Source: Desulfomicrobium macestii (GTDB lineage Bacteria; Desulfobacterota; Desulfovibrionia; Desulfovibrionales; Desulfomicrobiaceae). From it: 64,000 nt of DNA. Location of the stretch: assembly GCF_014873765.1 (NCBI RefSeq), contig NZ_JADBGG010000003.1, positions 117,834 through 181,833 of the forward strand. Reading direction: 5' to 3'. Under the pieces are notes generated by a model. The model worked only from the letters and a program-made list of their open reading frames with translations. It was not told the origin of the DNA and searched no databases. Positions 1 through 64,000 of the stretch are shown here, piece by piece. Position numbers and translations under genes: made by a program. The first letter of the stretch is position 1, and each line of letters starts with the position of its first letter.

Positions 1-360
1 CCGCCGGTTTGGATGGATTTCGGGACGATGCGTCGTGGGTCGGTCACGCCGGTTTGGATGGGTTCCGGGGCGATGCACCGTAGGCCGGTCCCGCCGGCTT
101 GGATGGATTCCGGGGCGATGCGTCGTGGGTCGGTTCCGCCGGTTTGGATGGATTTCGGGACGATGCGTCGTGGGTCGGTCACGCCGGTTTGGATGGGTTC
201 CGGGGCGATGCACCGTAGGCCGGTCCCGCCGGTTTGGATGGATTTCGGGACGATGCGTCGTGGGGTCGGTCACGTCGGTTTGGATGGGTTCCGGGGTGAT
301 GCGTCGTGGGGTTCGTCTAACGGTATGGATGGTGATGTATTTCAGGGCGATGCACCGTAG
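1..360. repeat. 45-bp tandem repeat array (minisatellite), cut by the left window edge
   Basis: The motif cgccggtttggatgg recurs at 2, 47, 92 (one change), 137, 182 and 227 with an exact 45-bp step. A seventh copy starts at 273 after a one-base insertion near 263, and a degenerate eighth runs to 360. Two unit variants, one with atgcgtcgtgggtcgg and one with atgcaccgtaggccgg, tend to alternate. Two reading frames stay open through the array because 45 is a multiple of 3, but the products are low-complexity Trp/Arg/Met repeats and the one-base insertion breaks the pattern. I read it as non-coding. The array continues left of the window, so it could also be the 3' end of a repeat-encoding gene whose start is not visible. 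Confidence 0.9.
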
Positions 361-388
361 GGGCGGCCCTGCGTGGCCGCCCTTCTTC
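360..388 (+). terminator. Hairpin closing the tandem array; REP-like or terminator
   Basis: The arms gggcggcc (361-368) and ggccgccc (375-382) form a perfect 8-bp stem with a 6-nt loop, followed by ttctt. The tail is short for a strong rho-independent terminator. The hairpin directly follows the last repeat unit, which ends gcgatgcaccgtag, so it may be the conserved end of the repeat family rather than a gene terminator. Confidence 0.5.
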
Positions 389-653
389 CGCCGTCCATCC
401 ACCCATCCGCCGTCCGCATAAACATCCCACCCTGTAAATCCAGGCGTGACGTTTATCATCTTTATTCATGTTAGTTGCGAAATGACACGCGCCGGCATGT
501 TCTGTGCGACTGTTCGCCGCATACGCTGCGAAACAACCGGAAGAGATGCGTGGCGCCGCCCATCGTTAAGTAAGCGTTCGCACCCTGGCCCCTTTCAAGG
601 GGATGCGATTGAATATCAACGTCGCTGAAGCGGCATCACATTTGGAGGACAAC
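389..653. other. Non-coding leader region upstream of the malic enzyme gene
   Basis: No credible gene is visible between the hairpin and the malic enzyme start. A short open frame at 446-628 has no ribosome binding site and an arginine-rich, unfamiliar product. The stretch around 460-490 is locally A/T-richer and is the likeliest place for the promoter, but I cannot pick -35/-10 boxes with confidence. A small inverted repeat cccctttcaagggg lies at about 590-603. Confidence 0.5.
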
Positions 654-1976
654 ATGGCTCTGTTCACACCCCAGGAAGCCCTGGATTATCATTCCGAAGT
701 GCGTCCCGGCAAAATCGAGGTTGTGCCGGTCAAGCCCTATTCCACCCAAAAGCATCTGACCATGGCCTACAGCCCGGGCGTGGCCGAGTCCTGTCTGGCC
801 ATCGCCAAGGACCCCGACCTGACCTACAAGTACACCGGCCGCGGCAACCTGGTGGCCGTCGTCTCCAACGGCACCGCAGTTCTGGGCCTGGGCAACATCG
901 GCGCCTACGCCGGCAAGCCCGTCATGGAAGGCAAGGGCCTGCTGTTCAAGATTTTCGCCGACGTTGACGTTTACGACATCAACCTCGACGTGACCGATCC
1001 CGACAAGCTCTGCGAGATCGTCAAGGCTATGGAACCCACCTTTGGCGGCATCAACCTCGAAGACATCAAGGCCCCGGAATGTTTCTACATCGAGGACAAG
1101 CTCAAAAAGGAAATGGGGATCCCGGTCTTTCATGACGATCAGCACGGAACGGCCATCATCTCCGCCGCGGGCCTGATCAACGCCTTGGAAATCACCGGCA
1201 AGAAAATCGATGAAATACGCATGGTCGTGTCCGGCGCCGGTTCAGCGGCCATCTCCTGCACGCGCCTCTACGTGGCCCTGGGCATGAAGCCCGAGAACAT
1301 CGCCATGTTCGACTCCCGCGGCCATCTGCACCTGGGCCGTACGGACTTGAACGACCAGAAACGCGAATTCGCCACCGAAAAAGCCTACGCGTCCCTGGGC
1401 GAAGCCATGGTCGGCGCGGACATGTTCCTGGGCCTGTCCAAAGCTGGCGTGGTCAATCAGGACATGGTCAGAAGCATGGCCAAGGACCCCATCATCTTCG
1501 CCTGCGCCAACCCCGTGCCCGAAATCTCCTACAACGAGGCCAAGGAAGCGCGCCCCGACGCCATCATGGGTACGGGACGCTCGGACTTCCCGAACCAGAT
1601 CAACAACGTCCTGGGCTTCCCCTTCATCTTCCGCGGGGCCCTCGATGTCATGGCCTCGAACATCAACGAAGAGATGAAGCTGGCCGCAGCAAAGGCCCTG
1701 GCCGAACTGGCCAAGCAGCCGGTGCCGGACTACGTGGTTGAGGCGTACGGTGTGGACAAGCTGGAATTCGGCATCGACTACATCATCCCCAAACCCGTGG
1801 ACCTGCGTCTCATCGAATTCGAATCCGCCGCCGTGGCCCAGGCCGCCATGGATACGGGCGTGGCCAGAAAGCCCATCGCGGACATGGACGCCTACCGCGC
1901 GAGCCTTCGCGAACGCATCGCCAAGTCCCGCGAACGTTTGGACGCCTTTGTGAAGACCTACCCGCAGATTTTCTAG
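654..1976 (+). CDS. NAD(P)-dependent malic enzyme (malate dehydrogenase, oxaloacetate-decarboxylating)
   Basis: The 440-residue protein belongs to the short bacterial malic enzyme family, which oxidatively decarboxylates malate to pyruvate and CO2 and yields NAD(P)H. Visible family signatures are the [10 protein letters not shown] segment near the N-terminus, the [19 protein letters not shown] segment, and [10 protein letters not shown], which carries the metal-binding acidic residues. [12 protein letters not shown] is the dinucleotide-binding turn, and [10 protein letters not shown] follows. The start at 654 is chosen because TTTGGAGGAC lies just upstream; an in-frame ATG at 603 has no such site. 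The length is normal for the short family and there is no fused phosphotransacetylase domain. The gene stands alone and ends in a strong terminator at 2000-2039. The cofactor preference, NAD or NADP, cannot be read from the sequence. Confidence 0.95.
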
Positions 1977-1999
1977 CGGATCGCTTACGGCAAAAAAAA

Positions 2000-2039
2000 C
2001 CGCCCCGTCAGCAAAAGTGCTGACGGGGCGGCTTTTTTT
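2000..2039. terminator. Bidirectional rho-independent terminator
   Basis: A perfect 13-bp stem (2000-2012 with 2019-2031) with loop aaaagt is followed by T7 on the plus strand and preceded by A8. It can therefore end both the malic enzyme gene and the convergent membrane-protein gene. Confidence 0.92.
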
Positions 2040-2054
2040 CAGGTGTGCATCGGA

Positions 2055-2603
2055 TCAGCTGGCGGGACGCACCTTGGACGCGACATGATCCCGCACCTGT
2101 CCATAGTTTTCCGGGGTGCAGAAAAGAGCGATGTTTTGCGCAAAACCTCCGTAAACCATGATCGTGCTGCGGCGCGGGTACTCCTTGATTTTCCTGATGC
2201 TCCTCCACTTGACCAACACATCCTGCCGGGATTGCGCCAGCACGCCGGCCCCGGCCACGGCCGGTTTGCCCGAAAGCAGGCCGAGTACGAAGGCGAGGGT
2301 GTTGATGATGCGGTTCTGTCTGGCCTGACGGGCGGCGGTTCTGCAACGGACGCCTTTGCTGTCGACAATGAACTCGGCATCGTATTTTCCGCCCCAGACA
2401 ATCATGATGAAGAGCCAGGTGAAAAAAAAGAGCGCGCCTATGAGGATGGCCGGGTAGAGAAGGTCGGCGGGCTTTGCGCCGCTCAGCAGCATGATCACGA
2501 AAATCAGCCCGAAGGGAATGCCGATCCCAAGTCCCAACTGCTTGAGGATGATGGGATTTCGGAAGATTGGGACCTTTATCGACCACTCGATTCTATCGCT
2601 CAT
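2055..2603 (-). CDS. Hypothetical two-helix membrane protein
   Basis: This 182-residue protein starts MSDRIEWSIKVPIFRNP. Two hydrophobic segments at about residues 17-40 and 48-70 are separated by a short polar loop. The C-terminal two thirds is soluble, with an RxxxRQxRQNR basic patch and a region around KWRSIRKIKEYPRRSTI that looks like a bacterial PH-like or YcxB-type fold, though this is only an impression. I do not recognise a named family. The start at 2603 is preferred over an in-frame ATG at 2666 because AGGT lies about 5 nt upstream and the extra residues are proline/arginine-rich and unlike a protein N-terminus. It converges with the malic enzyme gene and lies just upstream of tonB's 3' end on the same strand as tonB. 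Confidence 0.7.
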   Translation of the reverse strand: MSDRIEWSIKVPIFRNPIILKQLGLGIGIPFGLIFVIMLLSGAKPADLLYPAILIGALFFFTWLFIMIVWGGKYDAEFIVDSKGVRCRTAARQARQNRIINTLAFVLGLLSGKPAVAGAGVLAQSRQDVLVKWRSIRKIKEYPRRSTIMVYGGFAQNIALFCTPENYGQVRDHVASKVRPAS

Positions 2604-2737
2604 GTTGACCTGCCTGAAGATGGGTGCGGGAGGGCGGGTTGGCGGCTGCCGACCGAAAACGGTCATAGATCAGAAGCCTGGATCCTGGCAATGGCCGGGC
2701 TCTGCATGTCCGGAGCCTGCCATGCAAAGGTCCGGGT

Positions 2738-3784
2738 CTAGCGCAACTTGAAATGTATGGGCAAAATGACCTGGCAGGCCACGGGCCGGCCCTTGATGGT
2801 CGCGGGGCGGAAACGCGAAAGCAGGACCGCTTCCCGGGAGGCTTCCTCCATGCCGAAACCCTCGCCCCGCAGAACTTCCACGTCGCGCACGGCCCCGGCT
2901 TCATCCAGGGCAAGCCTCAGGACCACGATCCCTTCCTTGCCCAGACGTCTTGCTTCGTGCGGGTATCTGGGCAGGGCCATGCGGACAATGCCAGGGCCGC
3001 CGGGGGTTCCGAACTTCACCAGACTGTCCCCGGCGCCGTCGCTGCCGCTTGGTCTGTTGCCTCCTGAACCTCGTGCGCCCACGCCGGTTCCGGCCCCGGC
3101 AGCGCCGGGCCGGTTCTCCTGGCCTGTGCCCTGGGGGGGGCTCGCGGCTCCGGCTTGAAGCTTGGGGGTTCCGGCCTGGACCTTCCGGGCTTCTGGGTGC
3201 TCAGTGCGGTCGCCGGGCGAATTCAGGACCGGGTCCGGGGGCGAGTCCGCAGTGACAAGGCCCGCGTCTGGCGTCCTTTCCGGGGTTTGGATTTTCGGCT
3301 CGGGGACAGGCTGCCGAACAGGAGGCTGCTTCGTTGGGATCTGTTTGGGGGGATTGGGCTCAACCCGCGCCTGACTGATGGGTGTCTGCGCGGGCGTCTT
3401 TGGGGTAGCGGGCAGGGCAGGGGCGGAGGATGCCTCCGTGACCGGATTTTGCGCTTCGGGAGCCGGAGGCGTGGGAGGAGGGCCTTGGGTCCGGGCGGAG
3501 GAAGGCTCCGTGGCCGAATCGCCCAGCAAGGGCAGCAGGGAAGACTCGTCGGCCCCGGCTTGTCCTCCGGAAGAGGTGCCGCCGCCCGCGCCGCCACCGG
3601 AAAGCTCCAGGGCCATGAGCATGGGGCCGTTCGAACCTGCGCCGCCGGAGCCGAGCCATATCCCGAACGCGGTCAGGGCCAGGGCATGAACCAGCAGTGC
3701 GCAGAGCACGGAGACAAGGCATTGCCGGGCTTGAAACGGCTGGCCGGGATGCGGGGGGTGATTTTTCCCGTGGACGCCTTCCAC
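2738..3784 (-). CDS. TonB family energy-transducing protein
   Basis: The 348-residue protein has the classical TonB layout. A short basic N-terminus is followed by one membrane helix (SVLCALLVHALALTAFGIW, about residues 24-42), a long Gly/Pro/Ala-rich periplasmic spacer (about 50-250), and a C-terminal TonB domain (about 265-348) with YPHEARRLGKEGIVVLRL, VRDVEVLRG and a final FRPATIKGRPV segment. TonB transmits proton-motive force from ExbB/ExbD to outer-membrane receptors. No exbB or exbD lies in the window. The start is a GTG at 3784 with AGGA six bases upstream; the frame stays open further upstream but would overlap the divergent methyltransferase. The 69-bp gap to that gene must hold both promoters. 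The partner receptor is unknown. Confidence 0.85.
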   Translation of the reverse strand: MEGVHGKNHPPHPGQPFQARQCLVSVLCALLVHALALTAFGIWLGSGGAGSNGPMLMALELSGGGAGGGTSSGGQAGADESSLLPLLGDSATEPSSARTQGPPPTPPAPEAQNPVTEASSAPALPATPKTPAQTPISQARVEPNPPKQIPTKQPPVRQPVPEPKIQTPERTPDAGLVTADSPPDPVLNSPGDRTEHPEARKVQAGTPKLQAGAASPPQGTGQENRPGAAGAGTGVGARGSGGNRPSGSDGAGDSLVKFGTPGGPGIVRMALPRYPHEARRLGKEGIVVLRLALDEAGAVRDVEVLRGEGFGMEEASREAVLLSRFRPATIKGRPVACQVILPIHFKLR

Positions 3785-3853
3785 GGCTTTTCCTATGTCT
3801 TGCGCAGCCTGCGCGCCTGTGACGCGCAGGACTTCACCGCGCGGGTCATCCCC

Positions 3854-5056
3854 ATGCGCAGCAAGGAAATCATCGTGGACCCACAACTCATCATCGTCGC
3901 GGGGCGGGAAAAATCTCTGCTCAGGCGTCATCCCTGGATCTTTTCCGGAGCCGTGGCCACTGTCAAGGGCAGACCTGTATCCGGGCAGACCGTCGATGTC
4001 CTGGGACAGAACGGACAATGGCTGGCCAGGGCCTCTTTTTCGCCCAAATCGCAGATCATGGGCCGGGTTTGGACTTTTGACGCCGAGGAAGTCATCGACG
4101 GGGATTTCTTTTTGCGCCGCATTCTTCAGTCGGCCGGCAGGAGAAAGGATTTCGAGAGTGCAGGCAATGCGCTGCGCCTGGTTCATTCCGAATCCGACGG
4201 GCTGCCCGGGCTGATTCTGGACCGCTACGCCGGGGTTCTTGTTTTTCAGCTGCTGACCGCGGGCATGGAGTTCTGGCGTGACGCCATTATCGGGGCGTTG
4301 CGGAACCTCTTTCCCGAAGACGCCATCCTTGAGCGCTCGGATGTGGATGTGCGGGCCAAGGAAGGGCTGGCCGCAAGGACAGTGGTCGTGCACGGCCAGA
4401 TCCCCGAGCAGGTCGGGATTCATGAGAACGGCGTGAAATATCTGGTCGACGTGCAGGGCGGTCACAAGACCGGCTTCTATCTCGACCAGCGCGACAGCCG
4501 TCTGGCCGTGGCGCGGGCCGCCGGGGGGCGCGAGGTGCTGAACTGCTTCTCCTACACCGGCGGTTTCGGCCTGGCCGCGCTCGGTGGCGGGGCGGCGCAC
4601 GTGACCCAGCTCGATGCCTCGGCTCCGGCCCTGGCCCTGGCCGAACGCAACCGGGAAGCCAACGGATTTGCGCCCGGGAGCATGGACACGGTCTGCGGCG
4701 ACGCGTTCCAGATTCTGCGCGACTGGCACAGGGAAAAACGCACCTTCGACCTCATCGTCCTCGATCCGCCCAAATTCGTTGATTCCAAGGCCAGCCTGAA
4801 CCGCGCCTGCCGGGGCTACAAGGACATCAACCTGAGCGCCTTGCGACTCCTGAATCCCGGAGGACGGCTTTTCACCTTCTCCTGCTCCGGCCTCATGGAA
4901 GACGCCCTGTTCCAGAAAATCGTGTCCGACGCCGCCCTGGACGCAGGCCGCACCGGCCGCATAATCCATCGCCTGACCCAGGCCGGCGACCATCCCGTCT
5001 CCCTGGCCTTTCCGGAAGGAGCCTATCTGAAGGGGCTTGAGGTGCTGGTGGATTGA
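3854..5056 (+). CDS. Class I SAM-dependent rRNA (cytosine-C5) methyltransferase, RlmI-like
   Basis: This 400-residue protein resembles RlmI/YccW, which methylates a 23S rRNA cytosine. The N-terminal PUA domain (about 1-75) contains REKSLLRRHPWIFSGAV. A central linker carries SDGLPGLILDRY. The C-terminal Rossmann methyltransferase shows GGHKTGFYLDQRDSR, LNCFSYTGGFGL (SAM site), LDPPKF and the FSCSG catalytic-Cys segment, all typical of this family. Two starts are possible: ATG at 3854, or GTG at 3875 preceded by AAGGA; I report the ATG. It is divergent from tonB and is followed by the convergent restriction-modification island. The exact target base is inferred from the family only. Confidence 0.88.
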   Translation: MRSKEIIVDPQLIIVAGREKSLLRRHPWIFSGAVATVKGRPVSGQTVDVLGQNGQWLARASFSPKSQIMGRVWTFDAEEVIDGDFFLRRILQSAGRRKDFESAGNALRLVHSESDGLPGLILDRYAGVLVFQLLTAGMEFWRDAIIGALRNLFPEDAILERSDVDVRAKEGLAARTVVVHGQIPEQVGIHENGVKYLVDVQGGHKTGFYLDQRDSRLAVARAAGGREVLNCFSYTGGFGLAALGGGAAHVTQLDASAPALALAERNREANGFAPGSMDTVCGDAFQILRDWHREKRTFDLIVLDPPKFVDSKASLNRACRGYKDINLSALRLLNPGGRLFTFSCSGLMEDALFQKIVSDAALDAGRTGRIIHRLTQAGDHPVSLAFPEGAYLKGLEVLVD

Positions 5057-5120
5057 GATTTATCGCTCTTCTCAAAAACATGACCCTGATGTTCGGACCA
5101 GATTTGGAATAATTGAAAGG

Positions 5121-5735
5121 TTAGCCAACGGTCGTCAAATATTCCTTGGCTTCACGAATGATCTGCTCTGCGGTTTCGCTTCTTGGCTGGCAGCTTTCAG
5201 CCCATGAGCGCCCTGGATGGAGTACGTCCCAGCGGGGTCTAAAACCAGCATGCCGCCCTTTTCCCGGGTCATGGTTTCCAAAGCCATCAATAAGCGTGTT
5301 CCATATCGGACTGAATTTGGCGATGAGTAGTGATTCTCCAAGAGGAATCCAGATGTCGTCCACGATCAAGTATCGACAGTGAAAATCTGAAATATCGAGG
5401 TTTTTGGATTCTTCGATGCTTCGCGCATGTTGCGCGAGCCTACTGAAAAGGGCTTTTCCTGGAACTGCGTCAAGATTTCCCCCCTTGCGAGTTCCTTTTG
5501 GGACGGCTTTGCCGACGTAGATAGGATGAGTGAATCTGCCGCCTCGATTTTGCGCCGCCAGCGGGGCATAGGCCGGGAAGTCGCCAGTATAATACAATGC
5601 GTAGATTCCTGCCCCTTCAAAAGGTTTTAATGCGCTCAAGGATTCGGCAGGGCGCTGGAGCATGGCTTGTCCAACACTTTCGCCAAGATGCCGCTTGTCC
5701 AAGGGATTGAAGGGGATAATGTTGGCTCCCGTCAT
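5121..5735 (-). CDS. GIY-YIG type II restriction endonuclease, Eco29kI family
   Basis: The 204-residue protein matches the compact GIY-YIG restriction enzymes typified by R.Eco29kI, which cuts CCGCGG. All active-site positions known for that enzyme have counterparts: GIYALYY (Tyr45/Tyr49), PIYVGKA (Tyr73), LFSRLAQH (Arg99 and His103, four apart) and GESLLIAKFSPIWN (Glu134 and Asn146, twelve apart). The enzyme should therefore be active. Its ATG overlaps the methyltransferase stop by 4 nt (ATGA), which fits translational coupling so that the methylase is made first; this is why I start at 5735 and not at the in-frame ATG at 5870. Base composition looks A/T-richer than the flanking genes, consistent with horizontal gain. 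The recognition sequence is inferred from family membership and is not proven. Confidence 0.88.
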   Translation of the reverse strand: MTGANIIPFNPLDKRHLGESVGQAMLQRPAESLSALKPFEGAGIYALYYTGDFPAYAPLAAQNRGGRFTHPIYVGKAVPKGTRKGGNLDAVPGKALFSRLAQHARSIEESKNLDISDFHCRYLIVDDIWIPLGESLLIAKFSPIWNTLIDGFGNHDPGKGRHAGFRPRWDVLHPGRSWAESCQPRSETAEQIIREAKEYLTTVG

Positions 5736-6943
5736 GCGACATGCCACCGTCTTAATTGTGTGATTTGTCGTGTACTTGCGGCGATTAGGCACTCCGCCAC
5801 GGAGGCAGCCACCCGGCGACCCAGGGCGACCGGCACGGCATTGCCGAGTTGCCGCATTGCTTCCGTCCAAGAGCCATGAAGCACATATCCATCGGGAAAG
5901 GTCTGGAGACGCGCGGACTCCCTCACCGAGAAGTATCGGACTTGCCCGCTATCCATGACCATCATGTTTTCACCGCCAGGCACTCCATGATCCCCTGCCT
6001 TGAGGGTTTTGGCAGGCAGGTCAAGCGGGCTGCCTGTATGCCCTGGGTACGAACGGGCGCCATTTTGGAAAGCGTGGTTCATGAAGTTGCCGTCGGAATG
6101 GCGAGGATCCGAGACCTCCGCCAAGGCATCTCGAACTGTCCGCCAGGGTTTTTCTTTTGGCGGGGACATAAGATAACCTAGTTTACGAACCTTGGCTTCC
6201 AAAGCAGCCGTGATCTTCGGGCGATTTTTTTTTGGGATTTCATGGCGCTCCCAGTACTCGCCCGAGCCCCACTGCGTGTGGAGCAGAGCATCGAGGCTGT
6301 GCGAGGCGGAAGGAAAGGACCATTCAACCCCGAGATCGGAACGGAAGCCGACAATGAAAACTCGTTCTCGTTTCTGCGGAACACCGTGATCCGCAGCGTT
6401 TACCAATGTGGGCACGACATTGTAGGTGAGCCCGGATCCATGTAACGCTCCAGAGGTTTTTTCGGATTGGAGGCGTTTAAGATGATGTGACCAGCATTCA
6501 TCATGCTGGCGTGTGACTTCAGGGAATTCCAGTTGAAGCAATATGTACTGATAGTAATTCGCGAAGCTGGAACGAGTCAGCCCTTTCACGTTTTCTATGA
6601 TGAAGGATTTAGGTTTCAGAGAACGCACCACCTCGACGGTTGCCGGAAACATATCGCGTTTATCGCCGTAAGCCTTGTGCTTGCCGCCCATGGAAAAAGG
6701 CTGGCAAGGGGGGCCACCCGCAAGCAAATCGATGTCCTGCGGGATTGATGACCAGTCAAATGCACGGACATCGCCTTCCCAAATCGGCCAGTCGCGGACC
6801 AGAGGGAAGGCGCGTTTTTGATTTTCCCGGATAGTATCGCAAGCCCATTTATCCCATTCCACCACGGCAAGGGATTCAAAACCAGCGAGGGTGACCCCCA
6901 TGGCTAACCCCCCGGCTCCGGCGAAAAGTTCCACTGATTTCAT
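5732..6943 (-). CDS. DNA (cytosine-5) methyltransferase of the restriction-modification system
   Basis: This 403-residue protein carries the ordered C5-methyltransferase motifs. Motif I is ELFAGAGGLAMG at the N-terminus, motif IV is GGPPCQPFSMGG with catalytic Cys80, motif VI is ENVKGL and motif VIII is QKRERVFIVGF. Motif IX lies near RYFSVRESARLQTFPDGY and motif X is QLGNAVPVALG at the C-terminus. It protects host DNA from the adjacent endonuclease. The start overlaps the vsr stop by 4 nt and its stop overlaps the endonuclease start by 4 nt, giving a three-gene translationally coupled unit. The target-recognition domain between motifs VIII and IX should define the site, presumably that of the Eco29kI-type partner. 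No controller (C) protein gene is visible. Confidence 0.95.
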   Translation of the reverse strand: MKSVELFAGAGGLAMGVTLAGFESLAVVEWDKWACDTIRENQKRAFPLVRDWPIWEGDVRAFDWSSIPQDIDLLAGGPPCQPFSMGGKHKAYGDKRDMFPATVEVVRSLKPKSFIIENVKGLTRSSFANYYQYILLQLEFPEVTRQHDECWSHHLKRLQSEKTSGALHGSGLTYNVVPTLVNAADHGVPQKRERVFIVGFRSDLGVEWSFPSASHSLDALLHTQWGSGEYWERHEIPKKNRPKITAALEAKVRKLGYLMSPPKEKPWRTVRDALAEVSDPRHSDGNFMNHAFQNGARSYPGHTGSPLDLPAKTLKAGDHGVPGGENMMVMDSGQVRYFSVRESARLQTFPDGYVLHGSWTEAMRQLGNAVPVALGRRVAASVAECLIAASTRQITQLRRWHVA

Positions 6944-7368
6944 GATTGCCCTCTCGTGGGTTCGTCCAAAAATTTTCTGATGGTCATGACCAGCCGATCT
7001 GCGTCATCCAGTTCGCATTCCCAAATCACCAAGACGCGCCAGCCCAGTTCGTACAAGCGTTGTTGCTGCAGAGCATCTCGATTTTTGTTAGAATCCAATT
7101 TTTTCTTCCAAAAATCCAGCTTGGATTTTGGGAGTCTGGCGAGCTTGCAGCCTTCGTGGCGATGCCAGAAGCAACCATGCATGAAGATGACGGCGCGCCG
7201 AGATGGAAACACAAGGTCTGGAGTTCCGGGAAGTTCCTTGACGTGAAGCCGGTACCGATATCCAAGTTTGTGCACCAAGCGGCGAAGTCGTATTTCCGGA
7301 GCAGAATCCTTGCCGCGAATTCGAGACATTCGTTCACTCCGTTCCTGAGAGGAGAGCGAGTCTGTCAT
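6940..7368 (-). CDS. vsr: Very short patch repair endonuclease Vsr
   Basis: The 142-residue protein is a typical Vsr nuclease. It nicks next to T:G mismatches that arise when 5-methylcytosine deaminates, so it limits mutation caused by the neighbouring C5 methylase. Family segments seen are MSRIRGKDSAPEIRLRR, GTPDLVFPSRRAVIFMHGCF, the HGCFWHRHEGC metal/zinc region, the FWxxKxxxNxxRD helix and a C-terminal VLVIWECEL strand. It is the first gene of the vsr-methylase-endonuclease operon and its start lies only 16 bp beyond the RND pump stop codon at 7385. The whole module therefore sits directly downstream of the efflux operon and could be reached by its read-through. Confidence 0.95.
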   Translation of the reverse strand: MTDSLSSQERSERMSRIRGKDSAPEIRLRRLVHKLGYRYRLHVKELPGTPDLVFPSRRAVIFMHGCFWHRHEGCKLARLPKSKLDFWKKKLDSNKNRDALQQQRLYELGWRVLVIWECELDDADRLVMTIRKFLDEPTRGQS

Positions 7369-7384
7369 GGAATTGCCCTGGTTG

Positions 7385-10300
7385 TCAGGATTTCTCTCGC
7401 TGATCCAAATAGTACATCACCGGCACCACCATCCGGGAAAACAGCGTCGCCGCTACTTCTCCGGCCAGAAGCGATATGGCCAGGCCCTGGAAGATGGGGT
7501 CGAAGAGGATGACGAAGGCTCCGGCGACAACGGACAGGGCGGTCAGCACCATGGGCCTGAAGCGTACTGCTCCGGCTTCGACCACGGCGTTTTCCAGGCT
7601 TTCGCCCTGGTCGCGACGCATGGTGATGAAGTCCACCAGGATGATGGAGTTGCGGACCACGATGCCTGCCCCGGCGATGAAGCCGATCATGGACGTGGCC
7701 GTGAAGAAGGAGCCTGAGATGGCGTGGGCCGGGATGATGCCGATGAGCGAAAGCGGGATGGGGATCATGATGGCCAGCGGCGTCGTGTAGGACCCGAACC
7801 AGCCCACCACCAGGATGGCGATGAGCACCAGCACCACGGCGAAGGCCACGCCCATGTCACTAAAGACCTCGTAGGTGATCTGCCATTCTCCGTCCCATTT
7901 CATGGCAATCTCGTGGGTCGTGTCCGCGCCGCGGGTGTAGAGGCGGGTCAGGGGTCGCGTGTCTCCGGCCTGCCATGCGCCCCGGCCGGTCGCGGCCAGT
8001 TCGTCCAGGGCCTCGTCCACGCGGGCCATGCCGTAGATTGGGCTCTCTTCCTCTCCCGCCATGTCGGCCGTCACGTAGATCACGGGCAGCATGTTCTTGT
8101 GATAGATGTAGCCCGGCGTGATTCCCTGCGTCAGGCTCGCGATCTGGTCGAGGGAAACCATCCGGCCGTTTTCTCCGCGCACGGGCAGGGTTGCCAGATC
8201 CTTTGGATGCGAGCGCTCGGAGACGGGCAGGCGAAGCACGATGGGGACGTCCTCCCGGGCGCGCGGATCATGCAGGATGCCGACCTGCATGCCCCCCACG
8301 GAGGCGGCCAGGACCTGTCTGGCCCGATCCGGACTGATGCCGTTTTGCAGGGCCTTCTCCGGACTGAGGCGCACCCTCGTCTCAGGACGCGGATCGTTCA
8401 CGAACCAGTCCACATCCACAACGCTCGGCGTCCGGGCAAAGATGTCCTTGACCTGTCCGGCCACGGCCAGTCTTGAATCGTGGGTCGGGCCATAGATTTC
8501 GGCCACCAGGGTTTGCAGCACCGGCGGACCGGGGGGCACTTCCACCACCTTGATTCTGGCCCCGAGTTCCCTGGCCAGGGGCGCGATGCTTGTCCGCACC
8601 CGACCCGCGATCTCGTGGCTTGAGGCGTCGCGATCGCCCCGGCCGACCAGATTGACCTGAATCTGGGCCACGTTCGGCCCCTGGCGCAGGTAATAATGGC
8701 GCACCAGCCCGTTGAAGGAAAAGGGCGCGGCCGTGCCCACATAGAGCTGCACGTCGGTCACCTCCGGCTGCGCGATTATGGAGCGCGACAGCGTTTCGGC
8801 GGCGGCCATGGTGGTCTCAAGGCCCGTTCCGTCGGGCATGTCGATGACAATCTCGAATTCGCTCTTGTTGTCGAAGGGCAGCATCTTCACCAGCACGGCC
8901 TTGAGCGGAAAGAGGCTGACGGCCAGAAGGAGCAGGGCGACCATCCCTGCCAGAAAGAGGGCGCGGAAGCGGGGCCGTTCGATGAGGTGGCGCATGAGCC
9001 AGATGTAGCCGCGCGTGAAGATGTCGTCGTGGGATTCGGGCTCGTGACTGTCCGAGGGCTTAAGGACCCGTTTGGCCAGCCAGGGGGTGATGACGAAGGC
9101 CACGGCCATGGACAGGAGCATGGCCATGCTCGCCCCCACCGGCATGGGGCGCATGTATGGTCCCATCAGCCCGCCCACGAAGGCCATGGGCATGATGGCC
9201 GCGATGACCGTGAAGGTTGCCAGGACCAGGGGCGCGCGCACCTCGCTGACGGCTTCGATGATGACCTGGGAAAAGGGCCGCCCCGCCGAACCGGGCAGGC
9301 GCACGTGGCGCACGATGTTCTCCACGTCCACGATGGGGTCGTCCACCAGGATGCCGATGCAGAAGATGAGCGCGAACAGGGTCACCCGGTTCAGGGTGTA
9401 GCCCAGCAGCCAGTAGGTGGCCAGGGTCACGGCCAGGGTCACGGGCACGGCCACCATGACCACCGCGCTGGCCCGGCTGCCCAGGAAAAAGGCCACGATG
9501 CCGCCCACGGACAGGGCCGCGATGGCCAGATGGAAGAGCAGTTCGTTGGACTTGTGTTTGGCCGTCTCGCCGTAGTCGCGCACGATGACGGTCTGCATGT
9601 CCGCCGGAATGACCGTTCCGCGCAGGCTCTCGATGGTCGCCAGCGCCTTTTGGCAAAGCTCGGTGGCGTTGATGCCCGGGCGCTTGGCCACGGTCAGGGT
9701 GATGGCGGGCTGGAGTCGGCCGGTCCCGGCGGACAGGCCCTTGGACTCGGCCCGCGCTCCCGGGGCAAAGAGGACATAATCCTCGGGTTCGGCCCAGCCG
9801 TCGCGGATATCCGCCACGTTGCCGAGTGTCACGGGGTGGCCGCCCTGCACGGCGATGACGGTTCCGGCCACGTCGGCGGCGGTGCGCATGGCATTGTCGA
9901 GGCGGACCTGACGGCTGGCTCCGGCCGAGGTCATGAGCCCGCTCTGGTCGGCCTGGTTCTGGCTCGCGATGGCCTCGGCCACATCCACGCTGTCCAGGTT
10001 CAGGGCCCGCAGCCGCGCCGGGTTCACCTCCACGGTCAGGGCCCGCTTGCGTCCGCCGATGAGGCTCACTTCCGAGACCCCGTTCATGGCCCGCAGGCTC
10101 TCGGCCACCTCCGAAGCGACCTGGCGCAGGGTCCGGCTGTCATGGGTGTCGGAGGTCAGGGCCACGGCCAGAACCGGCACATCGTCGATGGAGCGCGGTT
10201 TCAGGATGGGCTGCGAGCATCCGGGCGGAATCCAGTCCAGGTGCTGGTAGAGCTTGCCGTAGGTCTTGATCAGGCTCCTCTCCACATCCTCTCCGACCAG

Positions 10301-10618
10301 AAAGCGCACCACGGTCAGGGCCTTGCCGTCCATGGCCGTGGAATAGACGTATTCCACCCCCGAAATCTCCCACAGCAGCTTTTCCATGGGGCCGATGACG
10401 CGCTTTTCGATCTCCTCGGGCATGGCTCCGGGCATTTCGACCATGATGTCGATCATGGGCACGATGATCTGCGGCTCTTCTTCGCTCGGGGTGCGCAGCA
10501 CGGCGAAGACTCCGAGAAAAATGGAAAAGACGATGATGAGCGGCACGAGCTTGGAGTCCACGAAGCTCGAAGTGATGCGGGTCAGGAAATCATGGTTGTG
10601 GGCGGGATGGTTCGACAT
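7385..10618 (-). CDS. RND family efflux transporter permease
   Basis: This 1077-residue inner-membrane pump has the normal RND size and organisation: a first helix (LVPLIIVFSIFLGVFAVL), two large periplasmic loops and two bundles of helices. Proton-relay acidic residues lie in the fourth helix (GILVDDPIVDVENI), and a second bundle near the C-terminus contains GAGIVVRNSIILVDF. RND pumps exchange protons for drugs, metals or organic compounds. The protein groups with the drug/hydrophobe-like or unassigned RND proteins rather than clearly with CusA, because no methionine triad is evident. It is co-transcribed with the adaptor gene at 10622-11800, three bases upstream. No outer-membrane channel gene follows; the RM island occupies that position. 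Confidence 0.92.
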   Translation of the reverse strand: MSNHPAHNHDFLTRITSSFVDSKLVPLIIVFSIFLGVFAVLRTPSEEEPQIIVPMIDIMVEMPGAMPEEIEKRVIGPMEKLLWEISGVEYVYSTAMDGKALTVVRFLVGEDVERSLIKTYGKLYQHLDWIPPGCSQPILKPRSIDDVPVLAVALTSDTHDSRTLRQVASEVAESLRAMNGVSEVSLIGGRKRALTVEVNPARLRALNLDSVDVAEAIASQNQADQSGLMTSAGASRQVRLDNAMRTAADVAGTVIAVQGGHPVTLGNVADIRDGWAEPEDYVLFAPGARAESKGLSAGTGRLQPAITLTVAKRPGINATELCQKALATIESLRGTVIPADMQTVIVRDYGETAKHKSNELLFHLAIAALSVGGIVAFFLGSRASAVVMVAVPVTLAVTLATYWLLGYTLNRVTLFALIFCIGILVDDPIVDVENIVRHVRLPGSAGRPFSQVIIEAVSEVRAPLVLATFTVIAAIMPMAFVGGLMGPYMRPMPVGASMAMLLSMAVAFVITPWLAKRVLKPSDSHEPESHDDIFTRGYIWLMRHLIERPRFRALFLAGMVALLLLAVSLFPLKAVLVKMLPFDNKSEFEIVIDMPDGTGLETTMAAAETLSRSIIAQPEVTDVQLYVGTAAPFSFNGLVRHYYLRQGPNVAQIQVNLVGRGDRDASSHEIAGRVRTSIAPLARELGARIKVVEVPPGPPVLQTLVAEIYGPTHDSRLAVAGQVKDIFARTPSVVDVDWFVNDPRPETRVRLSPEKALQNGISPDRARQVLAASVGGMQVGILHDPRAREDVPIVLRLPVSERSHPKDLATLPVRGENGRMVSLDQIASLTQGITPGYIYHKNMLPVIYVTADMAGEEESPIYGMARVDEALDELAATGRGAWQAGDTRPLTRLYTRGADTTHEIAMKWDGEWQITYEVFSDMGVAFAVVLVLIAILVVGWFGSYTTPLAIMIPIPLSLIGIIPAHAISGSFFTATSMIGFIAGAGIVVRNSIILVDFITMRRDQGESLENAVVEAGAVRFRPMVLTALSVVAGAFVILFDPIFQGLAISLLAGEVAATLFSRMVVPVMYYLDQREKS

Positions 10619-10621
10619 GGA

Positions 10622-11800
10622 TCACTCCCGAACCAGCAGGTCGCCTTCGCGGGCCACTGCGGGCGCGCTCAGGACCACCTCGTCGTCCGGGGAGAGGCCG
10701 GACAGGACCTCGACCAGAATTTCTGCCCCCTCGGGCACCGCGCCGAACTGATCGGTTCCGGTCTGGAGGATGAAGGTCTTTCCGCCGAGCACGGCCTTCT
10801 GGTAGACGCCGCCGATCTTGACGATGCGCAGCCGGAGCGTGGAGTCACTGTCAACGATGAGCGCCGTGGTCAGTTCGCCGCGTGGCCTCAGGGCGGAGCG
10901 CGGAACCAGCAGTTTCCTGGCCGTGCCCACGGGTACGCAGACCTTGCCGTACATGCCGGGGCTTGGCGTTGCGTCAAGGGCGGCCTTGATCCTGAAGGAT
11001 CGGCTTGCGGGGTCCACCTGTCCGATCACGGCCGAAAGGGTGGTCAGGAACGGGGCCTCGGACAGGGATGGAATGAGCGCGACCACGTTCATGCCCTGTT
11101 CGATGCGTCCGAGCAGGGATTCGTCGGCCTGGGCCACGAGCTCGAAGCCGCTCTTCAGGTCATCCACCTCGGCCAGGGGAGTCCCGGCCTGCACGAACGC
11201 GCCCAGATCGACGTGACGGCGTGTCAGAACCCCGTTCAGGGGGGAGGTCACGGTGCTGTATTGCATGAGGGCGCGGATTTCGGCGCTCTGGAATCCTGCG
11301 GCGGAAGACTGCGCGGCCATGGCCTTTTCCTGGTTGGCCAGCGCCTCGTATTCGGCCTGGGCCCGGTCCACATCGTCGCGACTCACGGCAGCCTGGCGCA
11401 GCAGTTTTTGCATGCGCTCCAGGGTGGCCTTGGCCTGGGCCTTGCGCGCCGCCAGGGCCTTGCCCTCCAGGCCGGCCTGCCCGGCCGTGGCGCGCATGCT
11501 CTGCTCGCGCTGCCGCAGCTCGGCGTCGTCGATGCGCAGGATGGCCTGGCCCGCTGTGAGCACGTCCCCTTCCCTGGCCAGGATTTCCGTCACGGTGCCG
11601 CTGGTCTTGCTGGCCAGGATCACGCTGTTGCGCGACTCGACCTGTCCGGGGAGGCTCCTGCATTCGCGGGCCTCGGTCAGGGCCAGACGCATGGTCTGGG
11701 CCTTGATTGTTCGTGGTTCGGGCTTGGAGCGGGCGTCGTCCTGGCTGCATGCGGCAAGAAGCAGGGCAAGACTCAAGAGCAGATGGATGAATGCGGGCAT
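10622..11800 (-). CDS. RND efflux periplasmic adaptor subunit (HlyD/MFP family lipoprotein)
   Basis: The 392-residue adaptor begins MPAFIHLLLSLALLLAACSQ, a lipoprotein signal with lipobox LAAC, so it should be acylated at Cys18 and face the periplasm. A biotinyl-lipoyl-like half (SGTVTEILAREGDVLTAGQ) is followed by a coiled-coil hairpin (about residues 95-170), the second lipoyl half (VTSPLNGVLTRR) and beta-barrel/membrane-proximal domains. The start at 11800 has GGAG eight bases upstream; the frame is open much further back but the extra residues are not signal-like. It precedes the RND permease with a 3-nt gap. Together they form two parts of a tripartite pump; substrate unknown. Confidence 0.9.
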   Translation of the reverse strand: MPAFIHLLLSLALLLAACSQDDARSKPEPRTIKAQTMRLALTEARECRSLPGQVESRNSVILASKTSGTVTEILAREGDVLTAGQAILRIDDAELRQREQSMRATAGQAGLEGKALAARKAQAKATLERMQKLLRQAAVSRDDVDRAQAEYEALANQEKAMAAQSSAAGFQSAEIRALMQYSTVTSPLNGVLTRRHVDLGAFVQAGTPLAEVDDLKSGFELVAQADESLLGRIEQGMNVVALIPSLSEAPFLTTLSAVIGQVDPASRSFRIKAALDATPSPGMYGKVCVPVGTARKLLVPRSALRPRGELTTALIVDSDSTLRLRIVKIGGVYQKAVLGGKTFILQTGTDQFGAVPEGAEILVEVLSGLSPDDEVVLSAPAVAREGDLLVRE

Positions 11801-11915
11801 GTCGGGATCTCCGGAGGTGAGGTGACGCTGTTCAGCGCACATGTACACCCTGCCGGGTTCCGAGTTCAACCTTGGGGAAAGGGAAAATATTAACTGGAGC
11901 GGGAAGGTATGGATT

Positions 11916-11960
11916 GGATCATGGCGCACGGCTGCGCAAAATGAGCTTGCGCCATGATCC
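11916..11960. repeat. Perfect 13-bp inverted repeat between two minus-strand operons
   Basis: ggatcatggcgca (11916-11928) is repeated inverted at 11948-11960 with a 19-nt loop. It follows the aminotransferase stop codon on the minus strand, so it probably acts as a 3'-end hairpin. There is no T run, so it is not a classical intrinsic terminator. Confidence 0.6.
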
Positions 11961-11970
11961 AGGGAGGGGG

Positions 11971-13155
11971 CTACTTCAGGAAATCCTTCATGCACCGGCA
12001 CAGCCGGGTGATGCCGTCGTCGATGACCTGTTCCGAGGCGTTGGAGAAGTTCAGGCGCAGGGTGTTCTGTCCTGTGCCGTCGGTGTAGAACGGCATGCCC
12101 GGCACAAAGGCGACCTTCTGCTCGATGGCCAGGTTGAAAAGGTCCATGCATGAGCCCTTGCCCTCAGGCAGGGTCACCCATGAGAACATGCCGCCTTCGG
12201 GACGGGTGAAGATAACGCCTTCGGGGGCCTCCCGCTCCAGGGTCCGGACCATGGCCGAGGCCTGGGACCCGTAGCAGGCCGTTATTTTGGCGATGTGGTC
12301 GTCGATGGAGTGCTTTTTGAGGTACTCGGCGATGACGAACTGGTTGAAGGTCGAGGAGTGCAGATCCGCGGCCTGCTTGGCCTTGACCGCCAGGCGGATG
12401 ATTTCCGGAGGGGCGACCATCCAGCCCAGGCGAAAGCCGGGTACCGTGATCTTGGAGAAGCTGCCGAGCATGATGCTGCGTCCTCCCGTGTAGGCGAAGA
12501 GCGGCTTGTGGTGCTCGCCGGTGAAACGCAGTTCTCCGTAGGGGTCGTCCTCGATGAAGACCGTCTCGGGATATTTATGCAGCAGCTTGCCCAGCTCCTC
12601 GCGTTTGGCCCTGGAGTAGGTCAGGCCCGAGGGGTTCTGGAAATTGGGCACGGCATAGAAGAGCTTGGGGCGTCCCGTTGCCAGCAGCGACTCGACCTGG
12701 TCCAGGTTCGGGCCGTCCTCCTCCAGATCCACGGTCACGAATCTGGGCTCGAACATGGTGAAGGCCTGGATGGTGCCAAGGTAGCTCGGCCGTTCCAGGA
12801 TGACCTCGTCGTCCTTTTCGATGAAGAGCTTGCCCAGAAGGTCAAGACACTGCTGGGAACCCGTGGTGATCAGCACCTGATCCGGGTCCACGGTCACGCC
12901 GTGGCGGGAGTAGCGGCTTGCGATCCAGGCCCTGAGTTCGACGTATCCTTCCGTGGTGGAATATTGCAGGGCGCGCGCTCCGGCCGTGGCCAGGGTTTCG
13001 CGGGCCGCATCCTGCAGAGCCTCGATGGGAAAGAGGTTCGGATTGGGCAGCCCGCCTGCGAAGGACGTGATGCTTGGGTCCTGGGTAACCTTCAAGATCT
13101 CGCGAATGAAGGATTTTGGAGTGTTCTGGATGCGTTTGGTGAACCTGAAACTCAT
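11971..13155 (-). CDS. PLP-dependent aminotransferase, class I/II (LysN/2-aminoadipate aminotransferase-like)
   Basis: This 394-residue protein is a fold-type I aminotransferase close to the LysN/kynurenine aminotransferase II group. Signatures are SFAGGLPNPNLFP at the N-terminus, LQYSTTEGYVELR, ITTGSQQCLDLLGKLF, PNFQNPSGLTYS, EDDPYGELRF and the PLP-lysine segment GSFSKITVPGFRLGW, with a terminal RLNFSNA segment. It would transaminate a branched-chain, aromatic or 2-aminoadipate-type amino acid. It lies 21 bp downstream of azlD in the same direction, so it is probably co-expressed with the AzlCD exporter. This suggests a role in clearing or converting excess amino acids. The substrate is not determined by the sequence. 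Confidence 0.88.
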   Translation of the reverse strand: MSFRFTKRIQNTPKSFIREILKVTQDPSITSFAGGLPNPNLFPIEALQDAARETLATAGARALQYSTTEGYVELRAWIASRYSRHGVTVDPDQVLITTGSQQCLDLLGKLFIEKDDEVILERPSYLGTIQAFTMFEPRFVTVDLEEDGPNLDQVESLLATGRPKLFYAVPNFQNPSGLTYSRAKREELGKLLHKYPETVFIEDDPYGELRFTGEHHKPLFAYTGGRSIMLGSFSKITVPGFRLGWMVAPPEIIRLAVKAKQAADLHSSTFNQFVIAEYLKKHSIDDHIAKITACYGSQASAMVRTLEREAPEGVIFTRPEGGMFSWVTLPEGKGSCMDLFNLAIEQKVAFVPGMPFYTDGTGQNTLRLNFSNASEQVIDDGITRLCRCMKDFLK

Positions 13156-13176
13156 GATGCCTCCTTGAGGCCGGTG

Positions 13177-13503
13177 TTATGCGAAAAATAATCTGCCCAG
13201 TGCCACGCAGCCCATGCCGGTGACGATGGCGCCGACAAAGCTCTTTGTTTTCCAGCAGACCGCGAAGGTCGGGATGGCCGCCCAGAGAAAGATGTTGTCG
13301 GCGGAAAAATCAAGTCCTTTTTCCGTGATCACCAGCGACGGCAGCAACATGGCCGAAAGCACGGCCACGGGGATGAAGCCCAGCCAGCGCACGACGGACT
13401 CGGGCAGGGTGCGCTGCGCCAGGGCCAGGAGCGGCAGGGCGCGCGGGACATAGGTCACGGCCATCATGCCGAGAATGGTCAGGAAGATTGTCTGCTGGTC
13501 CAT
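13177..13503 (-). CDS. azlD: AzlD family small subunit of amino-acid exporter
   Basis: The 108-residue protein has four hydrophobic stretches and the family start pattern FLTILGMMAVTYVPRALPLL. Later come LPESVVRWLGFIPVAVLSAML and a C-terminal VGAIVTGMGCVALGRL. AzlD-type proteins pair with AzlC to export branched-chain and related amino acids. Its start lies 25 nt inside the 3' end of azlC, which implies translational coupling. Size is normal for the family. Confidence 0.9.
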   Translation of the reverse strand: MDQQTIFLTILGMMAVTYVPRALPLLALAQRTLPESVVRWLGFIPVAVLSAMLLPSLVITEKGLDFSADNIFLWAAIPTFAVCWKTKSFVGAIVTGMGCVALGRLFFA

Positions 13504-14201
13504 GCGTGAACTCCGAGGCCAATGGTTGCGGCGATGATGGTTGCGGCCAGGACATGGCTCTGGTCAAGGCCCGCGAGCATCAGGACGGTGGACAGGACGC
13601 CCGCGACGACGGCCACGGCGAGGTGCTGCCGCGACTTGAGCTGGCCGAGCAGCAGGGCGATGAACATGGCCGGCAGGGCGTAATCGAGGCCGATGGGCCG
13701 GATGTCGGTGATGAGCGTGCTCGCGGCCAGGCCAAGGACCGTGCCGCCGACCCAGGCGCTCTGGGCGATGACGTTGATGCCGAAGGTCTCCCCCGGTCCG
13801 GTCTCGCCTCTGGCGAAGCGGCCGACGTGCAGGGCGAAGGTCTCGTCCGTCATCTGGTAGGAGAAGAGGGCCAGGCGGGACTTGCTCCAGCCGCGCAGGT
13901 AAGGGGCCAGGGCCGCCGACATGAGCAGGTGGCGCAGGTTGACGACGAAAGTGGTGGCCACGATGGCCAGGGGCGCGGCCTTGGCGGCAAACAGGCCCAC
14001 CGCGATGAGCTGGGCCGATCCGGCAAAGACCAGAAGGCTCATGAGTATGGTGTTCATGCCCGAAAGGCCGGACTTTTGGGCCAGAACCCCATAGGCGAAG
14101 CCCACGGGCACATAGCCCAGGATGATGGGCAGGGTCTGGCGGAAGGCCGAGACCAGGGGGGACTCGGCGCGGCTGGTGGATGAAAGGGTGGCACAGTTCA
14201 T
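13479..14201 (-). CDS. azlC: AzlC family branched-chain amino acid export permease
   Basis: This 240-residue protein has the conserved AzlC opening (FRQTLPIILGYVPVGFAYG), LLVFAGSAQLIAVGL, VVNLRHLLMSAALAPYL and about seven to eight predicted membrane spans. AzlC supplies the larger subunit of the exporter and AzlD, overlapping its 3' end, the smaller one. It heads a minus-strand operon azlC-azlD-aminotransferase. A MocR-type regulator is encoded divergently at 14744-16168 and is the obvious candidate to control it. The start ATG at 14201 precedes a run unlike a signal peptide, which is normal for the family. Confidence 0.9.
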   Translation of the reverse strand: MNCATLSSTSRAESPLVSAFRQTLPIILGYVPVGFAYGVLAQKSGLSGMNTILMSLLVFAGSAQLIAVGLFAAKAAPLAIVATTFVVNLRHLLMSAALAPYLRGWSKSRLALFSYQMTDETFALHVGRFARGETGPGETFGINVIAQSAWVGGTVLGLAASTLITDIRPIGLDYALPAMFIALLLGQLKSRQHLAVAVVAGVLSTVLMLAGLDQSHVLAATIIAATIGLGVHAWTSRQSS

Positions 14202-14369
14202 AATCGATTATCCTCTTCGGACTCAACCTAGTCAAAATCTGTTTGCAGTACAGATACAGTTTGTATAAATTTCGACCATAACAGATTGGAGAGATCGACG
14301 GGCTGCAAACCGCGGAAGAGATGGTGGCATGGAGGTCCGTTCAGGGCAAGGCCGAAAGGTTACGGATGG

Positions 14370-14548
14370 GGGTTTGGCAGGGGCCGGGAGTGGCGGTCCG
14401 CCGGAAATCCCTCGCGGGCCTCGTAGAGACGGATCATCGCTTCTTCGAACAGCGGCCTGCGCTCCGTCCGGGAGGCGATGATCCGTCAAACGATGCCTGG
14501 CTCAGTCAGACAGCCGACGGTCCGCCACTCCCGGCCCCCACCAAACCC
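14370..14548. repeat. Nested inverted repeat (179 bp) capable of a cruciform or long RNA hairpin
   Basis: The outer arms 14370-14400 and 14518-14548 pair at 28 of 31 positions. Inside them gacggatcatcgc (14428-14440) pairs perfectly with 14475-14487. No transposase frame lies between the arms, so a MITE-like element or a structured RNA leader are both possible. Confidence 0.8.
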
Positions 14549-14600
14549 TGCGGTACGTCGGTGAATGTAAAGGCAGAAATGCACCGTCCTGTCCCCGGCG

Positions 14601-14628
14601 TCATTCCCGCGAAGGCGGGAATCCATGC
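14601..14628 (+). repeat. REP-type palindrome, single copy
   Basis: attcccgcgaaggcgggaat (14603-14622) followed by ccatgc is one copy of the same palindrome that recurs four times in the 45.4-45.8 kb array. Confidence 0.85.
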
Positions 14629-14743
14629 TTTTGATCGAAAGCACCCGATGCCTCCACGATGGAAAAAGACAAGGGCTATAACCAAAAACGCAGTAACCTT
14701 GGGAGCAGTGTCTTCTCCCTTTGCCATGCGTAAGGGTACTTCC

Positions 14744-16168
14744 ATGGAAGATTTCAGATACCGGCAGATCGAGCAGAACCTCATGCAGCAGATCGTCTCG
14801 GGTACTCTCGGCCCCGGAGCCAGGCTGCCTTCCCTGCGCCATGTCAGCCTGCGCAGCCGGGTGGCGGTCAGCACCGTGCTCCAGGCCTATGCCGAGCTGG
14901 AGCGCAAGGGGGTCATCGAGTCGCGCCCCAGGTCCGGGTTTTTCGTGCGGAGCGACACGCGGCAGCTGCCGCCTCCGCCGCGCAACCCTCGGCCCGTGCT
15001 CCGGCCGCACACCGTCAACCGCAGCCAGCTCATCTCCGCCGTGCTTGAGACCGTGGGCGACCGGGAGCTTGTGCCCCTGGGCATCAATTGCCCGTCGGAA
15101 GATCTGCTGCCCTACCGCGAACTGGCCAAGGTGGCGGCGCGCCTGTCGAGGGAAGATCCCAAGCGCCAGGTCGGCTACCTGCCCGTGGAGGGCAGCCTGG
15201 AGCTGCGCCGCCAGCTGTCCCTGCGCGCGGCCCAGGCGGGGCTTGCGGTGCGGCCCGAGGAGATCATCATCACCTGTGGGGCCCTTGAGGCCCTGCACGT
15301 GGCCGTGCGCAGCCTGGTCCGCCCCGGAGACAACGTGCTCATCCAGGCTCCGTCCTATTTCTGCTTTCAGCAGCTTCTCGAGAATCAGGGCGTGCGTTCC
15401 ATCGAGATCCCCTCGCATCCTCGGCACGGGGTGGACCCCGCCGACGTGGAGCGGGCGCTTGAGCGCTTCGACATCAGCGCCTGCATCTTTACCCCCAATT
15501 TCAACAATCCCGACGGTTCCCTGACTTCGGACAGCGCCAAGCGCGAAATCGTGGAACTTCTGGCCAGACGGGAAATACCGCTCATCGAGGACGATGTGGC
15601 CGGAGACCTCCATTTTGGTCCGACCCGCCCCACGGTCTTCAAGATGTACGATGCGCAAGGGTTGGTCATTCTATGTTCGTCCCTTTCCAAGACTCTGTGT
15701 CCGGGCTACCGCATCGGTTGGATCATGCCGGGCCGGTTTTATCGCGAGGCCTACGAGGTCAAGGCCACCACCAACGTCTGCTCCGCGACCCTCACCCAGG
15801 AGGCCGTGGGCCTCTATTTGCGCGAGGGCCGGTATGATCGGCACTTGCGCGGTCTGCGCCGGGCCTTGCAGGAGCAGACACAGTCCATGCAGCTGCACGT
15901 CAGCCGCACCTTCCCGGAAGGCACGCGGGTCGGCAGGCCCGAAGGCGGGGGCGTGCTGTGGGTGGAACTGCCGACGGGCGTGGATTCGGTGGAGCTCATG
16001 TACCGGGCCAGGGCGGCGGGCATCAGCATCGCCCCCGGCACCATCTTTTCGACCCAGGATCGTTTTTCCGGGCATGTGCGGCTCAACTCCGGCAATCCCT
16101 GGACCTCGGAATTGGCGGGCGGGATAGAACGCCTGGGCGGCCTGGTGGCCGAGATGGTCGGCGGGTGA
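14744..16168 (+). CDS. MocR-type transcriptional regulator (GntR HTH fused to aminotransferase fold)
   Basis: This 474-residue protein has an N-terminal GntR winged helix (about 1-70: YRQIEQNLMQQIVSGTL, LRSRVAVSTVLQAYAELERK, PRSGFFV). It is joined by a proline-rich linker to a fold-type I aminotransferase domain (about 110-474). PLP-site features include ITCGALEALHVAV, FTPNFNNPDGSLTSD, EDDVAGDLHF and the Schiff-base lysine in CSSLSKTLCPGYRIGW. MocR proteins use bound PLP-amino acid adducts to control transcription, usually of divergent genes, here azlC-azlD-aminotransferase. The ATG at 14744 has AAGGGT nearby; an ATG at 14726 is an alternative. The approx. 500-nt upstream region is unusually long for a regulator that normally shares a compact divergent promoter. 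Confidence 0.88.
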   Translation: MEDFRYRQIEQNLMQQIVSGTLGPGARLPSLRHVSLRSRVAVSTVLQAYAELERKGVIESRPRSGFFVRSDTRQLPPPPRNPRPVLRPHTVNRSQLISAVLETVGDRELVPLGINCPSEDLLPYRELAKVAARLSREDPKRQVGYLPVEGSLELRRQLSLRAAQAGLAVRPEEIIITCGALEALHVAVRSLVRPGDNVLIQAPSYFCFQQLLENQGVRSIEIPSHPRHGVDPADVERALERFDISACIFTPNFNNPDGSLTSDSAKREIVELLARREIPLIEDDVAGDLHFGPTRPTVFKMYDAQGLVILCSSLSKTLCPGYRIGWIMPGRFYREAYEVKATTNVCSATLTQEAVGLYLREGRYDRHLRGLRRALQEQTQSMQLHVSRTFPEGTRVGRPEGGGVLWVELPTGVDSVELMYRARAAGISIAPGTIFSTQDRFSGHVRLNSGNPWTSELAGGIERLGGLVAEMVGG

Positions 16169-16228
16169 GGCGCGCTTGTGTCATTTTGGCATATTGACGA
16201 GGCTTCCGTGCTGGTCGAGGAAACGGGC

Positions 16229-17530
16229 ATGTCCATGAACACCCCCCTTTTTCCCCGTAAACTGTATGTGGAGCCGGCGACCCTGTGCAATCTGGGCTGC
16301 GCCATGTGCGTCAAGCATTCCGCGGGCTGGGACTGCGAGGACGCGCTCATGTCCAGGGCGACCTTCGAGGCCCTGACCCCTCTTTTTCCCCATCTGGACA
16401 CGCTCAACCTGAACGGCATTGGCGAATCCCTGATGCATCCGGAGCTGGCTGCGTTCATCGCCCTTGCCAGGGCCAAAGTGCCAGATGGCTGCGTCATCGG
16501 GTTTCAGTCCAACGGCATGCTCCTGACCAGAGGTTTGGCCGGAGAACTCATGGATGCAGGGCTCGACCGGATCTGTTTTTCCGTGGATTCGCCGGATGCG
16601 GATCAGCTGGAGCGTTTTCGTGCCGGAGCCGAGCTCGGTCAGGTCGGACAGGCCTTTGAGCTGATGCGCGGAGCAGCAGGCCGCCCGGGGGCGCGGCCTT
16701 TGTCGCTTGGCGTGGAGACCGTGGTCAGCGCCCAGAATTATTCCAGTCTCCCTGACATGGTCTCATGGTGTGCGGATCGCGGCGTCGATTTCGTCATCGT
16801 GTCCCATGTCCTGCCCTACAATGCCTCCGACGCCCCGCAAAGCCTGTACGTGCCCTTGTCCCGCCGCTGTCTGGATTTTTACCGCGAATGGGAAAAGGTC
16901 TTTCACGCCGAAGGGCTGGATGTTTCACATTCCTATACATCCTTTTACGCGGTGTTTCGCACACCGGAGCAACAGCGGCTGGTCGACATCATTCTGGCCA
17001 TGAAGGAGGACGCGCAGGGACGCGGTCTGCAATTCAGCCTGCCCAATGCCATGAACGTCGATTTCGAGCGCCTGGAGCGCGTTCGCGAGACATTTGCCCG
17101 CGCCATGGATGTTGCGCAGGCAAGGGGGATTCGCCTTGATCTGCCCGAAACGGAGGCGCGGGAGCCCCGGGAATGCGCGTTTGTCCGCGATCCGAGCCTG
17201 TTCGTGGCGTACGACGGCGCCTTGGCTCCCTGCTATTATCTGTGGCACAGCTATTCGGCCTGGCTGCTTGGCTCCGAGGTGCGCGTCAGGCAGCGGGCCT
17301 TCGGCCTGGTACCGGAGGATGATCCTTTGCAGGTCTGGCGGTCTGGGGATTTTGTCCGTTTTCGAGACGAGGCCGTGCGTGAGGAATATGCCCGCTGTGC
17401 CGATTGCAGCGTGGTTCCATGCGATCATGTGCAGGGCTTTCCCGCGCCTTTCGCCAAGGACTGCTATGGCCAGACAGTGCCGTGCGGAGTCTGTCCGTGG
17501 TCCGGCGGCGGATTTGCCTGCCTGCGATAA
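16229..17530 (+). CDS. Radical SAM protein with C-terminal SPASM-like cysteine cluster
   Basis: The 433-residue protein binds a 4Fe-4S/SAM centre through CNLGCAMC (CxxxCxxC, about residues 20-27). Radical SAM core features follow: LNLNGIGESLMHPEL (the GGE-like strand) and SVDSPDADQLERFR. The C-terminal third has further cysteines in PRECAFVRDPSLFVAYDGALAP, CYY, YARCADCSVVPCDH and DCYGQTVPCGVCPW, an arrangement like SPASM/twitch domains that bind auxiliary Fe-S clusters. Such proteins modify peptides or mature metalloenzymes. The start at 16229 is preferred over GTG at 16178 because GAGGAA lies six bases upstream. No small precursor-peptide gene or metalloenzyme gene is adjacent, so the substrate is unknown. 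Confidence 0.82.
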   Translation: MSMNTPLFPRKLYVEPATLCNLGCAMCVKHSAGWDCEDALMSRATFEALTPLFPHLDTLNLNGIGESLMHPELAAFIALARAKVPDGCVIGFQSNGMLLTRGLAGELMDAGLDRICFSVDSPDADQLERFRAGAELGQVGQAFELMRGAAGRPGARPLSLGVETVVSAQNYSSLPDMVSWCADRGVDFVIVSHVLPYNASDAPQSLYVPLSRRCLDFYREWEKVFHAEGLDVSHSYTSFYAVFRTPEQQRLVDIILAMKEDAQGRGLQFSLPNAMNVDFERLERVRETFARAMDVAQARGIRLDLPETEAREPRECAFVRDPSLFVAYDGALAPCYYLWHSYSAWLLGSEVRVRQRAFGLVPEDDPLQVWRSGDFVRFRDEAVREEYARCADCSVVPCDHVQGFPAPFAKDCYGQTVPCGVCPWSGGGFACLR

Positions 17531-17533
17531 AAA

Positions 17534-17558
17534 AAGGGAGGCGCTGATGGCCTCCCTT
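17534..17558. terminator. Terminator, strongest for the minus-strand PII/ammonium-transporter operon
   Basis: aagggaggc (17534-17542) pairs with gcctccctt (17550-17558) around a 7-nt loop. Read on the minus strand the stem runs into T7, so it terminates transcription from glnK. On the plus strand it lies just after the radical SAM stop codon. Confidence 0.8.
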
Positions 17559-17617
17559 CGGTGTCGTGCGTCGGATCTGCGGTGGCTGGTTTTTTTAAAA
17601 CTCTTGAAATTCACAGG

Positions 17618-17733
17618 CCGCTTAAAAATGGTGAGATGCAAGGAAGCGAAAAAAGCCAGGCGCGCAGTGTATTGGGCATACATAAGCGGTCTGGCTTTTT
17701 TCGCTGACGCATCAGATTGCCGTTTTTAAGCGG
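17618..17733. repeat. 116-bp imperfect palindrome between convergent operons
   Basis: The outer arms 17618-17631 and 17720-17733 match at 13 of 14 positions. The inner arms 17645-17659 and 17691-17705 (agcgaaaaaagccag) match perfectly over 15 bp, with a 31-nt centre. The right end abuts the last codons of the PII gene. The layout resembles palindromic intergenic repeats or a MITE; no coding content. Confidence 0.85.
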
Positions 17734-17737
17734 ACTG

Positions 17738-18079
17738 TTAGCCCATTGCGGCAGGTCCGGTTTCCTGGGTGCGGATGCGCACGGCGGCGGCGCATTCGAG
17801 CACGAAGATCACTCCATCGCCTTCCTTGCCGGTCCGGGCTCCCGCGTTGATGGCCTCCACGGCCTGCTCGGCGAAATCGTCGTTGACTCCGATCTCCAGT
17901 CTCAACTTCTTCAGCAGGTTCACTTCCATGACCACGCCTCGGTAAGTTTCGGTGAATCCTTTCTGGCGTCCGCTGCCGAGCACGTTGGTGACGGACATGT
18001 TGTAGATTTTCTTGGCGTACAGCTCTTGCTTGACTGCGTTCAGGCACTCGGGCCGGATATATGCTACTACGAGTTTCAT
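17738..18079 (-). CDS. P-II nitrogen regulatory protein lacking the uridylylated tyrosine
   Basis: This 113-residue protein is a PII signal transducer (GlnK/GlnB type): MKLVVAYIRPECLNAVKQ, then the T-loop GRQKGFTETYRG (residues 37-48), then the B-loop ARTGKEGDGVIFV that binds ATP or ADP. In the T-loop, residue 51 is Met where classical PII proteins have the Tyr51 that GlnD uridylylates; Tyr46 is retained. This paralogue therefore should not be covalently modified at the usual site and probably senses effectors only by ATP/ADP/2-oxoglutarate binding. It lies 13 bp downstream of the ammonium transporter gene, its likely partner, which it would plug. Confidence 0.93.
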   Translation of the reverse strand: MKLVVAYIRPECLNAVKQELYAKKIYNMSVTNVLGSGRQKGFTETYRGVVMEVNLLKKLRLEIGVNDDFAEQAVEAINAGARTGKEGDGVIFVLECAAAVRIRTQETGPAAMG

Positions 18080-18092
18080 GGCGTTATCCCTC

Positions 18093-19475
18093 TTATTCGT
18101 TGGTGAAGATCTGGAAGCCGTTGTAGGATTCCATGCCGTGTTCGGTGATGTCGAGACCCTTGAGTTCTTCTTCCTGGGTGACGCGTACGCCGATGGTCAT
18201 CTTCAGGATGGTGAACAGGGCCAGACCCGCGCCGAAGGCCCAGGCAAAGACCGCTGCCGCGCCGATGAGCTGCGTGACGAGGATCTCGCTGCCGCCGCCG
18301 TAAAAGATGCCCACGTTGTCGCCGTAGCCGGGAGCCGCGAAGAAACCCACCGCAATGGTGCCGAACACGCCGCACACGCCGTGCACGGAGGAGGCGCCGA
18401 CCGGATCATCGATCTTGAGGACCTGGTCGATGAATTCGATGGAAATGATGACCAGGACGCCGGCCAGCAGGCCGATGATCAGCGAGCCCACGGGAGAGAC
18501 TTCGTAACAGCCGGCGGTGATGGCCACCAGGCCGGCCAGCGCGCCGTTCAGGGACATGGAGGTGTCCGGCTTGCCGTGCTTGATCCAGGCGAAGATCATG
18601 GCGCCAAGAGCACCGGTGCAGGCTGCCATGGCGGTGTTGACCGCGATATAGCCGATGGTGCCGTCAGCGGTGGTGGTGCTGCCGGGGTTGAAGCCGAACC
18701 AGCCGAACCAGAGGATGAACACGCCAAGACCGGCCAGGGGGATGTTGTGCCCGGGGATGGCCTTGGCCTTGCCGTCGGCGGTGTACTTGCCCAGACGGGG
18801 CCCGACTACGATCGCACCGGCCAGGGCGATCCAGCCGCCTACGGAGTGAACCACGGTGGAGCCTGCGAAGTCGATGAAGCCCATGGCTTCGAGCCAGCCC
18901 GCGCCGAGCTCGTCACCACCCCAGAGACTGGCCCATGCCCAGTGTCCGGAGACGGGATAGATGAGGGCCGTGACCGCGATGCTGACGATGATGTAGGCCG
19001 AAAATTTGGTCCGCTCGGCAATGCCGCCGGAAATGATTGTCGCTGCCGTGGCCGCGAATACGGACTGGAAGAACAGGAAGGTCAGATCCCATTGTCCGGC
19101 TGCGCTGGTCGGATCGACCCCGGACAGGGCAAAGCCGCTGGAACCGAAGAAACCCGCGATGTCCTGGCCGAACATGATGCCGAATCCAACCAGGAAGAAT
19201 ACCGGCACGCCGGCGGAAAAATCGAGCAGGTTTTTCATGAGGATGTTGCCGGCGTTCTTGGCGCGGGAAAAACCCATTTCTACCAGGGCGAAGCCCGGCT
19301 GCATGAACATGACCAGAATGGCCGCGATCAGGGTCCAGAGCAGGTTGCCGTGCTCCTGCGAGAGCGCTTCGCCTTCGGCAAAGGCCATGGCGGGGGTGAA
19401 GGTTGCAAGCAATAGGGTCAAGGCCCAGACTTTTGGTCTGAGCAGGGCGGTTGTTTGTTTTTTCTCTTCGAACAT
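18093..19475 (-). CDS. Ammonium transporter (Amt family) with cleavable signal peptide
   Basis: The 460-residue membrane channel conducts ammonium across the inner membrane. It begins with a signal peptide (LALTLLLATFTPAMAFA type, ending about residue 33). Amt hallmarks follow: ILVMFMQPGFALVEMGF, FQSVFAATAATIISGGIAER, the first pore histidine in DFAGSTVVHSVGG and the second in SVHGVCGVFGTIA. The start at 19475 has GGAGG five bases upstream, better than an in-frame ATG at 19511. A sigma-54 promoter sits at 19515-19530. It is transcribed with the downstream PII gene, a conserved amt-glnK pairing. Confidence 0.95.
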   Translation of the reverse strand: MFEEKKQTTALLRPKVWALTLLLATFTPAMAFAEGEALSQEHGNLLWTLIAAILVMFMQPGFALVEMGFSRAKNAGNILMKNLLDFSAGVPVFFLVGFGIMFGQDIAGFFGSSGFALSGVDPTSAAGQWDLTFLFFQSVFAATAATIISGGIAERTKFSAYIIVSIAVTALIYPVSGHWAWASLWGGDELGAGWLEAMGFIDFAGSTVVHSVGGWIALAGAIVVGPRLGKYTADGKAKAIPGHNIPLAGLGVFILWFGWFGFNPGSTTTADGTIGYIAVNTAMAACTGALGAMIFAWIKHGKPDTSMSLNGALAGLVAITAGCYEVSPVGSLIIGLLAGVLVIISIEFIDQVLKIDDPVGASSVHGVCGVFGTIAVGFFAAPGYGDNVGIFYGGGSEILVTQLIGAAAVFAWAFGAGLALFTILKMTIGVRVTQEEELKGLDITEHGMESYNGFQIFTNE

Positions 19476-19514
19476 GATGACCTCCGTGGTGGTGAGTGTT
19501 GATACCTCCACAAA

Positions 19515-19530
19515 AGCACAGGGGATGCCA
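19515..19530 (-). promoter_or_regulatory. Sigma-54 promoter of the amt-PII operon
   Basis: On the minus strand TGGCAT-N5-GTGC carries the invariant GG and GC with the correct 10-bp spacing. It ends about 27 bp from the RBS of the ammonium transporter. Nitrogen-regulated amt operons are commonly sigma-54/NtrC dependent. Confidence 0.75.
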
Positions 19531-20089
19531 AAGTTGTTAACAATCTGTTTTTTAATACTATGTTCTGTTTCAGCATGCGTTCTCCTGCGGTATTTGTTAT
19601 TTTTTGAGCCTTTTTTTCGGGTAGATTTCGTTGTAAATTAACATTTATGTATAATAACGTGTGAATGTTCTTGTGGTTCCGCTTCTCTGCCGTTAGTTTT
19701 GTGATGGCTTTATGCTTTCTCTTTTATTTCAGCATATTAATTTTTTTTCCAATTTTGAAATACGTTTGGCGATCGCGTCCCTGTCGTCGCGCTCTGGATT
19801 TTCTTTTCAGACAAGCCAAATTTCACCGAATACTCCCTTTTTGATAAATCTGCCTCTCGCGGAAGCACTTGCCCGGGCGCTCATTTCGATTTTTGCGTCG
19901 AGTTGTCATGTCATATGTCGCTTTACGCCGACAAATTTGTTTATTTTTACAAAATAGTCGTCAGGCTTGGTGTCGCTGTTTTACAAAAAAAGACAATTTG
20001 TCGTTTGTTCTGTACGAAATTGTATTGAAATGAATTTCTGTTGCTCAGTCTGTTTTCTCAATACCCTGATATGAAATGATTTTTTCCTG
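19531..20089. other. A/T-rich non-coding region between divergent ammonium-transport operons
   Basis: About 560 bp of markedly A/T-rich DNA lies between the two sigma-54 promoters. It includes homopolymer T and A runs (for example around 19736-19750 and 19983-19992) and ttgttaacaatc near 19535. It is the likely location of NtrC-type enhancer and IHF bending sites, but I found no clear palindromic enhancer by eye. The open frame at 19712-19957 has no ribosome binding site and no family. Confidence 0.55.
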
Positions 20090-20105
20090 TGGCACCGTCC
20101 TTGCT
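20090..20105 (+). promoter_or_regulatory. Sigma-54 promoter of the amt-glnB-glnD gene group
   Basis: TGGCAC-N5-TTGCT is an exact match to the -24/-12 consensus. Transcription would begin near 20116, only a few bases before the GGAGG of the transporter gene. Confidence 0.9.
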
Positions 20106-20132
20106 CATATCCGACAAAAATGGAGGTGCATT

Positions 20133-21350
20133 GTGAATCCGACAGATACCGCTTTTATCATCATTTGTGCTGCCCTGGTCATGTTCATGACCCCAGGGCT
20201 CGCCCTCTTCTACGCGGGCATGACCCGTTCCAAGAACGCCCTGGGAACCATAATGCAGAGTTTTGCCGCCCTTGGCGTCATCACCCTGGTCTGGATTTTC
20301 TGGGGATATTCCCTGTCGTTCGGTACTGACATGAACGGCCTCATCGGCGGGCTGGACTTTGTGGGGATGGCCGGAGTCGGCATGGAACCGCACGAGTCCA
20401 TAGCCACCAATCTTCCGCACATGGTCTTCATGATCTTTCAGTGCATGTTCGCCATCATCACCCCCGCCCTGATCTCCGGCGCCTTTGCCGAGCGTATGCG
20501 TTTTTCCGCCTTTATCATTTTCATCATCCTGTGGTGTACGTTCGTCTATGCTCCTTTGTGCCACTGGGTCTGGGGCGGCGGCTGGATGGCCCAGATGGGC
20601 GCCATGGATTTTGCGGGTGGAGCGGTCGTACACATGAGCTCGGCCAGCGCGGCCCTGGCCGCGGTTCTGGTCATCGGCAAGCGCAAGGGCTACGGCAAGC
20701 GCTCCTTCTTGCCGCACAACCTGCCCATGACCATGATCGGTACGGCGCTCCTGTGGTTCGGCTGGTTCGGTTTCAACGCCGGCAGCGCCCTGGCCGCCGA
20801 CGGCCTGGCCGGCAACGCCTTTGTGACCACTCACATCGCGGCCGCCACTGCCATGCTTGCCTGGGTGTTCGCGGAATGGAAGTTTCACGGCAAACCCACA
20901 ACCCTGGGCGCGGCTTCCGGCGCGGTGGCAGGGCTTGTGGCCATTACTCCGGCGGCAGGTTTTGTCGGCATCATGGCTTCCGTGCTCATTGGGCTTGGCG
21001 CTGGCGTGCTGTGCTACTTCGGCGTGAGCCTCAAGGCCCGCTTCGGCTACGACGACAGTCTTGACGTGGTCGGCATTCACGGAGTGGGCGGAGTCTGGGG
21101 CGCCTTGGCCACCGGTCTTTTCGCCAGCCAAGCCATAAACCCGGCCGGATTCAACGGTCTCTTCTACGGCAATCCCGGCCAGCTCTGGATTCAGTTTGTA
21201 TCCGTCGTGGCCACCTGTGCCTTTTCATTTGTCGTATCCTATGTTTTGCTCAAGATCGTTAACGCCATCGTGCCCATTCGTGTCACCGAAGAAGAGGAAG
21301 AGGCCGGCCTTGACGTGGCCATTCACAGCGAATCCGCTTACCAGGCCTGA
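20133..21350 (+). CDS. Ammonium transporter (Amt family), second copy
   Basis: This 405-residue Amt protein starts at GTG 20133 with GGAGG six bases upstream (VNPTDTAFIIICAALVMFM). It has no cleavable signal peptide, unlike the copy at 18093-19475. Amt features are MTPGLALFYAGMTRSKN, FQCMFAIITPALISGAFAER, pore histidines in GGAVVHMSSAS and GIHGVGGVWGALATG, and LLWFGWFGFNAGSALAADG. It forms an operon with the PII gene 25 bp downstream and probably with glnD. Expression should be nitrogen-controlled through the consensus sigma-54 promoter at 20090. Confidence 0.95.
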   Translation: MNPTDTAFIIICAALVMFMTPGLALFYAGMTRSKNALGTIMQSFAALGVITLVWIFWGYSLSFGTDMNGLIGGLDFVGMAGVGMEPHESIATNLPHMVFMIFQCMFAIITPALISGAFAERMRFSAFIIFIILWCTFVYAPLCHWVWGGGWMAQMGAMDFAGGAVVHMSSASAALAAVLVIGKRKGYGKRSFLPHNLPMTMIGTALLWFGWFGFNAGSALAADGLAGNAFVTTHIAAATAMLAWVFAEWKFHGKPTTLGAASGAVAGLVAITPAAGFVGIMASVLIGLGAGVLCYFGVSLKARFGYDDSLDVVGIHGVGGVWGALATGLFASQAINPAGFNGLFYGNPGQLWIQFVSVVATCAFSFVVSYVLLKIVNAIVPIRVTEEEEEAGLDVAIHSESAYQA

Positions 21351-21375
21351 TTTGCCAACCACTTGAGGAGGAATC

Positions 21376-21714
21376 ATGAAACGAGTAGAAATAATCACCC
21401 GGCCCTACAAGCTGGACGAAATCAAGGAAGCCCTGACGGGCATGGGCATTCAGGGCATGACGGTCACCGACGTGCGGGGGTTTGGACGCCAGCGCGGCCA
21501 CAAGGAAGTCTATCGCGGGGCCGAATATCAGGTCGACTTCGTGTCCAAGGTCAAGATCGAGATAGTCATCGACGACGACATGCTTGATCAGACCCTGGAG
21601 GTCATCCAGCAGGCCGCCAAGACCGGCAAGATCGGCGACGGCAAGATCTTTGTCTCCACCATCGACAACGCCATCCGCATCCGCACCGGAGAATCCGGCG
21701 GATCGGCCCTCTAG
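21376..21714 (+). CDS. P-II nitrogen regulatory protein (canonical, with Tyr51)
   Basis: The 112-residue protein is a classical PII: MKRVEIITRPYKLDEIKEAL, T-loop GRQRGHKEVYRGAEYQVDF with Tyr51 at the uridylylation position, B-loop AAKTGKIGDGKIFV and the C-terminal IRIRTGESG. A strong RBS (GAGGAGG) precedes the ATG. It sits between an ammonium transporter and glnD, whose product would uridylylate it. This contrasts with the Met51 PII at 17738-18079. Confidence 0.96.
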   Translation: MKRVEIITRPYKLDEIKEALTGMGIQGMTVTDVRGFGRQRGHKEVYRGAEYQVDFVSKVKIEIVIDDDMLDQTLEVIQQAAKTGKIGDGKIFVSTIDNAIRIRTGESGGSAL

Positions 21715-21718
21715 GAAC

Positions 21719-21736
21719 GGGCAGCTTCGGCTGCCC
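21719..21736 (+). promoter_or_regulatory. TTCG-capped hairpin in front of glnD
   Basis: gggcagc-ttcg-gctgccc forms a 7-bp stem ending nine bases before the glnD ATG, where a Shine-Dalgarno site would normally lie. There is no U run, so it more likely affects translation or mRNA stability than termination. Confidence 0.65.
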
Positions 21737-21745
21737 ATTCTCGAC

Positions 21746-24247
<2,502 letters not shown>

Positions 24248-24251
24248 AGTT

Positions 24252-25685
24252 CTATGAGTGATTGGGTTGCCCGATCCAGTCTTCCAAGGTCACGGGTTCC
24301 GAGAGGCATTGATACCTCGGTTCCCAGTCGCACCTGGCCTTGATCTCGGCGCCATGCTGGATGATGGAAATGGGACGGTCCGAGCTGACCACGACCAGGA
24401 TGACCTGATTGTGTTCGGCCGTGAACCTGAGGGCGGAGTTGTATCTGGCTCCACGGGCGCGGTTTTCTCCGGCTACCGCGCGGCCATCGAGCAGGGACGC
24501 GAATGCGTGCAGCTTGAGGTACATCATGTCGATGTGCAGCGCCCCGTCCACCTTGGCCAGCGAGGTCGCCAGATCAAGGTCCATGTGGCGCTTCAGATCA
24601 AGCGGCGTTTCCAGATGCTGCCCCGAGATGTTGGCCAGTGGGCTTCCGAAGTCGAGCACCAGGGCGCAGCCGTGTTTTCTTTCCTGGGCGCTGCGCACCA
24701 GCGTGCTGACCACCTTCATGATGGTGTAGAGCTTGCTCGAATCAAGGTTCAGTTCAAGCAGCACCTCTTCCAGCTGTACCAGATTGGCTTGTCTGGTGGA
24801 GGAGTGGAACCCGCCGTCGGAAAAGCTGCATATGGTTTCGTCCTGGACCTTGATGAAGCCATGATTCCCGCGATATTCCGCGGTCACGGAAAAGTCCGGC
24901 ATCCGGCCCGTGCCGATGCCGATGATTTTCTGTCCGTTGCTGACCAGTTTGTGCTTGTTACCTTCCACGGCCTGCAGGAGCTTTCGGGTGTGCTTGAAAT
25001 CCTTCATGGCAGGTCTTTCGAAATCGCCGAAGGTGGCCAGATAATGGATTCGGTGCACTTGAGATGGCTCGACGAAAATGAGATCGCCAAAGGCCCATTT
25101 GCCTTCTTCCTGGGTCTTCGAAATGTTCAGGACCGAGTCCAGTATGGGGTAGATGCGCAACCGCGTGTCCGGGCCCAGGCTCAGATTGCGCATGTCGACG
25201 ATGTGATCCCGGACGGCGTGGGTCGCAAAATTTTGCAGTACATATCCCGACGTCTCAAGGTCCGTGATGCTTTTTGTTCCCAGATCCTGGGACAGGAGTC
25301 TGCATGCGTATTCCAGCCAGCGCTGCGTGGGACCGGTTGAACACATGTCCACATGGTGCTCACTGAACCATGTCTGGTAGAACATGTTGTGAAAATGACC
25401 ACCATGGGCGATTATTCCAGCCAGTTCCGGGTTGTCGAACTGTCCTGGGTCATGCTCTCCATCCCCGGAAGGGTCCTGCATCCATTGTCCATGCCTGAGG
25501 TAGAGTTCCTCCAGGCGCGGCTCGTGTCCGCGCAGCAGATCACAGGGGTCATAGATGCGGAGCGGGCTGTTCCTGTTCAATGCATAAATCAGCGCGGCCC
25601 GGCTTGGCCCCGAGAACCTGCCCAGTCCATTGCACAAACCATCGTGAATCTGGTCGATGCATTTGATCAAAAACAGTTCTTCCAT
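24252..25685 (-). CDS. Putative diadenylate cyclase (DisA_N/DAC-like C-terminal domain, unknown N-terminal domain)
   Basis: In this 477-residue protein, about residues 340-450 resemble the DAC domain that makes cyclic di-AMP. ALVLDFGSPL is followed by LAKVDGALHID (DGA motif, Asp380-Ala382), then GARYNSAL (about 412-418) where canonical enzymes have GTRHRAA, and VILVVVSSDRPISII. The RHR motif is therefore changed to RYN, so activity is uncertain. The N-terminal 330 residues match no domain I recognise; they include GGHFHNMFYQTWFSEHH, rich in histidine. An RBS (CCGGAAG) precedes the ATG. The gene is monocistronic and convergent with glnD. The alternative is a catalytically dead, nucleotide-binding DAC relative. 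Confidence 0.7.
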   Translation of the reverse strand: MEELFLIKCIDQIHDGLCNGLGRFSGPSRAALIYALNRNSPLRIYDPCDLLRGHEPRLEELYLRHGQWMQDPSGDGEHDPGQFDNPELAGIIAHGGHFHNMFYQTWFSEHHVDMCSTGPTQRWLEYACRLLSQDLGTKSITDLETSGYVLQNFATHAVRDHIVDMRNLSLGPDTRLRIYPILDSVLNISKTQEEGKWAFGDLIFVEPSQVHRIHYLATFGDFERPAMKDFKHTRKLLQAVEGNKHKLVSNGQKIIGIGTGRMPDFSVTAEYRGNHGFIKVQDETICSFSDGGFHSSTRQANLVQLEEVLLELNLDSSKLYTIMKVVSTLVRSAQERKHGCALVLDFGSPLANISGQHLETPLDLKRHMDLDLATSLAKVDGALHIDMMYLKLHAFASLLDGRAVAGENRARGARYNSALRFTAEHNQVILVVVSSDRPISIIQHGAEIKARCDWEPRYQCLSEPVTLEDWIGQPNHS

Positions 25686-25815
25686 GAGTATCTTCCGGTA
25701 TTTTTTCTTTTTTTGCTATCTCAGGCAAAGTTTTCGGTCAACGCATCCTTTGTGAAGGCCCTTGCTCCCTTTTGTTCTGCGCTTAGATTGTACCTTGAAA
25801 AGCAAGGAGGCTCAC

Positions 25816-26364
25816 ATGCATGAAGTCAGTCTGAATCGCGTCATTACGGATTATCTCACCGGCCGGGAGATCATGGATACCACGTATGAGGACTTGCGGC
25901 AGGCTCTGGCCAAGCTGCTGGTTGAAGACAGGAAGTATCCCCGTGAGAATATCCGCTCAAAATATGTCCTGGATTACTCGATAAACGGAGAGCCGCATTC
26001 GGTCGCCATCGATCTGGCGGTCTTTTCCCCTGCGGGTGAGCCGCTTTTGGCCCTGGTGTTCTGCCCCGGAGAGGTCGGAACCTTTGTGAGAGAGAGTGTC
26101 GCAGCGGCCCGCATTCATCTGCCGTCTCCCTTTCCGCTGGTCATCGTGACGGATTCGATGGAATTGCTGCTGGTGGAGACCAAGACCTCCGAGGTGATCG
26201 GGAGCGGCTTCAATGCAGTGCCCCGGTGGAGTGAGCTGCCAGGCCTCGCCCAGGCGCATCCTTGCCCATTGCCGGGTGAGGACCGGCTGGACAAGGAGCG
26301 CAGGATACTTGCCGCCTATGACGGTCTGGGCGGGCCTTGCTGCGGCAGTGAATGCGGCATCTAG
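25816..26364 (+). CDS. Type I restriction R-subunit N-terminal-like domain protein (HSDR_N_2), stand-alone
   Basis: The 182-residue protein resembles the small HsdR N-terminal nuclease-like domain proteins: EDLRQALAKLLVEDRKYPRENI, then HSVAIDLAVFSPAGEPLLAL and RESVAAARIHLP. The usual PD-(D/E)xK signature has the Asp (AIDLAV), but the following strand reads LVFCPG instead of an E-x-K, so nuclease activity is doubtful. It ends in PCCGSECG, a cysteine-rich tail. There are no hsdM or hsdS genes nearby, so this is not a type I restriction system. The ATG has AGGAGG six bases upstream. Its last 4 nt overlap the convergent hldA stop. Confidence 0.72.
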   Translation: MHEVSLNRVITDYLTGREIMDTTYEDLRQALAKLLVEDRKYPRENIRSKYVLDYSINGEPHSVAIDLAVFSPAGEPLLALVFCPGEVGTFVRESVAAARIHLPSPFPLVIVTDSMELLLVETKTSEVIGSGFNAVPRWSELPGLAQAHPCPLPGEDRLDKERRILAAYDGLGGPCCGSECGI

Positions 26365-27383
26365 GTGGTCATGCGGCCTATCGGCGGGAACGAGCACCAT
26401 TTTTCCTGTTGCGCCGAAGGCCAGGACGCCAGGGTTTCGGTGAGTTCCTCCTGGGTGATGCCTACCGCGCCGACCTGTCCGACCACCAGTCCGGCGGCGC
26501 AATTGGCCAGTATGCAGGAGCTGAGCAGATCGAGGCCTGAGCTCAGGCCAAGGGCAATGACCGCGATGACGGTATCTCCCGCACCGGTCACGTCGAAGAC
26601 CTTCTTGGCCGTGGTTGGCAGGTGAAAGACCCCCTGGCCGGGCAGGAATACAGCCATGCCCTCCGCGCCCAGGGTGATGACCAGGCTTTGCAGTCCCCGT
26701 TGCGTGATGATCCTTTTGCCCGCCTCAAGTATTTCCTCGCGGGTTGTAATGGCCATCTCGGCGCCTTCGGATGCTTCCTTCTTGTTCGGCGTCATGCAGT
26801 AAAGATCCTCGTAGTGAGGGAAATTGCATGTCTTGGGATCCAGAATGATTTTTTGGTCCGGCTTTTTCCGTTCGCGCAGCCAGTTCAGGAATTCTCCTGA
26901 AATGACGCCCTTGCCGTAGTCGGAGAGGATGATCGTATCAAAACCGTCGAGCCGGCTTTCCACTGTTTCCAGAAGCGACGAGAATTCCCCTGCATCGAGG
27001 GGCCGGTTCGTTTCCCTGTCCACGCGCAGCATCTGTTGGTGCTGGGCCATGATACGGGTCTTCAGTGTCGTTTCACGTGATGCCGACCGGATAAGATGAC
27101 TTTCAACGCCGAGCGTGCCGCAGAGGTCCTGCAGGTTGTCTCCATAGAGATCCTGGCCGCAAATGCTCACCAGGGTGGGGCACCCGCCAAGGGTGGCCAC
27201 GTTCTGGGCCACATTGCCGGCGCCGCCGATCTTGAAGACCTGTTCGGTGATTTTGACTATGGGCACGGGCGCTTCGGGCGAAATTCTTTCAACCAGCCCC
27301 TTTTGATACTGATCGAGCATGATGTCGCCGATGATGAGCACCTTGGAGCCGATCATACGCGAGGCATTGAACGCCAGATTCAT
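26361..27383 (-). CDS. hldA: D-glycero-beta-D-manno-heptose-7-phosphate kinase (PfkB family)
   Basis: This 340-residue PfkB sugar kinase matches the kinase half of HldE: VLIIGDIMLDQYQKG, ERISPEAPVPIVK, GGAGNVAQNVATLGG, and the ATP/anion-hole segment DVTGAGDTVIAVIALGL with catalytic Asp. It phosphorylates heptose-7-phosphate at C1 in ADP-heptose synthesis for LPS inner core. The adenylyltransferase half is a separate gene at 33914-34393, so HldE is split here. Its start overlaps the parB stop by 4 nt, indicating coupling with the partition gene. The C-terminal tail after about residue 320 is not conserved in the family. Confidence 0.93.
   Translation of the reverse strand: MNLAFNASRMIGSKVLIIGDIMLDQYQKGLVERISPEAPVPIVKITEQVFKIGGAGNVAQNVATLGGCPTLVSICGQDLYGDNLQDLCGTLGVESHLIRSASRETTLKTRIMAQHQQMLRVDRETNRPLDAGEFSSLLETVESRLDGFDTIILSDYGKGVISGEFLNWLRERKKPDQKIILDPKTCNFPHYEDLYCMTPNKKEASEGAEMAITTREEILEAGKRIITQRGLQSLVITLGAEGMAVFLPGQGVFHLPTTAKKVFDVTGAGDTVIAVIALGLSSGLDLLSSCILANCAAGLVVGQVGAVGITQEELTETLASWPSAQQEKWCSFPPIGRMTT
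27069..27084. promoter_or_regulatory. parS-like site (12/16), inside hldA
   Basis: cgtttcacgtgatgcc matches the parS consensus TGTTTCACGTGAAACA at 12 of 16 bases with an uninterrupted GTTTCACGTGA core. It lies 300 bp from the parB stop codon. Confidence 0.5.
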
Positions 27384-28261
27384 ATTTCCTGCTCCTTTGC
27401 CATTCGTTCAAGGAAAGACGCTATTTTTTCCCTTTCTTCGTTGCTTGCGTAAGCGAACACGATTTTTCCTTTTTTTGGCGTTCCCGAGTGTTTGACGGTG
27501 AAGGTGCCTGCCAGGGCCTTGACCACGTCCGCTATGTCTTCGGCCATGGGTTTGGCGCGGCGCGGTTTTTCTTCTTCCGGCTCGTTCTGGTTTTTGATTT
27601 TTTTGACCAGCTCTTCCGTGGCGCGCACGTTCAGATTCTTTTGCAGAATCTTTTCAGCCAAGCGGGTCATGCTCTCGGGATCATCGAGCCCGAGCAGCGC
27701 CCTGGCGTGTCCGGCGGAGAGGGCATTGGTCTCCAGAAGGTTCTGCACTTTTTCGGGCAGCTTCAGGAGCCGAAGGCTGTTGGTCACGGCGGGTCTGCTT
27801 TTGCCGATCTTGTCGGCCAGCTCTTCCTGGGTGATCTTGAAATGTTCCTTGATCTGCCCCAGAGCCCGCGCTTCCTCGATCGGGTTGAGATCCTCGCGCT
27901 GCAGGTTTTCGATGAGCGCGATGGCCATGCTTTCATGGTCGTCCATGCGCCGGACTATGCAGTCGATGGTATCAAGCCCGGCCATGCGGCAGGCCCGCCA
28001 GCGCCTTTCCCCGGCCACGAGTTCGTAGTGTCCCGTTGGCAGCGGTCTGACCAGCACCGGCTGGATCAGGCCCTGGCTCTTGATGGAGGCGGCCAGCTCT
28101 TCCAGCGCCGCCTGGTCGAAGTGGTGGCGTGGCTGGTGGATGTTGGGCTCAAGCGCGTTTATGTCCAGCGTCACTATTTCTGCTTCGTGTTCGGGTTCGA
28201 CATTGCGGCTTTTGATGAGTACATCAAGCCCGCGACCGAGCCCGCGTTTTTTCATGGTCAT
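27380..28261 (-). CDS. parB: Chromosome partitioning protein ParB (Spo0J/CTPase family)
   Basis: The 293-residue protein has the ParB order: an N-terminal ParA-interacting basic start (KKRGLGRGLDVLI), the CTP-binding domain with PRHHFDQAALEELAASIK, VRPLP and GERRWRA, and NLQREDLNPIEEA. A helix-turn-helix (TQEELADKIGKSRPAVTNSL) contacts parS, and a C-terminal dimer domain completes it. It would load on the parS-like sites in this region and organise the origin with ParA. The ATG at 28261 is followed by another at 28255; neither has a strong RBS. parA is close by but separated by an opposite-strand gene, unlike the usual parAB operon. hldA follows with a 4-nt overlap. Confidence 0.95.
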   Translation of the reverse strand: MTMKKRGLGRGLDVLIKSRNVEPEHEAEIVTLDINALEPNIHQPRHHFDQAALEELAASIKSQGLIQPVLVRPLPTGHYELVAGERRWRACRMAGLDTIDCIVRRMDDHESMAIALIENLQREDLNPIEEARALGQIKEHFKITQEELADKIGKSRPAVTNSLRLLKLPEKVQNLLETNALSAGHARALLGLDDPESMTRLAEKILQKNLNVRATEELVKKIKNQNEPEEEKPRRAKPMAEDIADVVKALAGTFTVKHSGTPKKGKIVFAYASNEEREKIASFLERMAKEQEI

Positions 28262-28358
28262 GCTTTACCCGCGGATGTTTGCGTCAAGGGCCGTTGACCC
28301 CTGGCGATTCGTATTTAAAGACAGATGATTGTCCAAACCTTCAACTTCCGGAGTCACT

Positions 28359-28769
28359 GTGAACAAGGATACGGCCATCAGATACGTAGTCGATGCCAAG
28401 GGTGCGCCCCAGGGTGTTTTTATCGAAGAGGAAATGTGGCAGCATGTATGCCGGCATGTTCTCTCCGTAGTGGAGAAGCTCTATCCCTCGGTAGATCCCA
28501 TTGTCGAACCCATGGCTGACCTGCAGCTCCTCGAAAAATATTGGGACCTCCGTTACGAGCTGCCCACCGACGTGACGTGTGAAACCTGCGGATCAACCAC
28601 CGAGGACTGGAAGGCCGACGAACCCCGCAAGTTCATGCTGCGTGCCGCCAACATGGGCGGGCTGCTTGCATTCCAGTGTGTCGCTTGCAAGTCGCGCATC
28701 ACCAAACGCCATTTCAAGGACAAGGTCACCGTGACCTGCACGCCTCAGGTCGCCTGCTCCTGCGATTGA
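28359..28769 (+). CDS. Hypothetical protein with a four-cysteine zinc-ribbon-like C-terminus, located between parA and parB
   Basis: This 136-residue protein begins at GTG 28359, with GGAG six bases upstream (MNKDTAIRYVVDAKGAPQG). Residues about 15-45 look like an antitoxin- or prevent-host-death-type helix/strand segment (GVFIEEEMWQHVCRHVLSVV), but I cannot assign a family. The C-terminal part has TCETCGS and CVACKSR, a plausible zinc ribbon, then a final CTPQVACSC with three more cysteines. It is transcribed against the par genes and its last 25 nt overlap the parA 3' end. Function unknown. Confidence 0.7.
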   Translation: MNKDTAIRYVVDAKGAPQGVFIEEEMWQHVCRHVLSVVEKLYPSVDPIVEPMADLQLLEKYWDLRYELPTDVTCETCGSTTEDWKADEPRKFMLRAANMGGLLAFQCVACKSRITKRHFKDKVTVTCTPQVACSCD

Positions 28770-29533
28770 CCCAGCTTCTTGTCGATCAGTTCCTGGGCCA
28801 GCGTGATATAGGACTGGGTTCCCATGGACCTGATGTCGTAGAGTATGGCTGGAAGGCCATGGCTCGGCGCCTCCGACAGGCGCACGTTTCTCGGTATCGA
28901 TGTTGTGAACACAAGCTCTTTGAAGTGGTCGCGCACCTCGCGTTCGACCATGAATGAGAGCTTGTTGCGTTTGTCGAACATGGTCAAAAGTATGCCCAGG
29001 ATGTCGAGGTCGGGATTCAGCCTTTCCTTGACCAGTCCGTAGGTTTTCATGAGCTGTGCGATTCCTTCCAGCGCGTAGTATTCGCATTGAAGCGGAACGA
29101 GCAGCCATCTGGCCGCGCACAGGGCGTTGATGGTGATCAGCCCCAGTGATGGAGGACAGTCGATCAGGATGTAGTCGTACTCCGGGCTCAGCAGTTTCAC
29201 GATGCCGCGCAGTATGAATTCCCTGTCCTTCTCTTCGCCAAGTTCGATCTCCGCGCCTACCAGGTCCGGCGTTGAAGGGAGTATTTTCAGGAATTCCATG
29301 TCGGAATCAACGATGCCCTTGCGTGCCTCTTCCGGAGAGAAAAGGGCCTGGTAGATCGAACTTTGCACCTGGCTCACGTCGACGCCAAGGCCGCTTGAAG
29401 CATTGGCCTGCGGGTCGCAATCAATGACCAGTACGCGCTGTTCCATGGCCGCCAGTGATGCCGCAAGATTAACGGTGGTGGTGGTTTTGCCCACCCCGCC
29501 TTTCTGATTTGCCAAAACGATTGTCTGCGCCAA
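28745..29533 (-). CDS. parA: Chromosome partitioning ATPase ParA (Soj family)
   Basis: The 262-residue MinD/ParA ATPase has the deviant Walker A (NQKGGVGKTTTTVNLAASL), switch segment VLVIDCDPQANASSGLG and Walker B YDYILIDCPPSLG. A TTG at 29533 is the preferred start: GGAGGG lies seven bases upstream and it gives the usual M-A-Q-T-I-V-L-A-N-Q opening. A longer GTG start at 29563 would add ten non-conserved residues and include a parS-like sequence. Its 3' end overlaps the convergent zinc-ribbon gene by 25 nt. ParA with ParB segregates chromosome origins. Confidence 0.95.
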   Translation of the reverse strand: MAQTIVLANQKGGVGKTTTTVNLAASLAAMEQRVLVIDCDPQANASSGLGVDVSQVQSSIYQALFSPEEARKGIVDSDMEFLKILPSTPDLVGAEIELGEEKDREFILRGIVKLLSPEYDYILIDCPPSLGLITINALCAARWLLVPLQCEYYALEGIAQLMKTYGLVKERLNPDLDILGILLTMFDKRNKLSFMVEREVRDHFKELVFTTSIPRNVRLSEAPSHGLPAILYDIRSMGTQSYITLAQELIDKKLGQSQEQAT

Positions 29534-29555
29534 AAGTCTTCCCTCCAGATCCTGT

Positions 29556-29571
29556 TGTTTCACGGGGAACT
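29556..29571. promoter_or_regulatory. parS-like site immediately upstream of parA
   Basis: tgtttcacggggaact differs at two positions from TGTTTCACGGGAAACA, the complement of the 31087 site, and at three from the parS consensus. It overlaps the stop codon of the epimerase gene and lies 22 bp from the parA start, where ParB binding could affect parA expression. Confidence 0.6.
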
Positions 29572-30577
29572 AAGGACGGTAGTAATCTTTGTACCAGGCG
29601 ATGAACTTCTCTATTCCTTCCTCGATGCTTGTGGATGGCTTGAATCCGACTTCCTTGATCAGGTCATCGATGTTGGCGTAGGTCGCCGGCACGTCTCCGG
29701 GCTGGATATCCATGTAGTTGCGCACGGCTTTTTGGCCCAGGGCATTCTCAAGCACGGTGATGAACTGCTCAAGTTCCACGGTGTTGTTGTTGCCGATGTT
29801 GTAGAGCTTGTAAGGCGCGGGGGAGGTGCTCGGGTCGGGATTCTTGCCGTCCCATGCCGGATTGTCTGCCGGAACATGACTCACGATCCGGAACACGCCC
29901 TCGACGATGTCGTCGATGTAGGTGAAGTCCCTGCGCATCTTGCCATGATTGAAGACGTTGATCGGCTTTCCTTCGCAGATAGCCTTGGTGAAGAGGTACA
30001 GCGCCATGTCGGGGCGCCCCCAGGGGCCGTACACCGTGAAGAAGCGCAGACCTGTGGTCGGCAGCTTGTAAAGGTATGAATAGGTGTGCGCCATCAGTTC
30101 GTTTGATTTCTTGCTGGCCGCGTACAGACTCACGGGATGGTCCACATTGTCGTGGACGGAAAAGGGCATGGATGTGTTCAGCCCGTAAACCGAGCTCGAC
30201 GAGGCGTACACCAGGTGCTTCGTACCGTTGTGGCGGCAGCATTCCAGCAGGTTTGCAAAGCCTACTATATTGGAATCAATGTAGGATTTCGGGTTCAGAA
30301 GGGAGTATCTGACACCCGCCTGAGCCGCCAGATTGACCACGTGTGTAAACTCGTTGGCCTTGAAATATGCATCCAGGGCTACGCCGTCAGCGAGGTCGAT
30401 GGGCTCGAAATGGAAATTTGAATCCTGTTGCAGAAGCTTCAGGCGGTCTTTTTTCAAGTCCACCGAGTAGTAGTCATTGAGGTTGTCCAGGCCAAATACG
30501 GAAGTTCCCGCGGCAAGAAAGCGTTTGGCGAGGTGAAAACCGATAAATCCCGCCGCGCCCGTGATAAGAATTTTCAT
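29570..30577 (-). CDS. NAD-dependent nucleotide-sugar epimerase (UDP-glucuronate 4-epimerase-like)
   Basis: This 335-residue extended short-chain dehydrogenase has the TGAAGFIGFH NAD motif, a YAASKKSNE active-site YxxxK with Ser in ASSSSVYG, and RFFTVYGPWGRPDMA. The last is typical of UDP-glucuronate/UDP-galacturonate 4-epimerases (CapI/LpsL type). It would provide a hexuronic acid for capsule or LPS. Start at 30577 has GGAG six bases upstream. It is upstream of parA on the same strand with the parS-like site between. Substrate inferred. Confidence 0.9.
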   Translation of the reverse strand: MKILITGAAGFIGFHLAKRFLAAGTSVFGLDNLNDYYSVDLKKDRLKLLQQDSNFHFEPIDLADGVALDAYFKANEFTHVVNLAAQAGVRYSLLNPKSYIDSNIVGFANLLECCRHNGTKHLVYASSSSVYGLNTSMPFSVHDNVDHPVSLYAASKKSNELMAHTYSYLYKLPTTGLRFFTVYGPWGRPDMALYLFTKAICEGKPINVFNHGKMRRDFTYIDDIVEGVFRIVSHVPADNPAWDGKNPDPSTSPAPYKLYNIGNNNTVELEQFITVLENALGQKAVRNYMDIQPGDVPATYANIDDLIKEVGFKPSTSIEEGIEKFIAWYKDYYRP

Positions 30578-30581
30578 GCAA

Positions 30582-30597
30582 TGCTCCATGTGAAACA
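30582..30597. promoter_or_regulatory. parS-like site (13/16), upstream of the epimerase gene
   Basis: tgctccatgtgaaaca matches the parS consensus at 13 of 16 positions with a strong right half (GTGAAACA). It covers the leader and RBS of the epimerase gene. Confidence 0.5.
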
Positions 30598-30707
30598 AAA
30601 TATGAAAAACATCTAACCTAAGGCTGTTTGGTGGGCAATACGGAATTTGAGATGTGCGGTTGCTTTTTTGTGAATTGAATTTTTAAGGCCCCGTCAGGAG
30701 CGGGCGA

Positions 30708-31328
30708 TCAGATGCTCTGCAGGATTTTCCAGGCTTCATTTTTGACTTGCTGGTTGCCTTGCGCCATCTCTTCCAGGCTTGGCAGGGTTACGACCGGGCA
30801 GTCTGATTGTCCCAGAAGATTTTTGATACGGGCGTGAACCGTTTCATCAGTTGATTTGCGGTCCAGGAAGAGCAGGATCCGTTGCGGCCTGAAGTGATCC
30901 AGTCCTTTGCGGAAAGTTCCGGAGTCCAGATCGAGGGGCCATGAGCTGATATCCCCGGCTTGCCATTTGAGGTGCAGGCAGACGGACTCCTGGATTTTTT
31001 TGAAGACGACCAGGCGGGGCGGATTTGTCGCCTTTTGCATGTCTTCATAGAGCCCGAGGTACGTCCACATGGAGCGAACCGGTGATTGTTTCCCGTGAAA
31101 CAATGACCGTAGTAAAATGGGAAGCGGTTCACTTGCGGGTGAAGACGGTTTTTGGACTGTTGGGTTTTGGCTTGGCGTTTCAGGTCTTGGAGCCGCCTTC
31201 AAAGGTGCCGGCGCTGGCGGCGTCTCTTCGGCCGCCTCTGTCCGGGGAAGCAGGACATGGGTGACACCAAGACGCTTCAGGGTGCGCTGGGCTTCGGTCA
31301 GGGTGTGTTCATTGAGATCCAATCCCAA
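30708..31328 (-). CDS. Conserved hypothetical protein co-located with coaBC
   Basis: The 206-residue protein overlaps the 3' end of coaBC by 31 nt, so the two are co-translated. The N-terminal helix (LTEAQRTLKRLGVTHVLLPR) is followed by a Pro/Ala-rich linker (about 30-70) and a C-terminal alpha/beta domain (RLVVFKKIQESVCLHLKW, RPQRILLFLDRKSTDETV, CPVVTLPSLEEMA). I do not recognise the family. The layout could be a uracil-DNA-glycosylase-like fold, but the catalytic motifs are not visible. No signal or membrane segment. Confidence 0.6.
   Translation of the reverse strand: MGLDLNEHTLTEAQRTLKRLGVTHVLLPRTEAAEETPPAPAPLKAAPRPETPSQNPTVQKPSSPASEPLPILLRSLFHGKQSPVRSMWTYLGLYEDMQKATNPPRLVVFKKIQESVCLHLKWQAGDISSWPLDLDSGTFRKGLDHFRPQRILLFLDRKSTDETVHARIKNLLGQSDCPVVTLPSLEEMAQGNQQVKNEAWKILQSI
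31087..31102. promoter_or_regulatory. parS site (15/16)
   Basis: tgtttcccgtgaaaca differs from the parS consensus TGTTTCACGTGAAACA by a single base and is the best match in the window. It lies inside the hypothetical gene at 30708-31328, as is common for parS sites embedded in coding sequence. Confidence 0.85.
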
Positions 31329-32509
31329 ATCCTCCAGGCAATTTCAGTTTTGGGCAGCTGCGGCCACGCTTCCTGTCGGCCGTGTCGATCCATGACCAAA
31401 ACCCTGTTGGTGCATGATGCAAAGCCGGCACCGGCCTCGTCTATGGGATTGGCTACGAGCAGATCAAGATTTTTTTTGGCGAGCTTCAGCGCGGCATTCT
31501 TTTCGAGGTCTTGCGCTTCAGCGGCAAAGCCGATGGTTTGTTGCCATGATTTTTTGGCGTTGCTCAGGGTTGCGAGGATGTCAGGGTTGGGCTCAAAAGT
31601 CAGGCTCAGGGTTTCTCCGCTCTTTTTGAATTTGCCCGTGGAGCAGGCCGGAGGACGAAAGTCAGCCACGGCTGCCGTGAAGCATCCGATGTCCTGCGTT
31701 GGAAAAATGTCCTGGGCGGCTTCAAACATGTCACGGGCCGTGACCACGGGCACGCGCTGGATCATGGACGGCAGGGCGATTTCCGCCGGGCCGGTGATGG
31801 CGGTGACTTCGGCGCCGCGCAGGGCCGCAGCGACGGCCAGGCTGGCCCCCATGATTCCGCTTGAGGGATTGGACCAGAAGCGGGCCTTGTCAAAGTATTC
31901 TCTGGTTGGGCCGAGCGTAATCATGATTTTCTTGCCGCTAAGGTCCTGAGGCGAAAGCGCGGCCAGGGTACGGATGAAAATCTCGTCCAGTGGGGCAAGC
32001 CTGCCCTGACCCGTGTCACCGCAGGCGACATTGCCGCATTCGGGTTCAATGAGCGTAACGCCGCGTTCACCTAGCACGGACCAGTTGTGGCGGGTTGCCG
32101 GGGCGCTCCACATACGCGGGTTCATGGCCGGAGCCACCAGCACCGGGCCGGAGTAGGCCAAAAGCTGACAGCTGAGCAGGTCGTCGGCGATGCCGCAGGC
32201 CATTTTGGCGATCATGTTCGCAGTCGTTGGAACAACGACAAAGGCATCGGCCACCGATGGTTCGAGATGATCGAAATTGGCGCCACTGGAAAACATGTCG
32301 GTGTAGAGAGGATCAGCTCCGAGCGCCCCAAAGGAAAGGTCGGTCACGAATTTGCGGGCCGATTCCGTCAGGGTCACTCCGACTTGAAGGTGCAAATGCA
32401 AAAAGGCCCTGGTCAGATCCAGGGCCTTGTATGCTGCAATGGAGCCGGTGACTCCCAGGTGGATACGTTTCCCGTGAAACGTGTCGAACAGGTAGTGTGC
32501 GGGAATCAC
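31298..32509 (-). CDS. coaBC: Bifunctional phosphopantothenoylcysteine decarboxylase/phosphopantothenate-cysteine ligase
   Basis: This 403-residue CoaBC catalyses two steps of coenzyme A synthesis. The N-terminal flavin decarboxylase shows GVTGSIAAYKALDLTR, the catalytic-type PAMNPRMW and the CGxTGxGR-like ACGDTGQGRLA. The C-terminal ligase starts at about residue 190 with ITLGPTREYFDKARFWSNPSSGIMG and contains AAVADFRP and an AAEAQDLEKNAALKLAKKNLD dimer/CTP segment. Length is normal. Its start overlaps the lipoprotein gene stop by 4 nt. A parS-like sequence is embedded near its start. Confidence 0.95.
   Translation of the reverse strand: MIPAHYLFDTFHGKRIHLGVTGSIAAYKALDLTRAFLHLHLQVGVTLTESARKFVTDLSFGALGADPLYTDMFSSGANFDHLEPSVADAFVVVPTTANMIAKMACGIADDLLSCQLLAYSGPVLVAPAMNPRMWSAPATRHNWSVLGERGVTLIEPECGNVACGDTGQGRLAPLDEIFIRTLAALSPQDLSGKKIMITLGPTREYFDKARFWSNPSSGIMGASLAVAAALRGAEVTAITGPAEIALPSMIQRVPVVTARDMFEAAQDIFPTQDIGCFTAAVADFRPPACSTGKFKKSGETLSLTFEPNPDILATLSNAKKSWQQTIGFAAEAQDLEKNAALKLAKKNLDLLVANPIDEAGAGFASCTNRVLVMDRHGRQEAWPQLPKTEIAWRIWDWISMNTP
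32466..32481. promoter_or_regulatory. parS-like site (13/16), inside coaBC
   Basis: cgtttcccgtgaaacg is a perfect-armed variant of the 31087 site (13 of 16 to consensus). It lies in the first codons of coaBC. Confidence 0.6.
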
Positions 32510-33036
32510 TGCGACAACGTCCTTTCGGAGTCCAGGCCCGTTCCCGCTGGCGGGTAGGTCTGGTAAGGATCAGCGGGGGGCGGGGTGCCGATGGAATAGG
32601 CAGGTTCGCTGCTGCCCGCGACCTTGGGGGATACCTTGATCTCAAGCCACGTGTACCACATGGGGCTTTCCTCGATGGTAATCATGCAGACGCGATTTTC
32701 TTTTGTAAAAACAAGGTGATAGCGCTGGTATTTCTGGTAGGTGACCATGGTCCAGCCGTCTTTGGGCATGGTGTTGAAGAAAAAGTCGAAAAGCGAAATG
32801 GGTTCGGCTCGGCCGCGAAAGACGATGGTTCCGTACTTGCCGCTTTCCATGGGAGAAATGGCAGACTTTTTGGTCTGAATCTCCATTTCTTCGGGTACGC
32901 GAATGTCTTTGAAATCATAGTAGAAACTGTTTTGTGTCGGGGCGGCTCCGGGATCTTCGGAGGTGGTGCCGTTAAAGGTGGCGCAACCCCACGAAGATAG
33001 CAGCAAGGCTACAAGAATCAGTTTAAGATAACGCAT
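32506..33036 (-). CDS. Predicted lipoprotein of unknown function
   Basis: The 176-residue protein begins MRYLKLILVALLLSSWGCAT, a lipoprotein signal with lipobox SWGC (Cys18). The mature part has a folded domain (about 45-145: FKDIRVPEEMEIQTKKS, GRAEPISLFDFFFNTMPKDG, WTMVTYQKYQRYHLVFTK) followed by a Pro-rich tail (GTPPPADPYQTYPPAGTG). The pattern of a 100-residue beta/alpha domain that responds to a change in mode is unfamiliar and no named family is assigned. It is translationally coupled to coaBC by a 4-nt overlap. Confidence 0.8.
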   Translation of the reverse strand: MRYLKLILVALLLSSWGCATFNGTTSEDPGAAPTQNSFYYDFKDIRVPEEMEIQTKKSAISPMESGKYGTIVFRGRAEPISLFDFFFNTMPKDGWTMVTYQKYQRYHLVFTKENRVCMITIEESPMWYTWLEIKVSPKVAGSSEPAYSIGTPPPADPYQTYPPAGTGLDSERTLSQ

Positions 33037-33126
33037 GAGTGTAATCCTTTCAGGAACGTTAAAATTGGAGATCGCAAGTTCTTGGGCTGAAAATCTAGCA
33101 ACATCGGCAGTGAGATCAAGTTTTTT

Positions 33127-33843
33127 TTAAGAGCCGGCACTTTCTTCAAGCCGCCTGGCCTTGGCCGCTTCGTCAAGCCAACCCCCGTCTTCCAGGGATT
33201 GTGCGGCCAGAGCGTACATGCGGTGTGTTCCCTCCGTGTACACGGCGTGGATCAGTTCCTCTGCATATCCCTTGAAAACGCCGTGAACGAGATCGCTTTG
33301 AGCGTAAAGAAATCGGGCCAGCAGAGGGTTTTCATGGTGGAGGGGAAGATATAGGATGAAAAGGCGCTTGCAATGGAAGATGATGAAACGAATGCGGCGA
33401 ACCTCGCGCTCTATGCTTTCCGAAGTCTGCCTGATGACCGCATAGAGTTCCGAACCGATATGCTGCTCTTCCGGCGTGAGCCCGACGCCCTGCTGCAGTT
33501 GCTTGAAGCGGGGCTTGTAGTTCATCTGCTGGTAGGCGTCTTCCTTGAGCTTTATGCACTCGTGGAAGATGTAGCCCAGCGCCCAGTCCAGGTACTCGCC
33601 GAAAACCGCGAAGGATGTCCTCTCTTCGTTGCGGAAAAGCAGATGGGAGGTGTCTTTGAGCCTCCAGAGCAGGCCCTTGCTGTTTTGGCGGCCGAGCATG
33701 TCGTCAAAGAAATGGAAGCTCACGGACCCGCTTGCGTCGTACTCGGAAAAATGATTTTCCAAAGCACTGGCGATCTGGCAGAAATCGCGCAGAACGTCGC
33801 GTACGAAGGAATCATGTTTGGACTTGAGCCAGCTTTTGGACAT
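33127..33843 (-). CDS. Conserved hypothetical cytoplasmic protein, helical
   Basis: This 238-residue protein has no signal peptide. It is rich in aromatic and charged residues and appears mostly helical: [74 protein letters not shown] do not recognise a family. The start at 33843 is preferred over upstream in-frame ATGs because those would overlap the divergent hldC gene. The gene ends 90 bp from the lipoprotein gene on the same strand. Confidence 0.65.
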
Positions 33844-33913
33844 TGCACATCCCGTACTCATTTTTCGCGACATGTACGGCACCCCCAGACATCCGTCAAA
33901 CCCACAAGAATCG

Positions 33914-34393
33914 ATGAATACCGAACAAAAAATCATTTCTCCCGAACAAATTGCAAGGCCAGGCGGCAAGGTCGTGTTCACCAATGGCTGCTTCGACATC
34001 ATCCACCCGGGCCATGTGGACTATCTGGAGCGGGCCAGGAGCATGGGCTCCTGCCTGGTCGTCGGCCTCAACAGCGACGCTTCGGTCAGGCGCCTAAAAG
34101 GCGCGCTGCGGCCGGTCAACGAACAGCAAAGCCGGGCGCGGGTGCTGGCGGCCCTGGCCTGCGTGGATTTCGTCATCATCTTCGACGAGGACACGCCTCT
34201 TGAACTGATCCGCAAGGTCCGCCCGGACGTGCTGGTCAAGGGCGGGGACTGGAGCGTAGACCGGATAGTGGGGCGAGAGGAGGTGGAGGCGGCGGGAGGG
34301 ACGGTCTGCTCCATCCCGCTGTTGGCCGGATATTCAACCACGGGGACGGTAGAACGCATCGTGGCCATGCATCAAAGAGGCGGCAATGGATAG
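33914..34393 (+). CDS. hldC: D-glycero-beta-D-manno-heptose 1-phosphate adenylyltransferase
   Basis: The 159-residue cytidylyltransferase-fold enzyme has [20 protein letters not shown] (nucleotide-binding HxGH), [15 protein letters not shown] and [14 protein letters not shown], typical of RfaE2/HldC. It makes ADP-heptose from heptose-1-phosphate. With the separate kinase at 26361-27383 it replaces the fused HldE. The 3' end overlaps the GspE-like gene by 8 nt. The ATG at 33914 has only a weak RBS, and upstream in-frame starts are non-conserved. Confidence 0.93.
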
Positions 34394-36170
34394 CTTGAAC
34401 ACAAAGCGCGTGGTCTATTCCCTGACGTATCTGCTGGAGATTCTGACCGACGCGGGCGAGATAAGCGAGGCGCAGGCCCGGATCATCATGGACCACGCCG
34501 TCAAGAACGGGATCAACGTGGAGGGGCCGGACGGAATCGACGACCTCATCCGCTTCAATATCCGAAAGCCCCCCAAAGAACCCGGACACCCGGAAGCGCG
34601 CATCACCGAGGATGTCATCCTGAAGGCCGTGGCGCGCCGGGAGGGGCTTGAGTTTCGCCGGGTGGACCCCTTTGATCTGGATCTTGAGGTCACCACCAAG
34701 ACCATCTCCGAGAGTTTCGCCCGGATGAATACCCTGGTGCCGATCATGATCCGCGACGGCGAGCTTGAGCTTGCGGTCTTCAATCCTTTCCGGCCGGAGC
34801 TGTGGCAGGACATGGAGCGCGTCAGCGACCTGCCCTACAGGGTGTTCCTGAGCACCCGTCAGGACATCAACCGGCTCATCGACGATTATTACCAGTTCCG
34901 GACAGCCATCCAGGCCGCGCAGATCGAGTTCATGGACTCAAGCGAAATCGGCAATCTCGAAGCGCGGGTCAAGGTCTCGGAAAAATCCGACCCCGAATCG
35001 CAGCGGCACATCATAAAGGCCGTGGACTATCTGCTGCGCTCGGCTCTGCGCGAGCGCGCCAGCGACATCCACATCGAGCCCAAGAGGGATTTCGCGCTGA
35101 TCCGGTTTCGCATCGACGGCATCCTGCATGATCTGCACAGGCTACCCATGACCGTGCATCTGGCCATGATAAACCGTTTGAAGGGGATGAGCCGGCTTGA
35201 CATCTCCGAGAAGCGCAGGCCCCAGGATGGGCGCGTGCAGCTGGTCCTGGCCGGAGTGCCGACGGACGTGCGCGTTTCGACCATTCCGGTGGCCTTTGGC
35301 GAAAAGATGGTGCTGCGGCTCCTGTCCAGCGACAGCACGCTCAAGAATCTCGAAGAGCTGGGCATGGGGCCCGATCATTACGCGACCTACAGCAAGTTTC
35401 TGGGAAAGACCTACGGTCTCATCCTGGTCACCGGCCCCACGGGGAGCGGCAAGTCTACCACGCTGTACTCGACCCTGAAGGTGCTGGCCAATCCCCAGGT
35501 CAACGTGGTCACGCTAGAAGACCCCATCGAGATGGTGGTCGACGATTTCAACCAGATCGGCGTGCAGTCCAAGATCGGCGTGACCTTCGGGCAGATGCTG
35601 CGCCACATCCTGCGTCAGGACCCCGACATCATCATGATCGGCGAGATGCGCGACCTCGAGACCGCCGAGCAGGCCATGCAGTCGGCCCTGACCGGGCATA
35701 TCGTCTTCTCGACCCTGCACACCAACGACGCCAGCGCCGCCCTGACCCGCTTGCTGGACCTTGGCCTTGACGCCTATCTCATCAATGCAGCCGTCATCGG
35801 CTGCATCGCCCAGCGCCTGGTGCGCAACATCTGCCTGCACTGCAAGGTGCAGTACACGCCGGATTACGAGGAGATAAAGGCCCTGGGGCTGGACAGCTAC
35901 ATCCGTCCGGGACAGGCCTTGTGGAAGGGGCGCGGGTGCGACCACTGCCGGCAGACGGGCTATTACGGGCGAACCGGCATCTTTGAGATCCTGCCCTACG
36001 ACACCGAGGTCAAGGACGCCATCCGCAAGAACATCGATCTTGGCGATCTGCGTGAAATGGTCCGCAAAAAAGGGGTTCGGTCCCTGTTCGACGACGGCAT
36101 GGCGAGGGTGGTGCAGGGCGTGACGACGGTGGAGGAGGTTTTGCGCGTGGCCGGGGGCTCCGTCGATTAG
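34386..36170 (+). CDS. GspE/PulE/PilB family secretion or pilus ATPase
   Basis: This 594-residue protein has an N-terminal MshEN/GspE_N-like region (about 1-185), then the ATPase core. The core shows [19 protein letters not shown], Walker [11 protein letters not shown], the Asp box TLEDPIE, Walker [10 protein letters not shown] and the His box [15 protein letters not shown] tetracysteine zinc motif CLHC...CDHC lies near residues 500-530. Such ATPases drive type II secretion or type IV pilus assembly. No other secretion or pilus genes are adjacent, so the partner system lies elsewhere. It is coupled to hldC by an 8-nt overlap and its stop overlaps the fliI stop by 4 nt on the opposite strand. 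Confidence 0.92.
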
Positions 36171-37513
36171 GTACGGGGCTTTACGGACTTAGGAAGATTC
36201 TTGCCGGTCAGTTTTTTTATGTCCTCGAATGCCTGATCCAGGGTGGAGCGTTCTCCGACGCTTTGCTGCAGAAAAGAGCGGATGGGATGGACCATGCCCA
36301 GGGCCTGGTCGATTTCCGGATTAGAACCGGGGGCGTAGGCGCCGATGTTGACCATGTCCTCGACACGCTGAAAGGTGGCCATCATGCGGACCAGGTCCCG
36401 TCCGGCGGCGATTACAGGCGCGGGAGCGACGTCGGGCGCCAGACGGCTGACGCTCTTGAGCACGTCGATGGAAGGGTAGTGCCCCTGGTCGGCCAGTTCT
36501 CGTGTGAGCACGATGTGGCCGTCGAGGATGGAGCGCACCGCGTCGGCCACGGGCTCGTTGAAGTCGTCGCCTTCCACAAGCACCGTGTAAATGCCAGTGA
36601 TGCTTCCTTTGGACGAGCGCCCGGCGCGTTCGAGCAGGCGTGGCAGGTGCGAGAAGACCGTGGGTGTGTATCCACGCGTGGTGGGCGGTTCGCCGGCCGC
36701 AAGGCCCTCCTCGCGGGCGGCCATGGCGAAGCGGGTCACCGAGTCCATCATGAGCAGCACGTCCTTGCCCTCGTCACGAAAAAACTCGGCCATGGCCGTG
36801 GCCGCATAGGCGGCGCGCATGCGCACCAGAGGTCCCTGATCCGAAGTGGCCACGATGAGTACGGACTTGGCCAACCCTTCCGGTCCCAGATCCTTTTCGA
36901 TGAAATCCACGACTTCCCGGCCACGTTCGCCGATCAGCCCGATGACGTTGACCTCGGCCGACGTGTACCGTGCGAACATGCCCATGAGCGTGCTCTTGCC
37001 GACGCCGGAGCCGGCCATGATTCCGACGCGCTGGCCCTTGCCCAGGGTCAGGAGACCGTTGATGGCCCGGACCCCGACATCCAGCGGTTCGGTGATGCGC
37101 GGTCTGGTCAAGGGGTTGGGGGGATCCGTGTGCAGGGGATTGTAGCGGGCGGGAAAGATGTTCTTTTGCGGGTCGAGGGACTGCCCGAAAGCGTCCACGG
37201 CGTGTCCGAGGTAGCGATGGCCGACCGGGAAAACAGGCGGAGTGCTGGTGTTGCGGATGAGGCTTCCCGGGCGGATGCCGCGCATCTCGCCGTAGGGCAT
37301 GAGCAGCATGACGTCGTCGCGGAACCCGACCACTTCGGCGTTGATGACCTGCTTGCCGGTATCCCCCGGCAGAAGCTGACAGACCGAGCCAAGCGGGGCC
37401 TTTATGCCGCGCCCCTCGGCCACGAGCCCCACGACCTTGGTCACCTTGCCATAGGCTTGCGCCGGCTGAAGGCCGGCCAGCAGATGCAGGGTGCCGTCAA
37501 GATCGGCGGTCAT
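36167..37513 (-). CDS. fliI: Flagellar export ATPase FliI
   Basis: The 448-residue ATPase energises the flagellar type III export apparatus. Signatures are GIMAGSGVGKSTLMGMFARY (Walker A), VLLMMDSVTRFAMAARE (Walker B region) and the PTTRGYTPTVFSHLPRL F1-beta-like block. The ATG overlaps the fliH stop by 4 nt. It is the last gene visible in the minus-strand operon flgB-flgC-fliE-fliF-fliG-fliH-fliI. Confidence 0.97.
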   Translation of the reverse strand: MTADLDGTLHLLAGLQPAQAYGKVTKVVGLVAEGRGIKAPLGSVCQLLPGDTGKQVINAEVVGFRDDVMLLMPYGEMRGIRPGSLIRNTSTPPVFPVGHRYLGHAVDAFGQSLDPQKNIFPARYNPLHTDPPNPLTRPRITEPLDVGVRAINGLLTLGKGQRVGIMAGSGVGKSTLMGMFARYTSAEVNVIGLIGERGREVVDFIEKDLGPEGLAKSVLIVATSDQGPLVRMRAAYAATAMAEFFRDEGKDVLLMMDSVTRFAMAAREEGLAAGEPPTTRGYTPTVFSHLPRLLERAGRSSKGSITGIYTVLVEGDDFNEPVADAVRSILDGHIVLTRELADQGHYPSIDVLKSVSRLAPDVAPAPVIAAGRDLVRMMATFQRVEDMVNIGAYAPGSNPEIDQALGMVHPIRSFLQQSVGERSTLDQAFEDIKKLTGKNLPKSVKPRT

Positions 37514-38208
37514 GAATTTTCCACGTATCCGTCGAGAATGGCGCGGACCTGTTCAAAACGGGCGGCAATGGAATTGTCCACCAAGCCGTCGCCGCTTTCG
37601 ATGCGCACTCCGCCGGGAGCAAGTTCCAGGCTTGAGCAGATGCGCAGTTCCGGAAGATCGGAGCGCTTTTCTCTGGTCTGATCGGCCAGGGACTTGGCCA
37701 GTTCGAAGTCTTGCGCGCAGACATGCACGGTGATGCAGGTCTTGGCCTGGAGCTGTGAGACGGCCTCCTCGAAGAGGGTGTTCAGGACCTGCTCGCGCTG
37801 TTCGTCGAGTATGACACCCAGGGTCTTTTCAAAGGCGAGGCGCATGATCTGGAAGAGGCTTTGCTTGTGCTCGGAGTAGATGCGTTCCTTCTCGGCGACC
37901 ATCGCCGCCTGGATCGTGTCCATGAAGGAGCAGACTTTCGCGGTTTCCGCCTGCGCCATGGAGTTGGCCTGCTCTTGTCCGGCGGCAAAGCCTTCGGCCT
38001 GGGCGCGGGCACGAATCTGCTCGGCTTCGGCCAGAGCCTGGGCCAGAATATCCTTGGCCATTTGCTGGGCGCGCTGGCGTACCTGTTCCATATAGTGGTC
38101 CTCGGTCTCCGTGTTCCAAGTCAGGGTGGGCGGGCGGTTGAGTCCGACGCCGTCGCGGCTGTGCAAGCCATAAATGACCCTGCACGGGTTTTGCGCGTGC
38201 TCAGACAA
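37510..38208 (-). CDS. fliH: Flagellar assembly protein FliH
   Basis: This 232-residue protein has the FliH layout: a polar N-terminus, a long alanine/glutamate coiled coil (about 40-125: QVRQRAQQMAKDILAQALAE), and a C-terminal domain (LAFEKTLGVILDEQREQVL; LELAPGGVRIESGDGLVDNS) that binds FliI. It regulates the export ATPase. It starts 8 nt inside the fliG 3' end and ends in an ATGA overlap with fliI. Confidence 0.93.
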   Translation of the reverse strand: MSEHAQNPCRVIYGLHSRDGVGLNRPPTLTWNTETEDHYMEQVRQRAQQMAKDILAQALAEAEQIRARAQAEGFAAGQEQANSMAQAETAKVCSFMDTIQAAMVAEKERIYSEHKQSLFQIMRLAFEKTLGVILDEQREQVLNTLFEEAVSQLQAKTCITVHVCAQDFELAKSLADQTREKRSDLPELRICSSLELAPGGVRIESGDGLVDNSIAARFEQVRAILDGYVENS

Positions 38209-39211
38209 GGACTTCGCCTCCGCTGCCGGCGATGACGATGCGGCCTTCGGCCTCCAGGCGTCTTACCTGCTTGACGATGTTCTGCTGCGCGGCCTCGACC
38301 TCGGACAGCTTGACCGGTCCCATGATTTCCAGATCCTCGCGGATCATGTTGCCCGCGCGTTCGGACAGGTTCTTGAAGAACTTCTCGCGCAGTTCCTCCG
38401 GCGCGGTCTTCAGGGACATGGTCAGGTCCTCGTTGCTGATTTCCTTCAGAACTTCGCGGATGCCGCGGTCGTCGATCTTGGTGATGTCCTCGAAGACGAA
38501 CATGAGCTGCTTGATCTCTTCGGCCAGCTGCGCGCTCTCTTCCTCGATGTCGGCCATGATTTCCTCTTCCGTGGCCCGGTCGATGGCGTTGAGGATTTCC
38601 GCCACGGAATTGACGCCGCCGACCTTGCGGCCTTCCTTGCCGCCGATGGCGATGAGCTGGCTTTGCAGGACCCGATCGACCTCGACCAGCATTTCCTCGG
38701 CCACGGCTTCGAGCTTGGCCAGGCGGATGAGCACCTCGGCCCGCACTCCGGGGGCCATGTTCTGCAGGAGATTCCCCGCGCTATCGGATGGCAGGTGCCC
38801 GAGGATCAGCGCCAGGGTCTGGGGGTGCTCGTTGCGCAGGATCTGGGCCAGAATCTTGGGACTGACGTTGCCAAGCTCCTTGAAGGGCACGGGCCCGGAA
38901 TCGAAATCAAGCTCGTCCAGGATGTAGCGCGCCGTGTCGGAATCGAGGTTCGAGGAGATCATCTTGCGCACCTGTTCCGGGCCGCCGTAGAGCATCTCCT
39001 TGCCGATGGTCATGGCCTGGTTGAACTCCTTGAGCACTTCCTCGGCCTGTTCCTTGTTCACGGTATCGAGCTTGGCCATGGCCCGTGACACGGCAGTGAT
39101 CTCGGCGCGTTCGAACTTCTTGAAGACCTCGGAGGCAAACGCGTCGCCAAGGGCCAGGATAAGGATGGCCGTCTTCTGCGGCCCGGTCAGTTTTCCAGTA
39201 GGTGCTGCCAC
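38201..39211 (-). CDS. fliG: Flagellar motor switch protein FliG
   Basis: The 336-residue protein is a full-length FliG: N-terminal GPQKTAILILALGDAFASEVFK, a middle EHPQTLALILGHL (EHPQT motif), and a C-terminal torque domain LMFVFEDITKIDDRGIREVL with conserved charged residues. It forms the C-ring and interacts with stators. It starts with GTG at 39211 directly after the fliF stop codon. Confidence 0.97.
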   Translation of the reverse strand: MAAPTGKLTGPQKTAILILALGDAFASEVFKKFERAEITAVSRAMAKLDTVNKEQAEEVLKEFNQAMTIGKEMLYGGPEQVRKMISSNLDSDTARYILDELDFDSGPVPFKELGNVSPKILAQILRNEHPQTLALILGHLPSDSAGNLLQNMAPGVRAEVLIRLAKLEAVAEEMLVEVDRVLQSQLIAIGGKEGRKVGGVNSVAEILNAIDRATEEEIMADIEEESAQLAEEIKQLMFVFEDITKIDDRGIREVLKEISNEDLTMSLKTAPEELREKFFKNLSERAGNMIREDLEIMGPVKLSEVEAAQQNIVKQVRRLEAEGRIVIAGSGGEVLV

Positions 39212-40819
39212 TTATGCTTCTCCCTGAGTCATCCATTGGCGCATGATCATGACGGCCTGATCCATGTTCTGCTCGACAAGCTGCTGTGCGAGGTGCTTGG
39301 CGTTTTCGATGCGTTTGACGGCGTCCACGGCCGCCATGTCCTCTTCGTTCAATCCTTCGGTCAGGGCCATGAGCTCCTGGGCCGCACCCAGTTCGTCGGA
39401 CGTCTGCACGGTGGGCTTTTCGACCTTCGGGCGGATCAGGGCCAGGACCACGGGGCGCGCCACGAAGAGCAGGAACAGGAGGATGATGAGTGTGTTCAGG
39501 AGCGGCTTGCCCAGAAGCTGGAAGTAGCGCGAGGCAACGTCCAGAAGCGGGGCCTGTTCGGCACCCATGGGCTCGCCAAAGGAGATCGAGGAGACCTCTA
39601 TGGCGTCGCCGCGGGTGTCGTCGAAGCCGACGGCGCGCTGGCTGAGCTGGCGGATTTGTTCCATCTGCTCGGCACTGAGCGGCTCGAAGGCGTACGTCCC
39701 GTCCTGCTGCTGAGTGTACTTGCCGTCGACGAGAACGGCAACGCTTAAACGCTTGATGCTCCCGACCTGGGAGATGATCTGCTGCTCTTCCTTGTTGATG
39801 TCGAAATTCGTGGTGGAGGAAGTGCGGGTGCTTTCCTGCGCCGTGCCGGAGGCCATGCCGTCGTTCTCGCCCTGGTAATTGGGATCGGGGGTACCGCCGT
39901 CGACATTGGCCGAACCCTTGCTTTCCTCTTCGTTTCTGACCTCGCTCCTGACCACGGCGGACTTGGGGTCGAAGATTTCCTTGCGGATGGTCGTGCGATC
40001 GAAGTCGAGATCGGCATTGACGCGGGCGATGACGCGTCCGGGGCCGACGATGGGCACCAGAAGCTGTTCGATGCGCTGCTCCAGGCTGCGCTGCATGCTC
40101 ATCTGGTATTCAAGTTGGGTCGAGCTCAAACCCGTGAAGTCCGTGTCCGCCTTGGGTTCATAGAGGATCTTGCCCCGGCTGTCGGCAAGGGTGATGTGTT
40201 CGGTGGTCATGCCCTCGACGCTGGTGGAGACGAGGTTGACGATGGCCTGCACTTGCTGCGCTCCCAGGCTGCGGCCGCCCTTGAGCTTGAGCATGATGGC
40301 CGCGGAGGGCGGGGCCTGTTCCTCGACGAAGAGGCTCTTGTTGGGCAGCACCAGGTGCACGCGGGCGCTCTCCACCTCGGACAGCTCGGAGATGGTGCGG
40401 GACAGCTCGCCCTGGAGGGCGCGCTGGTAGTTGATGCCCTGCACGAAGTTGGTTTGGCCGATCTTGTTCTCGTCGAAGAGCTCGAAGCCGATGCCCTGAC
40501 CATGCAGGGAGCCTTCGCCGGCAAGTTTGAGCCGCGCTTCGTAAACCATGTCTCCCGGCACCGTGATGGTGGTTCCGGAATCGGTGATCCGGTAGGGGAT
40601 TTTTTCCTTTTGCAGGTAGTTCACCACGCTGGACGCGTCTTCCTGATACAGATTGCTGTACAGGACCCTGTAGTCGACCTTGTTCATCCAGAAGATCATG
40701 GCGAAGAACGCGATCAGGAGCGAGACCAGCAATCCTCCGAGGAGGATGCGCTGGGCCAGGGATTTATCGGTCCAGAAGTCCGTGGCCTTGGCCAGGGTGC
40801 TTTGCAGAAAGGGGGGCAT
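39212..40819 (-). CDS. fliF: Flagellar MS-ring protein FliF
   Basis: This 535-residue protein has the FliF features: a first helix (ILLGGLLVSLLIAFFAMIFW), the YRVLYSNLYQEDASSVVNYL ring-building domain, VARVHLVLPNKSLFV-type ESARVHLVLPNKSLFVEEQ, a Ser/Gly-rich disordered middle, a second helix (LLNTLIILLFLLFVARPVVL) and an acidic FliG-binding C-terminus. It builds the MS ring in the inner membrane. Confidence 0.96.
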   Translation of the reverse strand: MPPFLQSTLAKATDFWTDKSLAQRILLGGLLVSLLIAFFAMIFWMNKVDYRVLYSNLYQEDASSVVNYLQKEKIPYRITDSGTTITVPGDMVYEARLKLAGEGSLHGQGIGFELFDENKIGQTNFVQGINYQRALQGELSRTISELSEVESARVHLVLPNKSLFVEEQAPPSAAIMLKLKGGRSLGAQQVQAIVNLVSTSVEGMTTEHITLADSRGKILYEPKADTDFTGLSSTQLEYQMSMQRSLEQRIEQLLVPIVGPGRVIARVNADLDFDRTTIRKEIFDPKSAVVRSEVRNEEESKGSANVDGGTPDPNYQGENDGMASGTAQESTRTSSTTNFDINKEEQQIISQVGSIKRLSVAVLVDGKYTQQQDGTYAFEPLSAEQMEQIRQLSQRAVGFDDTRGDAIEVSSISFGEPMGAEQAPLLDVASRYFQLLGKPLLNTLIILLFLLFVARPVVLALIRPKVEKPTVQTSDELGAAQELMALTEGLNEEDMAAVDAVKRIENAKHLAQQLVEQNMDQAVMIMRQWMTQGEA

Positions 40820-40843
40820 GGTGAATCCTCGCGTGTATTAGAA

Positions 40844-41167
40844 TCAGAACTGGATGCGCATTATTTCCTGATAAGCCTGCATGACCTTGTTGCGGACGGC
40901 GGAGGTCATGTCCATGGCCAGTCCGGCCTTTTGCAGGGTGATCATGAGCTCATGCACGTTCTGGTTTTTGCCCGAGACAAAATCCTGGATCATGAGCGAT
41001 TTTTCCCCCTGCATTTCATTGACCTTGGCCAGGGACTCTTCGATGGTCTGGGCAAAGGACTGAGTCGCTTCCTTGGTGGACGTGTTCTTGGCGTCGATGC
41101 TTTTGGGGTTGCTCAAAAGCTCGCTTGCCGCCGAATAGGCCTTGATGGCCAAGGGTGATACCGCCAT
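40844..41167 (-). CDS. fliE: Flagellar hook-basal body complex protein FliE
   Basis: The 107-residue protein is FliE, linking the MS ring and rod. It shows SFAQTIEESLAKVNEMQ, VSGKNQNVHELMITLQKAGL and the terminal VRNKVMQAYQEIMRIQF typical of the family. It lies 24 bp upstream of fliF. Confidence 0.95.
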   Translation of the reverse strand: MAVSPLAIKAYSAASELLSNPKSIDAKNTSTKEATQSFAQTIEESLAKVNEMQGEKSLMIQDFVSGKNQNVHELMITLQKAGLAMDMTSAVRNKVMQAYQEIMRIQF

Positions 41168-41222
41168 GGAATGTCTCCTTGTCTGTGTCTGCTACTTTAT
41201 CCGGTCCGGGTCATGGTCCGGG

Positions 41223-41660
41223 CTAACGTCCGATTTCAAGGGCCTTGGAAAACATGCTCTTGGACGTGGTGATGGTCGAAACGTTGGCCTCGTAGGCGCG
41301 CATGGCCGAGAGCATGTTGGTCATCTCCTCCACCACGTTGATGTCCGGATAGCTGACGTAGCCTTCCTCGTCGGCGTCCGGGTGCCCCGGCTCGTAAACC
41401 TGCTTGAGCGGCCGCCGGTCGTTCTGGACCGATTCGACCCTGACTCCTTTGACGTCCTGATCCAGGGCCGAGTTCATGGCCTTGGAGAAGGGGCTCTGCA
41501 CTTCGGTTTCCTTGAAAACGACTTCCTTGCGGCGGTACGGTCCGCCGTCCGCGGTTCTGGTCGTCTTGGCGTTGGCCAGGTTCATGGAGATGACGTTCAA
41601 ATGGGTGCGTTCGGCCTTGAGCGCGGACGCCCCGACATCGATGGCGGTCATGAAGTCCAT
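41223..41660 (-). CDS. flgC: Flagellar basal-body rod protein FlgC
   Basis: This 145-residue rod protein has the N-terminal block GASALKAERTHLNVISMNLANAKTT (shown here in part), YRRKEVVF, and the C-terminal heptad ending MLSAMRAYEANVSTITTSKSM. Both ends are the coiled-coil segments of axial proteins. Its ATG overlaps the flgB stop by one base. Confidence 0.95.
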   Translation of the reverse strand: MDFMTAIDVGASALKAERTHLNVISMNLANAKTTRTADGGPYRRKEVVFKETEVQSPFSKAMNSALDQDVKGVRVESVQNDRRPLKQVYEPGHPDADEEGYVSYPDINVVEEMTNMLSAMRAYEANVSTITTSKSMFSKALEIGR

Positions 41661-42070
41661 TATTTGCCTCCGTCAGCGATGGTTTGCTTCAGGCCGGAGA
41701 GGCTTTTCTGCATCACCGTCGCAAGCGTGTTGTAAAGGAGGTTGTTCTTGGCCATGGCGGCCATCTCCTTGTCCAGGTCCACGTTGTCCACGCCCTGCAC
41801 TACTCGCGGCGTCAAGGATTTGGTCACGCTGGCCTCGGCCGAGTCGGCGGCGAAGGCGAGAGGAAAGTGGTCGGGATGCGTGCGGGCCACGGCTCCGGTC
41901 TCGGAAAGGCCGAGGGCGGCCTGGAGGTCTTTTTCAAACTCCAGGGTGCGGGCCTTGTAGCCGGGCGTGTTGATGTTCGCCAGGTTGGTGCTGACGATGT
42001 TTTGACGCTGCAGCTGAAAATCCATGACCTTGGCCGTCAGATCAATGTGATCGGGAAACAAGCTTTTCAT
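41660..42070 (-). CDS. flgB: Flagellar basal-body rod protein FlgB
   Basis: The 136-residue FlgB starts MKSLFPDHIDLTAKVMDFQL and contains QNIVSTNLANINTPGYKAR, the ANxxTPGYK rod signature. The start at 42070 has AGGGG eight bases upstream and is favoured over the in-frame ATG at 42088. It is the first gene of the flagellar operon and has a candidate sigma-54 promoter at 42144-42159. Confidence 0.95.
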   Translation of the reverse strand: MKSLFPDHIDLTAKVMDFQLQRQNIVSTNLANINTPGYKARTLEFEKDLQAALGLSETGAVARTHPDHFPLAFAADSAEASVTKSLTPRVVQGVDNVDLDKEMAAMAKNNLLYNTLATVMQKSLSGLKQTIADGGK

Positions 42071-42143
42071 TCGATAACCCCTTGTCATACCGGCTTTTGT
42101 TTTTCATCTTGAGACAGAGCCGGGATGCTGACGAGGTCTGGTT

Positions 42144-42159
42144 TGCAATGACCATTCCA
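42144..42159 (-). promoter_or_regulatory. Candidate sigma-54 promoter of the flagellar operon
   Basis: On the minus strand TGGAAT-N5-TTGCA has the invariant GG/GC at the right spacing, about 74 bp upstream of flgB. Sigma-54 control of basal-body genes is common in this type of bacterium. The -24 half deviates from TGGCAC at two positions. Confidence 0.55.
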
Positions 42160-42251
42160 GATTGCGCAGAAGGCAATATGATATTTAAAATCATCATGTT
42201 GTCAGGAGAGAGGCATGTTCGGGGAGAAGTTTTGCTGAGTGGAGAGAGGTG

Positions 42252-42267
42252 TGGCACCAAAGTTGCT
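42252..42267 (+). promoter_or_regulatory. Sigma-54 promoter of the TPR protein gene
   Basis: TGGCAC-N5-TTGCT is identical to the consensus core seen at 20090. Transcription would start near 42279, about 44 bp before the ATG. Confidence 0.88.
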
Positions 42268-42322
42268 AAGTCGTTGGCAGACAGTCAACGCATACTAGAT
42301 TTGCCGACAAGGAGGAGGAACC

Positions 42323-42880
42323 ATGAGTTCGCATCTGGATTATGAAATCAACAAGGAACTTGGCGAATGTTATCTTTTCATGGGTGAATTGGACAAGGCC
42401 GAGAGTTATTACCAGAAAGCCGCAAGCAGCAACGGCGTCCACCCGGATCCGTATCTGGGCCTGGCGACCATTGCGGTGCAGCGCGGGGACCTGAATCAGG
42501 CCTTGACCATGTATCAAAAGGCCGACGATATCGCATCTTCGGACAAGTCCATTGCCGGGATAGCGCTCATCAGCGCCCAGCAGGGTCAGGAAGACAAGGC
42601 GTTCGAGCTGTATCAGAAGGCCCTCGGGCTCAATCCTGAAAACATCGTCGCTCTTTTCGGACTGGTTCAGGTTTCGCATGTGCTCGGGCGCACCGCAGAG
42701 GCCATCGCCCCCCTTGAGCTGCATCTGGAGATCAATCCGGGCAAGAGCGAAGTCCGCTATGCCTTGAGCGGTTGCCTTGTGTCCTGCGGCCGCAAGGACG
42801 AGGCCAAGGCGCATCTGCATCGGCTTTTGGAGTTGGACCCCGGCAACGCGTCGGCGAACGAACTTCTGGCCCAGCTTTAG
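42323..42880 (+). CDS. Tetratricopeptide-repeat protein
   Basis: This 185-residue protein consists almost entirely of about five TPR units, for example LGECYLFMGELDKAESYYQK, LATIAVQRGDLNQALTMYQK, AFELYQKALGLNPENIVALF and LSGCLVSCGRKDEAKAHL. TPR proteins are protein-protein adaptors. There is no signal peptide, so it is cytoplasmic. AGGAGGAGG precedes the ATG. Its own consensus sigma-54 promoter, facing away from the flagellar operon promoter, suggests a role in flagellar or nitrogen/stress regulation; this is inference. A strong hairpin follows. Confidence 0.88.
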   Translation: MSSHLDYEINKELGECYLFMGELDKAESYYQKAASSNGVHPDPYLGLATIAVQRGDLNQALTMYQKADDIASSDKSIAGIALISAQQGQEDKAFELYQKALGLNPENIVALFGLVQVSHVLGRTAEAIAPLELHLEINPGKSEVRYALSGCLVSCGRKDEAKAHLHRLLELDPGNASANELLAQL

Positions 42881-42903
42881 AACGTTTTCGTTCCCCTCCC
42901 TCA

Positions 42904-42943
42904 AGGCAGGCCGAATCCCGGCGATCCGGGATTCGGCCTGCCT
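42904..42943 (+). terminator. Long perfect hairpin after the TPR gene
   Basis: An 18-bp perfect stem (42904-42921 with 42926-42943) with a CGAT loop begins 23 bases beyond the stop codon. There is no proper T run (gtgttattg), so it is likely a stabilising or rho-assisted 3' end. Confidence 0.75.
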
Positions 42944-43009
42944 GTGTTATTGCATATTGCGATCAAAGGTGGCAGTGCACGGCGAACATTCTTTTGAGAG
43001 GGGGACACC

Positions 43010-43603
43010 ATGAACATGTTGCCGATTCGCCGGGCCATCCTGAGCGTCACAGATAAATCAGGCCTTGATGACTTTGCCCGTTTTCTGCAAGAGCAGGGAG
43101 TGGAGCTCGTTTCCACCGGGGGCACCCGCAAGAAGCTCGTCCAGGCGGGCCTCAAAGTCCGTTCCGTCAGCGACGTGACCGGTTTTCCGGAGATTCTGGG
43201 CGGCCGGGTCAAGACCCTGCACCCGCACGTGCACGCCGGAATCCTGGCCGACAAGGACGATTCCACCCATATGCAGACCCTGAAGGACCTGCGGCTGTCT
43301 CCCTTCGATCTGATCTGCGTCAATCTCTACAATTTTGCCGAAGCCGTGCGCCAGACCCTGGAAGACAAGCAGGCCGTGGAACAGATCGACATCGGCGGAC
43401 CGACCATGCTGCGCGCCTCGGCCAAGAACTTTCATTCCGTGGCCGTCATTCCTGATCCGTCCTACTATGCCGAATGCATGCAGGAGATGAAGAGCAACGG
43501 CGGTTCCCTGTCCCTGGACTTCCGCAAGCGCATGGCCGTGGCGACCTTTGCCCTGACTTCGGAATACGACCGCATGATCACCGAGTACCTGAGCCGCTCC
43601 TGA
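43010..43603 (+). CDS. Stand-alone IMP cyclohydrolase (N-terminal PurH domain)
   Basis: The 197-residue protein equals the MGS-type N-terminal domain of PurH: RAILSVTDKSGLDDFARFL, LVSTGGTRKKL, GGRVKTLHPHVHAGIL and NLYNFAEAV, then QIDIGGPTMLRASAKNF. It closes FAICAR to IMP, the last step of purine synthesis. The formyltransferase half is a separate gene at 48629-49903, so the usual bifunctional PurH is split. GAGGGGG precedes the ATG at 43010. Confidence 0.93.
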   Translation: MNMLPIRRAILSVTDKSGLDDFARFLQEQGVELVSTGGTRKKLVQAGLKVRSVSDVTGFPEILGGRVKTLHPHVHAGILADKDDSTHMQTLKDLRLSPFDLICVNLYNFAEAVRQTLEDKQAVEQIDIGGPTMLRASAKNFHSVAVIPDPSYYAECMQEMKSNGGSLSLDFRKRMAVATFALTSEYDRMITEYLSRS

Positions 43604-43632
43604 CGGAGCGGCCCGGCCGGCTCACACCGGCC
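43594..43632 (+). other. Two adjacent hairpins between the IMP cyclohydrolase gene and hflX
   Basis: ccgctcc (43594-43600) pairs with ggagcgg (43605-43611), placing the cyclohydrolase stop codon in the loop. ggccgg (43615-43620) pairs with ccggcc (43627-43632). They end three bases before the GGAG that serves hflX, so they could influence its translation. Confidence 0.6.
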
Positions 43633-43646
43633 ACGGAGAGAACACC

Positions 43647-45269
43647 ATAGCATCAAAACCACTCGGCAACCTGACCGGCCTCAAACCCAGCCAGATCACG
43701 GCCATTTCCCGGCTCTACAACAGACGCTTTCCCGACCAGGGCGGGTTCACCCCCGACCAGGCCCGGGAGCTGGCCATCCTGAGCAGGGGCGTCAGCCGTC
43801 AGATCGGCGTGCTCATAAACCGCAAGGGCGTGCCGGTCATGGTACTGGTCGGAGAGCAGGACGGCATCCTGATCCCCGAGCTTTCGCGCCATCGTCAGGC
43901 CGACTCCCGGCTTTCCGGCCTGCGCCTCCTGCACACCCATCTCGATTCGTCCCTGCTGACCCAGGAAGACCTCATGGACATGGTCTTTTTGCGTCTTGAC
44001 GCCATCAGCGTGCTGACGGTGTCTTCCGACGGGGCTCCCAGAACCTGCCAGATCGCCCACATCCTGCCTCCGAACACCGACGAGCTGCCCTATCAGATTC
44101 ACCCGGCCATGATCTGGGATGATGTGGATTTTGATTTCGGAGCGAACGTCAAGGCCCTGGAGGACGAGCTTGCGCGCACGGGCCAAAGCGTGGCCGCCGC
44201 GGCCCGTGAGGGCTCGGCCATACTGGTCAGCGTGGCTTCGGAGTCCAGGGGCGCGCAGGAGCGATCCCTGGCGGAACTGGCGGAGCTGGCGGATACGGCC
44301 GGACTGGAAGTGGTGGGGCAGGTCGTGCAGCGGGTGACCCGGGTCAATCCCAAGCTCATCCTCGGCCGGGGCAAGCTTGCCGAGCTGGAAGTCCTGGCCT
44401 TGCAGAAGAATGCCGCGACCCTGGTCTTCGATCAGGAGCTGACCCCCACGCAGCAGCGCAACCTGAGCCAGATCACCGAGCGCAAGGTTCTGGACCGCAC
44501 CCAGCTCATTCTCGACATTTTCGCCCAGCACGCCCAGACTCGCGAAGGAAAGCTGCAGGTCGAGATGGCCCAGCTCAAGTACATGATGCCGCGCCTAGTG
44601 GGCCAGAATCGGGCTCTCAGCAGGCTGGCCGGCGGCATCGGCGGACGCGGTCCGGGCGAGACGCGTCTGGAGATGGATCGCCGCAAGATCCGCGAGCGCA
44701 TCGCCCAGATCAAGGCGGAGCTCATGAGCGTGCGAAAGCACCGCAAGTCCACGCGCAGCCGCCGCGACAAGGCCGGGCTGCCCATCGTCTCCCTGGTCGG
44801 GTACACCAACGCGGGCAAGTCCACGCTTCTGAACACCCTGACCAAGAGCGTGGTCCTGGCCGAGAACAAGCTTTTCGCCACGCTCGATCCCACCAGCCGC
44901 CGGTTGCGTTTTCCCGAGGACCGGGAAATCATCCTGACCGACACCGTAGGCTTCATCCGTCACCTCCCGGCCGATCTGCGCGAGGCCTTCATGGCCACCC
45001 TGGAGGAACTTGAGAGCGCGGACGTGCTGGTGCATGTGGCCGACGCCTCCCATCCGGAGATGGACGCCCAGATCGAAGCGGTGGAGTCCATCCTGCGCGA
45101 CCTCTCCATCGACACCATTCCGCGCATCCTCGCCCTGAACAAGACCGACCGCATAAGCGAAGAGACCCGCCAGACCCTGCGCTTCGTCCATCCCGAAGCT
45201 GTCTTCATTTCAGCCCTCGAACGCCCGACCCTGGCTCCTTTGGTCGAGCGCATCAAATCGCTGCTGTGA
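43647..45269 (+). CDS. hflX: GTPase HflX, apparently starting at an AUA codon
   Basis: This protein is the ribosome-splitting GTPase HflX. It has an N-terminal HflX domain, LGRGKLAELEVLALQKNAAT, the linker GGIGGRGPGETRLEMDRRKI, and the G domain with VGYTNAGKSTLLN (G1), FATLDPTSRRL, TDTVGFIRHLP (G3) and ALNKTD (G4). The first standard start (GTG 43809) would give 486 residues but omit conserved upstream sequence LTGLKPSQITAISRLYNRRF, which is typical of HflX N-termini in related bacteria. In frame, that sequence opens at ATA 43647, eight bases after GGAG, with no ATG/GTG/TTG between. The 540-residue form is reported on that basis; a sequencing error cannot be excluded. Confidence 0.8.
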   Translation: MASKPLGNLTGLKPSQITAISRLYNRRFPDQGGFTPDQARELAILSRGVSRQIGVLINRKGVPVMVLVGEQDGILIPELSRHRQADSRLSGLRLLHTHLDSSLLTQEDLMDMVFLRLDAISVLTVSSDGAPRTCQIAHILPPNTDELPYQIHPAMIWDDVDFDFGANVKALEDELARTGQSVAAAAREGSAILVSVASESRGAQERSLAELAELADTAGLEVVGQVVQRVTRVNPKLILGRGKLAELEVLALQKNAATLVFDQELTPTQQRNLSQITERKVLDRTQLILDIFAQHAQTREGKLQVEMAQLKYMMPRLVGQNRALSRLAGGIGGRGPGETRLEMDRRKIRERIAQIKAELMSVRKHRKSTRSRRDKAGLPIVSLVGYTNAGKSTLLNTLTKSVVLAENKLFATLDPTSRRLRFPEDREIILTDTVGFIRHLPADLREAFMATLEELESADVLVHVADASHPEMDAQIEAVESILRDLSIDTIPRILALNKTDRISEETRQTLRFVHPEAVFISALERPTLAPLVERIKSLL

Positions 45270-45301
45270 CGCCGCGTCCTGTGCAAAGCCTCTTTCGATA
45301 A

Positions 45302-45333
45302 AGGCATGGATTCCCGCCTGCGCGGGAATGACA
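45302..45333 (-). repeat. REP palindrome, inverted copy
   Basis: gcatggattcccgcctgcgc followed by gggaatgac is the same palindrome as in the downstream array but in the opposite orientation, 24 bp after the end of hflX. Confidence 0.8.
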
Positions 45334-45365
45334 CATGAACAACGCCTGAATTGGTGGTTACGGAT

Positions 45366-45785
45366 CGACGACGGCCAGGAGTTTTCGCCTTGCGACCACG
45401 TCATTCCCGCGCAGGCGGGAATCCATGCTTCATCCGGCACGAACCCTTCGCCCCTCCGGGCATCTTCCCTTGGTCGATGAGCAGGAATTTTCGCCTTGCG
45501 ACCACGTCATTCCCGCGCAGGCGGGAATCCATAATTCATCCGGCACGAACCCTTCGTCCTTCCGGGCATCTTCCCTTGGTCGATGAGCAGGAATTTTCGC
45601 CTTGCGACCACGTCATTCCCGCGCAGGCGGGAATCCATGCTTCATCCGACATGAACCCTTCGCCCCTCCAGGCATCTTCCCTTGGTCGATGAGCAGGAGT
45701 TTTCGCCCTGCGACCACGTCATTCCCGCGCAGGCGGGAATCCATGCTTCATCCGACATGAACCCTTCGTCCCTCCAGGCATCTGC
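45366..45785. repeat. 106-bp tandem repeat array carrying REP palindromes
   Basis: The palindrome tcattcccgcgcaggcggga begins at 45401, 45507, 45613 and 45719, exactly 106 bp apart. The rest of each unit is also repeated (gaacccttcgcccctccggg, ttggtcgatgagcagga, ttttcgccttgcgaccacg) with a few substitutions. The array fills the gap between hflX and plsY. Partial units flank it on both sides. Open frames across it are by-products of the repeat. Confidence 0.93.
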
Positions 45786-45793
45786 CCTGAAAA

Positions 45794-45833
45794 GCGAAAA
45801 GCGCGAAAACCCTTGGGCTTCCGCGCTTTTCGC
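45794..45833 (-). terminator. Hairpin at the 3' end of plsY
   Basis: gcgaaaagcgcg (45794-45805) pairs perfectly with 45822-45833. It lies 19 bp beyond the plsY stop codon on the minus strand, with a short T run (cttttc) after the stem. Confidence 0.7.
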
Positions 45834-45852
45834 GTTGTATTCAAGACGAAAG

Positions 45853-46437
45853 TTACTTCATTTTCCAGGGATGTTCCTCGCCCGCCATGAGGCGCTGGAT
45901 GTTCTCGGAGTGCTTCCAGAAGATCAGCGCCATGAGCACCAGGGCCAGGGGAATGGCGCTAAAGAGGCCCTGGAAGAGCAGCACCACGGGCATGAGCGCG
46001 ACCATGACCAGGGAAGCCAGGGACACGAAATTGTAGAAGTACAGGGCCGCGAGGAATCCAAGGGCGCAGAGTATCGTCCCAGAGGTGGAGATGGCCACGA
46101 AGGCTCCCACCCAGGTGGCTACGCCTTTGCCGCCCTTGCCGTGCAGGAACACGGAGAACATGTGTCCGCAGACCGCGGCCGTGGCGACCAGCGTCAGAAA
46201 AAAGTAGGAATCCGAGAAGCTCGCGGCCAAGGCCACGGGCACAAAGCCTTTCAGCATGTCCAGGGCCAGGGTCAGGGCTCCGTACTTGGTGCCGCAGAGG
46301 CGGCCGACGTTGGTCGCCCCGATGTTGCCGCTGCCCTCACTGCGCGGGTCGATGCCGCAGCAGGTTCTGGAGATCAAGAGGCCGAAGGGCATGGCACCCA
46401 GAAGATAGCTGATTGCGAGCCAGAATATTGTCACCAT
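45853..46437 (-). CDS. plsY: Glycerol-3-phosphate acyltransferase PlsY
   Basis: The 194-residue inner-membrane enzyme acylates glycerol-3-phosphate from acyl-phosphate, the first step of phospholipid synthesis. Signatures are SYLLGAMPFGLLISR, GSGNIGATNVGR, LDMLKGFVPV, CGHMFSVFLHGKGGKGVAT and the terminal FWKHSENIQRLMAGEE, all PlsY motifs. Five to six membrane segments are evident. Its start is 80 bp from the RNase II-family gene stop. Confidence 0.95.
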   Translation of the reverse strand: MVTIFWLAISYLLGAMPFGLLISRTCCGIDPRSEGSGNIGATNVGRLCGTKYGALTLALDMLKGFVPVALAASFSDSYFFLTLVATAAVCGHMFSVFLHGKGGKGVATWVGAFVAISTSGTILCALGFLAALYFYNFVSLASLVMVALMPVVLLFQGLFSAIPLALVLMALIFWKHSENIQRLMAGEEHPWKMK

Positions 46438-46516
46438 GTGCAGTCTCCTTGGTCTTTGGAAAGTTGGATTGGCATGTGCCGAAATCCCCTACGTGAAAAT
46501 GGCTGCCCGTACAAGT

Positions 46517-48559
46517 TCATTCCTCTTCCCAGGCCTCGACGATCTTGATCTCGTTGTTCAGGGGATCGACCTTGCCGATTCTGATGGAAAAGCCCTGGCC
46601 GAGGCGGATCTTGTCCCCGAAGATCTTGCGCGGAGCCTTCAGGAAGAGCTGCAGATCGGGCAGCGAGATGGTCACCAGGTGCGAGCCCGGATCGACAATG
46701 ATCCCGGACCAGCGCATCTTTTTGTGATTTTGCCTGAAATATTCGTATTTCCAGTATCGTGGGCGCATGCGCTGAACCTGTCCGACCAGTTCGGCCCTGC
46801 TGGACAGCAGCGGGAGCAGGCTTTCGAGCTCGGCCTGGTTCAGCAGGCGCCCGTGCCCGGTCAGTCTGGCCATGATCTGGGCCATGTTGATGAAGTCCGA
46901 ATAGCGCCTGAGCGGCGAGGTCACCGGAGCATAGGCCTTGGCCCCGATGGTGGCGTGACGCCGGGGCTCGCATTCAAGGATGGAGGGGCCCATGTTGTTG
47001 ATGATGCGGTAGATGTCCGTGGGATCGGTCCAGACTCCGGCGCTTTCGGCGGGCAGCGTGATGTTCTGGGTCCTGAAAAGCAGGGCGGTGCCGGTCTCCC
47101 GGGCCCACGAGCCCATGGCCTTGTTGGCCAGGATCATGAACTCGGACACGATTTTCTGCGCTTCGGGCGTGGATTCGGACTGCACGACCTCGACTTCCGG
47201 ATTGACCGGGTCCTTGCACAGGACCATGCGCGGATCGGGCTGGTCCATGATCACGGCGTGATCGCGGATGCGCGCCTGCCGCAGCAGGGTGGCCAGGTCG
47301 CGGGCGTGGTGCAGCATTCCGGGATCGGCTGTCGCGATTTCGTTTTCAACACCCGTGTAGGTCAGGTTGGCCTTGATGCTGATCCACGCGATTTGCGGGT
47401 CAAAGGAGCGCAAGGCTCCTTCCGGGTCCAGATCGAAGGAAATGATCAGAGCCGGGCGTTCCTGCCCGGCGCGCAGGCTGAAGAAATCCTTGCCCAGGGC
47501 CTCGGGCAGCATGTGGCTGGTGCCTTCGGGCAGATAGAGGGAAGTGAAGCGGTGTAGCACCGCTTTGTCCAGGGGGCTGCCGAATTCCCAGCCAAGACAG
47601 GGGCAGGCCAGGGCCAGACGCAGCTTGAACCCGTCCTGATCCCGCGTCAGGTCGAATCCGTCGTCGATGTCCTGGGTGCTGGAGGAGTCGATGGTCACGA
47701 TGTCGACGATGGGCTCTGTGCGCGAGGCCAGAACCCGTTCCTGCAGGGCCGTGACCGCCTCGGCGTGGGCCTCGGCCCAGTCCGGCTCCCAGTAGTATTG
47801 GGCGCGGCAGAGGTGGAAATTGAAATGCGGCGGCACGATGCCCCAGGCCTGGGCCAGAAAGAGCGGCAGGTGCGGGTCTTCCGGCATGCCCTGGCACATG
47901 GTCTTCCACAGGGCGTCCGAATCCCGGTCGTCGGGGTTGCACAGACGGGTCATGAGCAGGTCGCGGATGCGGCTCGCCTGCTCCTCGTCGGGCTGGGGCA
48001 GGGTGCTTTTGCGCTTGCAGAAGATGTCCCACAGTCCGCGCAGAAAGACCTGCCCGAAGCCGACCAGACGCTCGCGCTCCTGAGCCTTGCGCAGCTCTTC
48101 CTGACGGCGCTCCACGGTTTCCTGCGGATAGATCTCGAACTGGGGCGGGGAGAACTTGAAATGGGTCTTGGTCTGGAGCAGCTTGCGCCCGAGGGCCGCG
48201 AGCTGGTCGGGGCTTGCCTCCTCGAAGACCAGGCTTGCGAACCATTCAATGCCCGCCTCGTCCACTTCGCCCTGGGCCAGGTCCCAGATTTCCAGCGCAT
48301 CGACGGATTCCGCCAGGCGTTCCCGGCGCCCGTTGTGCGTGCGCAGCAGATCGAGCATCTCCTGACGGCTGCTTCCCGCCGGACATTGGGGCCCAAGCCA
48401 GGGCAGGACGCGGGACAGCGGGAGCTTGAGCTCGCGCTGCCCCGAGGTGAAGACCCGCAGGCGAGGCCCCTGGACGTCCAGGACCCAGGCCGTGACGGGC
48501 TGGTTGTCCTGCAGGAATTCCATGATGCACCCTGGCTGCAGGGATAGAGAGGTGGACAT
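46517..48559 (-). CDS. RNase II/RNase R family exoribonuclease (RNB domain)
   Basis: This 680-residue protein has an RNB catalytic domain with TIDSSSTQDIDDGFDLTR (the four-acid metal cluster), then FTSLYLPEGTSHMLPEALGK and ATIGAKAYAPVTSPLRRYSD, the conserved PLRRYxD box. A C-terminal S1-like segment (LRLGQGFSIRIGKVDP) follows. The N-terminal about 240 residues differ from E. coli RNase II and have an extra helical region. It should degrade single-stranded RNA 3'-5'. An internal ATG at residue 13 is an alternative start. Confidence 0.9.
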   Translation of the reverse strand: MSTSLSLQPGCIMEFLQDNQPVTAWVLDVQGPRLRVFTSGQRELKLPLSRVLPWLGPQCPAGSSRQEMLDLLRTHNGRRERLAESVDALEIWDLAQGEVDEAGIEWFASLVFEEASPDQLAALGRKLLQTKTHFKFSPPQFEIYPQETVERRQEELRKAQERERLVGFGQVFLRGLWDIFCKRKSTLPQPDEEQASRIRDLLMTRLCNPDDRDSDALWKTMCQGMPEDPHLPLFLAQAWGIVPPHFNFHLCRAQYYWEPDWAEAHAEAVTALQERVLASRTEPIVDIVTIDSSSTQDIDDGFDLTRDQDGFKLRLALACPCLGWEFGSPLDKAVLHRFTSLYLPEGTSHMLPEALGKDFFSLRAGQERPALIISFDLDPEGALRSFDPQIAWISIKANLTYTGVENEIATADPGMLHHARDLATLLRQARIRDHAVIMDQPDPRMVLCKDPVNPEVEVVQSESTPEAQKIVSEFMILANKAMGSWARETGTALLFRTQNITLPAESAGVWTDPTDIYRIINNMGPSILECEPRRHATIGAKAYAPVTSPLRRYSDFINMAQIMARLTGHGRLLNQAELESLLPLLSSRAELVGQVQRMRPRYWKYEYFRQNHKKMRWSGIIVDPGSHLVTISLPDLQLFLKAPRKIFGDKIRLGQGFSIRIGKVDPLNNEIKIVEAWEEE

Positions 48560-48628
48560 AAAAGGCCTTATGCGCTGTGCGCGTGAGCCGACCTGGCCGG
48601 CTCGGGTGAACGGCCCTTGGGCCGTGTT

Positions 48629-49903
48629 CTAGTGTTTGAAGGAGCGCTGGCCGGTGAAGACCATGGCCACCTGCGGGGTGGCGCTGTTCACGGCCTGGAT
48701 GATTTCCCAGTCGCGGATGGAGCCGCCGGGCTGGGCGATGGCGGTCACGCCCTGGGCCACGGCCAGATCCACGCCGTCACGGAAGGGGAAGAATCCGTCC
48801 GAGACGAGGACCGTGCCGGGCAGGCCGCCCCTGGCCTGTTCGGTGCTGGCCAGAATCTCGGCCAGGGAAGAGGCCAGCTCCTGGTCCGCCCGGGCTTTTT
48901 GCTTCAGCTCGTACAGGGAGAGGCCGTGGCGTTCGAAGGCCAGCTTGTCGGCGTACTTGGTGTAGGCCTTCTGGATGGTCAGCTCGACGCAGCCCACCCG
49001 GTCCTGTTCACCCGTGCCGATGGACACGGTGGCCCCGTCGCGGGCGAAGATGATGGAGTTCGAGGTCACTCCGGCTTCCACGGCCCAGGCGAAGAGCAGA
49101 TCCTCGGCTTCGCGGCGGCTGGGCTTGCGGGCCAGGTAGGTGGTGCCGTCCTTGATCGCCTCGGCGGGCAGGAAGTCGTCCTCGGTCAGGATTCTGTTCC
49201 TGAAGGAGGCCTGGATGATGAGTCCGCCGTCGACCAGGGATTTTATATCCAGAAAAGGGGTGCCGACAATTTTTTCCAGCTCGGCCAGCGCCGGGATGCC
49301 GATGATGCGCAGGTTCTTTTTCGCGGTCAGGACGGTCAGGGCCTCGGCCGTGAAATCCGGGGCGGCGATGACCTCGAAGTAGCTTCCGCTTATGAACTCG
49401 GCGCAGTCCTTGTCTAGGGTGCGGTTGACGATGATGGTGCCGCCGAAGGCCGCGATGCGGTCGGAGGCGAAGGCGCGGGTCAGGGCCGTGAACAGGCCCT
49501 CGTCAGACCAGGCCGCGCCGCAGGGATTGTTGTGTTTGAGGATGATGGCGGCGGGCTTGGCCGTGAGGTACTGGAGCATGTTGATGCCGTTGTCCACGTC
49601 GGTCAGGTTGATCTTGCCCGGATGTTTGCCGGACTGGATCAGGTTGTCCTCGGTCAGACTCGACACGAGCTTGTGCTGTCCCTGCTGGAAGGCGACGCCG
49701 TCCATGTTGAAGGAGCTCTCGACCACTTCATAGAGCGCCGCGGGCTGGTCCGGGTTTTCGCCGTAGCGCAATCCTTTCTGTTCGCCGCCGATGTTCCAGG
49801 TTTTCTTGGCGTAGCGGATGGTCTGTTCGCCCACGGTCAAGGTCAGGTCGGCGGGAAAGGAGTCCCGGTTCAGCGTATGATACATCTTCTTGAGATCACT
49901 CAT
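48629..49903 (-). CDS. Phosphoribosylaminoimidazolecarboxamide (AICAR) formyltransferase, stand-alone
   Basis: The 424-residue protein equals the C-terminal AICARFT domain of PurH: LRYGENPDQPAALYEV, ILKHNNPCGAAW, AFASDRIAAFGGTIIVNR, SDGFFPFRDGVDLAVAQGVT and the final GSIRDWEIIQAVN. It transfers a formyl group to AICAR, giving FAICAR for the separate cyclohydrolase at 43010-43603. Start 49903 has GGAG seven bases upstream. It is divergent from purA, 271 bp away. Confidence 0.93.
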   Translation of the reverse strand: MSDLKKMYHTLNRDSFPADLTLTVGEQTIRYAKKTWNIGGEQKGLRYGENPDQPAALYEVVESSFNMDGVAFQQGQHKLVSSLTEDNLIQSGKHPGKINLTDVDNGINMLQYLTAKPAAIILKHNNPCGAAWSDEGLFTALTRAFASDRIAAFGGTIIVNRTLDKDCAEFISGSYFEVIAAPDFTAEALTVLTAKKNLRIIGIPALAELEKIVGTPFLDIKSLVDGGLIIQASFRNRILTEDDFLPAEAIKDGTTYLARKPSRREAEDLLFAWAVEAGVTSNSIIFARDGATVSIGTGEQDRVGCVELTIQKAYTKYADKLAFERHGLSLYELKQKARADQELASSLAEILASTEQARGGLPGTVLVSDGFFPFRDGVDLAVAQGVTAIAQPGGSIRDWEIIQAVNSATPQVAMVFTGQRSFKH

Positions 49904-50090
49904 ATATATTCTCCGAAAAGAGGATTTGGCGTTGTCCGGCGTGGGTCCGGGCCGTGTGAATCCATGTGCCCCTAGCACAGGCCCGGATGGACGGCAAATC
50001 CCGTGCCGTGCCGGGGCCTGGGGCGGGACGCGCGGGCTGCGCGAATTGTCGTGTTCGAGTTTTTCCGGACCAATCGATTGCGTAAATTGA

Positions 50091-51449
<1,359 letters not shown>

Positions 51450-51450
51450 C

Positions 51451-51476
51451 AATGGGAGGTTCGCCTCCCATTTTTT
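51451..51476 (+). terminator. Rho-independent terminator of purA, abutting holB
   Basis: aatgggagg-ttcg-cctcccatt is a perfect 9-bp stem with T-run through 51476. The holB ATG lies at 51481, so the terminator occupies the whole space where a holB leader and Shine-Dalgarno would be. Confidence 0.9.
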
Positions 51477-51480
51477 GATC

Positions 51481-52326
51481 ATGTCCACACCCTGGCAGCA
51501 TATCATCTCTTCCCAGCCCCGCATCGCGGGGTTTCTGGAACGCCTCGCCCAGGCTCCGCCCAATTCACTGCTCCTGGAAGGCGGAAACGCTTCCGAACGT
51601 CTGGCCTTCGGGCTTTTCTGGGCCGCGCGGCTGATGTGCCGCGAGGCGGCTCCTCCGTGTGGAAAGTGCCGCATCTGCCTGCAGATCGCCGATGACGCCT
51701 GTCGTGATCTTTTTCTCCTGAACGGGGCCGAGGGTTCGATCAACGTGGACACGGTGCGCGAAGTACGCGCCGTGCTCGGCGATCCGCCTGCGGGTCGGGG
51801 ACCGCGCGTGGTCATCCTGGCCGAGGCGCAGGCCCTGGGCGACGGCGCGGCCAATGCGCTGCTCAAGTCCCTGGAGGAACCAAGCCCGGGCAACGTCTTT
51901 GTGCTTTTGGCTCCGAGCCGTGAAATTTTGCTGCCGACCCTGGTGTCCCGCAGTTTCGTGCTTACCTTGGGTTGGCCCAAAGGCGGGCTCGAAGACCCCG
52001 ATCTGGGCGAGCGCCTGCGCGCCTTGTGCGAGTTCATCCAGAGCGGCAAGGGCGCCTGGCTCGAATGGACGGGGCGCAAGGGCAGCGTGGACGCGCGGAT
52101 GGCCGACTCCATTTTGCGCGAGGTCCAGCGCAGCCTGGTCCAGGCCGGGTACGGCAACCCCCTGACCGAGCTGGCACGCCTCCTGGCCGCGAGGCTGGAT
52201 GTGGTCGCGGTGCGTCAGGTGGGCGTCATCATCGAGAATGCCCTCGAAAGTCTGGAAGTGGGGGCCAATCCAGCCGTGGTGCTGGAGTGGGTCGCCATAC
52301 GCATGTGGAACCTCCTGCACAAATAA
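51481..52326 (+). CDS. holB: DNA polymerase III delta-prime subunit
   Basis: The 281-residue clamp-loader subunit has SLLLEGGNASERLAFGLFWA in place of a Walker A, the zinc module CREAAPPCGKCRIC, VREVRAVLGDPPAGRGPRVV and the sensor ANALLKSLEEPSP with LPTLVSRS. This is typical of delta-prime, which does not hydrolyse ATP. No Shine-Dalgarno sequence precedes the ATG because of the purA terminator. serB follows after 4 bp. Confidence 0.85.
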   Translation: MSTPWQHIISSQPRIAGFLERLAQAPPNSLLLEGGNASERLAFGLFWAARLMCREAAPPCGKCRICLQIADDACRDLFLLNGAEGSINVDTVREVRAVLGDPPAGRGPRVVILAEAQALGDGAANALLKSLEEPSPGNVFVLLAPSREILLPTLVSRSFVLTLGWPKGGLEDPDLGERLRALCEFIQSGKGAWLEWTGRKGSVDARMADSILREVQRSLVQAGYGNPLTELARLLAARLDVVAVRQVGVIIENALESLEVGANPAVVLEWVAIRMWNLLHK

Positions 52327-52330
52327 GAAG

Positions 52331-53566
52331 ATGCGCGAAATCATTCTCATACAAATCGCCGGCACTGACCGGGACGGTCTTCTGGCCGGGATCATGGGGC
52401 AGCTGGCCGAGTCCGGGGTGACCATCCTCGACATCAGCCAGTCCGTCATTCACGACGACCTCTCCCTTGGCGTGCTCATCGAGGTGCCGCGCGAGAACGA
52501 ATCCTCGCCCATTTTGAAGGACCTCCTCTACTGGGCCCACAACCAGGGTCTGCACCTCAAGTTTTCCCCCGTGACCGAGGACGATTACGAACGCTGGGTC
52601 GGCGTGCAGGGCCGCAAGCGGCATATCGTGACCGTGCTCGGGCGCACCATAACGGCGGCCAATCTGGCGGCCATGGCCGAGGTGATCACCTCGCACGGAC
52701 TGAGCATCGACTGCATCACCCGCCTTTCGGGTCGCAGATCCCTGGCCAATCCGCCGGCCATGCCCCGGTCCTGCCTCGAATTTTCCGTGCGCGGTACTCC
52801 GGAAGACATCTCCGGCATGCGCGCCGCTTTTCTGGACCTCTCCCGGGAACAGGGCATCGACATCGGCTTTCAGGAAGACAACGCCTTCCGTCGCATTCGT
52901 CGGCTGGTCTGTTTCGACATGGATTCGACCCTGATCCAGGCCGAGGTCATCGACGAGCTGGCCAAGCGGGCCGGAGTGGGCGAGGAGGTCGCGGCCATCA
53001 CCGAGGCGGCCATGCGCGGGGAGCTGGACTTTTCCCAGAGCCTGCGCAAGCGCGTGAGCCTGCTCAAGGGCCTGCCCGAAACCGTGCTGCAGGATGTCGC
53101 CGCGACCCTGCCCATGACCGAGGGCGCGGAAAGACTCATTCGCACCCTGAAGAGCCTTGGCTACACCATCGCCATCCTGTCCGGCGGTTTCAATTATTTC
53201 GGGCACCGTCTGCAGGAGCAACTCGGCATCGACTACGTGCACGCCAACGAGCTTGAGATAAAGGACGGGGTCCTGACCGGCGGACTGGTGGGCGAGATCG
53301 TCGACGGCGCGGGCAAGGCCCGGTTGCTGAAGTCCATCGCCGCCGAGGAGCATATCTCCCTGTCTCAGGTCATTGCCGTGGGCGACGGGGCCAACGATCT
53401 GCCCATGCTCGACGTGGCCGGGCTCGGCATCGCCTTTCACGCCAAGCCCGTGGTCCGTCAGGGCGCGGGGCAGGCCATTTCCAACGTGGGTCTTGACGGC
53501 GTGCTCTATTTTCTGGGCCTGCGGGACCGCGAAACCCTGGATCAACTGGCCGGAAGGGAGGGATAA
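52331..53566 (+). CDS. serB: Phosphoserine phosphatase with ACT domains
   Basis: This 411-residue protein performs the last step of serine synthesis. Two N-terminal ACT modules (about 1-80: QIAGTDRDGLLAGIMGQL; about 95-180) precede the HAD domain with FDMDSTLIQAEVID (DxDxT), SGGFNYF and GDGANDLPML. The ATG lies four bases after the holB stop and the stop shares one base with the fxsA start, so the three genes are one operon. Confidence 0.94.
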   Translation: MREIILIQIAGTDRDGLLAGIMGQLAESGVTILDISQSVIHDDLSLGVLIEVPRENESSPILKDLLYWAHNQGLHLKFSPVTEDDYERWVGVQGRKRHIVTVLGRTITAANLAAMAEVITSHGLSIDCITRLSGRRSLANPPAMPRSCLEFSVRGTPEDISGMRAAFLDLSREQGIDIGFQEDNAFRRIRRLVCFDMDSTLIQAEVIDELAKRAGVGEEVAAITEAAMRGELDFSQSLRKRVSLLKGLPETVLQDVAATLPMTEGAERLIRTLKSLGYTIAILSGGFNYFGHRLQEQLGIDYVHANELEIKDGVLTGGLVGEIVDGAGKARLLKSIAAEEHISLSQVIAVGDGANDLPMLDVAGLGIAFHAKPVVRQGAGQAISNVGLDGVLYFLGLRDRETLDQLAGREG

Positions 53567-53961
53567 TGTTCGGAAAGCTGTTTTTGCTCTTTGTGCTGGT
53601 GCCGGTGGCCGAGATTTACGTGCTGGTCACCGTCGGCAGCTCCATCGGGGCCTTCCCGACCATCGCCCTGGTCATATTGACGGCCCTGGCCGGAGCGCAT
53701 CTGGCGCGCATGCAGGGGCTGTCGACCATGATGCGCATCCGCGAGAATCTGGACCAGGGCTTCATGCCCGCCGAAGAACTCCTCGACGGCGTGCTCATCT
53801 TTCTGGCCGGAATGGTACTCCTGACGCCGGGCTTCCTGACCGACATCGCAGGCCTGCTCATCCTTCTGCCGGCAACGCGCAACCTGTTCAAAAAGTGGCT
53901 GCGCAAGAAGTTCGACGAATGGCGGCAAAATCCCAACGTACACATAACGTTCCACAGATAA
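53566..53961 (+). CDS. fxsA: FxsA family membrane protein
   Basis: The 131-residue protein has the FxsA pattern LFVLVPVAEIYVLVTVG, LVILTALAGAHLARMQG, LLDGVLIFLAGMVLLTPGFL (G-PG motif) and TDIAGLLILLPATRN, with about four helices. E. coli FxsA relieves F-plasmid exclusion of phage T7; the general function is not known. It is translationally coupled to serB (TAATG). Confidence 0.92.
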   Translation: MFGKLFLLFVLVPVAEIYVLVTVGSSIGAFPTIALVILTALAGAHLARMQGLSTMMRIRENLDQGFMPAEELLDGVLIFLAGMVLLTPGFLTDIAGLLILLPATRNLFKKWLRKKFDEWRQNPNVHITFHR

Positions 53962-54008
53962 AGGCCAGCCCCCGGCGGAACGCGCCCCACAGGCGCAAGC
54001 TCTGCGTA

Positions 54009-54053
54009 GTTCATCCAGTCCATTCCGCCCATTCCGTCCGTAGCGTCCACCAA
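54009..54053. repeat. 9-bp degenerate tandem repeat (about five copies)
   Basis: gttcatcca, gtccattcc, gcccattcc, gtccgtagc and gtccaccaa follow one another exactly. The repeat lies between fxsA and the UbiD-type gene. Confidence 0.65.
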
Positions 54054-54088
54054 AAAAGCCTACAAAGCCCCAGACCCCGGAGCACACC

Positions 54089-55921
54089 ATGATCTACCGC
54101 AATCTCAAATCCTGCCTCGACGATCTGGAGCGGACCAAACAGCTGGTACGCATCGATGAGCCCATCGACCCCTATATCGCGGCCGGAGCCATCCAGCGCA
54201 GGGTCTTTCAGGCCGGTGGACCGGCACTGCTCTTCACCAACGTCAGGGGCACCAAATTTCCCATGGCCGCCAATATTTTCGGCACATTGGCGCGGACAAA
54301 ATTCATTTTCCGCGCCACCCTGCGCCGCGTGGAGGCCATGCTTTCGGCCAAGGCCGATCCGGCCCTCGTCCTGAAAAAGCCCGCGCTCTGGCCAGGGCTG
54401 GCCCTTGGCGCCTGGCACACCCTGCCCAAGACCGTCAGCGACGGCCCGATCATGGCCCACACCACCAGCATTTCGCAGCTCCCGCAGCTCGTTTCCTGGC
54501 CCATGGACGGCGGGGCCTACGTGACCCTGCCGCTGGTCTATTCCGAGAGCCCTTCAAAGCCCGGATACATGGGCTCGAATCTTGGCATGTACCGCATTCA
54601 GCTCTCGGGCAACGAGTTTGAAAAGGACCGGGAAGTGGGCCTGCACTACCAGATCCATCGCGGCATAGGGTATCATCACGCCGAAGCCATCGCGCGCAAG
54701 ACCCGCCTGCCCGTGAACATTTTCGTCGGAGGACCTCCGGCCATGACGCTGGCCGCCATCATGCCCCTGCCCGAGGGCATCGCCGAGATGCTCTTTGCCG
54801 GTGCGCTGGGCGGGCATCGCGTGCCCATGGTCAAGCGGCCCGGGGAACTGCCGATCCCGGCTGAGGCGGATTTCTGCATCCGTGGATACATCGACCCCGG
54901 CGTGCAGAAGCCCGAAGGCCCCTTCGGGGACCATCTCGGCTACTACAGCCTGGCGCACGATTTTCCGGTCATGCAGGTTTCCGAGGTGCTGCACCGCGAA
55001 GGCGCCGTCTGGCCTTTCACCACGGTGGGCCGCCCGCCCCAGGAGGACACCATGTTCGGGGCGTTCATCCATGAACTGACCGCCGAGCTGGTGCCGCAGG
55101 TTTTCGGAGGCGTGCACGAGGTTCACGCCGTGGACGCGGCCGGAGTGCATCCGCTCCTCTTGGCCGTGGGCAGCGAGCGCTATGTGCCTTATGCGGGCGA
55201 GCGCCAGCCTCAGGAGCTCATCACCAACGGGCTGTCACTGCTGGGCACGACCCAGACCTCCCTCTCCAAGTACGTCATCCTCGCCGCCCGCGAGGACGAC
55301 CCGGACCTGTCCTGCCACGATGTGCCCCGATTCCTCGGGCATGTGCTCGAACGCCTCGATCTGTCGCGGGATCTGCATTTCATCACCCGCACGACCATGG
55401 ACACGCTCGATTATTCCGGCATCAGCCTCAATCAGGGCTCCAAGGTGCTCTGGACGGCCGCCGGAAGTCCCAAACGCGAACTGGGCACGGCCTTGCCCGC
55501 CCTGATCCTGCCGGACGGGTTTTCCAATCCGCGTTTTTTTGCTCCGGGCATGCTGGTCCTTTCCGGTCCGGCCCACGCCCAGCCGCGCGACACCCACGAC
55601 CCGGCCATGGAAAATCTGTGTCAGGTTCTGGCAAAAGCCGACCTGCGCGGTTTTCCGCTCATCGTTGTCGCCGATGACGCCGAGTTCACGGCGGATTCCT
55701 GGGACAATTTCCTGTGGGTGACCTTCACCCGCTCGGACCCGGCCACGGACACCTACGGGCTGAACGGATTCACGCACTGCAAGCATTGGGGATGCACGAG
55801 CATGGTCGTCGACGCCCGGCTCAAGACCTATCACGCCCCGGCGCTGGTCAGTGTGGCGGAAATCGAAAAAAGAGTGGACGAACTTGCCCTGCCCGGCAGA
55901 CCCCTGTATGGAATCATCTAA
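54089..55921 (+). CDS. UbiD family decarboxylase, menaquinone (futalosine pathway)-type
   Basis: This 610-residue protein belongs to the prenyl-FMN-dependent UbiD decarboxylases. Signatures are GPALLFTNVRGTKFPMAANI near the start, HYQIHRGIGYHHAEA, VNIFVGGPPAMTLAA and the catalytic KPEGPFGDHLGYYS. The about 610-residue length and C-terminal extension fit the menaquinone-biosynthesis decarboxylases of the futalosine route rather than shorter UbiD (about 490). CGGAG precedes the ATG. It needs prFMN from a UbiX, not seen here. The substrate is inferred. Confidence 0.88.
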   Translation: MIYRNLKSCLDDLERTKQLVRIDEPIDPYIAAGAIQRRVFQAGGPALLFTNVRGTKFPMAANIFGTLARTKFIFRATLRRVEAMLSAKADPALVLKKPALWPGLALGAWHTLPKTVSDGPIMAHTTSISQLPQLVSWPMDGGAYVTLPLVYSESPSKPGYMGSNLGMYRIQLSGNEFEKDREVGLHYQIHRGIGYHHAEAIARKTRLPVNIFVGGPPAMTLAAIMPLPEGIAEMLFAGALGGHRVPMVKRPGELPIPAEADFCIRGYIDPGVQKPEGPFGDHLGYYSLAHDFPVMQVSEVLHREGAVWPFTTVGRPPQEDTMFGAFIHELTAELVPQVFGGVHEVHAVDAAGVHPLLLAVGSERYVPYAGERQPQELITNGLSLLGTTQTSLSKYVILAAREDDPDLSCHDVPRFLGHVLERLDLSRDLHFITRTTMDTLDYSGISLNQGSKVLWTAAGSPKRELGTALPALILPDGFSNPRFFAPGMLVLSGPAHAQPRDTHDPAMENLCQVLAKADLRGFPLIVVADDAEFTADSWDNFLWVTFTRSDPATDTYGLNGFTHCKHWGCTSMVVDARLKTYHAPALVSVAEIEKRVDELALPGRPLYGII

Positions 55922-55952
55922 TCACCCAATCAACACCAGCGGGGACATGCAC

Positions 55953-57374
55953 ATGCGTACAAAGATAGTGGCCACTCTGGGCCCGGCTTCCATGGATCAG
56001 AACGTCATGAAGGAAATGGTCCTGCTTGGCGTGCGGGTCTTCCGTCTCAATTTTTCCCATGCCGACGCGGAGTATTTCGGGCCGGTCATTCAGAAGATCA
56101 GGCAGGTCGAGAAGGAGACCGGCATCCCGCTTACAGTCATGGGAGACCTGTGCGGTCCCAAGATCCGCATCGGCGAGGTCAAGGGCTCGCCCCTGCAGAT
56201 CCGCAAAGGGGCCTATGTATGCCTTGGCGGGCCATCCATGGCGGCGACGACCGAAAGCGACATCTTCATAAGCCTCGATGTGCCGGAGCTTCTGGAAGGC
56301 CTGGAGGCGGACATGCCCGTGTCCCTGTCCGACGGCATGCTGCAGTTCAAGGTCGTGAAGGTCATCGAGCGCGACCGACTGGTCCTGATGGAGGCCCTGA
56401 ACGGCGGCATCCTGACCTCCAACAAGGGCATCGCCTTTCCCGGCAAGACGCTCAAGGTGGCGGCCATGACTGACAAGGACCGCCGCGATCTGCACCAGGG
56501 ACTCGATATCGGCATCGACGCCGTGGCCCTGTCCTTCGTGCAGAGTAAGGAGGACATCGAGGACATCAAGGCCGAGATCGCGCGGCACGGGACCTGGATT
56601 CCCGTGGTGGCCAAGGTCGAGCGCAAGAACGCCGTGGACAAGCTCGACTCCATCCTGGAAGTGGCCGACGCCATCATGGTCGCGCGCGGCGACCTGGGCC
56701 TCGAATGCAGCCCGGCCGAGCTGCCCATCATCCAGAAAAAGATCCTGCGCTCCTGCCGGCATGCCCAGAAGCCGGCCATCGTCGCGACCCAGATGCTCTT
56801 GTCCATGGTCAAGAATCCCATCCCCACGCGCGCTGAATCGACGGACGTCTCCAACGCCATGATCGACGGCGCGGACTGCGTCATGCTCTCCGAAGAGACG
56901 GCCATCGGCAGCTATCCCGTCGATGCCGTGCGCTTCATCAACGAGATCGCGCAGTATTCCGAGCCATATTACCTGGAGCGCCTGGGCGGCCCCTACATGC
57001 CCAAGGCCGAAAAGAATCCGCCCAAGTTCCTGGCCTACTCCGCCTGCCTCATGGCCGACAACGCCGACAGCGTGGCCCTGGTCTGCCATTCGACCACGGG
57101 CGCCACGGCCCGGTACATCAGCTCCCGCCGTCCGGCGCAACCCATCTACGCCATGACCACGGACGCGCGCATCATGCGCTGGATGAACTTCTTCTGGGCC
57201 ATCACCCCGGTGGAAAGCCCGCTCGAGCCCCGCAGTCACCAGAAGAGAGCGGAAAAGTTCGTGCAGGAGTACGCGGGTTTCAGGCCCGGCGAGAACGTGA
57301 TCATCGCCAGCGGCCAGGCCACCCCGGGCATGGGTACGGTCATGACCAACGAGATCAAGGTGTATTATAAGTAG
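55953..57374 (+). CDS. pyk: Pyruvate kinase
   Basis: The 473-residue enzyme makes ATP and pyruvate from phosphoenolpyruvate. It shows TKIVATLGPAS, RLNFSHADAEYF, DLCGPKIRIGEV, LSFVQSKEDIEDIKAE, VAKVERKNAVDKLDSILE and VARGDLGLECSP, then the ESTDVSNAMIDGADCVMLSEETA nucleotide/metal block (shown here only in part) and a C-terminal effector domain. A second ATG at 55947 is in frame; GGGG suits 55953. A strong terminator follows. Confidence 0.96.
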   Translation: MRTKIVATLGPASMDQNVMKEMVLLGVRVFRLNFSHADAEYFGPVIQKIRQVEKETGIPLTVMGDLCGPKIRIGEVKGSPLQIRKGAYVCLGGPSMAATTESDIFISLDVPELLEGLEADMPVSLSDGMLQFKVVKVIERDRLVLMEALNGGILTSNKGIAFPGKTLKVAAMTDKDRRDLHQGLDIGIDAVALSFVQSKEDIEDIKAEIARHGTWIPVVAKVERKNAVDKLDSILEVADAIMVARGDLGLECSPAELPIIQKKILRSCRHAQKPAIVATQMLLSMVKNPIPTRAESTDVSNAMIDGADCVMLSEETAIGSYPVDAVRFINEIAQYSEPYYLERLGGPYMPKAEKNPPKFLAYSACLMADNADSVALVCHSTTGATARYISSRRPAQPIYAMTTDARIMRWMNFFWAITPVESPLEPRSHQKRAEKFVQEYAGFRPGENVIIASGQATPGMGTVMTNEIKVYYK

Positions 57375-57441
57375 CTTGGAGCAGTTAGAGAGCGCTCCGC
57401 CATCAAACGACCATGTTTTTGACGTAAACTTGTCTGCGAGG

Positions 57442-57485
57442 TATGCCGCATGACCGCGTGACGGTCGTGCGGCATATTTTTTTTT
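57442..57485 (+). terminator. Rho-independent terminator of pyk
   Basis: A 15-bp stem (57442-57456 with 57462-57476, one G-T pair) is followed by T9. It lies about 70 bp after the pyk stop and 30 bp before the glycosyltransferase start. Confidence 0.9.
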
Positions 57486-57516
57486 GCATCGCTTGGTTTT
57501 GAAAAAGGAGGCTTCT

Positions 57517-58887
57517 GTGAGAATCGCGATCTGCAGCTATAGCCAGGGTGTTGGCAATGGCATAGCCAGGATGGATGAGTATCTTTTGCAATATTTAGAC
57601 AGAGGCACTTTTTCTGTTTTGTACGTCTTTATCGATACCAAGAAGGATGGTTTGTTCGAAAGAGTCTCCCCAGGGAGAATACATCTTTCCCTTGATATCG
57701 CGCTGGAAAATCTTCCCGACATTTTTAGACATGTCGATATCATACAATTCAATGGGAGCTATGATCCTGTTATCTGTTCCGCCGCAGAGATAGCCGGAAA
57801 AAAAGTGGTGATTGAGGTTATGCACAATATTGAGCCTGGGATGATGCATCGAAATGTGTGCCATACGGTTTGTGTATCCCGAACGGTTCAGAGGGCTCAG
57901 CTGAATGCCAGCAAAACCAGCGTTATATATAACGGTGTAGACACGCAGAAATTCGTTCCTGCGCGGATAAGACGCTATCCGGAAAAGATTGTTGTGATGC
58001 AGCCAGCCCGGCGTGACAAGGTGATGCACGCGAATCTGGAAAATCTCGCTCCTCGCATCTTCGCGCATAATGGCAATCTCGAGTTTTGGATGGTCGGCCC
58101 GGGCCAGGACACGGCCTACGGCGAAAATTTTTCCGCCATGAAATATCTCGGGGTGCGAGCGGACATGGAAGAACTTTACGCCAATGCCGATTTCATGCTT
58201 CTGCTGTCCAAAGGAGACTCTTTTGGTCTGGTTGCGGCCGAGGCGATGGCGTGCGGGTGCCTGCCTATAGTGTCTCACGATGGTGGAGCCGCCGAGTTCG
58301 TTGAGCATCTGAAAGATGGATATGTGGTTGACTGCTCGCGGCCGGAAGGAATTGTTCCTGCCATTCTGGAGGCCCTGAACGCTCGTGGCGAAGACGAAGT
58401 CATGCGTCTGGCGGCGCGCAGAAAAGCGCTGGACGTGCTCGATATTAAAAATTCAGTGTGGCACTATGAGCAACTGTACGCAGAGATAGTTTCAAAGTCC
58501 TGTGCTCACGAGTCTTGTGGTGCATGCTTGTCGAAGGAGCTTCCAATCATGGAGTCACGTATGATGACTTTGGCCATGTATCATCGGCAAGGACGCAGCT
58601 TGTGTGAGTTGGCTCCGTTTTTTTCAAAACTTGTCCTCACGGAGCAGGGATTTGATCCAGGCAGGCTTAGGCATCCGTTTTGGGGAAACGTATTTGAAAT
58701 CGTTTCTTCCTTGGCGCACGAAATGGTTCTTAGTGGGCACAAGGATGTCGCGTTTAGATTCTACGACAAACTGTTGTCGAGTAGAATTATCTTTCCATTT
58801 TATTTGCAAAATTGGCTGGAGAGCGGTCCTGCTTTAGATGCACGTACGAGAATTCGGCATGCTTTGGATGTGCTTGGCTGCGGTTGA
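57517..58887 (+). CDS. Glycosyltransferase family 4 (GT-B) with C-terminal extension
   Basis: This 456-residue protein is a GT-B glycosyltransferase. The N-terminal half contains RIAICSYSQGVGNGIARMDE and NIEPGMMHRNVCHTVCVS, and the C-terminal half MQPARRDKVMHANLENL, YANADFMLLLSKGDSFGLVA and the EAMACGCLPIVS nucleotide-sugar site (E-x7-E type). Residues beyond about 340 add a Cys-containing linker (CAHESCGACLSK) and a helical tail. GTG 57517 has GGAGG six bases upstream. The gene is visibly A/T-richer than its neighbours and is flanked by terminators, consistent with transfer. Acceptor unknown. Confidence 0.85.
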   Translation: MRIAICSYSQGVGNGIARMDEYLLQYLDRGTFSVLYVFIDTKKDGLFERVSPGRIHLSLDIALENLPDIFRHVDIIQFNGSYDPVICSAAEIAGKKVVIEVMHNIEPGMMHRNVCHTVCVSRTVQRAQLNASKTSVIYNGVDTQKFVPARIRRYPEKIVVMQPARRDKVMHANLENLAPRIFAHNGNLEFWMVGPGQDTAYGENFSAMKYLGVRADMEELYANADFMLLLSKGDSFGLVAAEAMACGCLPIVSHDGGAAEFVEHLKDGYVVDCSRPEGIVPAILEALNARGEDEVMRLAARRKALDVLDIKNSVWHYEQLYAEIVSKSCAHESCGACLSKELPIMESRMMTLAMYHRQGRSLCELAPFFSKLVLTEQGFDPGRLRHPFWGNVFEIVSSLAHEMVLSGHKDVAFRFYDKLLSSRIIFPFYLQNWLESGPALDARTRIRHALDVLGCG

Positions 58888-58951
58888 AAAGCATCGTGTT
58901 TGCAGGCGTCGCACAATAGGGTTTCAAGGTGAAAAATCGCAAAAGGTAAGG

Positions 58952-58986
58952 AAAAGGGGCGGTCCAGCAGGCCGCCCCTTTTTTGG
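58952..58986. terminator. Terminator between the convergent glycosyltransferase and purL genes
   Basis: aaaaggggcgg (58952-58962) pairs with ccgcccctttt (58972-58982), followed by more T residues. The A run on the left lets it serve the minus strand too. Confidence 0.88.
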
Positions 58987-59009
58987 TAACATGTCGGGAT
59001 GAAGTAGCT

Positions 59010-61991
59010 TTAAAAATCCAGCGTCTTTTTCCAGGCTGTGGCCAGGTCTTCTACCGAAGCGTTGGCCAGGATTGCGCTTCCAGCGCGCAGGGTCAGCTTT
59101 TCGTCGGATGTGGTCCGGCCGATGGCGGCCATGAAGTCATCGGCGAAGAGGGCTTCGAAGGCGCCGCGCCTGTCTTCCGGCACCGTGACCACGAAGCGGC
59201 TGGCGGATTCGCTGTAGAGGCGCTGTTCGGGCAGCGGGCAATCAAGGGCCGGGATCTTGTCCACGTCGATGTCCGCACCGATCCGTCCGGCCAGAGCCAT
59301 TTCGGCCACAGCCACGGCCAGTCCGCCGTCGGAGACGTCGTGGGCCGCGCTGACAAGGCCGGTGGTGATGGCTTCGTGCATGCGCTCGTAGCGGATGCGC
59401 GCGGAAACCGCGTCGACCTGCGGCACCGATCCGCACACACCCAGGGCGTCGGCATATTCCGAGCCACCCAGTTCGTTTTTGGTCAGGCCGAGCACGTAGA
59501 CGTTTTCGTCCGGACGCTTGAAGTCGGAGGTCATGGTCCTGTTGCAGTCGTTAATCACGCCCATGACCGAGAAGAGGACCGTGGGCGGGATGGAGATCTT
59601 GGTTCCGCCGCCGGTGTAGTCGTTCTTCATGGAGTCCTTGCCGGAAATGCAGGGCACTCCGTAGGCGAGGCAGAAATGGGCCAGGGCCTGATTGGCGCGG
59701 ACCAGCTGGGCCAGTTTGTATTCGCCGTCCGGGGTCTTTTCGGACTGGACCGGGTCGCACCAGCAGAAGTTGTCCACGCCGGCCATGTGGCGGATGTCGC
59801 CGCCGGTGGCCACGGCGTTGCGCACGGCTTCATCGATGGCGCCCGCCATCATCCAGTACGTATCGAGATCGCTCAGTTTCGGGCAGATGCCGTTGGCCAC
59901 GACCAGGGCCTTGTCGCTGCCGAGCTGGGGACGGATCACGGCGGCGTCGGCCGGACCGTCGTTCCGGGCTCCAATGAGGGGCTTGATCACGCTTCCACCC
60001 TGTACCTCGTGGTCGTACTGGCGGATGACATACTCGCGGGAGCAGATGTTCAGGCGGCCGAGCATGGTTTGCAGAAAGTCCTGATGGTCCGTTACCTTGG
60101 GATGCGGCGTTTCGCAGCCACAGCAGACCTGCGGTTGCCGCCAGGCGGCGCGGAGCTTCATCTGCGGGCAGCCGTCATGCAGGAACTGCATGTCGAGGTC
60201 GGTCACGATCCTGTCATTGTAGCGCACATGCAGGTAGCCCGAGTCCGTGAAGCAGCCCAGATCCGAGGCCTCGACGTTCATTTCTTCCGCCAACTCCATG
60301 AAGGCCTGAAGTTTGGACGGGGGCACGGCCAAGGTCATGCGCTCCTGGGCTTCGGAGACCAGGATCTCCCAGGGGCGCAGGCCGTCGTACTTGAGCGGGG
60401 CCTTGGCCAGGTCCATGTCGCAGCCGCCGCAGTCCTGGGCCATTTCGCCGACCGAGGAGCTCAGTCCTCCGGCGCCGTTGTCGGTGATGGCGTTGTAGAG
60501 GCCCAGATCGCGGGCGCGCATCAAAAAGTCGTACATGCGGCGCTGGGTGATGGGGTCGCCGATCTGGACGGCCGTGGCCGGAGAGCCCTCGTGCAGCTCT
60601 TCGGACGAGAAGGTCGCGCCGTGGATGCCGTCCTTGCCGATGCGGCCGCCGGTCATGATGATGCGATCGCCGGGCAGGGCCTTCTTTTCGTAGCTGGGAT
60701 GTCCGGCCACGGTGGCGGGCATGGTGCCGATGGTGCCGCAGAATACCAGCGGCTTGCCCAGGAAGCGTTCGTGAAAGACGATGGCTCCGTTGACCGTGGG
60801 GATGCCGGACTTGTTGCCGCCGTGTTCGACGCCTTCCCGCACGCCCTCGAAAACGCGGCGCGGGTGCAGCAGGCGGGGCGGCAGTTCGTCGTCGTGAAAG
60901 GGCGAGGCGAAGCAGAACACGTTGGTGTTGCAGAGCAGGTTCGCGCCCATGCCGGTGCCCATGGGGTCACGGTTCACGCCGACGATGCCGGTAAGGGCTC
61001 CGCCGTATGGGTCCAGGGCAGAGGGGCTGTTGTGGGTTTCGACCTTGATGCAGACGTTTATGTCTTCGCTGAAGCGGATCACGCCGGCATTGTCCTTGAA
61101 CACGGACAGGCAGAAGTCGTCCTTGCCCATGCGCTGGCGCAACTGCTTGGTGCTGCCCTGGATGTAGGTCTTGTAGAGGCTGTTGATTTCAGCCTTGGTG
61201 CCGTTTTCAAGATTCTCGTAGCTGATGCGGGAGCTGAAGATCTTGTGCTTGCAGTGCTCGGACCAGGTCTGCGCCAGGCATTCGAGTTCCGCGTCCGTGG
61301 GTGCGGCGGGGAGATTTTTGGCCTTGCGGTGGGCGACGACCTCGGGGCTCGCATAGTAGTCGCGGATGCAGCGCATTTCTTCAAGATTCAGGGCCAGGAT
61401 GTTTTCGCGGCTGAGCTTCATGAGCGCGGCGTCATCCATGCTGCTCAAATCCACGATATCGACGGTGCTCGAGGCTTCGCCCGTGACCGCCGCAGTGCGC
61501 GCCGGAAAGCCGGGGCTTGTGGTCCAGGTGTCCCTGTCCACGATCTGGAAGCGCTGGATCAGCTCGTTGGCCAGAAGGTCCTTGGCGATGTGCTCCACCT
61601 GGGCCGGGCTCAGGTCGCCGCTGATCAGGTACTGGGTGGATGTGTAGACCGCGATGTCCGCGTTGCGTTCCCCAAGCACTGTGCGCAGGGTTTCGCGAGC
61701 GGTGCGGCCCTCGTTGTCGGTCACGCCGGGGCGGAAGCCGACCTCGATGATCCAGTCGAAATCCGTGGCCGCCGGAGCGGTCTGGGCCGTATGCAGGACC
61801 GGGTCATGCAGGGCTCCGGCCTCGATGGCCTGATCCACCTGGGCCTGGCTCAGTCCGTCGACGGTGTAGATCCGGATTATCCGGACCTGATCCACGGTCA
61901 GGCCGAGCTCGTTTTTGATCTTGTGGGCGGTCTTGTTGCCCTGGGTATCGGTAACTGCCTTGCGCAGAGCCACTTCGACTCGGATCGGCAT
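59010..61991 (-). CDS. purL: Phosphoribosylformylglycinamidine synthase, PurL with N-terminal PurS-like repeats
   Basis: The 993-residue protein catalyses FGAR amidation to FGAM. The N-terminus holds two PurS-like copies (about 1-70, RVEVALRKAVTDTQGNKTA; about 78-150, WIIEVGFRPGVTDNEGRTA). A linker (about 165-230) leads to the PurL core with QTWSEHCKHKIFSSRI, VETHNSPSALDPYGGALTGI, GVEHGGNKSGIPTVNG, TDNGAGGLSSSVGE, ISGKDSMKND and VSAAHDVSDGGLAVAVAEMA. The C-terminal glutaminase of the large-type enzyme is missing, so a separate PurQ must supply ammonia. AGGAG precedes the ATG. It follows the GGDEF gene by 21 bp. Confidence 0.93.
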   Translation of the reverse strand: MPIRVEVALRKAVTDTQGNKTAHKIKNELGLTVDQVRIIRIYTVDGLSQAQVDQAIEAGALHDPVLHTAQTAPAATDFDWIIEVGFRPGVTDNEGRTARETLRTVLGERNADIAVYTSTQYLISGDLSPAQVEHIAKDLLANELIQRFQIVDRDTWTTSPGFPARTAAVTGEASSTVDIVDLSSMDDAALMKLSRENILALNLEEMRCIRDYYASPEVVAHRKAKNLPAAPTDAELECLAQTWSEHCKHKIFSSRISYENLENGTKAEINSLYKTYIQGSTKQLRQRMGKDDFCLSVFKDNAGVIRFSEDINVCIKVETHNSPSALDPYGGALTGIVGVNRDPMGTGMGANLLCNTNVFCFASPFHDDELPPRLLHPRRVFEGVREGVEHGGNKSGIPTVNGAIVFHERFLGKPLVFCGTIGTMPATVAGHPSYEKKALPGDRIIMTGGRIGKDGIHGATFSSEELHEGSPATAVQIGDPITQRRMYDFLMRARDLGLYNAITDNGAGGLSSSVGEMAQDCGGCDMDLAKAPLKYDGLRPWEILVSEAQERMTLAVPPSKLQAFMELAEEMNVEASDLGCFTDSGYLHVRYNDRIVTDLDMQFLHDGCPQMKLRAAWRQPQVCCGCETPHPKVTDHQDFLQTMLGRLNICSREYVIRQYDHEVQGGSVIKPLIGARNDGPADAAVIRPQLGSDKALVVANGICPKLSDLDTYWMMAGAIDEAVRNAVATGGDIRHMAGVDNFCWCDPVQSEKTPDGEYKLAQLVRANQALAHFCLAYGVPCISGKDSMKNDYTGGGTKISIPPTVLFSVMGVINDCNRTMTSDFKRPDENVYVLGLTKNELGGSEYADALGVCGSVPQVDAVSARIRYERMHEAITTGLVSAAHDVSDGGLAVAVAEMALAGRIGADIDVDKIPALDCPLPEQRLYSESASRFVVTVPEDRRGAFEALFADDFMAAIGRTTSDEKLTLRAGSAILANASVEDLATAWKKTLDF

Positions 61992-62012
61992 GTTGTTCTC
62001 CTAAGGTGGCGC

Positions 62013-64000
62013 TTATGGTTCAGAGGTACTGGTTGGCTGCAGGTGCACGATGGTGTTTCCGCCCTGAGCCTTGGCTTGATAATTGGCTTTGTCGCAGCGT
62101 TCAAGCAGGGATTGCGAGGTATCCTCGGGTTCGAGCATGCTCATGCCAATGCTCAAGGTAACCTGATTTTGGTGCAATATGCTGAATTCTTTCTGAATTC
62201 TTTCTGCGATCGTCAGCAGGTTTTCGACGGTGGAGTTGCTGGAGATGACAACGAATTCGTCTCCTCCGAAGCGGCAGGGAAAATCCAGCCCCTTGCGCAG
62301 GATGCGTCGCAGGAGCTGCCCCAGCTCTTTCAAGGCCTTGTCGCCCCCGTGGTGACCATGGGTGTCGTTGAAGAGCTTGAACTTGTCGATGTCGAAAAAG
62401 ATCAGTCCGAGCGAGGATCCAGTGCGCTTGGCGCGGGACATTTCCCGGTCGAGAAGCGGCTGGAGGTGATGCCGGTTGAAAACCTGGGTCAGGGAATCGA
62501 AAAGAGCCTGTTCCCGGATCTTGCGCTCCAATCTTCTGATGGCCGAAATGTTGCGGCCGACAATCAGTCCATGGTCGGTTCCGAACGAAAAGCGTGAAAA
62601 GACGAGCTCAAGCTGCAAGTGTTCGTCGTCAAGGACGATCTGCACTTCCACCGCCGCCTGGCTCTGCTCCAGAAATTCCATGTCCCAGGCTTCTTCCTGC
62701 GCGTTCATGGGGCGGGTCAGGTGGAAGAGGTTGCGGCCGGTCAGGAACGAGCCGTGGCGACCGGAGGCAAAGGTGATGGTCCCGACTTTGTCCGTGGTCA
62801 GGACCAGGTCCTGCATGGACCCGAGCAGGGTGTTCAGGAAGTCCCGTTGGTGCAGGGCCTCGAATTCGAGCACCCGGATTTCCGCCAGATCCTGGACCAT
62901 GGCCAGAATGTTCGTTTGCGAGCCGTGGCTGATTTTGTAACCGGCCAGGGAGAAGGACGAGGTCGCGGGCTCCTTGCCGGGACCAAGCGGGCAATGGATG
63001 GAGCAATGGCCTCCCTGGGATGAGTTGCTCAGGAAGTTGCGCCAGCCTTGCATGGCTTGCCGGGCCTGCTCCGCGTCCTTGCCCTGCGCCAGTCGGTCTT
63101 CGAGCTGCTCCGCGCCGTCGAGAAATTCGGTAAAGGTGGGATTGGCCCGCAAGATGCGCCCCTGTGCGTTGAGCAGCGCAACTCCGGTGGGAAGAATGTC
63201 AAGCAGCTCGGCCTTGATCTCAAGCTGGCCGACGGTGCGCGCCTGACGCCGGATGCCCCGGGCCAGGAGGCGCGTGTAGAGCGTGGCTTCGGCCCTGGTC
63301 CGGCTTGATTCGTTGGCGTCGTTCAGGTGCAGCTCTCCGACCGTTTGCCCCTCGGCTTCCAGTGGGTAGGCGTCTTCGGAAAATATCCTGAGTTTTTCAA
63401 GGGATGGGGCGATGTCGGGCCCGTGCACTCCGGCATTGTTCAGGACAAATCGTTCCCAGTACGTGTTGGCGGGCGCGTGCAGGATGATCTCGGCTTTGCG
63501 ACAGTCCCAGTTCCAGCGCAGATGCCTGCCGATGCAGGCCGCGATGGCCGCATTGCCGCCGGTCAGGCCCTCGACTTCCTTGGCCTGGTGGTGAAAATCC
63601 TGGATGGATTGAAGGGAGTGGGCGTAAAGCCTGTCTTCCGGATCAAGATCCTTGACGTTCATGGCCTCGGACAGTTCCGAAAAAAGAGTCGCGCATTGCC
63701 GACGCAGCCCGTCCATGCCTTCGGGAGGCAGGGCGCCTGCCTTGGCCAGAAGAAAGCTGAGCTGGTTCAAGCTGTCCGGGGCCGGGTCGGTGCGAAATTC
63801 CGCTTCCGCCCATCTGGTTCCGAGAATGACCGCCTGGGTCAGGGGCGGGTAGTCGAAGACATGTTCCAGGTCGTGGTGCGCGGTGATGGCCGCGATCATG
63901 GGTTCGGGGAAATTCCACTGCGTGAGCAGTTCTGCGGTCAGGGTGGAGTGATCCTCCGGAAGATGGTCCTGCCAGGACATGAAGGTCGGGCCGGTGTTGA
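62013..64000 (-). CDS. GGDEF diguanylate cyclase with HDOD-like N-terminal region (5' end outside the window)
   Basis: At least 662 residues are encoded and the frame is open to the window edge. The N-terminal part (HSTLTAELLTQWNFPEPMIA, AITAHHDLEH) resembles the end of an HDOD domain. A PAS-like middle (about 240-460 of the visible part) includes LPTGVALLNAQGRILRANPT and VLTTDKVGTITFASG. The C-terminal GGDEF domain has CRFGGDEFVVI, the active-site signature, and SLTQVFNRHHLQPLLDREMS at its start. The inhibitory I-site is KGLD instead of RxxD, so product feedback may be weak. It probably makes cyclic di-GMP. The in-frame ATG at 63980 is not the true start because HDOD homology continues past it. 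It is upstream of purL on the same strand. Confidence 0.85.
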   Translation of the reverse strand, partial: NTGPTFMSWQDHLPEDHSTLTAELLTQWNFPEPMIAAITAHHDLEHVFDYPPLTQAVILGTRWAEAEFRTDPAPDSLNQLSFLLAKAGALPPEGMDGLRRQCATLFSELSEAMNVKDLDPEDRLYAHSLQSIQDFHHQAKEVEGLTGGNAAIAACIGRHLRWNWDCRKAEIILHAPANTYWERFVLNNAGVHGPDIAPSLEKLRIFSEDAYPLEAEGQTVGELHLNDANESSRTRAEATLYTRLLARGIRRQARTVGQLEIKAELLDILPTGVALLNAQGRILRANPTFTEFLDGAEQLEDRLAQGKDAEQARQAMQGWRNFLSNSSQGGHCSIHCPLGPGKEPATSSFSLAGYKISHGSQTNILAMVQDLAEIRVLEFEALHQRDFLNTLLGSMQDLVLTTDKVGTITFASGRHGSFLTGRNLFHLTRPMNAQEEAWDMEFLEQSQAAVEVQIVLDDEHLQLELVFSRFSFGTDHGLIVGRNISAIRRLERKIREQALFDSLTQVFNRHHLQPLLDREMSRAKRTGSSLGLIFFDIDKFKLFNDTHGHHGGDKALKELGQLLRRILRKGLDFPCRFGGDEFVVISSNSTVENLLTIAERIQKEFSILHQNQVTLSIGMSMLEPEDTSQSLLERCDKANYQAKAQGGNTIVHLQPTSTSEP

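What the first reader, a model, noticed from the sequence alone, without database searches (positions are those of the whole stretch)
5121..7368. Eco29kI-type GIY-YIG restriction system with its own Vsr nuclease
All six active-site positions of R.Eco29kI have equivalents with identical spacing. The three genes are coupled by ATGA overlaps in the order repair-methylase-endonuclease, so protection is made before cutting. Vsr with a non-Dcm C5 methylase would need to recognise T:G in a different sequence context. The island begins 16 bp after the efflux pump stop, an unusually tight integration.
Basis: partly seen in the sequence, partly recalled or inferred. Interest (0 to 1): 0.5.

Follow-up and report, generated by a model that had tools for sequence, protein, structure and literature searches.

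The report
Eco29kI-type restriction cassette with mismatch-repair gene
Three overlapping genes that probably came from another microbe are predicted to mark the cell's own DNA, cut unmarked foreign DNA at one six-letter word, and repair the mutations that the mark causes; systems of this sort are already known and widespread.

Summary
The finding is real and essentially ordinary. On the minus strand lie vsr (7368-6940), a C5-cytosine methylase (6943-5732) and an Eco29kI-family GIY-YIG endonuclease (5735-5121), coupled by two ATGA overlaps. The methylase is 49% identical to M.Eco29kI. It is 40% identical to each of two reported CCGCGG cutters that are 36% alike, so CCGCGG is the likely target. 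The island is foreign: low GC, absent from 15 of 15 other genomes of the genus, with intact empty sites in two. Its edge probably lies inside the pump's last codons. CCGCGG is no scarcer here than in relatives without the island. V-M-R is the layout of 54 of the 80 nearest loci; V genes in CCGCGG systems, and a Vsr that cleaves T:G in CTGCGG, are in print. One lead: cassette Vsr proteins share an Arg-Arg-Lys signature (54 of 58; 0 of 31 others) between the wedge residues, a candidate specificity feature, though a gonococcal Vsr that probably matches the published CTGCGG enzyme lacks it.

The parts
6940..7368 (-). [quoted passage not shown] AGGG 7 nt before its ATG
   Evidence: NCBIfam TIGR00632 E=4.4e-43; E. 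coli Vsr 1cw0 E=1.1e-29; conserved Vsr positions kept; upstream sequence
5732..6943 (-). C5-cytosine DNA methyltransferase, 403 aa, M.Eco29kI type; start overlaps the vsr stop (ATGA); GAGAGGG 5 nt before its ATG
   Evidence: Pfam PF00145 E=4.3e-60; PADLOC MTase_II E=3.7e-127; 189 of 386 positions identical to M.Eco29kI; upstream sequence
5121..5735 (-). GIY-YIG restriction endonuclease, Eco29kI family, 204 aa; start overlaps the methylase stop (ATGA); no strong Shine-Dalgarno sequence seen by eye
   Evidence: Pfam PF09517 E=3.7e-70; R.Eco29kI structures 3mx4, 3nic, 3mx1 E about 1e-41; six active-site residues
5057..7397 (.). approximate inserted island: cassette, 64 bp after the endonuclease gene, 16 bp before vsr and probably the pump's last codons; right edge at the neighbour's stop codon, left edge between about 7388 and 7398
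   Evidence: in G006 and G015 the pump stop and the neighbour's stop are 93 and 25 bp apart with no cassette between; GC of 5057-7384 is 53.3% against 60.4% for the window
5081..5100 (-). weak terminator-like hairpin and T run after the endonuclease gene
   Evidence: 4 such sites in the region against 2.9 expected in shuffles, so weak

Best explanation
A horizontally acquired type II restriction-modification cassette of the Eco29kI (CCGCGG) kind with a built-in repair enzyme. M methylates a cytosine in host CCGCGG (by analogy with M.Eco29kI the second C). R, a GIY-YIG nuclease, dimerises on the site (as reported for R.Eco29kI) and cuts it when unmethylated. V nicks at the T:G mismatch left when that 5mC deaminates (CTGCGG paired with CCGCGG) and starts short-patch repair, so methylation does not erode its own sites. 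The genes are read as one unit, perhaps partly from the pump operon just upstream, with R translated by coupling to M. Shown: gene content, order, overlaps, absence in relatives, conservation of the trio. Inferred: target, methylated base, V specificity, transcription, activity.
For: Family and structure matches. All six active-site residues of R.Eco29kI. M 49% identical to M.Eco29kI, with 46 of 101 aligned positions identical in the stretch 205-311 that I took as the target-recognition region. R is 39.9% identical to R.Eco29kI and 40.5% to R.DraR1, both reported to cut CCGCGG, while these two are 35.7% identical to each other; all three share DGFGNHxPGxGR...WDxxHPGRxWA (targets from PMC3039593, PMC1952068 and PMC10855626). 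V, M and R distances agree across 57 cassettes (r 0.69, 0.62, 0.76; 0 of 999 permutations as high). V-M-R in 54 of the 80 nearest loci. A gonococcal Vsr, V.NgoAXIV, is reported to cleave T:G in CTGCGG/CCGCGG (PMC6116569 passage), so this reaction is possible for a Vsr. Empty sites and absence in the genus.
Against: No cassette-specific avoidance of CCGCGG: obs/exp 0.44 in 400 kb of this genome, 0.49 and 0.44 in 400 kb each of two relatives without PF09517, so the genome gives no independent support for the target. CTGCGG, the expected deamination product, differs little (0.815 against 0.959 and 0.868). The base mark in CCGCGG systems is not uniform in print: DraR1 is m4C, and the gonococcal NgoAIII mark was detected as a 4mC signal by PacBio (PMC6789123 passages), although the methylase beside the family's R in a gonococcal record is of the C5 type. 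No sigma-70-like promoter was found just upstream of vsr. Whether any protein is made or active is unknown.
Confidence: 0.85

Rival explanations
1. Same cassette, but with a drifted target: M and R recognise a word other than CCGCGG and V serves that word.
For: Identity to the tested enzymes is only 40-49%; genome word counts do not single out CCGCGG for this genome.
Against: The window R is closer to each of two CCGCGG enzymes than they are to each other and keeps their shared C-terminal block; the presumed recognition region of M is nearly as conserved as the rest (46/101 against 101/193 and 43/88).
Confidence: 0.12
2. A silent or decaying island: sequences intact but not expressed or inactive, kept by chance after recent arrival.
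For: Absent from the rest of the genus, no promoter found at vsr, no CCGCGG avoidance beyond relatives.
Against: All three frames open, overlaps and ribosome-binding sites present, active-site residues kept; placed so that read-through from the pump is possible.
Confidence: 0.15
3. V is not matched to M but is a general T:G nicking enzyme serving several 5mC contexts, including that of the second C5 methylase of this genome.
For: Both gonococcal Vsr enzymes are reported as multispecific (PMC6116569); the two Vsr proteins found in a gonococcal record lack the cassette signature, though the paper reports that one gonococcal Vsr cleaves the CTGCGG context; this genome has a second C5 methylase with a vsr beside it.
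Against: 56 of 58 cassette V proteins fall in one set with one outsider (SH-aLRT 92) and 54 of 58 share R70/R78/K81 against 0 of 31 others, which hints at matching; common descent alone could give this.
Confidence: 0.4

Closest known systems
Eco29kI restriction-modification system (plasmid pECO29)
   Same: R in the same Pfam family with the same six active-site residues; C5 methylase 49% identical; stop/start overlap between the genes
   Different: pECO29 has R before M and only these two annotated genes; the window has V-M-R; R is 40% identical with other loop lengths
V-M-R Eco29kI-like cassettes of other bacteria, a Paraburkholderia plasmid and Burkholderia phage Milagro
   Same: same three genes in the same order: 54 of the 80 nearest loci, plus the plasmid and phage copies
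   Different: sequence divergence (nearest R 75-77%, nearest V 74% identical) and insertion site
E. coli Dcm/Vsr very short patch repair
   Same: V is a clear Vsr with equivalents of E. coli D51, H64, F67, W68, H69, W86 (whose printed E. coli numbers are one lower; roles of these residues recalled)
   Different: partner methylase is not Dcm; the loop between the wedge residues differs
V.NgoAXIV of Neisseria gonorrhoeae
   Same: a Vsr reported to cleave T:G in CTGCGG/CCGCGG, the mismatch expected here (PMC6116569 passage)
   Different: reported as multispecific, not part of a V-M-R Eco29kI cassette as far as seen; neither Vsr of a gonococcal record has the RRK signature (GHK and GAK; which one is NgoAXIV is my guess)
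DraR1 system of Deinococcus radiodurans
   Same: R of the same family, reported target CCGCGG
   Different: its methylase makes N4-methylcytosine and lies ten ORFs away (PMC10855626)

Membership tests
Eco29kI-family type II endonuclease (GIY-YIG) | match to PF09517 above the curated cut-off over the full model | tested here: met
   235.4 bits against a cut-off of 30.8, positions 1-164 of 164
Eco29kI-family type II endonuclease (GIY-YIG) | residues equivalent to Y49, Y76, R104, H108, E142, N154 | tested here: met
   Y45, Y73, R99, H103, E134, N146; residues named in PMC1952068
   28/26/4/31/12 against 27/28/4/34/12
CCGCGG-specific RM system | cleaves and methylates CCGCGG | not testable with these tools
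   bracketing by two reported CCGCGG enzymes supports it; word avoidance is uninformative
C5-cytosine methylase of a type II RM system | DNA_methylase match above cut-off and adjacency to R | tested here: met
   204.3 bits against a cut-off of 22; ATGA overlap
Vsr mismatch endonuclease | TIGR00632 above cut-off, with the conserved catalytic and wedge residues | tested here: met
   146.4 bits against a cut-off of 97.85; D51, H64, F67, W68, H69, W87 present
Vsr mismatch endonuclease | nicks at T:G in the context of the partner methylase | not testable with these tools
   only sequence-signature evidence

The most novel reading that the evidence does not exclude
Vsr proteins of CCGCGG cassettes form their own specificity class: a loop between the two DNA-wedge aromatics (R70, R78, K81 in the window protein) tunes them to T:G in CTGCGG, where other Vsr proteins read CTWGG or many contexts; exchanging this loop would retarget mismatch repair. 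(Probability lowered from 0.30 to 0.20: a gonococcal Vsr, probably the one reported to act on CTGCGG, lacks the triad, so the triad could at most confer preference, not ability.)
Probability: 0.2. Interest if true: 0.4.

Novelty: new member of a known kind. Interest (0 to 1): 0.2.

Why it matters
By itself it is one more mobile type II RM system. The useful part is the wide V-M-R family: dozens of Vsr proteins paired with one predicted methylase specificity make a natural test set for what decides which T:G mismatches a Vsr repairs, and the patchy presence of V among close relatives (12 changes on the R tree) would let one ask what V is worth to an RM system.

Tried and rejected
Genome-wide avoidance of CCGCGG as evidence of target: rejected, relatives without the cassette show the same deficit. 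CTGCGG depletion as a trace of V action: slightly lower than in both relatives, too small to use. Target-site duplication or flanking repeats at the island's edges: none convincing. The crystal-structure paper of R.Eco29kI for base contacts: not held. Orphan or homing nuclease reading: dropped, full-length RE_Eco29kI match and adjacent methylase. No structure was predicted and no fold search run.

Clustering of diagnostic V positions: 5 of 9 flagged positions fall between the wedge residues (simulated p 0.002); a scan over any 13-residue stretch gives p 0.017. At three stricter thresholds the first figure is 0.007-0.019 and the second 0.07-0.17. Descent from one ancestor may explain all of it. 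Against a required triad: the two loci with V after R (L062 GHK, L073 GES), and both Vsr proteins of a gonococcal record (GHK, GAK).

Rows dropped or relabelled: V proteins under 100 aa in view were left out (L025, which matches only in part, and L039, at a contig edge). L002 (partial) and L132 (the window's own gene) were removed. L226 was moved by me from 'other' to cassette context because its methylase is 64% identical and an Eco29kI R lies beside it in the same genome. 'Other' V loci were seen with about 1.5 kb flanks, and the loci returned were the higher-scoring part of its matches, so a more distant R could be missed. The 80 loci are the best of 242 and lean to close relatives; L069's methylase matches in three pieces and may be broken.

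Full report
The observation. On the minus strand of the window three open frames follow one another: 7368-6940 (142 aa), 6943-5732 (403 aa) and 5735-5121 (204 aa), each pair overlapping by ATGA. The first is a Vsr endonuclease (TIGR00632 E=4.4e-43; E. coli Vsr 1cw0 E=1.1e-29). The second is a C5-cytosine methylase (PF00145 E=4.3e-60; PADLOC MTase_II E=3.7e-127). The third is an Eco29kI-family endonuclease (PF09517 E=3.7e-70 over the full model; R.Eco29kI crystal chains E about 1e-41).

The six active-site residues named for R.Eco29kI (Y49, Y76, R104, H108, E142, N154; PMC1952068, abstract and passages) are all present as Y45, Y73, R99, H103, E134, N146. Spacing is the same only for R-H and E-N; the other three intervals are 28, 26 and 31 against 27, 28 and 34.

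Origin. PF09517 is found in 0 of the 15 other genomes of the genus and in 3 of the 61 genomes of that search, the window's own included; in 11 of 395 genomes of the phylum, again with the window's own. In the same-genus genomes G006 and G015 the pump gene and the convergent methyltransferase gene sit beside each other with 93 and 25 bp between their stop codons and no cassette. In G013 and G009 only a pump remnant is left at this place (111 and 22 bp between stops). In all four the pump carries 8-11 residues beyond aligned position 1074-1076; the window's pump stops at residue 1077, ending REKS. The simplest reading is that the island's left edge lies in the pump's last codons and the island supplies the stop. 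Pump tails also differ in four other relatives whose pump lies elsewhere, so the edge is not fixed to the base. The right edge is at the neighbour's stop codon. The stretch 5057-7384 is 53.3% GC against 60.4% for the window; of 617 sliding windows of that length, 2 are as low, both at 56.7-59.1 kb and not in the island. No convincing flanking repeat was found, and I recognised no recombinase among the ORFs, which I read by eye only.

Expression. vsr and the methylase have Shine-Dalgarno-like sequences (AGGG and GAGAGGG before their ATGs), the endonuclease does not obviously. With the ATGA overlap this suggests that R is made by coupling to M, and less of it (inference). No sigma-70-like site was found on the minus strand upstream of vsr (scan to 7700); one lies inside the methylase gene (6446-6419), upstream of R, and one at 5138-5109; 3 sites in all against 1.6 expected in shuffles, so none counts for much. 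vsr starts 16 bp after the pump stop in the same direction, so read-through from the pump operon is plausible (inference).

Target. R.Eco29kI cuts CCGC^GG and M.Eco29kI methylates the second cytosine (PMC3039593, passages). R.DraR1, another family member, is reported to cut CCGCGG (PMC10855626, passages and section 5). The window R is 39.9% identical to the first and 40.5% to the second, which are 35.7% identical to each other. The methylase is 49% identical to M.Eco29kI (189 of 386), with 46 of 101 positions identical in the stretch taken as its recognition region (its limits set by me from recalled motif positions). CCGCGG is therefore the likely word. Word counts do not help: CCGCGG is under-represented to the same degree in this genome (122 seen, 276 expected in 400 kb) and in two relatives without the cassette (132/268 and 111/250), as expected for a newcomer.

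How common. A scan of one genome for each of 84,980 species confirmed 242 relatives and kept the best 80. Of these 80, 54 have V-M-R, 2 have M-R-V, 14 have M-R with room upstream but no V found, 6 are cut by a contig edge, and in 4 no similar M was found. The bases at the M stop read ATGA in 37 of the 54 (counted by hand). The same trio is on a Paraburkholderia plasmid and in Burkholderia phage Milagro; a Halomonas plasmid has M-R without V. pECO29 has R-M with no other annotated gene, and a gonococcal record has R-M with no V in the 8.5 kb fetched. On a quick tree of 84 R proteins (36 of 81 inner branches open), presence of V needs 12 changes (57 with, 15 without, 12 unlabelled; shuffled mean 13.8, 55 of 500 shuffles as low; at least 7 forced by well-supported branches), so V is gained or lost often. 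Within cassettes that have it, V, M and R distances agree (V-M r=0.69, V-R 0.62, M-R 0.76; n=57; 0 of 999 permutations as high).

The Vsr partner. 58 cassette V proteins (the window's, 52 of the 54 V-M-R loci, the two M-R-V loci, the plasmid and phage copies, and G060's) were compared with 31 V proteins from elsewhere. On a quick tree of 89 rows with few columns, 56 of the 58 fall in one set of 57 (SH-aLRT 92, below the 95 mark). Nine positions separate the groups at the first threshold; five lie between the aromatic residues equivalent to W68 and W86 of E. coli Vsr (their role as a DNA wedge is recalled). R70, R78 and K81 together occur in 54 of 58 and 0 of 31. The two cassettes with V after R lack the triad, and so do both Vsr proteins of a gonococcal record. 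That matters because V.NgoAXIV is reported to cleave T:G in CTGCGG/CCGCGG, among nine substrates (PMC6116569, passages). I take the closer of the two gonococcal proteins (42% identical, GHK) to be V.NgoAXIV because the paper puts that enzyme in the E. coli group; this is a guess. The triad is thus not needed for action at CTGCGG and could at most give preference. Shared ancestry may explain it entirely.

Known or new. PMC10855626 (section 5 read) reports 310 putative m5C systems for CCGCGG from REBASE and says that some contain V elements. PMC6116569 shows a Vsr acting on the very mismatch expected here. PMC3091744 (abstract and passages) describes a Vsr in a three-gene EcoRII-type module of a phage. 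PMC6789123 (passages) reports the NgoAIII CCGCGG mark as a 4mC signal, a reminder that the base is not certain from homology. The combination in the window is a new member of a known kind. I searched for papers holding both Eco29kI and Vsr (3 papers) and both Vsr and CCGCGG (3 papers); in the passages that I read of these five different papers I saw no study of a Vsr from an Eco29kI-type V-M-R cassette. Only openly licensed papers are held.

Verdict. A V-M-R Eco29kI-type cassette, probably acquired after the genus diverged and probably functional; ordinary as a system, with one modest lead on Vsr specificity.

Noticed in passing
G000 contig C9:19561-21385 (L129, L135, L136): The same genome holds a second C5 methylase (minus strand) and a second vsr (plus strand) side by side; this V is 52% identical to the window's and lacks the RRK triad (RYA).
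   Followed up: partly
L110 (G013 C1 about 7450-7760), L114 (G009): In two relatives the pump beside this site is reduced to about its last 30 residues; in G013 the remnant follows a stretch that by eye resembles the membrane-fusion gene, as if a deletion fused the two.
   Followed up: partly
window 56701-59128: The only other stretch of the window as low in GC as the island; a possible second foreign segment, not examined.
   Followed up: no
window 1-310: Tandem array of a 45-bp unit (6.8 copies, higher-order period 135) at the window's start, open in more than one frame.
   Followed up: no
G000, G006, G015 samples (L146-L205): CTCGAG is the scarcest of 64 six-base palindromes in all three 400-kb samples (obs/exp 0.26, 0.41, 0.19), lower than CCGCGG.
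   Followed up: no
L062, L073: In two Oscillospiraceae loci a distant Vsr lies after the Eco29kI-type endonuclease instead of before the methylase, suggesting a separate recruitment.
   Followed up: partly

Follow-up and report, generated by a model that had tools for sequence, protein, structure and literature searches.

Gene and Domain Organization

The window, that is, the whole stretch of 64,000 nucleotides analyzed here, contains a gene for a 477-residue protein whose C-terminal part matches the diadenylate cyclase (DAC) family (Table 1). The gene starts with an ATG at 25685 and ends with a stop codon at 24252-24254 on the minus strand, and a Shine-Dalgarno-like GGAAG is located about 8 nt upstream of the ATG. 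An earlier reading of the same DNA (hereafter the first-pass annotation) had given this open reading frame the correct coordinates, to which the coding strand, minus, is added here. Promoter-like matches were seen near the gene, with no terminator matches there; neither result is informative.

Table 1. Coordinates of the DAC gene, its domains and motifs, and two genes nearby
Feature	Residues	Positions	Strand	Basis
DACND-DACNH-DAC gene	477 aa, stand-alone	24252..25685	minus	ORF and translation, Pfam
DACND, probable sensor domain	7-171	25173..25667	minus	PF21749, 207.8 bits, E 1e-61
DACNH, probable sensor domain	179-286	24828..25151	minus	PF21750, 112.8 bits, E 9e-33
DAC (diadenylate cyclase) domain	331-445	24351..24695	minus	PF02457, 43.9 bits, E 2e-11
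DGA motif	380-382	24540..24548	minus	D and G in 48/48 family sequences, A in 47/48
RYN, at the RHR position	414-416	24438..24446	minus	R414 and N416 in 48/48 family sequences
S-S-D, at the SEE position of canonical DACs	434-436	24378..24386	minus	S434 and D436 in 48/48
Small-protein gene		25816..26364	plus	HSDR_N_2 match
146-aa protein gene	146 aa	28329..28769	plus	

The Pfam search gave three domains in the order DACND, DACNH and DAC, all of them above the gathering cut-off (27 bits for each). The DAC match, obtained with the profile that the first-pass annotation had proposed for this purpose, is beyond chance. The same annotation had found no known domain in the first 330 residues; this view had to be abandoned, since DACND and DACNH lie there. 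The N-terminus thus comprises two named and described domains, which are probably sensors. Up to an E-value of 10, Pfam gave nothing further in the protein except DACNV (E 0.098). The DAC motif order proposed earlier was recovered in full, with LAKVDGALHID at residues 376-386, GARYNSAL at 412-419 and VVS...ISI at 432-442.

The DACND-DACNH-DAC architecture has already been described, and the window protein is one more member. Other such proteins agree with it in domain content and domain order, share about 50% full-length identity with it in the class and the phylum, and show no substantial difference from it. DAC architectures were reportedly reviewed by Galperin in J Bacteriol in 2023 (doi 10.1128/jb.00023-23). 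The canonical diadenylate cyclases (DisA, CdaA, CdaS and CdaM) share the DGA motif with the window protein, whereas their RHR motif is absent from it. DisA also differs in layout: its DAC domain is N-terminal and is followed by a linker and an HhH DNA-binding domain, while the DAC domain of the window protein is C-terminal and no HhH match was found in the protein.

Genomic Neighborhood

The amtB-glnB-glnD genes are located on the strand opposite the DAC gene, and glnD and the DAC gene lie tail-to-tail with their ends 4 bp apart. Because of this arrangement, the two genes do not belong to one operon. The stretch is kept in Desulfomicrobium, and the adjacency to glnD in its loci speaks for the idea, raised in the first-pass annotation, that the protein is a nitrogen-status sensor working with amtB-glnB-glnD. 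In eleven loci from other genera, however, glnD adjacency was never observed: ten of them had no window gene beside the DAC gene, and the other one kept the par-side genes, not glnD. Over 52 loci there was no widely shared neighbor; true flanking-gene clusters covered at most 9 of the 52, and the larger clusters consisted of ORFs within or antisense to the DAC gene. We therefore regard the nitrogen-sensor explanation as very improbable. A nitrogen role, to which only synteny within the genus points, is unsupported.

The divergent neighbor of the DAC gene encodes a small protein with a match to HSDR_N_2, which resembles the N-terminus of the type I restriction R subunit. Among the loci examined, it stays beside the DAC gene in Desulfomicrobium and also in a second genus of the family. 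The gene for the 146-residue protein, which has no Pfam match, lies between parB and parA on the opposite strand, and is conserved with parB/parA in the family. In several genera (loci L046, L051, L054, L055, L119 and L120) a histidine kinase or chemoreceptor gene directly adjoins the DACND gene. These neighbors are on the same strand as the DACND gene in some cases, but their orientation is mixed, which is why no partnership with the DAC is proposed.

Predicted Fold of the DAC Domain

By sequence, the 477-residue protein had no real match in the PDB, and the family profile gave only a weak match to DacA (E 1). The DAC domain (residues 300-477) was modeled from ten sequences, including DACs from viral contigs; canonical CdaA relatives were also sought in viral contigs for the fold alignment, and none was found there. 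The best model had a pLDDT of 78.3 and a pTM of 0.78, and the remaining four models had a pLDDT of about 60. In the Foldseek search with the best model, the matches listed were all DAC structures (best E 2.8e-5). The VIA-align comparison with the PDB placed Mycoplasma DacM at the top with a Z-score of 8.8. The first 40 rows by Z were all DAC proteins, with Z-scores from 8.8 to 5.9, and the next unrelated proteins were thioredoxins at 2.5. The C-terminal domain is thus predicted to have the DAC fold. Since DAC structures were the top matches of the model in both searches, the fold gives no ground for rejecting the DAC assignment of the first-pass annotation, whose structural check had also covered the nucleotide pocket; the pocket was judged here from the invariance of its motifs.

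Conservation and Selection at the RYN Site

As the first-pass annotation had noted, the RHR position is altered to RYN. In an alignment of 48 family sequences from the class (Desulfovibrionia), D380, G381, R411, G412, A413, R414, N416, S417, A418, R420, S434 and D436 were invariant. Position 415 was F in 32 sequences and Y in 16, and no other residue was seen, so that all 48 sequences read GAR[YF]N. The same holds for all 22 matches of the phylum search besides the window gene, 20 of which come from outside the class and one of which was already among the 48. Conservation is highest in the DAC domain, where 23% of the columns are invariant as compared with 10-13% in the sensor domains. Orthologues align along almost their entire length, with 41-96% identity. 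Within the genus, dN/dS was 0.06-0.08 over the whole gene and lower, 0.04-0.06, in the DAC part. As judged from these alignments, strong purifying selection acts on the changed RYN site, and it is unlikely that RYN is a sign of decay or a lesion.

The R-x-N Clade

R-x-N DACs were also found in Bacillota, Bacteroidota, Planctomycetota and Pseudomonadota, and plasmid-borne DACs of Priestia, Dyadobacter, Citrobacter, Gluconobacter and Phycisphaera carry R-Y/F/L-N. When 90 DAC domains were placed in a tree (FastTree, midpoint rooting), one group with a support of 0.97 held all of the R[YFL]N sequences (73/73). Canonical CdaA (GTRHRAA) and the DACNV-type DACs fell outside this group. The residues DG, an LDG, RG-x-R-x-N and S-x-D were invariant over the clade samples. 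The invariance of R[YF]N, the single R-x-N clade and the dN/dS of 0.06-0.08 together indicate that RYN is no lesion and that selection maintains it as a hallmark of the clade. The alternatives of an isolated RHR-to-RYN change or lost catalysis, as envisaged in the first-pass annotation, are not supported, the motif being invariant in orthologues and common to a large clade including the DAC of the DS-2 system described below.

The DACNV-DAC proteins of the same phylum resemble the window protein in having a DAC domain with an N-terminal probable sensor domain, whereas they lie outside the R[YFL]N clade and it lies inside. They read RHR in L086-L092 and RHN, RHQ or KHN in L093-L097, the latter being further natural variants of the RHR motif. 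As the RHN and KHN sequences show, the third-letter change to N occurs also with H retained.

The DS-2 Phage-Defense DAC

DS-2 is a CBASS-linked phage-defense system with a DAC, and mutation of two predicted catalytic residues of this DAC abolished defense, according to the DefensePredictor paper (PMC13092281). The Citrobacter (P0004) and Gluconobacter DACs scored 804 and 712 bits, respectively, against DS2_3_antiphage (NCBIfam NF053872; equivalog cut-off 630 bits), and both adjoin genes for a patatin phospholipase and a nucleotidyltransferase. The E. coli DS-2 DAC (P0008), which was found in 18 of 5,426 genomes, reads RYN and has the same patatin/nucleotidyltransferase layout.

The window protein and the DS-2 DAC share homologous DACNH and DAC domains (NF053872, E 1e-21 over residues 182-442) and the R-x-N active-site motif. 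They differ in architecture, DACNG-DACNH-DAC in DS-2 as compared with DACND-DACNH-DAC in the window protein, and the window protein scores 76.9 bits against NF053872, under the cut-off. BLAST gave no match to patatin or CD-NTase within the window or the flanks of the 52 loci; no CBASS gene was found in these flanks, and PADLOC gave no match. Since the DS-2 DAC, itself an R-x-N protein, requires its predicted catalytic residues in the reported experiments (PMC13092281), an R-x-N site would seem to be functional in vivo. Such a site can matter in the cell; the DS-2 evidence is a phenotype, and speaks for function rather than for c-di-AMP synthesis in particular. In our literature search, no biochemical measurement of the product of an R-x-N DAC was found.

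Coexistence with a Canonical Cyclase

DACND was found in 92 of 199 genomes of the class, with one copy each, and DACNH in 23 of 395 genomes sampled from the phylum. Of 198 class genomes, 195 had at least one match to PF02457; the genomes with DACND show two PF02457 matches in the class table. The DACND-type DAC is thus an accessory second DAC, present in about half of the sampled relatives besides the ordinary enzyme. This also applies to the window gene, since the same genome has its own canonical CdaA (G000:C42) with DGA and GTRHRAA. The first-pass annotation had held that c-di-AMP is little described in such bacteria. Our literature search agrees as far as experiments are concerned, whereas the genetic capacity is near universal.

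The window protein resembles CdaA/DacA in its DAC fold (the modeled domain gave Z-scores of 7.3-8.5 with most CdaA structures) and in its DGA motif. CdaA, in contrast, has GTRHRAA in place of GARYNSA, a hydrophobic, membrane-type N-terminus in place of DACND-DACNH, and a PF02457 score of 145.3 bits as compared with 47.5 bits for the window protein in the same comparison. Possible partners of c-di-AMP in this genome are 15 TrkA_C and four DHHA1 domain matches. None of 7TM-7TMR_HD (PgpH), the c-di-AMP riboswitch and CdAMP_rec had a match in the genome.

Proposed Function

The window protein is probably a diadenylate cyclase that is accessory and gated by a signal, and whose active site is a clade-specific variant. 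DACND and DACNH would bind a cellular or environmental ligand and thereby may control the head-to-head meeting of two DAC domains. D380 of DGA and R414 of RYN would then bind two ATP molecules and join them into c-di-AMP, which would add to the pool made by CdaA and could act on targets such as RCK_C/TrkA_C transport proteins. The three Pfam domains above the cut-off, the DAC fold and the invariant motif residues favor this interpretation, as do the low dN/dS (0.06-0.08), the monophyletic R-x-N set including DS-2, and a genome context with a canonical CdaA and the 15 TrkA_C matches. Several facts count against it. Replacement of RHR by AAA abolishes the activity of canonical enzymes (PMC3328451; PMC4568413; PMC13022847), and two of the three RHR residues differ here; CdaA in principle already supplies c-di-AMP; and the genome gave no riboswitch, CdAMP_rec or PgpH match.

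The loss of activity in canonical RHR mutants would also fit another interpretation, in which the protein is a catalytically dead DAC turned receptor, whose conserved pocket binds CdaA-made c-di-AMP or ATP and relays this through DACNH/DACND. The second DAC match in genomes with a DACND-type gene, and the lack of a conserved neighbor that would use a separate product, point in the same direction. D380, R414 and the SxD motif are, however, invariant, N416 is never replaced, which would be unexpected for a relaxed site, and the DS-2 DAC with the same motif reportedly requires its predicted catalytic residues for defense. We therefore take a receptor to be rather unlikely, though it deserves consideration.

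It is also conceivable, but distinctly unlikely, that the protein is an active cyclase whose use of nucleotides is altered, the product of R-x-N DACs being some cyclic nucleotide different from c-di-AMP, or their substrate a different nucleotide. The swap of H-R to aromatic-N across the clade, the clade-specific invariants in the nucleotide domain (LDG 399-401, R409/R411, and SxD for SEE) and the pairing of an R-x-N DAC with a separate CD-NTase cyclase in DS-2 would be in line with this. The RHR residues of known DACs contact the ligand phosphates and do not choose the base, however, so that the swap need not alter base choice. In a broader form, the R-x-N DACs, both DACND- and DACNG-type, housekeeping as well as phage-defense, would be a class with a reorganized site whose product or substrate is not c-di-AMP. 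We give this only a small probability; if true, close to half of the Desulfovibrionales relatives sampled would use c-di-AMP together with another, as yet undescribed nucleotide signal.

The window protein has an active site in common with a validated phage-defense DAC. Culturable sulfate reducers that carry both a canonical CdaA and one chromosomal copy of an R-x-N DAC offer a test case of whether RHR is essential in diadenylate cyclases, which would also bear on the product of the DS-2 DAC.

R-x-N DACs in Viral Contigs

The 477-residue protein matched just two plasmid records and none from phages. R-x-N DACs were seen in IMG/VR viral contigs (L111, L112, L113, L114 and L117). The DAC of L114 shows 51% identity to the DS-2 DAC, and that of L112 sits in an ORF of 865 residues, possibly a fusion.
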